A stretch of DNA of 23,954 nt, taken from a virus. Position 1 is the first letter of the stretch, and every line of letters begins with the position of its first letter. The notes below the pieces were generated by a model. That model had not been told where the DNA came from, did not search any database, and was given only the letters and a program-made list of their open reading frames with translations. Location of the stretch: the IMG/VR virus record IMGVR_UViG_3300024432_000066, positions 1 through 23,954 of that record, one strand, 5' to 3'. A program made the position numbers and the translations under genes. Below, piece by piece: positions 1-23,954 of the stretch.

Positions 1-147
1 GCTTTGCCAGAAGCAACAGATATTTGTATTCATTGTAGGATAACTAGACTTTCAGCAGATGTACTTGATACGATAGCGGATACCGTAGAATTACATGGTG
101 TTTGTTTTGGTTGGACAAGCGATAAATTAGGTTTGCCAATAGAATAA
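1..147 (+). CDS. C-terminal end of an unidentified phage protein (5' truncated)
   Basis: Frame 1 is open from the window edge and ends at TAA 145-147, leaving 48 residues. It has a CxxC pair (ICIHC) near the start of the visible part and ends in GLPIE. The next gene begins 11 bases later behind a strong SD, so this is the tail of the preceding gene in the structural operon. Its position just before the head-completion genes suggests a head or connector protein, but nothing in the fragment identifies it. Confidence 0.6.
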   Translation, partial: ALPEATDICIHCRITRLSADVLDTIADTVELHGVCFGWTSDKLGLPIE

Positions 148-158
148 AAGGAGAAAAA

Positions 159-383
159 ATGAGTGACGGACTATGGGCAGAAAGAATAGCCTATGATACG
201 GAAAACAGAATCCAATATGTTGGAAAGGCAATAGCAGGATCAGCAGAGAATGCACTTGCATGGTCGATTTATCTACTTATCTATGAGGGAGCTACGGAAA
301 GAATTATAGAGAAGGGATGGGCAGGTGGTGATACTTCTCAGAGATGGAGATGGGACTTGAAGGCAACTTATGTTTATTCATGA
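159..383 (+). CDS. Small phage structural-region protein, 74 aa, unknown function
   Basis: Starts at an ATG behind AAAGGAG, 7 bases upstream, and ends at TGA. The pattern YVGKA, a central SIYLLIYEG segment and a C-terminal WRWDLKATYVYS resembles a short conserved protein type often seen among phage head genes, with IGKA-like and (W)xxRAxYxY-like signatures. It has no signal peptide or membrane segment. Lying between the preceding gene fragment and a minor capsid gene, it is probably a virion or head-assembly component. That role is inferred from position and pattern only. Confidence 0.7.
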   Translation: MSDGLWAERIAYDTENRIQYVGKAIAGSAENALAWSIYLLIYEGATERIIEKGWAGGDTSQRWRWDLKATYVYS

Positions 384-389
384 TGATTG

Positions 390-1271
390 ATGCCGGAAAG
401 AATAACACTTATCCCGCTGAAGGAGAGAGTCAAGAGGCTTGAGCAGACATATTATGCCGTACAAAAGGAACTGGGAAGGACACTTTTGTCTATGGATGTT
501 GGAAACTACAGGGAGCTTGAATTGATAAAGATTCGAGAAAAGACGGATAGTTTGATAAGGAAATTGAATATGATAGTTTACAGATGGGCCAAAGAGACGG
601 TTCCTGTAGCATATAAAAAGAGTTATAACATAGCCAGGACAAGACTCGAGATACTTGGGGCAAAAAAGGACATGTTCTATAACATAAATGAACACAACAT
701 GGCCATAGATATTTATTCCGAGGCGATTATAGACGATCTCCTCAAAGCGAACATGAGCATAAGAAATACGGTTAGTTCTTATCTCCATTTTTCAAGGATG
801 GCTCATTATGGGCTTATGCAAATCCAGCAATTCGATCCGGGAGATGAGGAAATAATATCAGACATAATAATGGACACCATAGAAACAGGGCAGACGAGAA
901 CCTATGCGTCCAAGAGGATATATGAATATCTGAGGCTACAACTACTTGATGGTAAATTTATTGACAGAAAGGGACGGCACTACAATCTCAAGGATTATTC
1001 GAAGATGGTGGCAAGGACAAGATTGCGACAGGCACAGACGGAGGCCGTCAAGAATACCTGCAAACAATATCAGAATGATCTCGTTCAATGGTCAAGACAT
1101 TCTTTTCCGTGTCCTGAATGTTCGGAACATGAGGGACAGATTTACTCATTGTCCGGGCAGCATCCTGTATATCCATTGATACCCGCAGAACCACCTCTAC
1201 ATCCGAACTGTGAGCATGACATCTCTCCGACTTCTGAGGTAGCAATAGAATATAGGGAGGCACGTACATGA
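390..1271 (+). CDS. Minor capsid / head morphogenesis protein (phage minor capsid 2-like)
   Basis: A largely helical protein of about 293 aa. Its C-terminus (about residues 240-275) holds CPECSEHEGQIYSLSG followed by PPLHPNCEH, the Cys/His signature of the SPP1 gp7 / Mu F / Phage_min_cap2 head morphogenesis group. An upstream KMVARTRLRQAQTEAV helix also fits that group. Such proteins sit at the portal and help head assembly or DNA ejection. The start could be TTG 387 or ATG 390; ATG is preferred, with a weak GAAGG upstream and the preceding stop at 381-383. It overlaps the next gene by 4 bases, suggesting translational coupling. Confidence 0.82.
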   Translation: MPERITLIPLKERVKRLEQTYYAVQKELGRTLLSMDVGNYRELELIKIREKTDSLIRKLNMIVYRWAKETVPVAYKKSYNIARTRLEILGAKKDMFYNINEHNMAIDIYSEAIIDDLLKANMSIRNTVSSYLHFSRMAHYGLMQIQQFDPGDEEIISDIIMDTIETGQTRTYASKRIYEYLRLQLLDGKFIDRKGRHYNLKDYSKMVARTRLRQAQTEAVKNTCKQYQNDLVQWSRHSFPCPECSEHEGQIYSLSGQHPVYPLIPAEPPLHPNCEHDISPTSEVAIEYREART

Positions 1272-1624
1272 CATCATCGTATTTTGTTGATGATATTATC
1301 ATTATCGAATGGGCAGGTGTGGATATCTACAATGAACCAGATCCCCTCCCATTAAATGAGCATAAGGTGAAAGGAAAAATAGAATACAAGACAAGATTGC
1401 TGAGCGGTTTGAGTGGCCAGGAAGTTACCGCAGGCACTAAGGGTGCTATTGTCTCATCGGTTACGGTTCTTTTGGGAGAGAGTATAGATGAAGTTTTGGG
1501 GCGGGAATTACAACATGAGGATAGGATTAAATTCAATAAGATTGAACATACAATATTAAAAATAGATAGACCAAAGGCTTTTACTGGTTATTTCGTTTTT
1601 AAATATGAGGTATATGTGGCATGA
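1268..1624 (+). CDS. Putative head closure / minor capsid protein 1-like
   Basis: A 118 aa beta-rich protein starting at an ATG that overlaps the upstream stop (ATGA), with AGGGAGG just before it. It is the first of three consecutive 118-137 aa genes, the usual order of minor capsid 1, 2 and 3 between head morphogenesis and major tail protein. The C-terminal part (DRIKFNKIEHTILKIDRP) resembles the barrel of head-tail stopper proteins such as SPP1 gp16. Assignment rests mainly on gene order and size. It overlaps the next gene by 4 bases. Confidence 0.62.
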   Translation: MTSSYFVDDIIIIEWAGVDIYNEPDPLPLNEHKVKGKIEYKTRLLSGLSGQEVTAGTKGAIVSSVTVLLGESIDEVLGRELQHEDRIKFNKIEHTILKIDRPKAFTGYFVFKYEVYVA

Positions 1625-2016
1625 AAACAGAATTCACTCTAGATTTCAGGGATTTCAACAAGAAATTTACTGATATTATACAACGTGCCGCTCCCAAATC
1701 AGTACAGATAGGATTGAGAGAGGCTGGTCAGGAATTGAAGCTGGATGCTGATAATATTCCGCCTCGAACACCTCATAAGGAAGGGTTTTTGAGGGGTTCT
1801 GGAAAGGTGAGTGAAATTAATATTATAGGCAAATCTGCTGAAGTGACGGTTTCATACGATAAGCCCTATGCGAGACGTTGGCATGAGGCAGAACCCGGGA
1901 CAGTGAAATGGTCTGAGCCAGATGTCGGTCCGAAGTATCTTGAATCGAAAATGGTAAGATTCAAAAATAAATATATGGAAATCATTGCTGCAATCATAAG
2001 GAAAAGAGCAAAATGA
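1621..2016 (+). CDS. Putative minor capsid 2 / HK97 gp10-like head-tail joining protein
   Basis: A 131 aa protein with an N-terminal amphipathic helix region and the motif YDKPYARRWHE, followed by W and GPKYLESKM. This is the pattern of gp10-like / Minor_capsid_2 tail-completion proteins, where substrate-independent YA..xHE and a GPKFLE-like segment are typical. It probably forms part of the ring joining head and tail. The ATG overlaps the upstream TGA by 4 bases, and the 3' end again overlaps the next start, so this gene sits inside a tightly coupled run. Confidence 0.72.
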   Translation: MKTEFTLDFRDFNKKFTDIIQRAAPKSVQIGLREAGQELKLDADNIPPRTPHKEGFLRGSGKVSEINIIGKSAEVTVSYDKPYARRWHEAEPGTVKWSEPDVGPKYLESKMVRFKNKYMEIIAAIIRKRAK

Positions 2017-2426
2017 TTAAAGAAATTGCTACCTTTATTGCCGCAAGAGCAGGTGCAGGCTTTACGGTTGGGGATACTATACAGGTTGGACACAGAACGC
2101 CCACCTCACCCGACCAATGCAGTGTTGTGCTTGAATCGGCTGGCGGAGGGCTACACTTTGATTTGCCTGATAGGACAGATAAGATGATTCAGGTAATCAG
2201 TCGAGCAAACACTTATATGACGGCGAGAGATGATGCCTGGACGATATTTGAGGTGTTGCACGGAGAGGCAGGCTGGGTAACAAATTTGACGGGCATTGAT
2301 GCTGGTGCGCCAGATTTAGAGGCACAAACAATAGAAGCCCTGGCTGATCCTCAATTTATCGGTCAGGATGATAAGGATAGATACGAATTTTCTACGAATT
2401 ATATTTTTCGTATGAAAGAAGTATAA
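2013..2426 (+). CDS. Putative tail terminator (minor capsid 3-like)
   Basis: A 137 aa protein beginning MIKEIATFIAARAG and containing a TSPDQCSVVLES segment, then a helix and a strand (DKMIQVISRANTYMTARDDA), and ending in beta strands (RYEFSTNYIFRMKE). This is the helix/sheet layout of tail terminator proteins (lambda gpU-like, Minor_capsid_3). The location immediately before the major tail protein supports that role: it caps the growing tail tube and joins it to the head. It shares ATGA with the preceding gene. Confidence 0.72.
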   Translation: MIKEIATFIAARAGAGFTVGDTIQVGHRTPTSPDQCSVVLESAGGGLHFDLPDRTDKMIQVISRANTYMTARDDAWTIFEVLHGEAGWVTNLTGIDAGAPDLEAQTIEALADPQFIGQDDKDRYEFSTNYIFRMKEV

Positions 2427-2444
2427 AATTTTTAGGAGGTAAAA

Positions 2445-2999
2445 ATGGCAAGTCCAAACAAAGATTTAGGACCGTGTGTGGTTGTCTGGAATGGCAGGGG
2501 AATACACATTACACCGGCTGAAGATGTAGTTACGTTTACCAAAACATTCGGTGGTGTGTTTTTCCGATATGAAGAATTGCAAGTTCCAATCAAGCGAGAT
2601 CAGGCAGGAGAAACACACGTGGATGATGTGACTGTTGGGGTAGTCAATCCTGAGCTGGAAGTTCCCCTAACTCAAGAAGAGGTTACTAAGCTAGTAGAAT
2701 GTTTTGCCAATGCTGATGCTTTAGTTGCCGATACTCTGAAAGTTTTCAATCCCGTGGGTGAAAATATCTATCCACTCACGCGACAAGTTATCGTTAAGCC
2801 AATTGTGAATGGAATCGTTTCTGGTGATAGTACTGAATTCTTGTATATCCACAGAGCTTTCCCCCGCATTACGATGGAACAGGCTTATGATAATTCTGGG
2901 CAAAGAACAGTTAAGGTGATTTTCAAGGGATATCCCGATGATACCAGTCCTTGGATCAATGAGTTGTGGAGATATGGTCCTTGTCCGGAAGCTGATTGA
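2445..2999 (+). CDS. Major tail tube protein
   Basis: A 184 aa protein starting behind a perfect TTAGGAGGT, 7 bases before the ATG, which is the strongest SD in the structural region and fits a protein needed in many copies. The sequence is strand-rich (YEELQVPIKRDQAGE, EFLYIHRAF, QRTVKVIFKGYPDD), ending in a short Pro/Cys tail. Size, composition and position between the tail terminator and the chaperone pair identify the tube-forming subunit. No extra Ig-like domain is appended. Fold-level similarity was not tested. Confidence 0.83.
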   Translation: MASPNKDLGPCVVVWNGRGIHITPAEDVVTFTKTFGGVFFRYEELQVPIKRDQAGETHVDDVTVGVVNPELEVPLTQEEVTKLVECFANADALVADTLKVFNPVGENIYPLTRQVIVKPIVNGIVSGDSTEFLYIHRAFPRITMEQAYDNSGQRTVKVIFKGYPDDTSPWINELWRYGPCPEAD

Positions 3000-3016
3000 T
3001 AAAGGAGAGATGAAAA

Positions 3017-3292
3017 ATGCCTACTTATGATCTTGATGAGGAGTCTACCCTTTTTGAGCCTTTGAAAATTAAGGTTGGTGGTAAAGAACTGATCATTGAA
3101 GATGTTGCTCGGAAAGAATTCGAAAAGATAACGAACATCACAGATCCCTATGAACAGTTGGCACGGTGGGCTAAAGTTGACGTGAAAGAAGTTGAGCAGA
3201 TTCCAATGAAGAAGGTTGCTGGGGCTTTAAAGATTATTGGTAAAGAAATCTTGGGTCCAGCAGCAGGTAGCTTTACACCAAAAAAAGCCTAA
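3017..3292 (+). CDS. Tail assembly chaperone, short form (lambda gpG-like)
   Basis: A 91 aa acidic, helical protein with AAGGAG 9 bases before its ATG, lying between the major tail protein and the tape measure. In most siphoviruses this position holds a chaperone made in two lengths by programmed -1 frameshifting. Its last codons contain a run of seven A (3280-3286) immediately before the TAA, exactly where a shift would extend it. The short form probably coats the tape measure protein before tube polymerisation. Confidence 0.85.
   Translation: MPTYDLDEESTLFEPLKIKVGGKELIIEDVARKEFEKITNITDPYEQLARWAKVDVKEVEQIPMKKVAGALKIIGKEILGPAAGSFTPKKA
3280..3286 (+). other. -1 ribosomal frameshift slippery site
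   Basis: Read in the zero frame, the heptamer is A_AAA_AAA, the canonical X_XXY_YYZ arrangement. The zero-frame stop lies one codon after it (TAA 3290-3292). The -1 frame stays open for 100 codons after the slip, to TAA at 3588. It is positioned as in lambda G-GT. Confidence 0.88.
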
Positions 3293-3588
3293 AGACCTGG
3301 GCAGATAAGGCAGAGGCGATACTACTCGCCTACCCAGGGACGTGGAGTTATATGAAGCTTCTACGCCTCAAGAAGCGAGACTTTGAATTCTGGACATGGA
3401 AGGCTCAGAAGGTATTGGTTATGAAAGAGATGTTGTTAGCCAATACGATTAGGGTTGCAATGGCGAAACAAGAACAATATAGTCGCTTCTTTGATGATAA
3501 GCGAACAGAATTGGCTCGTCTTGATGGGAGAAGAAGTGAAGTCTATGATGAGGCATGGGAGATTCTTAAAATGAAAAAGAGAGGATAA
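3286..3588 (+). CDS. Tail assembly chaperone, frameshift extension (T part of a 3017..3588 fusion)
   Basis: The -1 frame continues from the slippery heptamer without a stop. Translation from 3017 with one -1 slip gives a product of about 190 aa: 90 residues of the short form plus 100 more. The extension runs through LLAYPGTWSYMKLLRLKKRD. An internal ATG at 3352 would give a free 78 aa protein, but it has no good SD, so it is probably not an independent start. The extension is basic and helical, like the T domain of lambda gpGT, which contacts the tail tube subunit. Confidence 0.85.
   Translation, partial: SLKTWADKAEAILLAYPGTWSYMKLLRLKKRDFEFWTWKAQKVLVMKEMLLANTIRVAMAKQEQYSRFFDDKRTELARLDGRRSEVYDEAWEILKMKKRG
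3296..3338 (+). other. Stem-loop likely to stimulate the -1 frameshift
   Basis: Nine bases after the slippery site, CCTGGG (3296-3301) can pair with CCCAGG (3333-3338). Inside it AGGCGA (3314-3319) pairs with TCGCCT (3326-3331) around a 6-base loop. A two-part G+C-rich hairpin at this spacing is what a frameshift stimulator looks like, and it stands out in an A+T-rich region. Confidence 0.7.
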
Positions 3589-3590
3589 TC

Positions 3591-5780
3591 GTGGCATTCG
3601 ATGCTGGGGCTATTAAGGCCAGACTAACAATTGATAAAAGCCAGTGGGATAAGTCTGCAAAGCAGATTAAAACATCTCAGCAGAAATTGGCTGTCCAATC
3701 GAAGAAAACGGGCATGGCTTTCAAGGGAATGTGGAAGCAGATGGCGATAGGGATTGGTATCACAGGCGGGGTAACGATGGTGATACGGGGACTAATGCGA
3801 CAGATGGCAGATACGATTAAGGTGGGACGGAGTTTTGAGAAAGAATGGGCTAATGTAACTACGATGATGAATCTCTCCCGAACTGCAACTGATAAAATGA
3901 AGTATGAATTGCGGATGTTATCTCCCACTCTTGGTGATACTACCGAATTAGCCAAGGGAATGTATCAGGTTCTTTCTGCATCCATAGAGCCGGCAAAAGC
4001 AATTAAGTTCTTGGGCGAGGCAGCAAAGTCAGCAAAGGCTGGAGTTACAGAGACGAAAATTGCTGTTGATGCCATGACGACTGTTATAAATGCCTATGGA
4101 ATGGAAGCGGAGGCTGCCACCGAAGTTTCAGATATCATGTTTGCTACCGTCAAACGTGGAAAGTTGACTTATGAAGAATTAGCCACCTCTTTGGGAACAG
4201 TCATTCCTGTTGCTGCTACTATCGGGGTTGAATTTAGAGATGTTGCTGCTGCCGTAGCCAGTTTAACGCGCCAGGGAGTTGTTGCCTCTAAAGCCACAAT
4301 GCAGTTACGCCAGGTTATGATGTCTATCTTAAAACCATCAGCAGAGGCAGAGGAAATCACTGAAGATTTAGGGATTGCAATGGGTAAGAATGCTCTTGAA
4401 ACGATAGGATTGGCAGGATGGTTAGATATACTTAGAGAAAAGACAAAAGGCAATGCTGATATCATGACCAAAATTGTCCCGAATGTGAGAGCCTTAACTG
4501 CCGTCTTGGCATTAACAGGTAAAGCAGCAGAAGGATTTGCTTACGATCAGGAATTCATGACTGAGACGATGGGATTTACAGATGAGGCATTCAGAAAGCA
4601 GATGGAGTCAGTTGATTTCTGGATTGAAACTTTTGAAACTGCTGCGGATAAGATCAAGATTGCTTTTTATGAGGGTCTTACTGCTTCATTGAGAGAATCG
4701 ATTACATCAGCAGAAGATTTCGATGAGAAAATAACCAAGGCAACGAATGATGCCGCTAATTCTGTATCTCTTCATGTCAGCACAATGGTTGATGTTTTTG
4801 GAAAATTAAAAAAGGTAATAAATGCTCAGACATGGCCATTATTATTGTTGAGAGATATCATTACGGGAAATAAAAAGAGTACAAATGAATTAGAAAAAGC
4901 TACAAATGAATTGAGAGATGCCATGCTTCAAGCAGTACCAGAAGGGGCAATAGAAGATATTGAGGGATTCAAAGAAGCGAATGAATATTTAAAAATCGCA
5001 ATAGACGAAACACTTGAACCCATTGATATGATGACAAGGGCAACAGAAATATTTAGGGGAAAACTTGAGGAATTATATGAATTTGAAGGTATCTGGGATG
5101 CGTTGATGCCACCATCGGTAGCAATAGAAAGATGGAATGCGTTTTATGATCTGGTTGAGACTCCTGAGTTGGATTTGATATGGGAACAACAAATGGGGAA
5201 TATGGAAGAGGATACGCTAAATTTCATGGCCTCGATAATTCCTGGCATGGCCTTCATGACCAAAAAGATAACTGATGATTTTAAGAAAACAGGTGATAAT
5301 GTTAAATTGAGCATGTCAGATATGGCGATGACAGCAGGGACTATCTTAACTGCCCTGGCTGGAAAGAGCAAAGGTCTGGCTATCGCAGGAGCAATTATCA
5401 GCACATATGCTGCAGCGGCAAAGACTTTGCAAACATATGGGATGCCTCTTGCGATTCCTTTCATAGCTATGGCAATTGCAGCAGGGTTAAAACAGGTTTC
5501 GATGATTAAAGCACAAGCTATCCCTTCGGCAGCAGAAGGGGGTTGGATTCCAAAACCAGCACTTATTGAAGCGGGACATGGCCCAGGGGGTGAGGTTATC
5601 GTACCCTTTGATAGAGCTCCAATCGGAGGGATGGGCGCAACAGTGAGTTTCAACTTCTATGCTCCCATCATATCCACGACAGGATTATCGGATAAAGATG
5701 TGGATGAAGTGACTGAATATTTCTTTGATCGAATGGACAGCGAAGCAAAAAGAAGGGGGTATTCGATAAATGGCTCTTGA
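3591..5780 (+). CDS. Phage tail tape measure protein, TP901-like
   Basis: A 729 aa protein starting at GTG with AGAGGA 5 bases upstream. The N-terminus is helical and basic (KSQWDKSAKQIKTSQQK). About residues 95-300 match the TP901 core: YELATSLGTVIPVAA-like and AAVASLTRQGVVASKA motifs, with a WANVTTMM region before it. Residues about 575-640 are hydrophobic, with Ala/Ile-rich segments that could insert into the membrane. The C-terminus has the EGGWIPKPALIEAGHGPGGE pattern common in tape measures. By the usual rule of about 0.15 nm per residue it implies a tail of roughly 100 nm (inference). Confidence 0.93.
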   Translation: MAFDAGAIKARLTIDKSQWDKSAKQIKTSQQKLAVQSKKTGMAFKGMWKQMAIGIGITGGVTMVIRGLMRQMADTIKVGRSFEKEWANVTTMMNLSRTATDKMKYELRMLSPTLGDTTELAKGMYQVLSASIEPAKAIKFLGEAAKSAKAGVTETKIAVDAMTTVINAYGMEAEAATEVSDIMFATVKRGKLTYEELATSLGTVIPVAATIGVEFRDVAAAVASLTRQGVVASKATMQLRQVMMSILKPSAEAEEITEDLGIAMGKNALETIGLAGWLDILREKTKGNADIMTKIVPNVRALTAVLALTGKAAEGFAYDQEFMTETMGFTDEAFRKQMESVDFWIETFETAADKIKIAFYEGLTASLRESITSAEDFDEKITKATNDAANSVSLHVSTMVDVFGKLKKVINAQTWPLLLLRDIITGNKKSTNELEKATNELRDAMLQAVPEGAIEDIEGFKEANEYLKIAIDETLEPIDMMTRATEIFRGKLEELYEFEGIWDALMPPSVAIERWNAFYDLVETPELDLIWEQQMGNMEEDTLNFMASIIPGMAFMTKKITDDFKKTGDNVKLSMSDMAMTAGTILTALAGKSKGLAIAGAIISTYAAAAKTLQTYGMPLAIPFIAMAIAAGLKQVSMIKAQAIPSAAEGGWIPKPALIEAGHGPGGEVIVPFDRAPIGGMGATVSFNFYAPIISTTGLSDKDVDEVTEYFFDRMDSEAKRRGYSINGS

Positions 5781-6153
5781 AAATGTAACACTAGAATCAG
5801 TAGCCGGGGGACTTGTTATACTTCCTGGATTAATGTGGATAGGAAGTCCCCCATCCTGGCCTGTATCTTCTACGAAACAGATGGAAGTGGCTACGATGAT
5901 GGATAAAAGTAGAAGGATTGCATATTTTGACGAGAAACGAGAATGGGGCATCGTTTTAGGTTTTCTGACCAAAACACAGTTGGATATCATGAGAACTCTC
6001 AATGGTTATAAAGAGAATCTCAAATTCATAAATAATAATGAGGATGCGGATGAATATACTATTTATATATCATCATTTCGTCATAATCCTGAAAGGATGG
6101 ATGCAAGACAATTGAATAGATACAAGGTTGAGATGACATTGAGGGAGGTATAA
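5770..6153 (+). CDS. Putative distal tail / baseplate protein
   Basis: A 127 aa protein whose ATG lies 11 bases inside the end of the tape measure gene, behind AGAAGGGGG. It is strand-rich (GGLVILPGLMWIG, EWGIVLGFL, YTIYISSFRHNP, RYKVEMTLREV). Lying between tape measure and hub, the usual content is a distal tail (Dit) protein. This one is short and would correspond only to the ring-forming barrel without a carbohydrate-binding arm. I do not recognise a specific family motif. Confidence 0.6.
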   Translation: MALENVTLESVAGGLVILPGLMWIGSPPSWPVSSTKQMEVATMMDKSRRIAYFDEKREWGIVLGFLTKTQLDIMRTLNGYKENLKFINNNEDADEYTIYISSFRHNPERMDARQLNRYKVEMTLREV

Positions 6154-6156
6154 TCA

Positions 6157-8565
6157 ATGCAAGATGCAGTATGGGTAGGTGCGAATAGTGCATTATTACT
6201 TGCAGCCGGACAAGTGCCGTTGGTGAAGTTTGAAATTTATGTTGATTCCAACTGGATAAATATCTGCGATTTGCCCGGGGAAAAATTGATTGATAGGGGA
6301 CTGAATGTATGGACATCGGCAACAAATCTGACCCATTGGATAGAAGGGCTTGCTGGAACATCGACGGTAAACAGAGAAGCGGCGGAAAAAATCGAGGGTA
6401 ATTATTCCTGCAGGTTTGATATAGATGCAGGCAATAGTATAATTCAAATTCGTCAAGTTAATATAACTTTAACACCATTGAAAAGATATAAAATTATCGT
6501 CTGGTATAAAAATTCTTTGGCTGGCAAGACGGCAGAAATTGCCTTTAGAAATGATGGAGGCAATGTTTATCTCAAGGAAGATAGCACATGGAACGTTGGT
6601 GTTTATTTTATTGAATTATCCAATTCAATTATTTGGAAAAAATTTGAGCTAGAATTTAATGCTCATATTGATTATTCGACTTATCGCCTCATTTTATTGA
6701 ATAAAACTGCCCATTCCTCCTCAATCTACTTCGACAATATCTCGCTTCGGGATATAACAAGTTATGAGATAGGTAAGAACTATCTGGAATCCGTTTCTGT
6801 CTCTTTGGGTGGTGCATCGATGACCCCCAATCCGATAGGTGGGAAATGGAGTGCTAGGTTAGCGAATGAAGGCAGTATTTTTCATCCCGATCATCCGACC
6901 TCGGGTTATGACGGTTATTGCGTGAGTGGCAGGGAAGTCAGGATAACAATTGGGGCAACGTATGGTGGTGTTGATTATTATTATCAGCGAATAATAGGCT
7001 ATATGGACGAGCCTAAATTCAGCACTCCTGATTATAAGGTATCTATTAGCGGTCAAGACTATATGAAACGTCTCGAGGATGCGGAATTTCAGGAAATGGA
7101 CGGAACACACCCGAACCACTGGGGACTATCAACAATCTTTGATTCCTGGCCTTCTGATGGATTACTGGGTGCTGAAATGTATATCGAAGGCGATGCTATG
7201 GATACTACCGATAATGGAGGGGCAGGTTTTCATACCGTAGCTAGTTGGGTTGCTACAAATTGCGATTTTTCTGCCATTGATGATGGAGTCGATAATCATG
7301 TTGGAAAAATGATTAATGCTGACCAAGGGCCTCCCTCCAGACTAAGGCTTGCAGATATTGGTACCAATGCTGAATTGGGTAAAACATATAGAGTTAAATT
7401 CAAACATAGAATAGTTGGTGGGGATGGCAGTAAAGGGATTAAAATTCAAATCTTTCAAGCAGCACTTATCACGCAAGTTCTTTATTTCCCGACTGATGAA
7501 TGGAAGGAAGAAACTCTTTATTTTGTCGCTACGGCTAATGCGGTTATAGAAATACGATTTGTACTTGCTGCTACAGCTTATGAACTCTGGCTGGACGATA
7601 TTTCGGTTTGGGAATATAAACCCGAAGAAGATAGATATTATGATCTTACTGTGGCAGATGCGAATCAGAAAGGACCCTTCTATGTAACATATGATGATGG
7701 TGGCGGTGCAGTTCCAGTCCAACAGGGTGAAGATGATGAGGGCTGGAGGTATGATGAGGATGCCGGACATTTATTCTTTGACAGGAATAAAACCGTTATT
7801 GATGGAGTGACTCCGAATTTGGATAATGTTGTGGTTCATTATTACACGGAAACACATCCGGAGGATGCGGTAGCTAGGATTCTATGGTTTGCTGGTCTTG
7901 GCTTTGAGGGCACTCCTTATGCAGACGAGGATGCGGCTAAAACTGTTATGGGTCCTGATGATCCAGGATTTACTATTGATAAAGTTTGGTTTGAGGCAGG
8001 AACTTCATTCCTGAGTGCCATAAAAATGTTATGTGAGGTATGTAATTATAGATTCCATTTCGAATATGATGGTCGCCCATCCTTTAAAGCTCCACCGGCA
8101 GGCGGAGTGGTATTCACTTTTAGCGATCCATCCCAAATAGCATCGCAGCGAACCTATCAGAGTCGGAGTGAAATTAAGAATAGAGTAATAATTAAAGGTA
8201 TAAAACAAGCCGAACCAGTCAATCTTGATGATTCCGTGCCAAGTGAATTGATGGATGATGCGAGTGATGCCGGTTCAATAACTGCTTATGGTGAGCGTAC
8301 ACTGACAATAACGAATCATCTCTTTCAGCATCAAGGTAGATTAACTGCCATGTGTGGAACATTACGTGATTTATATAAGACTCCGAAATGGTATGCAAAC
8401 CTCAAGATTCCTTTTAATCCTGTGCCACTGGAATTGGGCGATGAGATTCAGTGGGAAGAAAGACTTGGCCATGATCTGGCAAATATAACACAGACAGGTA
8501 TAATCAGAGATATAAAAATAAGTAATTTTATTGTCACCTATAAAGTCGAGATAACAACGCCATGA
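6157..8565 (+). CDS. Tail hub / tip protein with two jelly-roll (carbohydrate-binding-like) modules
   Basis: An 802 aa protein with GGGAGG before its ATG. About residues 205-315 (SARLANEGSIFHP, RIIGYMDEPKFS, VSISGQDYMKRLED) and about 620-800 (SFLSAIKMLCEVCNYRFHF, EIKNRVIIKGI, LELGDEIQWEE) look like the split gp27/Tal-like hub. Two segments, about 45-200 and 350-490, have the NLTHWIEG...SLRD and KTYRVKFKHR...LWLDDISVW patterns of CBM_4_9-like beta-sandwiches. Both end in an (Y)FDNISL/LWLDDISV strand. The modules probably decorate the tail tip and bind host glycans (inference). The gene ends in an ATGA overlap with the next. Confidence 0.78.
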   Translation: MQDAVWVGANSALLLAAGQVPLVKFEIYVDSNWINICDLPGEKLIDRGLNVWTSATNLTHWIEGLAGTSTVNREAAEKIEGNYSCRFDIDAGNSIIQIRQVNITLTPLKRYKIIVWYKNSLAGKTAEIAFRNDGGNVYLKEDSTWNVGVYFIELSNSIIWKKFELEFNAHIDYSTYRLILLNKTAHSSSIYFDNISLRDITSYEIGKNYLESVSVSLGGASMTPNPIGGKWSARLANEGSIFHPDHPTSGYDGYCVSGREVRITIGATYGGVDYYYQRIIGYMDEPKFSTPDYKVSISGQDYMKRLEDAEFQEMDGTHPNHWGLSTIFDSWPSDGLLGAEMYIEGDAMDTTDNGGAGFHTVASWVATNCDFSAIDDGVDNHVGKMINADQGPPSRLRLADIGTNAELGKTYRVKFKHRIVGGDGSKGIKIQIFQAALITQVLYFPTDEWKEETLYFVATANAVIEIRFVLAATAYELWLDDISVWEYKPEEDRYYDLTVADANQKGPFYVTYDDGGGAVPVQQGEDDEGWRYDEDAGHLFFDRNKTVIDGVTPNLDNVVVHYYTETHPEDAVARILWFAGLGFEGTPYADEDAAKTVMGPDDPGFTIDKVWFEAGTSFLSAIKMLCEVCNYRFHFEYDGRPSFKAPPAGGVVFTFSDPSQIASQRTYQSRSEIKNRVIIKGIKQAEPVNLDDSVPSELMDDASDAGSITAYGERTLTITNHLFQHQGRLTAMCGTLRDLYKTPKWYANLKIPFNPVPLELGDEIQWEERLGHDLANITQTGIIRDIKISNFIVTYKVEITTP

Positions 8566-10127
8566 GTAAAATTCATAAACCGTGGGTTAGCCATGAAGAA
8601 CTCGATGCTTTCTTGGGTGGTGGAATTCTGGATGTTTTCCCCCATGCCGCAGACCATGAAGTTGGCGGAGGCGATCTTCTTGCCTTTGCAGACATAACCG
8701 GATTTGGGACTTATATTGATCAAGCACTTTTACAGGCTTCAAGTCCTCTTTTTGCCAACCTCTATCTTGAGGAACATCTCTATCATGCTGGAGATCTTGA
8801 TACCTATATTAAATTCCAGGCCGATCAGATATTCGTAAGAGTTGGGAACGTTACTTTCATAAACATGCTAGAGGGTGCCACAGATTATCTTCAATTATTG
8901 GATGGCAAAAACTTCATCGGTGATGACCTTAATGCCAAAATGACTGTTGGTTTGACCATAAATCAAGCTGCTGCTGACGATGAAATTCTCGCCTTTAAAT
9001 CGAGTGATGTTGCTCATGGAATGACTGGGGCTGGAATGACAGAGACAGATACCTATGGTTTATTTGCAAAAGATTCAGGGGTTACAGGTGGTTTGGCAAT
9101 TAAAGGTTGGGGTTCGGGAGTTTATGGCATTGACCTTCAGGTATATTATACAACTGATAATGCGGTAAAAAGCGCTGCGGGTAGAGCACCTTTTGAAGTT
9201 GCTGTTGCTAAATATGATGGCGGAACAAGTGTAGGTCCTCAAGGTGCTGATGCTAATCTTGCCTGTTTTAGAAGTAATGGCTCTACTCGATGGATATTAG
9301 ATGAGGATGGCGATACCTGGCAGCCTGGGATAGTAACAGCCCAGACTTTTCACCTACTTGCTGGCGTAACGCCTAATCTTGCTTGGCTCTCAGATGTGAA
9401 TCTAGATGTACTTGAGCAGGGGGAGACTCTTTTATATGATGCAGATACCGGGAATTTTGTAGATGCCTGGGGAGTCGAATATGATAATCCACGCTTGGTT
9501 TGGAAGATGTATACTGAGTTTATGGGTTACGATGCAATGTCATCTCCACCTTGGACAGGTGGAACAATCGCAGGGGGGACAAAGGTGGGAATAGCCGGAC
9601 TTGCAAATCATCCGGGGATTATGAATTTCCTGTCAGGCATAACAGCAAATAGCGGATACAGATATGCGATTGAAAATGATGCCATTCTGATTGCCGGGAA
9701 AGAATCCACAGAGTTTATCTTCCAGATGAAAACTAATAATGATACTAGAGTTAAATGTGGATTTATAGATACTTACTCTTCTGGAAATCCTGTTGATGGA
9801 GTTTGGTTAGAAATTCTGGGCGGTGTTCTGACCGGAAAGACAGCGAATAATACTGCTACTAGCACGACAGGGACAAACTTCAATATTGCTTTAAACACAT
9901 GGTATCGAATGAAACTTTTTATAAATAACGCAATGACTTTAGTTACCTATAGGCTTTATACCTGTGCAGATGATACGATACGATGGACAGATACCCTGGC
10001 AGCAAACATCCCCACTGCCCGTGTAACTGGTCACGGTATTATAGCCACTCATTCTGAGGAGTTTGTCGTTAATATAATTTGGGTGGATATGATGACGGCG
10101 AACAGGGCAGGAGCGTGGAATCGATAA
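8562..10127 (+). CDS. Putative tail fibre / receptor-binding protein
   Basis: A 521 aa protein that begins inside the hub gene's stop (ATGA overlap). Residues about 70-260 contain a low-complexity beta pattern (YIKFQADQIFVRVG, LTINQAAADDEILAFKSSDVAHGMT-like text, ILDEDGDTWQPG), which I associate with fibre-like virion proteins from uncultured phages. Residues about 310-515 resemble a lectin-type jelly roll, with a FIFQMKTNNDTRVKCGF strand and TWYRMKLFI near the end. Position after the hub fits a host-recognition fibre. No chaperone or peptidase domain is visible. Confidence 0.65.
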   Translation: MSKIHKPWVSHEELDAFLGGGILDVFPHAADHEVGGGDLLAFADITGFGTYIDQALLQASSPLFANLYLEEHLYHAGDLDTYIKFQADQIFVRVGNVTFINMLEGATDYLQLLDGKNFIGDDLNAKMTVGLTINQAAADDEILAFKSSDVAHGMTGAGMTETDTYGLFAKDSGVTGGLAIKGWGSGVYGIDLQVYYTTDNAVKSAAGRAPFEVAVAKYDGGTSVGPQGADANLACFRSNGSTRWILDEDGDTWQPGIVTAQTFHLLAGVTPNLAWLSDVNLDVLEQGETLLYDADTGNFVDAWGVEYDNPRLVWKMYTEFMGYDAMSSPPWTGGTIAGGTKVGIAGLANHPGIMNFLSGITANSGYRYAIENDAILIAGKESTEFIFQMKTNNDTRVKCGFIDTYSSGNPVDGVWLEILGGVLTGKTANNTATSTTGTNFNIALNTWYRMKLFINNAMTLVTYRLYTCADDTIRWTDTLAANIPTARVTGHGIIATHSEEFVVNIIWVDMMTANRAGAWNR

Positions 10128-10137
10128 GGAGGCGATA

Positions 10138-10398
10138 ATGACAAATACAATAAACTGGGAACATTTCAAACAAATTACGGGGAGGATTGACAGAATAAAG
10201 GCGAATATAAAACAACTCGGAATAGATATCGATGAGTTAAAATTGAAGAAAGAAGCCATACTCGATGACCCGATACTCAAGGCAGAACTCAAGAAGATAA
10301 TAGACATCTATCCTGGAGCAACTATGACATCAATTGTTGCAGACTATAACAAATTGATAGCTTTAAAGAATTGGCTAAAAGAAAACGACCATCTATAA
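10138..10398 (+). CDS. Hypothetical helical protein, 86 aa
   Basis: A strong AAGGAGG precedes the ATG. The protein is almost entirely helical and charged, with a heptad-like segment (RIDRIKANIKQLGIDIDELK) suggesting a coiled coil. It follows the fibre-like gene, where small fibre-assembly, baseplate or lysis-related genes are often found, but it has no membrane segment and no recognisable domain. Function unknown. Confidence 0.72.
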   Translation: MTNTINWEHFKQITGRIDRIKANIKQLGIDIDELKLKKEAILDDPILKAELKKIIDIYPGATMTSIVADYNKLIALKNWLKENDHL

Positions 10399-10410
10399 GG
10401 AGATAAATTT

Positions 10411-10668
10411 ATGGAAAGAGACAAACACAATCCACCTCAGAAGCCAAAGTCTAATTTTATCAAGTTTTCTAAAATTCAACAGGCTTATCTCAACGAAGTG
10501 CGAACTAGACAGATGAGAGAATTTAACAAAATTGTCGGAACAATTTATGAGGAGTTAGGAATTACGGAAAAGATTTTAAACGCACCGCCTGGAACATACA
10601 AATTGAGGATGCAGGATTTAAGTGGCTTGGATATTCTGCCTGTCAAGCCGAATAGGAAAGATAGCTAG
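10411..10668 (+). CDS. Hypothetical protein, 85 aa
   Basis: AAGGAG lies before the ATG, 12 bases after the preceding stop. The N-terminus is Lys/Pro-rich (NPPQKPKSNFIK), followed by a helical middle (YLNEVRTRQMREFNKIVG) and a short tail. It is the last gene of the rightward structural operon, since the next gene runs in the opposite direction. No membrane segment or known motif is seen. Function unknown. Confidence 0.7.
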   Translation: MERDKHNPPQKPKSNFIKFSKIQQAYLNEVRTRQMREFNKIVGTIYEELGITEKILNAPPGTYKLRMQDLSGLDILPVKPNRKDS

Positions 10669-10691
10669 GGATTGACCAGAAATTAGCTAAT

Positions 10692-11420
10692 TTAATTATC
10701 CCAGGTAAATGGAATCTCAATCTTTATTTTAATCGTGTAACCATTGTCATCCAAACCATAGGATCTGAAGAACATATTAGTTGGTCTACCCTTCGCACAT
10801 ACATCGAAAAGATACGATATATTACCAGAAGGGATGGGGTCTACATGATAAATACAACTAAAAGCACATCTTCCGTCAGGGAATGTAATTTCAATATAAT
10901 TGAGATGGCAGCCGATTCCATTAGTCTCTGTAATGATAAGAGTAAAAGTAGATTCTGATTTTTCATAATAGGGAGTTGGATCATAATGGAAAATTGGTAC
11001 TTCGGGAATCGTGGTAATTTCCAGAACTGCTTGCTTCTTTGGCACTATCTCAAGAAATGCTTCTGCTGAACCACCTGCGCCAGTTGCGGTCAAGATAAAG
11101 ATAGTTGTCTCATCGACCCAAACACAATTGCCCGAAACCATCAAAGGAACTTCGCCAGTCCCCCAAGATGTAGTTACGGTTGCTACAGGGCTTTCCGCCA
11201 CGCTCCAGGACAGAGCATGAGACCCAGCGAAAAGATGTTTTTCAGTAAAGTAAAGTATTACTGGAGGGTCGTCTCCGCTAGTTTCTATTATCCCTGAGTT
11301 TCCTGGGTTTCCTGGATTCCCTGGATTCAAAGCCTTTTCAATCTGCGGATCTGCTGGTGAGGTGCAATAGGCAAAGATAGATAAACAAATTAAGCTAAGA
11401 ATCAATATTTTTGTTCTCAT
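10692..11420 (-). CDS. Secreted lipoprotein with Ig-like domain (probable moron)
   Basis: The only leftward gene. From ATG 11420 it is 242 aa and begins with a textbook lipoprotein signal: MRTKI, a hydrophobic core (LILSLICLSIFA), then Cys 19 (FAYC, not the ideal lipobox). An in-frame ATG at 11447 would add nine residues before the signal, so the shorter start is preferred; neither has a clear SD. After the Cys comes NPG-repeat text, then an Ig/PKD-like domain (about residues 50-125: LSWSV, TTIFILTATGAGGSAEAF) and a second beta-rich domain with four Cys. It is probably anchored on the host cell surface by prophage expression (inference). Confidence 0.75.
   Translation of the reverse strand: MRTKILILSLICLSIFAYCTSPADPQIEKALNPGNPGNPGNSGIIETSGDDPPVILYFTEKHLFAGSHALSWSVAESPVATVTTSWGTGEVPLMVSGNCVWVDETTIFILTATGAGGSAEAFLEIVPKKQAVLEITTIPEVPIFHYDPTPYYEKSESTFTLIITETNGIGCHLNYIEITFPDGRCAFSCIYHVDPIPSGNISYLFDVCAKGRPTNMFFRSYGLDDNGYTIKIKIEIPFTWDN
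11292..11327 (-). repeat. Four 9-base tandem repeats encoding NPG/NSG
   Basis: The coding strand has four successive units of about AATCCAGGG type, giving NPGNPGNPGNSG directly after the lipoprotein anchor. It forms a flexible spacer. Unit loss or gain by slippage would keep the frame. Confidence 0.8.
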
Positions 11421-11561
11421 ACTAACAATATAAGACTTCTTGCTCATTAAATCAAGGTTTAAAGCGATGATTCGGGGGATGAAATTATGCTACCCCTAAA
11501 GGCTAGACATTCTGGGGGGAGAAGATAGTTTGAAATAAGTGAAAAGAATCAAAGAAATAAC

Positions 11562-11590
11562 TTGACACGACAAAGTCTAGGGTGTATATT
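11562..11590 (+). promoter_or_regulatory. Sigma70-type promoter of the early operon
   Basis: TTGACA (11562-11567), a 17-base spacer, then TATATT (11585-11590). It points rightward into the early genes, 44 bases before the first start codon, and lies just past the leftward lipoprotein gene. This is the first good promoter I see in the window and probably drives the operon that begins at 11635. Confidence 0.85.
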
Positions 11591-11611
11591 TATGTACATA
11601 TAATGTGCATA
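11591..11611 (+). promoter_or_regulatory. Operator-like paired sites overlapping the early promoter start
   Basis: TATGTACATA (11591-11600) is a perfect 10-base palindrome. A near copy, ATGTGCATA (11603-11611), follows 11 bases after ATGTACATA (11592), about one helical turn. They sit directly after the -10 box, where a repressor would block initiation. No repressor gene is visible in the window to assign to them. Confidence 0.5.
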
Positions 11612-11634
11612 GAGAGAAAAAGGAGACTTGAATA

Positions 11635-11814
11635 ATGGCAGAATACGAGGAGAGGCCTTGTAAGGTCTGTAAGCAAATGTATGTACCCAAAGTAGAATGG
11701 CAGAAATATTGCTCTGATGAGTGTCATGATGAACATTGGAAAGAAGTATATAGGGAGAAGGCTGCTGTTGAGAAGAGGTTAGATAGGGTAGAAAAGGAAT
11801 TGGGGATAAAATAA
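11635..11814 (+). CDS. Small zinc-finger-like protein, 59 aa
   Basis: First gene of the early operon. AAAAGGAG lies 10 bases before the ATG. The protein has CKVC, then YCSDEC, an arrangement (CxxC...CxxxC) typical of short treble-clef or FCS-like zinc modules, followed by a helical charged tail (YREKAAVEKRLDRVEKEL). It may bind nucleic acid or protein. Its TAA overlaps the ATG of the HNH gene (TAATG). The function is not known. Confidence 0.75.
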   Translation: MAEYEERPCKVCKQMYVPKVEWQKYCSDECHDEHWKEVYREKAAVEKRLDRVEKELGIK

Positions 11815-12224
11815 TGTTGGGAGAAGTTTGTGTCCGCTGTGGAAATCCCCATAATAGAAAAACCCCAAAATTAAAGAATTTATGGCATTCTGGAGGGAAT
11901 TGGAGATACTATTGCGATAATTGTAAAAATGATAATGGACTTGAAATTGGTGAGAAAAGAAATAAAGATGGATATATTTCAATTTGGAATGGAAAAAAAT
12001 GGCAATTTGAACATCGATTTATTTTTGAGAAATATCTTGGAAGAAAACTTTTAAAGGGAGAAATTATTCACCATAGAAATGGAAAAAGAAATGATAATCG
12101 TCTTGAGAATCTTCAATTACTTACAATCAAAACTCATTCATGTGGAATTGAAACCAAGTATTCAGAAGATATCTGTAGATTATTATATAGAATTAAAACC
12201 ATTGAAAATAAGGAGGCAAGATAA
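11814..12224 (+). CDS. HNH homing endonuclease with N-terminal zinc site
   Basis: A 136 aa protein. Its C-terminal half has EHRFIFEKYLGRKL, then EIIHHRNGKRNDNRLENL, the H-H-N-type beta-beta-alpha-metal nuclease core; the His pair and Asn provide the catalytic/metal site. The N-terminus has CVRC and CDNC, possibly a structural zinc site. The start is shared with the preceding stop (TAATG) and has a plausible SD (TTGGGGA) upstream. The gene looks more A+T-rich than its neighbours, and its placement between two small genes fits a freestanding mobile endonuclease. Confidence 0.85.
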   Translation: MLGEVCVRCGNPHNRKTPKLKNLWHSGGNWRYYCDNCKNDNGLEIGEKRNKDGYISIWNGKKWQFEHRFIFEKYLGRKLLKGEIIHHRNGKRNDNRLENLQLLTIKTHSCGIETKYSEDICRLLYRIKTIENKEAR

Positions 12225-12329
12225 ATGCTTATATTAATTGGAATATTTGGATTATTTCTACTGTTGATGATTTGTGTTTATTTAGGAAGATGTGCATATT
12301 ATCTCAAACTTATCTATAAAAAGAATTAA
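12225..12329 (+). CDS. Single-pass membrane microprotein, 34 aa
   Basis: AAGGAGG precedes the ATG by 8 bases. The product has one hydrophobic helix (ILIGIFGLFLLLMICVYLG) and a short basic end (YKKN), so it likely has its C-terminus in the cytoplasm. It is too small for domain recognition. Another membrane microprotein follows, but neither has features that would name a holin or a superinfection-exclusion protein. Confidence 0.6.
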   Translation: MLILIGIFGLFLLLMICVYLGRCAYYLKLIYKKN

Positions 12330-12351
12330 CTATTTTCAACGGGAGGCTTAA

Positions 12352-12495
12352 ATGACATTACTTCAAATCTTCTATAATTTCTTCATCATTTTTTATGTGG
12401 TATCAGGTCTTGTTACTGGCATTTATATCTTGGTGATGTTTTTCAACCTTTGCCATGATGTAAGTGAACTAAGAAATAAGTTAGTCAAAAATTAA
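12352..12495 (+). CDS. Small membrane protein, 47 aa
   Basis: The ATG lies 7 bases after GGGAGG. The sequence has one or two strongly hydrophobic stretches (FFIIFYVVSGLVTG, IYILVMFF) and a soluble tail (DVSELRNKLVKN). It forms a pair with the 34 aa membrane protein upstream. Function unknown; an early membrane protein could act in exclusion, but this is not shown. Confidence 0.6.
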   Translation: MTLLQIFYNFFIIFYVVSGLVTGIYILVMFFNLCHDVSELRNKLVKN

Positions 12496-12518
12496 ACTAT
12501 TCTCATAGGAGGGGAATT

Positions 12519-12809
12519 ATGGATGACTTAATTTATGCAGATTATAAAGCTGAAGAAATCATCAAAAAGAAATATCCAACTATTAAAATTGAAGATGCAA
12601 GTGATGAAATACATCGTGAAAGATTTGGGGTTCAATTTAATGAGGATGAGTACAATGAGCATGAATACTTAAAGTTTCTCCTTGAATCAGGACTCTTCCA
12701 AGTTTCATTACAATTTCAAATAATGTCGAAAATAAAAGAAGATGTGCCTAAAATAAGCAAGGCATTAGAAGAATTAAAAAAAGAAAAGCCTGAGTTATTC
12801 AAAAAATAA
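12519..12809 (+). CDS. Hypothetical acidic protein, 96 aa
   Basis: Start at ATG behind AGGAGGGG. It is rich in Glu and Lys and helical, with an NEDEYNEHEYLKFLLESG segment in the middle and a Lys-rich end. There is no Cys, membrane segment or known motif. It is probably a small early-region protein. The function is unknown. Confidence 0.72.
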   Translation: MDDLIYADYKAEEIIKKKYPTIKIEDASDEIHRERFGVQFNEDEYNEHEYLKFLLESGLFQVSLQFQIMSKIKEDVPKISKALEELKKEKPELFKK

Positions 12810-12813
12810 AATA

Positions 12814-12936
12814 ATGACCAAAAACTTTTTAGCAGATTTTCTATCCTTGTTCAAAGGAGGTGTCAATAGGACTAATCGGATAAACTCTGTTATCTATGGG
12901 AGGGGATTCGTTCCTCTCCCTAATCTATTTAAGTGA
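12814..12936 (+). CDS. Possible small ORF, 40 aa (weak)
   Basis: An ATG-to-TGA frame in the gap between two better-supported genes. It has no SD before the ATG and encodes a short basic peptide (ADFLSLFKGG). The G+C-rich hairpin at 12898 lies inside it, which argues that this stretch is regulatory rather than coding. An unused AAAGGAGG sits at about 12854. Listed only because it fills an otherwise empty 135-base gap. Confidence 0.2.
   Translation: MTKNFLADFLSLFKGGVNRTNRINSVIYGRGFVPLPNLFK
12898..12920 (+). other. Perfect 9-bp hairpin with UUCG-type loop before the 12945 gene
   Basis: GGGAGGGGA (12898-12906) pairs with TCCTCTCCC (12912-12920) with one G-U pair; the loop is TTCGT. There is no T-run after it, so it is not a standard terminator. 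It lies 24 bases before the next ATG and may protect RNA ends, mark a processing point, or shape access to the SD. Confidence 0.6.
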
Positions 12937-12944
12937 GGTGAATT

Positions 12945-13142
12945 ATGAAAATAAAGAAAATTATTAGTAAAAGTAAGGATAAAAATCGGATGGAGGCTAT
13001 AACAGAACATGGTGAGGGCATTTTGAGGACACGCCATCTTCATAAAGGTGGAGATGGAAAATGGAGATATTTCGCGGGATATGATAAAAATAAAAAACCA
13101 ATATTCAGGAAATTATCTACTGAGGAAGCTAGTCATGCCTAA
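12945..13142 (+). CDS. Hypothetical basic protein, 65 aa
   Basis: GTGAGGTG precedes the ATG. The protein is strongly basic at its N-terminus (KIKKIISKSKDKNR), has His/Arg in the middle (RTRHLHKGGDGKWRYF) and ends in EEASHA. This looks like a small nucleic-acid-binding protein, but no family is recognised. It overlaps the next gene by 8 bases. Confidence 0.6.
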   Translation: MKIKKIISKSKDKNRMEAITEHGEGILRTRHLHKGGDGKWRYFAGYDKNKKPIFRKLSTEEASHA

Positions 13143-13323
13143 AGCAAAGCGGAGCCTATCCTCTAACGATGGACTCGGGGAAACAAAACATATTAGCGAT
13201 ATGCTTCTTGATTCTGCAAGAATAATAGTATCTTCCACCTGTCCTGTCAAGTTAATCACAGCACAAATTCAATATTGTAGGCTTGTGGAGAAGATGTATA
13301 GGCTAAATGCGAGGGTGAAGTGA
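13135..13323 (+). CDS. Hypothetical protein, 62 aa
   Basis: The frame is open further upstream to 13048, but the start is placed at ATG 13135 because GAGGAAG lies 6-7 bases before it and the upstream part overlaps the preceding gene wholly. The protein has a basic start (MPKAKRSLSS), a helical core with two Cys, and a basic end. No known motif is seen. Its end overlaps the next start by 4 bases. Confidence 0.62.
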   Translation: MPKAKRSLSSNDGLGETKHISDMLLDSARIIVSSTCPVKLITAQIQYCRLVEKMYRLNARVK

Positions 13324-13583
13324 ATAAGATTTCTATGGATGCCAAAGGATTTAATTTCTTTGATTATGAGTTGGATATACTGAGGAATAAGTTGGGTTTT
13401 GAATTCAAGAAATTAAAGAAAAGAGGAAAATACGGAAAAATTATCTCATATAGAGTATTAGAAGACCCAGTTCCAGTTGAGGCAACAAAGGAAAGATTGT
13501 CTTTCTTGGAGAATGAGTTGCCCTATATGCTTAATGCTATCAAAATTGAAAATAAATTAAAGAAGGAGGTAAAAGATGATTGA
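13320..13583 (+). CDS. Hypothetical protein, 87 aa
   Basis: The start is GTG 13320, overlapping the previous stop and preceded by GAGGG; ATG 13335 is an alternative. The protein has an aromatic N-terminus (GFNFFDYELDILRNKLGF), a basic stretch (KLKKRGKYGKI) and an acidic/Lys tail. It lies two genes upstream of the Rad52-like protein and may belong to the recombination operon. Its 3' end overlaps the next gene by 8 bases. Function unknown. Confidence 0.65.
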   Translation: MNKISMDAKGFNFFDYELDILRNKLGFEFKKLKKRGKYGKIISYRVLEDPVPVEATKERLSFLENELPYMLNAIKIENKLKKEVKDD

Positions 13584-13680
13584 ATCAGCAAAACTAGCAC
13601 TCGAAGCTACCGTAATCACCATGATTTTTCTAGGCATCCTGGCATTGCTCATAAGTCGGATTAAGGAGAGGAAGAAATAA
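13576..13680 (+). CDS. Single-pass membrane microprotein, 34 aa
   Basis: AGAAGGAGG lies before ATG 13576. The sequence MIESAKLALEATVITMIFLG, then ILALLIS and a basic tail, is one membrane helix with an amphipathic start. It resembles the single-helix start of OadG-type subunits (Met-Ile-Phe-Leu and Leu-Ala-Leu-Leu pattern), but it is too short to name. Its TAA overlaps the ATG of the Rad52-like gene (TAATG). Confidence 0.55.
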   Translation: MIESAKLALEATVITMIFLGILALLISRIKERKK

Positions 13681-14882
13681 TGGTAGAAAAAAAGAAAGAA
13701 AAATCTAAGACTCAAGCTCTTCAAATCTACGTAGGTGAGGATAAAGTCTCGGTTGCCAAGACAGTCAATACTCAAGTCACAATGTTATCCTGGCCAACGC
13801 CCGAAAAGTATATCATGCAACGAAAGGGTAGAGGCAATTTCGTAATGGATTATGTCGAGACTAATTATGTCATTGGTATGTTAAATGCGATCTTCCTTTT
13901 TAATTGGGATAGCGAGATCCTTGAACAGATAATAGATAAAGAAGAAAATCAAATTGCTATGAAGATTCGGTTGACTGTACGATTCGCTGATGGAAAAGAA
14001 ATCAAGAAAGATGCGTGGGGAGGAAGTGATATTAAACGATTGAAAGACACCAAGAAGATGGTTGACTTTGCTGATGATCTAAAGAGCGCCGAGAGTGATG
14101 GCATCAAGAAAGCTGCCTCAATGATCGGAATCTGTTGGGATGTTTATGCCGGACTGACAACGAGTGGAAAGAAAGGGAAGAAAATAAAGAACAAAGAAGA
14201 ATCCAATGGATTCACGCAAGCTCCCGGACCACCTGATAGAGAGAATCAATTCAGGACAATCCCCATTAAAATTGGCTCGAAAACATATCTGCATACTAAA
14301 TACGAGGTACTTGACCGATTCAAGGCTGCTAAATCCAAGCTGGGAAAAGTGCTGTATTATGAGATTCTGGGTGAGAATGGCTATGAAAAGTCGGACCAAA
14401 TCCCAAAAGAAGATGTCCAGAAACTTTATGATGCGATGGTAGAAGCATATAAGGCAATGAAAGTTCCTGTGCCAAAAAAGGAAGAGGAACCAAAACCTGA
14501 AGCTGAGAAGAAATCAGAGGAAGAAATCAAACCCAAAGTTGATGAACCTGAAGAGCAATCACTAGGCTTTACTGCCGCAGAGGTTGAAAAGGAAGGAGAA
14601 GTAGAATTTCCACCACTTGAACAGAAGGATAAGGAAGAGAAAAAAGAAGAAGAAAAGCCACTACAGAGAGAGATAATGTCATTAACCGGACTCGAAGCTA
14701 TGCTAGTTGATAAACACGGATTCACGCCAGATCAGATAATCGGCAGGCTCAAAGAAATGTTCGGTGAAGATAATGTAACCAAGCTGACGAGAAAGCAAGT
14801 TCAGAAAGCAATAAAACATTTCGAATGTATCATTGAGCAATTGAATAAGGTTAAAGAGGCAAAAGAGAAAGAGGTGTCATGA
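13680..14882 (+). CDS. Rad52/22-like single-strand annealing protein
   Basis: A 400 aa protein. Residues about 55-160 match the Rad52/22 (PF04098) pattern: YVETNYVIGMLNAIF, FNWDSEI, KIRLTVRFADG, then the hallmark AESDGIKKAASMIGI (137-151) and WDVYAGL. Such proteins anneal complementary strands in phage recombination and replication restart. After about residue 165 comes a basic patch (KKGKKIKNK), a long Glu/Lys/Pro-rich disordered linker (about 260-325) and a helical end domain (LTGLEAMLVDKHGFTPDQI). The linker and tail probably recruit partner proteins such as SSB or a nuclease (inference). It couples to the next gene by ATGA. Confidence 0.85.
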   Translation: MVEKKKEKSKTQALQIYVGEDKVSVAKTVNTQVTMLSWPTPEKYIMQRKGRGNFVMDYVETNYVIGMLNAIFLFNWDSEILEQIIDKEENQIAMKIRLTVRFADGKEIKKDAWGGSDIKRLKDTKKMVDFADDLKSAESDGIKKAASMIGICWDVYAGLTTSGKKGKKIKNKEESNGFTQAPGPPDRENQFRTIPIKIGSKTYLHTKYEVLDRFKAAKSKLGKVLYYEILGENGYEKSDQIPKEDVQKLYDAMVEAYKAMKVPVPKKEEEPKPEAEKKSEEEIKPKVDEPEEQSLGFTAAEVEKEGEVEFPPLEQKDKEEKKEEEKPLQREIMSLTGLEAMLVDKHGFTPDQIIGRLKEMFGEDNVTKLTRKQVQKAIKHFECIIEQLNKVKEAKEKEVS

Positions 14883-15463
14883 GCTTTTTAGGTAGGCATC
14901 ATTCAGAAGAATCTAAACAAAAAATGAGAAAAGCATCTGAAGGTAAAAATAATCCAATGTATGGAGTTAGCATAAAAGGCAAAAATCATCCAATGTGGGG
15001 TAGGCGTCATTCTAAAGAAGCAAGAAAGAAAATGAAAGAAGCAGCTAAAGGAAGAAAAAAAGTAAGTGAAGAAACAAAAAGAAAGATGAGCGAAGCTCAA
15101 AAAGGTGAGAAAAGCGCATGGTGGGGTAAACATCATTCAGAAAAGACAAAACGAAAATTGAGTGAATCAAAAAAGGGGAAAAATAATCCAAAATGGAAAG
15201 GTGGAATCACGAAAGTACGTGGATATGTTTTTATTTTGAAGCCTGAACATCCAACTAGTATTGGTATCGGATATGTGAAAAGGGCTCGTTTGGTAGCTGA
15301 GAAAAAATTAGGCAGATATCTATATCCAGGTGAAATAACCCACCACAAAAATGGCATCAAAGATGATGATAGGGCTGAGAATATCAAGGTAATGACAAGA
15401 GGAGAACACACATCTTTCCATCATGGAAACAGAGGAAAGCATCATGAGTTACAACCAGTTTGA
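14879..15463 (+). CDS. NUMOD3 / HNH homing endonuclease
   Basis: A 194 aa protein. The N-terminal half has at least three NUMOD3-type DNA-binding repeats, each with H(S)EE(T/S)KxKM followed by Gly-Lys-Asn-(H/N)P text and Trp-Gly-(R/K)xH (about residues 1-105). The C-terminal half is an HNH nuclease (RLVAEKKLGRYL, EITHHKNGIKDDDRAENIK) with the catalytic His pair. This is the classic layout of freestanding phage HNH endonucleases. It starts with an ATGA overlap with the annealing protein and runs 20 bases into the next gene, as expected of a neat intergenic insertion. Confidence 0.93.
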   Translation: MSFLGRHHSEESKQKMRKASEGKNNPMYGVSIKGKNHPMWGRRHSKEARKKMKEAAKGRKKVSEETKRKMSEAQKGEKSAWWGKHHSEKTKRKLSESKKGKNNPKWKGGITKVRGYVFILKPEHPTSIGIGYVKRARLVAEKKLGRYLYPGEITHHKNGIKDDDRAENIKVMTRGEHTSFHHGNRGKHHELQPV

Positions 15464-15701
15464 ACGAGGAAGATATATACGACTCAAAATGCACCACCTT
15501 ATCCTACTTGATTTGGGTGAAGAAAAGATCAACGCAAAGCAGGCCGGAGATTCTTATGATCTTATGTCCGAGGTAGAGACAGCAGGAACCACACATAGCC
15601 ACAAGGTCGCACGAAATGATTACTATAAAAAGGCAGTTGCCGAATGGGTGAAGGCGAGACAAGCCCAGAGGCAAAGATTTACAGAATCTAAAAGTATGTA
15701 A
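15444..15701 (+). CDS. Hypothetical protein, 85 aa
   Basis: The frame extends to ATG 15423, but GAGGAAAG immediately before ATG 15444 makes that the better start. The protein begins MSYNQFERGRYIRLK and is charged and helical, ending in a basic segment (WVKARQAQRQRF). It overlaps the NUMOD3 endonuclease by 20 bases. It could belong to the recombination module because of its neighbours, but no motif names it. Confidence 0.68.
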   Translation: MSYNQFERGRYIRLKMHHLILLDLGEEKINAKQAGDSYDLMSEVETAGTTHSHKVARNDYYKKAVAEWVKARQAQRQRFTESKSM

Positions 15702-15710
15702 GGAGGAAAC

Positions 15711-16340
15711 ATGACAGATTTAGAACAACTAAAAAAGGATGCTCTTGGTTTTCCTGAGAGAGCAAAGAGAATGATTGTTCACAATGCCACAACTCTTACG
15801 ATTGCTAACGAATTTATCAGAGAAGTAAAAGGATTGATAAAGGCTGTATCTGATTCATATGATCCTATTATTCGCCATGCACAAGCAGAGAAGAAAAAAT
15901 ATATCAATCCTTTAAGAGAATCCGAGCAGACAGCCAAAATACACGTTGGTGCTTATCTGACGTTACAAGCTGAAATCAGGAGAAAGGCCGAAGAGAAAGT
16001 GAGGAAAGAAGAGGAGGACCGACAGAAGAAAGAGGATAAGATTCTAGCTGAGGCCAAGATACTCAAGGATTCAGGAAAAGAAAATGAGGCTGCTTCACTT
16101 GTGGAAGAGGTCCCACTTCCTGCACAAATAGAGATCCCACCAGAACCAGAAGCAGAAGGATTGAGCATGAGGCAGGTTGTCGATACAGAACGAATCAACA
16201 TGATAGTCAAGCAACTCGGAAGGCAAACCAGGATACCGGGAATCAGGGTCTATCCGGTGTGGAAATGGGATATCACTAACAGGGAATTAATCCCCAAAGA
16301 GTATTATAAAACAAGTGTCGCTTCTCGGAAGGAGGGTTAA
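15711..16340 (+). CDS. Phage coiled-coil protein of the recombination region, 209 aa
   Basis: AAGGAGG precedes the ATG. Residues about 60-140 form a long charged helix (EIRRKAEEKVRKEEED, KILAEAKILKDSG), a likely coiled coil. The C-terminal part (RTRIP-like, then YPVWKWDITNRELIPKEYYK) shows the W-x-(I)-T-(D/N)-x-x-x-I-P-x-x-Y pattern I associate with phage proteins encoded beside annealing or ssDNA-binding genes. It lies three genes downstream of the Rad52-like protein. The exact function is unknown, but a recombination accessory role is plausible. Confidence 0.72.
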   Translation: MTDLEQLKKDALGFPERAKRMIVHNATTLTIANEFIREVKGLIKAVSDSYDPIIRHAQAEKKKYINPLRESEQTAKIHVGAYLTLQAEIRRKAEEKVRKEEEDRQKKEDKILAEAKILKDSGKENEAASLVEEVPLPAQIEIPPEPEAEGLSMRQVVDTERINMIVKQLGRQTRIPGIRVYPVWKWDITNRELIPKEYYKTSVASRKEG

Positions 16341-16341
16341 C

Positions 16342-16587
16342 ATGCCAGAATTTACTCAATCATGGGCGTTCATATTCATCGTAGGTGTTATTGGTTTTGT
16401 TCTTGGCTTTATCTTGGCTATCATTATGGCTGCATCTGGTAAGGCTTCAAGGATGGAGGAGAAAATTGAGAAAGATTTAGCTTCTCGTCCAATTGTTTGG
16501 AATGTCAAAAATCATTTTAAATCAGTGGGATATAAACCACCACTAAAGGCAGAGATAGTCATCAAGAACAACCCGAGGACAGATTAA
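16342..16587 (+). CDS. Membrane-anchored small protein, 81 aa
   Basis: The start is ATG 16342 with GGAGGG 6 bases upstream; the frame continues upstream to a GTG at 16315 but without support. The N-terminus is a single hydrophobic helix (FIFIVGVIGFVLGFILAIIMA, residues about 9-29), followed by a soluble Lys-rich tail (EEKIEKDLASRPIVWNVKNH). It is probably anchored in the host membrane with its tail in the cytoplasm. No known domain is seen. Confidence 0.7.
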   Translation: MPEFTQSWAFIFIVGVIGFVLGFILAIIMAASGKASRMEEKIEKDLASRPIVWNVKNHFKSVGYKPPLKAEIVIKNNPRTD

Positions 16588-16600
16588 GGTGCTTTAATGC

Positions 16601-16719
16601 AAGGAAGTCCAGAGCCTTTGTACAAAATGATAGGCTGGGAGGGCGTGAGCCATGAGCTTTAATTGCTCAAGATATGGCTGTCCTCCCCTTCCTTTGAGCG
16701 TTCATCTCGCATGAGCGTT
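16601..16719 (+). promoter_or_regulatory. Structured RNA leader: three-way junction plus SD-proximal hairpin
   Basis: Three nested stems can form. P1 is AAGGAAG (16601-16607) with CTTCCTT (16688-16694). P2 is AGCCT (16613-16617) with AGGCT (16632-16636). P3 is GGGAGG (16637-16642) with CCTCCC (16682-16687), extended by AGCCAT (16648-16653) / ATGGCT (16674-16679) and GAGC (16654-16657) / GCTC (16665-16668). P2, P3 and P1 abut with no unpaired base between P2-P3 and P3-P1. A further hairpin, AGCGTTCAT / ATGAGCGTT (16697-16705 / 16711-16719), ends just before the SD of the 16734 gene. No good ORF fills the gap. Confidence 0.65.
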
Positions 16720-16733
16720 AAAAGGAGGTAATT

Positions 16734-17024
16734 ATGAGTAAATATTGCGATTTTTTCACAAAACGAAAACGAAGGTGTTATCCAATAGAGATTATTAATA
16801 AAGAGGAGAAACCTACTGGCGAATTTATTTGTATGTATTGTCATAAATCTGTCGAGGTTGCAATAGCAGCAAAGAGGATGAAAGATGTAATTGAAGATGC
16901 GAAGGGAGATAAAAATTATCCCATCCCCAAATGCTCTCATAAAAAGACAGTCGCAATCAATGAGGAGGGCCATGCCGGAGTCTACTGTGTCGATTGCGGC
17001 GAGCAATTAGAGAGGGAATGTTAG
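16734..17024 (+). CDS. Zinc-ribbon-like protein, 96 aa
   Basis: AAAAGGAGG lies just before the ATG, immediately after the hairpin in the leader. The protein has two Cys pairs, CMYC in the middle and CVDC near the end, with a further Cys-His near KCSHKK; this spacing fits one or two zinc ribbons. The middle (VAIAAKRMKDVIEDA) is helical. Such small phage zinc proteins often bind nucleic acid or RNA polymerase, but the target is not evident. It is the first of three consecutive Cys-rich genes. Confidence 0.7.
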   Translation: MSKYCDFFTKRKRRCYPIEIINKEEKPTGEFICMYCHKSVEVAIAAKRMKDVIEDAKGDKNYPIPKCSHKKTVAINEEGHAGVYCVDCGEQLEREC

Positions 17025-17035
17025 GGGAGGATTGA

Positions 17036-17230
17036 ATGTTTTGTATGGGATGTCAAAAAGATTTATCACAATGTACCTGTCCTGATTTAGAGGAGAGGCT
17101 TGATAACACAGTTTTAAAAGGAAGGTTTGCTTATAGACGATGCAAGAAATGCAAGAAGCATTATGCACGATGTAAGTGCAACCTTCCAGAATGGGAAATA
17201 AGAGATCAACCAAAAGACATGGGAAATTAG
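17036..17230 (+). CDS. Cys-rich protein with two CxxC...CxC units, 64 aa
   Basis: A GGGGAGG precedes the ATG. Two similar Cys clusters are visible: CMGCQKDLSQCTC (residues 3-15) and CKKCKKHYARCKC (about 36-48). Each has CxxC, six residues, then CxC, so each could hold one zinc. The second is followed by NLPEW. The duplication suggests an internal repeat. It may be a small nucleic-acid- or protein-binding factor; the family is not recognised. Confidence 0.7.
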   Translation: MFCMGCQKDLSQCTCPDLEERLDNTVLKGRFAYRRCKKCKKHYARCKCNLPEWEIRDQPKDMGN

Positions 17231-17249
17231 GTGTCGCATAATAGTCATT
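17231..17249 (+). repeat. Start-associated repeat, copy 1 (5' part only)
   Basis: GTGTCGCATAATAGTCATT begins right after the stop of the preceding gene and 44 bases before the 17293 gene. It is identical over 19 bases to the first part of copy 2. A separate small hairpin (ACCGC 17258-17262 / GCGGT 17273-17277) lies between it and the next SD. Confidence 0.8.
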
Positions 17250-17292
17250 TAATATTTACCGCCGAATCTAATGCGGTGGGCAGGAGGTTAAT

Positions 17293-17538
17293 ATGTATAC
17301 AATAATTATCAATGAGCCAAAATGCCCAAAATGTGGTTGTAAAGATTTAAGAGAACATCATTGGGGGTGGCAGTGTTTTAAGTGCGACCATTATATGCCA
17401 AGGGGACAAGTAGAATTTGTCAAATATGATGATTCAGAGCTTGGTGTAGATGACCATACACCGAGGATGATTAATATTTACCCATTTCAGCCTTTTGATA
17501 ATATTCCTCATCCCTTAGTGAAAAATAGAAAGGACTAA
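17293..17538 (+). CDS. Zinc-ribbon-like protein, 81 aa
   Basis: CAGGAGG precedes the ATG. The first half has CPKCGC and, about 16 residues later, CFKC with W/H near (HHWGWQCFKCDHY), a compact zinc ribbon. The second half is polar with Pro/His-rich text and no motif. It is one of the small genes preceded by a copy of the repeated leader. Function unknown. Confidence 0.68.
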   Translation: MYTIIINEPKCPKCGCKDLREHHWGWQCFKCDHYMPRGQVEFVKYDDSELGVDDHTPRMINIYPFQPFDNIPHPLVKNRKD

Positions 17539-17544
17539 AATTTT

Positions 17545-17578
17545 GTGTCGCATAATAGTCATTATGTCTACTAGGAGG
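17545..17578 (+). repeat. Start-associated repeat, copy 2 (full, 34 bases)
   Basis: Begins GTGTCGCATAATAGTC and ends ATTATGTCTACTAGGAGG, which supplies the SD of the 17583 gene, 4 bases before its ATG. This copy contains all parts shared by the others and serves as the reference. Confidence 0.85.
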
Positions 17579-17582
17579 TAAC

Positions 17583-17747
17583 ATGGACAAAGAAGAGGTA
17601 ATTAATTGGTTAAAAAACCTTGCTAAACAAGCAACGAGGCGGGCAAATAAAGCCGTAAGAGAAAATGATTTAATAGAAGCAAGCCATGAACGAGGCTACA
17701 GGCTTGGAATACTAAAAGGGATTGAGGTCATTGAAGAAGAATTTTAA
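17583..17747 (+). CDS. Hypothetical helical protein, 54 aa
   Basis: The SD AGGAGG comes from the repeat directly upstream. The product is all-helical and charged, with Lys/Arg in the middle (QATRRANKAVREND) and an acidic end (GIEVIEEEF). No motif is seen. It is one of four small genes sharing the repeated leader. Confidence 0.62.
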   Translation: MDKEEVINWLKNLAKQATRRANKAVRENDLIEASHERGYRLGILKGIEVIEEEF

Positions 17748-17769
17748 AAATCGGCGGCAAATAGAGAGG

Positions 17770-17789
17770 ATTATGTCAACTAGGGGAGG
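17770..17789 (+). repeat. Start-associated repeat, 3' part only
   Basis: ATTATGTCAACTAGGGGAGG matches the last 18 bases of copy 2 with one substitution and an added G pair. It supplies the SD of the 17795 gene. The 5' part (GTGTCGCATAA) is missing. Confidence 0.7.
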
Positions 17790-17794
17790 TGAAA

Positions 17795-18001
17795 ATGACT
17801 GAAGAAGAAAAACGAGTCTTAGATTGTGTAAAAAAGTGGTTGCAGGTTAAAGCAACCGAGATGGAAAAACGAGGCGAAGATCCCACTAAATACAATCTTT
17901 ATCAGTTGCCTGCTGATATTGACCATTCATGGCTTCTTGAAAGATTGTTAAAAGGAGAAGAACCCATGCCACCAGCTCCACCTGATAAACGTGTCGCATA
18001 A
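17795..18001 (+). CDS. Hypothetical acidic protein, 68 aa
   Basis: The ATG follows GGGGAGG by about 6 bases; a GTG at 17789 would lie inside the SD and is not preferred. The protein begins MTEEEKRVLDCVKKW, is charged and helical, and ends in a Pro-rich tail (PMPPAPPDKRVA). Its last codons and stop (GTCGCATAA) come from the next copy of the repeat, so the repeat reaches into the reading frame. Function unknown. Confidence 0.65.
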   Translation: MTEEEKRVLDCVKKWLQVKATEMEKRGEDPTKYNLYQLPADIDHSWLLERLLKGEEPMPPAPPDKRVA

Positions 18002-18020
18002 CATTATGTCTACGAGGAGG
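17991..18020 (+). repeat. Start-associated repeat, copy 3 (4-base deletion)
   Basis: Starts GTGTCGCATAA and ends CATTATGTCTACGAGGAGG; relative to copy 2 it lacks TAGT in the middle. It overlaps the end of the 17795 gene and supplies the SD of the 18026 gene. Confidence 0.8.
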
Positions 18021-18025
18021 AGTGA

Positions 18026-18184
18026 ATGAAAATTACTAACATCACAAACTTTGAGACCTGGAAAATGATGGGCGAGCATTACGACTTCGATCCCTATGAA
18101 CAGGTTGACCATAGCATAGACACGGGTGGAGGCAATAGCATGGATTGGGAATATACTGGGGATATCCCGGAGAAGGAGGAGTGA
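18026..18184 (+). CDS. Hypothetical acidic protein, 52 aa
   Basis: The SD GAGGAGG comes from repeat copy 3. The protein is strongly acidic (HYDFDPYEQVDHS, MDWEYTGDIPEKEE), with a Gly/Asn stretch in the middle. Small acidic phage proteins often mimic nucleic acid or bind host enzymes, but nothing here proves that. Its stop directly abuts the next start. Confidence 0.6.
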   Translation: MKITNITNFETWKMMGEHYDFDPYEQVDHSIDTGGGNSMDWEYTGDIPEKEE

Positions 18185-18562
18185 ATGAGCAAGTTAAGTA
18201 AAGAGGAGCTTTTGGATGAATTTATAAATGCCTATGGGCATCATCCATCTTCCATTAAGAATGAACAAGCCTACCAGCAAATAAAAGAGATGATACAGAA
18301 GCCAGAAGTCACTGAGGAGTTTATAAAGAAATGGGCAGAGATAATGTGTAATTTTCGTTCTGCTCCAAAGGTATTTGAAGATTATAAGTTACCCGTAAAG
18401 ACCATGCTCAAAGAGGCGGGCTATGAGGCGGTAAAATCTGTAACCGAGGAGTGGATTGAAGAGAAGGTGAAGAATTTATATGAAGAAAGCAAAGCGGGGA
18501 GTTGCTCGGTGAAGTCTTTTTGTAATTTCTTCATCCGCAAACTCGTTGAGGAGATAAAATGA
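18185..18562 (+). CDS. Hypothetical helical protein, 125 aa
   Basis: GGAGGAG, about 5 bases before the ATG, is inside the end of the preceding gene. The protein is all-helical and charged (EQAYQQIKEMIQK, EEWIEEKVKNLYEE), with a C-terminal Cys pair region (GSCSVKSFCNFF). It is the last gene of the first early operon and is followed by a terminator-like structure. No family recognised. Confidence 0.7.
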   Translation: MSKLSKEELLDEFINAYGHHPSSIKNEQAYQQIKEMIQKPEVTEEFIKKWAEIMCNFRSAPKVFEDYKLPVKTMLKEAGYEAVKSVTEEWIEEKVKNLYEESKAGSCSVKSFCNFFIRKLVEEIK

Positions 18563-18628
18563 CCGATCTGGCTCCTGCCTACCCCTCCTTCTTTTCCCCC
18601 GAAACAGGGTGGGGGCCGGGTCTTTTCT
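18561..18628 (+). terminator. Probable intrinsic terminator of the early operon
   Basis: GACC (18561-18564) can pair with GGTC (18619-18622), and GGC with GCC inside it. The inner arms CCCCC (18596-18600) and GGGGG (18611-18615) form a strong hairpin. The 3' side runs into TTTTCTAT. It follows the last gene at once and precedes a new promoter. The stem is irregular, so the exact form is uncertain. Confidence 0.5.
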
Positions 18629-18630
18629 AT

Positions 18631-18659
18631 TTGACATTGAGGGGTGAATATTGTATGAT
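18631..18659 (+). promoter_or_regulatory. Sigma70-type promoter for the folded RNA and ParB-like operon
   Basis: TTGACA (18631-18636), 17-base spacer, then TATGAT (18654-18659). It is about 7 bases before the first base of the 12-bp stem at 18667, so transcription would start near 18665-18667 and include the whole folded element. Confidence 0.87.
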
Positions 18660-18665
18660 TAGAGG

Positions 18666-18781
18666 CGATGAACCAGGAAAATGCTAACAAATAACAAACG
18701 AGCCCTTGCTCTGCATCTATCATTACTTCCCACTCGGAAGATTCTGGTTCATCCCAAATGGTGCAGGCAGGGGCTTTTTTT
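18666..18781 (+). ncRNA. Candidate structured small RNA or attenuator leader
   Basis: From the promoter start the transcript can form a 12-bp closing stem: GATGAACCAGGA (18667-18678) with TTCTGGTTCATC (18742-18753), one G-U. Inside are two small hairpins: GAGC-CCTT-GCTC (18700-18711) and CTTCC-CACTC-GGAAG (18726-18740). The left part of the interior (18701-18715) can also pair with the 3' tail (18762-18775), forming a terminator that crosses the closing stem. The RNA is therefore pseudoknotted or has two exclusive folds. There is no ORF with an SD in it. It matches no riboswitch or small RNA that I recognise. Confidence 0.68.
18701..18781 (+). terminator. Intrinsic terminator just upstream of the ParB-like gene
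   Basis: AGCCCTTGCTCTGCA (18701-18715) pairs with TGCAGGCAGGGGCT (18762-18775): 14 pairs with one G-U and one bulged T. The run of seven T (18775-18781) follows directly. The loop is large (46 bases) and holds the 18726 hairpin and the right strand of the closing stem. It ends 4 bases before the SD of the next gene. Confidence 0.72.
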
Positions 18782-18796
18782 ATTAAGGAGGTTTAA

Positions 18797-19900
18797 ATGA
18801 AAGTAAAAATTTGTGATTTACAACCAAATCCATTTAGGGATTTTAAGAATTACCCAAGAGATGAAGAAAAAATCAAAATCTTAACGGAATCAGTAAGTAA
18901 GACTGGATTCTGGGATAATATCCTGGCAAGAAAAAAGAATGATAAATATGAAATAGCTTATGGCCACCATAGATATGCAGTTTTGAAAAGATTATTCAAG
19001 CCTGAAGATATAATAGATATTCCTGTAAAAGATTTGGATGATTGGACGATGATAATGATAATGATCGACGAGAATATGGAACAATACAGAACGAATCCAG
19101 CGGTGCAAAATGAAGGAGTGAAAGCAGCTTTTGAGTATCTGAAAAAACAAGTTGCCTTTAAGCAAGTTGTTCGTGCGAAAAAGTATGCCATCGTTTTTGA
19201 TGAAATTCCAATCCCTGAAAAAATTAGTTATACTCCTTTAGCAGCACAAATTGCCACACAACTTGGGGACATACGGAAAGAGAAACGAATATATACGTCA
19301 TTGCGACAATTAGAGGCTTCTGGCGAGATCGAAATTCCAAGGCCAAAAAAGCCTGCAGAAGAGGCGAAAGTAAAAGAGACTGAAGAAGCAAAAGAAGAAA
19401 CAAAAATAGAGGAAGAAGAAGAAAAAATAGAAGAAGTTAAGGTTGAATTAAGCAAATTAGCAATGAAAATTCTTGGAAGGACTTCATATGTCGATCGATT
19501 TTTTAATACATTACAACGATTGCTCAAAAAAAAGGAAATAATAATTCCAAAGAAGAATCAAATAGCAGTGGCGAAAAAACTCGTGAGCATAGCGAAATTT
19601 GATAGCGCAACAATGGCAAGAGAATTGGTTAAATCAGTTCAAAAGAAAAAAGATGATACAAAAAAAGAAATAGTGGTAGAACTTGAAGAATATTTGAGAG
19701 AAAGTAGTAATTGGGTAGACAAGCTGAATGACCGAGTAAAGAAGATGCTTGAAATTAAAGATGTATTAGATTCAGAAATTTATGATAAATCAGTCGAGAA
19801 AACTGAGTTTAAAATCAAATCAGTATTCCTTATTAGGAATCTGCAAAAACTTTTAGGAGGTAAAAATGAAGCCAGAAAACTTCCAAATGGAAGAAAGTAA
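18797..19900 (+). CDS. ParB-like nuclease/CTPase-fold protein
   Basis: A 367 aa protein with AAGGAGG before the ATG. Residues about 1-95 are a ParB/Srx-like domain: the opening KICDLQPNPFRDF, then IKILTESVSKTGFWDNILARK and GHHRYAVLKRL, the ParB box II (GxxRxxA-like). Next is a helical DNA-binding-like region (about 100-180), then a Glu/Lys linker (about 185-215) and a helical C-terminus. No ParA gene is near, so plasmid-type partition is not indicated. Phage ParB-like proteins without ParA may act in DNA binding or transcription. The start follows the terminator closely, so attenuation could control it. Confidence 0.85.
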   Translation: MKVKICDLQPNPFRDFKNYPRDEEKIKILTESVSKTGFWDNILARKKNDKYEIAYGHHRYAVLKRLFKPEDIIDIPVKDLDDWTMIMIMIDENMEQYRTNPAVQNEGVKAAFEYLKKQVAFKQVVRAKKYAIVFDEIPIPEKISYTPLAAQIATQLGDIRKEKRIYTSLRQLEASGEIEIPRPKKPAEEAKVKETEEAKEETKIEEEEEKIEEVKVELSKLAMKILGRTSYVDRFFNTLQRLLKKKEIIIPKKNQIAVAKKLVSIAKFDSATMARELVKSVQKKKDDTKKEIVVELEEYLRESSNWVDKLNDRVKKMLEIKDVLDSEIYDKSVEKTEFKIKSVFLIRNLQKLLGGKNEARKLPNGRK

Positions 19901-20360
19901 GTCCGTTAAGGACTTGATGAAGGACATTTTCCGTGAGCACAAGAGGAGAGAGTTTCATTGGGAGACTCTTACAGATGAGGTTCTTACAAAGATCGGGATG
20001 GCATTTGATTGGCCAAAAAAGATGAAGATAACCATGCAAAAGACCGTTGAAGGGCTGTTTCCGATTGTGCGACGAGAAATGGAGGATGCCAAAGAGGGAG
20101 TGTTTTGTCCAACTTTTGAAGGAGATAAAGGATGGAGGATTGTAGCACAGACATTGAAGGATTTAGAGGAGGATACTGAAGACGTGATTAATGAATTGCT
20201 ACGAAGGCAACGTCGGGCAGTGGCGTTTAATCGTGCCAAGGAACGCGGAGCGGAAGCTGCCGTGGGGCAAGGAATATTGAATCGAGCTAAAATCGATGAA
20301 GAATTGACAAGAGGAATGAATGAAGAAATAAAAGAGTTAAAAGAAACTGAAGAGGAATAA
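19866..20360 (+). CDS. Hypothetical helical protein, 164 aa
   Basis: TTAGGAGGT precedes the ATG by 6 bases; the SD lies inside the ParB-like gene, which it overlaps by 35 bases. The product is helical and charged (SVKDLMKDIFREHKRREF, KEGVFCPTFEGDKGW), with an Arg-rich segment (LLRRQRRAVAFNRAKERG) that could bind nucleic acid. It ends in Glu. The overlap shows co-expression with the ParB-like protein. No family recognised. Confidence 0.72.
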   Translation: MKPENFQMEESKSVKDLMKDIFREHKRREFHWETLTDEVLTKIGMAFDWPKKMKITMQKTVEGLFPIVRREMEDAKEGVFCPTFEGDKGWRIVAQTLKDLEEDTEDVINELLRRQRRAVAFNRAKERGAEAAVGQGILNRAKIDEELTRGMNEEIKELKETEEE

Positions 20361-20425
20361 AACAATTCCGAGTTAAGCGAAACAGAAAGAAAAGAGGGAC
20401 AATTATTATTGCCGATGTAAATTAA

Positions 20426-21376
20426 ATGCCTGAAAGTTATAAAGAAGATGGGCGACCAGCTCAACAATGGTATTGGGATGATTGGTTTTCTGCATTCGAT
20501 GTGCGACTTTGTAGCGTTGCAGCTCGGGGGGTATGGATTGACATGTTAGGTATTATGTATAAGGCTGAAATTCGTGGTACTTTAACCATAAATGGAAGGC
20601 AAGCTGATAGCAAAATACTGGCAAAAATAGTCGGTGAGACAATAGCAAATATAAATAAATATTTAAAGGAACTGGAAGAACAAGATGTTTTCTCTCGCCT
20701 TGAGGACAATACAATAATTTGTAGGAGAATGTTTCGTGAAAGCGGACGTAAAGATCAGATAAGTAAAATACGATCTATGGCTGGCAAAAAGGGTGCAGAA
20801 ACACGATGGCAACCAGATAGTAAAGATATAGCAAAAATGGCAGCTTCTACTTCTTCTCCTACTCCTATTTCATCTTCTTCTTCTAAAGATAATGTAGAGC
20901 TTCGAAAACAAATAATAGACTTCTTTAATAAAGCAACAAATCAAAAACGATCTTATACTTGTGATGGAACGAATAAATTAATTATGGGTAGATTAAGTGA
21001 AGGAAGAACTATAGATGATTTTAAGCACGTAATAAATACAAAATATACTCAATGGAGAAATGATGAAAAGATGAGTCAATTTATAAGACCGTCAACTCTA
21101 TTTAGGCCAGAGAATTTTGAGAATTATATGAATGAGCCTTATGAAGATCCCAGAAAGAAGATATTGAAGGTAGGAGAATCTACACATACTAGCTCAATAA
21201 AAGAGGATAATTATGCAAAAGCCCGAGCAGTAAAGATGAAACAACTCCAGGAGAAATACCAAACTGAGATCGATAAGGCGACAAAAGCACACGCTTCGGA
21301 TTGGTTAGATGAGATTGATAATAAGATCAAAGAAGAAATAGCAGAGTTTTCTCGTAATTATAAGGAGGAGAAATGA
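20426..21376 (+). CDS. Phage replication protein with Phg_2220_C-like C-terminal domain
   Basis: A 316 aa protein. The N-terminal part (FSAFDVRLCSVAARGVWIDM, IVGETIANINKYLKEL) is a winged-helix-like DNA-binding region. Residues about 160-237 (IIDFFNKATNQKRSY, LIMGRLSEGRTIDDFKHVI, KYTQWRNDEKM, RPSTLFRPENFENYMN) match the conserved phage C-terminal domain PF09524 closely. Such proteins act as initiators that load a helicase. The linker at 141-153 is Ser/Thr/Pro-rich. The SD is weak (GATG), with the start 65 bases after the preceding stop. No helicase-loader or helicase gene follows at once. Confidence 0.87.
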   Translation: MPESYKEDGRPAQQWYWDDWFSAFDVRLCSVAARGVWIDMLGIMYKAEIRGTLTINGRQADSKILAKIVGETIANINKYLKELEEQDVFSRLEDNTIICRRMFRESGRKDQISKIRSMAGKKGAETRWQPDSKDIAKMAASTSSPTPISSSSSKDNVELRKQIIDFFNKATNQKRSYTCDGTNKLIMGRLSEGRTIDDFKHVINTKYTQWRNDEKMSQFIRPSTLFRPENFENYMNEPYEDPRKKILKVGESTHTSSIKEDNYAKARAVKMKQLQEKYQTEIDKATKAHASDWLDEIDNKIKEEIAEFSRNYKEEK

Positions 21377-21576
21377 GGTGTATAGAATTTCCCTTTGGTG
21401 GATATGATTCTTATAATGAATATTCTGATTATATAAAATCTCATAAGTGGAAAACCATCTATACTAAAGGCAATGGAATCATGGAACAATGTGAAAATTG
21501 TGAATGTTTAATGCAACATGCTTCGGGTACTATAAACTTTAGATTTAGTTGTTCCATAATTCAGGAGGGAAAATGA
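21373..21576 (+). CDS. Hypothetical small Cys-containing protein, 67 aa
   Basis: ATGA overlap with the replication gene; AAGGAGG precedes it. The protein has FPFGGYDSYNEYSDY at its start and a CENCEC cluster in the second half, plus one later Cys, so a zinc site is possible. It is not recognised as a family. Expressed with the replication gene. Confidence 0.65.
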   Translation: MRCIEFPFGGYDSYNEYSDYIKSHKWKTIYTKGNGIMEQCENCECLMQHASGTINFRFSCSIIQEGK

Positions 21577-21776
21577 ATTTATCAGTAGTAGCTATTTTGA
21601 TATTAGGGGGGATTTGTCTCGCACTCATTACCTGGCTCTATCGGCAGAAAATATATTATGAGAATCTATTGCATCTTAGAGATAAGGGGATTAATGCACT
21701 GGTTGGAATTAACGAAATGGAAATGAAGAGACTTGCCGACGAGTTGGAGAAATACAAAGCAAAGGAGGGAGAATGA
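21573..21776 (+). CDS. Single-pass membrane protein with helical tail, 67 aa
   Basis: The start is ATG 21573, with AGGAGGG 4 bases upstream and an ATGA overlap; an upstream in-frame ATG at 21549 has no SD. The N-terminal helix (SVVAILILGGICLALITWLY) is a membrane anchor, followed by a charged helical tail (NEMEMKRLADELEKYKAK) that may form a coiled coil. Such anchored coiled coils occur as phage lysis accessory or scaffold proteins, but the role here is unknown. Confidence 0.65.
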   Translation: MNLSVVAILILGGICLALITWLYRQKIYYENLLHLRDKGINALVGINEMEMKRLADELEKYKAKEGE

Positions 21777-22084
21777 ATTTATCAGAAATTATCTTAGAGA
21801 AAATCAAAAAGTATTATCGAGGGAAGGAAAATGCCATTAAAAGGAAAGACCTACTGGCTATTATTAATTGTGTTTATGACATTGAATTAACCGATCGCGA
21901 ACTCCGGAATATCTATTGCCAGTTGCCAGTGATTTCCTGCGATAAAGGTATTTTTTATCCAACTAGAATTTCAGAGGTTGAGGAATTCCGAGTATACCTA
22001 CGAAAAAAAGCTCTACCCCTGTTTGAGCGATGGCAACGAGTAGCGAGTATTCATTATAAAGGAAAACAATTGGAGTTATTTTAA
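21773..22084 (+). CDS. Hypothetical HTH-like protein, 103 aa
   Basis: ATGA overlap and GGAGGGAG upstream. It has a helix-rich first half with IKRKDLLAIINCVYDIELTD then RELRNIYCQLPVIS, a spacing that suits a winged-helix or helix-turn-helix fold, and a basic end. Placed after replication genes, it may bind DNA. Its TAA directly precedes the start of the LAGLIDADG gene with no gap. Confidence 0.65.
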   Translation: MNLSEIILEKIKKYYRGKENAIKRKDLLAIINCVYDIELTDRELRNIYCQLPVISCDKGIFYPTRISEVEEFRVYLRKKALPLFERWQRVASIHYKGKQLELF

Positions 22085-22681
22085 ATGAAACAACATGAAA
22101 AAGAATTTCTGGCTTGGTTAACAGGTTTTTGGGAAGGAGAAGGAAGTTTTTCAATAGTTGGCGATGACTGTAGATTTCAAGTGGGGCAGAGTGGTTTAAG
22201 GGGTAAAAAAATCATTTTAGAAATTAAAGATTTTTTTGATAAATTAGATATTTACTCTTATTTAGGAAAGACTGTAAGTAATTGTCATACGGTTAGAGTT
22301 GGAAATATAAAAGATGTTAATAAAATTTTTAAATTAATTCTACCATATATTAGATTTAGGAAAGAAGAAGTTGAAGATAAGTTAAGTTTAATTAAAAACA
22401 GAAAATCAACAAAAAGATGGTCTATGCCTGAAAAGATATATTTAACCAGAAATTATAATTTAATCTCGAAGGATAAAATAGCTGTTTCATTGGATCGTTC
22501 ATTAGCGGCGATTTGGAAGAAAGCGAATGAATTAAAATTAACCAGAAGAAGACATTGGACTAAAGAAGAAATAGAAATCTTAAATAGCCATATCTCACTT
22601 TCCATGAAACAAATAGGAGAAAAACTAAATCGATCTTACGGAGCCGTAAAAGCAAAGAGATATAAATTAAGGTTATTCTAA
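22085..22681 (+). CDS. LAGLIDADG homing endonuclease with two C-terminal Myb/SANT-like repeats
   Basis: A 198 aa protein. WLTGFWEGEGSF (residues 11-22) is a LAGLIDADG motif with E19 as the catalytic acid; there is only one motif, so it should act as a dimer. KIFKLILPYIRFRKEE fits the rest of that fold. From about residue 105 two similar units appear, each with W-x-x-x-E, then a Leu-rich helix, then a short turn with (L)xRSxxAI or (L)NRSYGAVKAK, the pattern of Myb/SANT-like DNA-binding repeats. It starts right after the preceding TAA (SD GGAG inside that gene) and ends in a TAATG overlap. Confidence 0.82.
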   Translation: MKQHEKEFLAWLTGFWEGEGSFSIVGDDCRFQVGQSGLRGKKIILEIKDFFDKLDIYSYLGKTVSNCHTVRVGNIKDVNKIFKLILPYIRFRKEEVEDKLSLIKNRKSTKRWSMPEKIYLTRNYNLISKDKIAVSLDRSLAAIWKKANELKLTRRRHWTKEEIEILNSHISLSMKQIGEKLNRSYGAVKAKRYKLRLF

Positions 22682-22845
22682 TGGGACGCTGGCTCTCTAA
22701 AGAACAATATAGGGAACGTGCCAAGATAATTGTCAAATTACGAGATGAGAAGAGACTGCAATTCGCGGATATAGCGAGGAGGATGGGCATCCAGCAGGGG
22801 GTCGTGGAGTATTCTTATCGTAAATCAAAGAGGGAGGAGAGATGA
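22681..22845 (+). CDS. Small helix-turn-helix protein, 54 aa
   Basis: The ATG overlaps the preceding TAA (TAATG). The segment FADIARRMGIQQGVVEYSYRK is a clear helix-turn-helix, like a sigma-factor region 4 or small Cro-type DNA-binding unit, between two basic ends. It is therefore a likely DNA-binding regulator. Its stop overlaps the next start by 4 bases. Confidence 0.7.
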   Translation: MGRWLSKEQYRERAKIIVKLRDEKRLQFADIARRMGIQQGVVEYSYRKSKREER

Positions 22846-22997
22846 AAGAATGGATCGTAGTTATTCGTGGTGTTTTAACTGGATTTTTACTTTATAAAGT
22901 CTATGGTGAAGTGGGTACTTGGACTACCATAACTTTATTTTTAATTTTTGTAGGAATGGAACTCATGGTCTTTTCAAAGAGAAAGCATAATGATTAA
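22842..22997 (+). CDS. Small membrane protein, 51 aa
   Basis: ATGA overlap, and GGGAGGAG upstream. Two hydrophobic segments (IVVIRGVLTGFLLYKVYG; TITLFLIFVGMELMVF) suggest two short membrane helices, followed by a basic tail (SKRKHND). It overlaps the next gene by 8 bases. Function unknown. Confidence 0.65.
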   Translation: MKEWIVVIRGVLTGFLLYKVYGEVGTWTTITLFLIFVGMELMVFSKRKHND

Positions 22998-23295
22998 CAC
23001 AGTAGCGAAAGGGACCCGAAAAGAGAAGGCTTGTGCAGATGAGCTAAAAGCACAGGGTTATCTAACTTGGAAGGTGATTAATGTCAAATATCAGAGTTTG
23101 GATCTTTTTGGACTTTTCGATGTTTGTGGGTTAGCTAAAGATGGTTCTCACCTTATCTTTATCCAATCTAAATCGAACAGATGTGATACGGCAACTAGAG
23201 ATAAGATTGCCAAGCTCAAAATGCCAGCTAATTGCCGTAAAGAAATCTGGATCTGGAAAGACAGGAAATATTTCGTGAAGGAGTATTACGATTGA
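22990..23295 (+). CDS. PD-(D/E)XK nuclease, Holliday-junction-resolvase-like
   Basis: A 101 aa protein. E12 in GTRKEKACADELKAQGY, D44 in LFGLFDVCGL and Q59-x-K61 in FIQSKSN fit the E...D...(E/Q)xK core of PD-(D/E)XK enzymes. The spacing and the ending (KEIWIWKDRKYFVKEYY) resemble small phage resolvase or VRR-NUC-like proteins that cut branched DNA. It overlaps the methyltransferase by 4 bases and the preceding gene by 8 bases. GAAAGC is the only upstream SD-like sequence, so translation probably couples to the previous gene. Confidence 0.78.
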   Translation: MINTVAKGTRKEKACADELKAQGYLTWKVINVKYQSLDLFGLFDVCGLAKDGSHLIFIQSKSNRCDTATRDKIAKLKMPANCRKEIWIWKDRKYFVKEYYD

Positions 23296-23912
23296 AATAC
23301 CCAGACGATTTTATTAATCAAATAATCTGCGGAGATTGCTTGGAAGTGATGAAGGAGATGCCTGATAAGTGCGTGGATTTAGTTTTAACTGACCCACCCT
23401 ATAATATGGCATCTTTATGTTTGGTGAAAGGATTGCTAGGGGAATCAGAGCGAATATTAAAAGAAGGGGGTAATTTACTTTTTTTATGTGGGCATCATCA
23501 GTTATTTTCAATTTTGGAAATACATACTAAATTAAGAAAATGGTGGATTGGTTGGTTAAATCACAATAGAAGTAATCGAATTTTTGGTAAAAATCTCATA
23601 ACAAAAGGAAAACCATTTCTTTGGTATTCTAATAAAATAAGGAAAAATTCCGCTAGGGTTCCCTTTGATACCATAACTTTATCAAAAGAAGAATGGAGCA
23701 AAGCTTTTCATAAACAAGAACAACCGATTGGTTTTTTTTCACATTATATAGAATTTTTAACAAGGGAAAATGACATTATTTTTGACCCATTTCTTGGCTC
23801 TGGTACAACTGCTCTAGCATGTAGGAAACTCAAACGCAACTTTATCGGCATAGAGATAAATCCCGATTACTGCAAGATAGCTGAAGAGAGATTGGCACAG
23901 GGGGTGTTATGA
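23292..23912 (+). CDS. DNA methyltransferase (DPPY-type, beta class)
   Basis: A 206 aa protein starting at TTG with AAGGAG 8 bases before it; TTG overlaps the preceding TGA. Motif IV DPPY is at residues 34-37 and motif I DPFLGSGTT at 165-173, so the order is IV before I, the beta class of N6-adenine or N4-cytosine enzymes. EINPDYCKIAEERL follows as usual for motif II/III. It is short, with little room for a target-recognition region (about 60-130). It probably modifies phage DNA against host restriction. Confidence 0.88.
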   Translation: MKYPDDFINQIICGDCLEVMKEMPDKCVDLVLTDPPYNMASLCLVKGLLGESERILKEGGNLLFLCGHHQLFSILEIHTKLRKWWIGWLNHNRSNRIFGKNLITKGKPFLWYSNKIRKNSARVPFDTITLSKEEWSKAFHKQEQPIGFFSHYIEFLTRENDIIFDPFLGSGTTALACRKLKRNFIGIEINPDYCKIAEERLAQGVL

Positions 23913-23954
23913 AAATTAAGCGTCTCTACAAATGGCAGCTCTACCTCATCGCCT
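23909..23954 (+). CDS. Start of an unidentified gene (3' truncated)
   Basis: ATG 23909 overlaps the methyltransferase stop (ATGA), with AGGGGGTG upstream. Only MKIKRLYKWQLYLIA is visible before the window ends, a basic start with an aromatic stretch. It is too short to classify, but it shows the operon continues to the right. Confidence 0.55.
   Translation, partial: MKIKRLYKWQLYLIA

Follow-up and report, generated by a model that had tools for sequence, protein, structure and literature searches.

In phage lambda, the strong promoter PR' gives rise to a short RNA, the 6S RNA, which ends at the intrinsic terminator tR', and the later genes need read-through, with antitermination by Q. The put RNAs of phage HK022 are 5'-terminal structured phage RNAs that consist of two adjacent hairpins and affect termination in cis. 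The structure of Q (PMC6606751) and phage-encoded small RNAs in general (PMC12197685) have been described.

We analyzed a virus record of 23,954 bases, the whole of which is referred to as the window. Its gene content includes minor head, tail, tape-measure, Rad52-like, and replication genes, and it had no near relative among the annotated phages compared. The layout of a predicted RNA in this window is similar to that of PR'-tR', with a promoter, a short RNA, a terminator, and genes behind. Unlike the lambda system, the RNA is shorter, contains a crossing closing stem, and heads replication-side genes; no Q-like gene or qut site was identified, and antitermination is unsupported here. It resembles put in being a 5'-terminal structured phage RNA, and cis action on termination, a feature of put, is only proposed here. 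Instead of two adjacent hairpins, however, it has one closing stem that is crossed by the terminator. Like the antisense RNAs c4 of P1/P7 and CI of P4, it is a short structured phage RNA that heads an operon and would be tied to premature termination, but it differs in fold and has neither an Rfam match nor a clear complementary target in the window. Whereas the loops of c4 and CI are complementary to the same operon, only one perfect antisense match of at least 11 nt was found in the window, 13 nt long and in an unrelated ORF. Two-state riboswitch and attenuator platforms share with it a structured 5' domain and, behind this, a terminator that directly precedes the Shine-Dalgarno sequence (SD), but its two main helices share no strand (18667-78/18742-53 and 18700-17/18760-76 are disjoint), and no ligand-binding core was recognized. 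As in phage small RNAs (PMC12197685), there is an own promoter, an intrinsic terminator, and a length of about 115 nt; the crossing terminator, the closing stem, and the lack of a known target set it apart. The names riboswitch, put RNA, and c4 RNA should not be applied to it.

Neither the window nor its relatives matched Rfam 15 at the gathering threshold. At an E value of 10 or less, either copy of the RNA retrieved only implausible eukaryotic miRNA or snoRNA models or unrelated ones, well below threshold, which agrees with an earlier note on this DNA that knew of no named family with this layout and would have taken a clear match as a refutation. Judged by the available libraries, the RNA thus appears to be a new, unregistered family. 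In kind, it is a variation on the leader or small RNAs of phages, and what distinguishes it, as far as its predicted fold goes, is a terminator that crosses its closing stem.

Promoter, fold, and terminator of the RNA

The features of the locus are as follows.

18185-18562, preceding ORF, ending just 5' of a terminator-like hairpin
18571..18622, + strand, terminator-like hairpin GATCTGGCTCCTGCC/GGTGGGGGCCGGGTC followed by TCTTTT; -26.5 kcal/mol, not exceptional against shuffles (z -1.8 to -1.4)
18631..18659, + strand, sigma-70-type promoter TTGACA-17-TATGAT, 11/12 match to consensus
18666..18782, + strand, predicted transcript of about 115 nt, placed by distance from the -10 box; homologue L013:2851-2962
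18667..18678, + strand, 5' arm of the closing stem S1, GATGAACCAGGA
18679..18699, + strand, A-rich single-stranded segment with the conserved block ATAACAAA, from the alignment of both copies
18700..18717, + strand, 5' arm of the terminator stem S2, GAGCCCTTGCTCTGCATC, with T18710 bulged, within the S1 loop
18726..18740, + strand, inner hairpin CTTCC-CACTC-GGAAG, from the fold and covariation in L013
18742..18753, + strand, 3' arm of S1, TTCTGGTTCATC
18760..18776, + strand, 3' arm of S2, GGTGCAGGCAGGGGCTT
18775..18781, + strand, U-tract (U7) of the terminator, from the sequence
18786-18791, + strand, SD AGGAGG, serving the ATG at 18797
18797..19900, + strand, gene of a ParB_N-domain protein, 367 aa (Pfam PF02195, E 6.7e-7; phrog_3264)
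20426..21376, + strand, gene of a phage replication initiation protein, whose C-terminal 68 aa are 69% identical to the product of L013:3353-4243

All elements of the earlier note were recovered with an offset of no more than one or two bases from the positions it gave. The near-consensus promoter and the 12-bp closing stem that the earlier note had proposed are both there, S1 comprising 12 pairs with one G-U among them. It begins 6 to 7 nt after the promoter, and the 5' end of the transcript is predicted to lie at the stem or one base earlier. A promoter of this quality is no rarity on its own: the window has 4, where 0.86 are expected per shuffled window. Stems of the S1 class (arms 40 to 90 nt apart, 12 bp, no more than one G-U) numbered 2, compared with 0.45 per shuffle. 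The terminator, previously given 14 pairs (18701-18715/18762-18775), does cross the closing stem but is longer, with 17 pairs (18700-18717/18760-18776), the single bulge at T18710, and a loop of 42 nt. It has the G+C-rich stem and U-tract of an intrinsic terminator but not the short loop of 3 to 8 nt, and a standard terminator scan, which assumes such a loop, misses it for this reason. As had been noted, its U-run ends four bases before the SD of the gene at 18797. Of two inner hairpins claimed earlier, CTTCC/GGAAG at 18726-18740 holds up and shows covariation, whereas GAGC/GCTC at 18700-18711 is weak: its 4 pairs (3 in L013) lie inside the 5' arm of S2, and it would be transient at best.

S1 and S2 cross in the order A, B, A', B', as the earlier note had stated, with compensatory support for both helices and with zero shared nucleotides, the arrangement of an H-type pseudoknot in which both disjoint helices are conserved. 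Its alternative, a terminator that competes with the closing stem, does not hold in the sense of competition strand for strand, and only knotting or topological hindrance is possible. Since no nucleotide is shared, the predicted topology is that of a pseudoknot, not of a strand-sharing switch; simultaneous formation of S1 and S2 in one molecule is putative. Both the 5' domain (18666-18755, z = -5.66) and the terminator domain (18699-18785, z = -5.64) folded better than any of 200 shuffles. In a blind scan in 90-nt windows with steps of 20, the region reached only a rank of about 20 among 1194 (z = -3.2), as the fixed frame cuts the arms of the RNA. The conjunction of these features is unlikely, but the decisive evidence is comparative.

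A second virus with the same promoter, helices, and terminator

The only unmistakable homologue of the RNA lies at positions 2816 to 2962 of L013, a 4,390-base contig in a Candidatus Aminicenantes metagenome-assembled genome (MAG). This contig was found via the protein of a small upstream gene (window 15711-16340), not via the RNA, and the same gene led to the relatives L007 and L010. The L013 RNA sits right behind that contig's copy of the small gene, and its promoter and terminator are kept together with each of the three helices. Promoter hexamers and spacing (L013:2816-2844) are identical to those of the window, the closing stem is formed by GATGAGCCAGA/TCTGGCTCATC, and the terminator has 16 to 17 pairs plus UUUUCUUCUUUU. 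A covariance model, R1, built from the two copies scored 160.1 bits for the window and 145.8 bits for L013, values that are self-matching by construction.

Covariation, whose absence the earlier note had named as grounds for rejection, was found in the form of one double change per helix in L013: A-U to G-C in S1 (columns 19/96), U-A to C-G in the inner hairpin (columns 76/86), and A-U to G-C in S2 (columns 63/110). Three such changes exceed chance in a substitution simulation (P = 0.008), which was used instead of a shuffle control of the pair counter that is weak with two sequences (56/500). Although 13 substitutions fall at paired sites, only 1 of 32 pairs is broken (random-placement simulation, P = 0.0002), and sliding the 3' partners by 1 to 3 columns reduced pairing from 98.5% to between 33 and 50%. 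The RNA is 72% identical between the copies, compared with 60% for a neighboring phage gene; its unpaired columns are 65% identical, compared with 41.5% at the third codon positions of that gene. The indels between the copies (1, 2, and 2 nt) fall on unpaired positions or next to them and throw every reading frame out of register. Because they break the frames, the conserved object is, on this alignment, an RNA rather than a peptide.

The family is known from these two members only. None of 142 Aminicenantia genomes and 396 genomes of the phylum held a further one, and the RNA was absent from the full records of L005, L007, L008, and L010 and from the regions fetched from related Aminicenantia contigs; its absence from contig fragments says little. 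Close relatives were few or lacking in searches with the ParB-like, tail, and replication proteins. Weak DNA or model hits in genomes of Aminicenantia and others of the phylum (L015-L017 and L019-L021) were attributed to chance or to an insertion-sequence end, and three matches to the exact stem pattern in viral contigs were all chance or assembly products. Long dyads in L005 (6307-6403 and 6865-6956) resembled the design of the RNA but matched it in neither sequence nor model; one of them is part of a tandem-hairpin leader described below.

Proposed gating of transcription and the competing readings

Our tentatively preferred reading is that of a conserved phage leader RNA which gates the downstream cluster by premature termination and whose released form of about 115 nt is stable. 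RNA polymerase would start at the promoter, and the nascent 5' end would close at once into S1. The polymerase would then reach the intrinsic terminator, S2 with its U-tract, whose 5' arm would be trapped in the S1 loop, and termination would free a stable RNA with helices at both ends. Partial or regulated read-through would be the sole transcription from this promoter into the ParB-like gene, the 164-aa ORF, and the replication gene. S2, formed after S1, spans 1.5 helical turns, which it would need to wind within a closed loop that a 3' end held by RNA polymerase cannot thread, so that S1 probably hinders the terminator until it is opened; a factor that opens or stabilizes S1 would set the level of read-through. 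After release, the 3' end would be free and both helices could coexist; the loop that links them behind S1 is short (6 nt in the window, 4 nt in L013), and a few end pairs may therefore need to open.

Gating is suggested by the presence of the whole anatomy in a second virus, with compensatory changes in each helix, and by a terminator that abuts the next SD in both viruses, with the replication gene following on the same strand. Another promoter would not fit between terminator and SD. Equilibrium folding of the growing chain, modeled for both sequences, is also counted for gating: the pairing probability of S1 was 0.97 or higher once its 3' arm was out, and S2 took over only as the terminator arm reached its final bases. 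The folding program cannot represent a pseudoknot, and the hindrance by S1 is an argument, not a computation; we infer it, as we do transcription, termination, and control of read-through. A bolder version, in which the RNA is a natural topological antiterminator, S1 trapping the upstream arm of the terminator in a closed loop and topology rather than a shared strand setting termination, seems rather unlikely. If it were true, the polymerase-held 3' end would wind the terminator only after S1 opens. The crossing layout poses a testable question, namely, whether a terminator can be controlled topologically by a stem with which it has no base in common.

A free, trans-acting small RNA is nearly as likely as the gating leader and is a serious possibility. 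Such an RNA would be constitutive, carry its own terminator, be stabilized by the knot, and pair with phage or host transcripts or bind a protein, and the genes behind it would be transcribed via leaky read-through. Phage-encoded small RNAs are already an established class (PMC12197685, PMC4104026), and here a strong promoter and terminator stay together as a conserved unit in front of differing genes. The conserved unpaired blocks (AUAACAAA and UCAUU) exceed what the helices need; they would also fit a trans-acting RNA and so count against gating. On the other hand, the 13-nt antisense match, the best perfect one in the window, lies in an HNH-type ORF (15280-15292) and is near chance, and the next SD adjoins the terminator in both viruses. 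The latter is a weak sign of cis action, because phage genomes are compact. It is improbable that the conserved object is a DNA element, either a replication origin or a ParB-binding centromere site. A replication gene is nearby, the next gene in the window is ParB-like, and a 100-nt dyad precedes the ParB gene of L010, but RNA is indicated by the promoter and U-tract that frame the fold and by the G-U tolerance on one strand, and L013 has no adjacent ParB-like gene.

Two readings involve translation of the RNA, and protein-coding ones were rejected on account of the frame-shifting indels. Attenuation through a leader peptide is distinctly improbable. A mini-ORF starts 3 nt into the transcript and spans the 5' arm of S1, so that a ribosome translating it would prevent S1 from closing. 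It has an ATG and an aligned in-frame stop in both copies, with the peptides MNQENANK (window) and MSQINDN (L013). The amino acid differs, however, at 3 of 7 compared codons, no run of codons for a single amino acid is present, an SD would not fit, and short ORFs are likely to occur by chance in an A-rich context. Scarcely credible is a small protein gene running from the ATG at 18682 for 39 codons through the whole RNA and overlapping the ParB start as ATGA: the frame is open in both copies and of similar length in L013, but the indels shift it, the two peptides do not align, and substitutions preserve base pairs, not codons.

Genomic setting, Xer-type sites, and further elements

The RNA stands just before a ParB-like gene, as the earlier note had said, in the window only; in L013, the next gene is a 118-aa ORF unrelated to ParB. 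The window order 3' of the RNA is the ParB-like gene, the 164-aa ORF, and the replication gene, and in L013 the replication gene lies two genes downstream of the RNA on the same strand. Each copy stands at the head of a gene cluster that runs up to the gene of the replication protein. Since the next gene differs and the replication gene is shared, the RNA is, by gene order, best seen as part of the head of the replication-side genes and not as tied to ParB. The viruses in which promoter, fold, and terminator form one conserved unit are linked to a bacterial class that is uncultured. On the 5' side, the hairpin at 18571..18622 is outside the conserved RNA and probably terminates the upstream operon. 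Over 15 nt, its arm GCTCCTGCCTACCCC (18571-18585) shows 80% complementarity to the 3' arm of S2 (18760-18774), and for this reason read-through transcripts of the upstream operon could pair with that arm.

At least four related viruses carry dif-like XerC/XerD sites of the form GTGTCGCATAA-N6-TTATGTCAACT (11-6-11, 28 bp) immediately before successive small ORFs, all in the same direction. These sites include the following.

Window: 17545-17572, exact; near 17231-17249, 17771-17782, and 17991-18016, degenerate
L007: 5895-7255
L010: about 12100-12350 and 16820-17045
L030, a virus-related contig in an Aminicenantia assembly: about 3963-3995 and 4224-4250

The 11-6-11 layout is that of dif, and the E. 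coli dif string, GCGCATAATGTATATTATGTTAAAT, is given in papers on dif, for example PMC3025954. The 28-bp pattern occurred exactly once in each of 24 of the 142 Aminicenantia genomes, as expected for a host dif site, and a reversed control pattern had 0 matches. Other Aminicenantia assemblies hold contigs with close relatives of the small gene at window 15711-16340. Because of these contigs, the dif-like pattern, and the placement of L013 in an Aminicenantes MAG, an Aminicenantia host is likely for the window virus. The array looks like a series of phage gene cassettes delimited by Xer sites and in this recalls the pdif modules found on Acinetobacter plasmids (PMC9455709). It may exceed the RNA in novelty.

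A conserved tandem-hairpin leader was seen in the window (16637-16730), L010 (12019-12092), and L005 (6258-6406). It consists of a GGGAGGGC..GYCCTCCC hairpin followed immediately by CTTCCTTTGAG-variable stem-TTRAAAGGAGG, whose 3' strand includes a small ORF's SD. Sequence varies between the distal stems, but their pairing is kept (z -4.8, -4.3, and -4.8), and the leader is probably another unregistered, SD-hiding RNA motif. The L010 dyad (12426-12632) has 100-nt arms that are 96% complementary around a 7-nt center, stands 30 nt before a full-length ParB gene, and is unrelated in sequence to the RNA; it is possibly an origin, a centromere site, or an assembly artifact. In L030 (2600-3900), a putative IS110-type transposase gene, called by eye, is preceded by a GGGAGGACC/GGTCCTCCCC hairpin region. 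At 11562-11670 of the window, a second near-consensus promoter, TTGACA-17-TATATT, is followed at once by an unusually well-folding stretch (z about -5.3) that precedes a 59-aa cysteine-rich ORF. The strongest folding signal of the window (17101-17190, z about -8.7 with 25 shuffles) lies within a 64-aa Cys-rich ORF (17036-17230).
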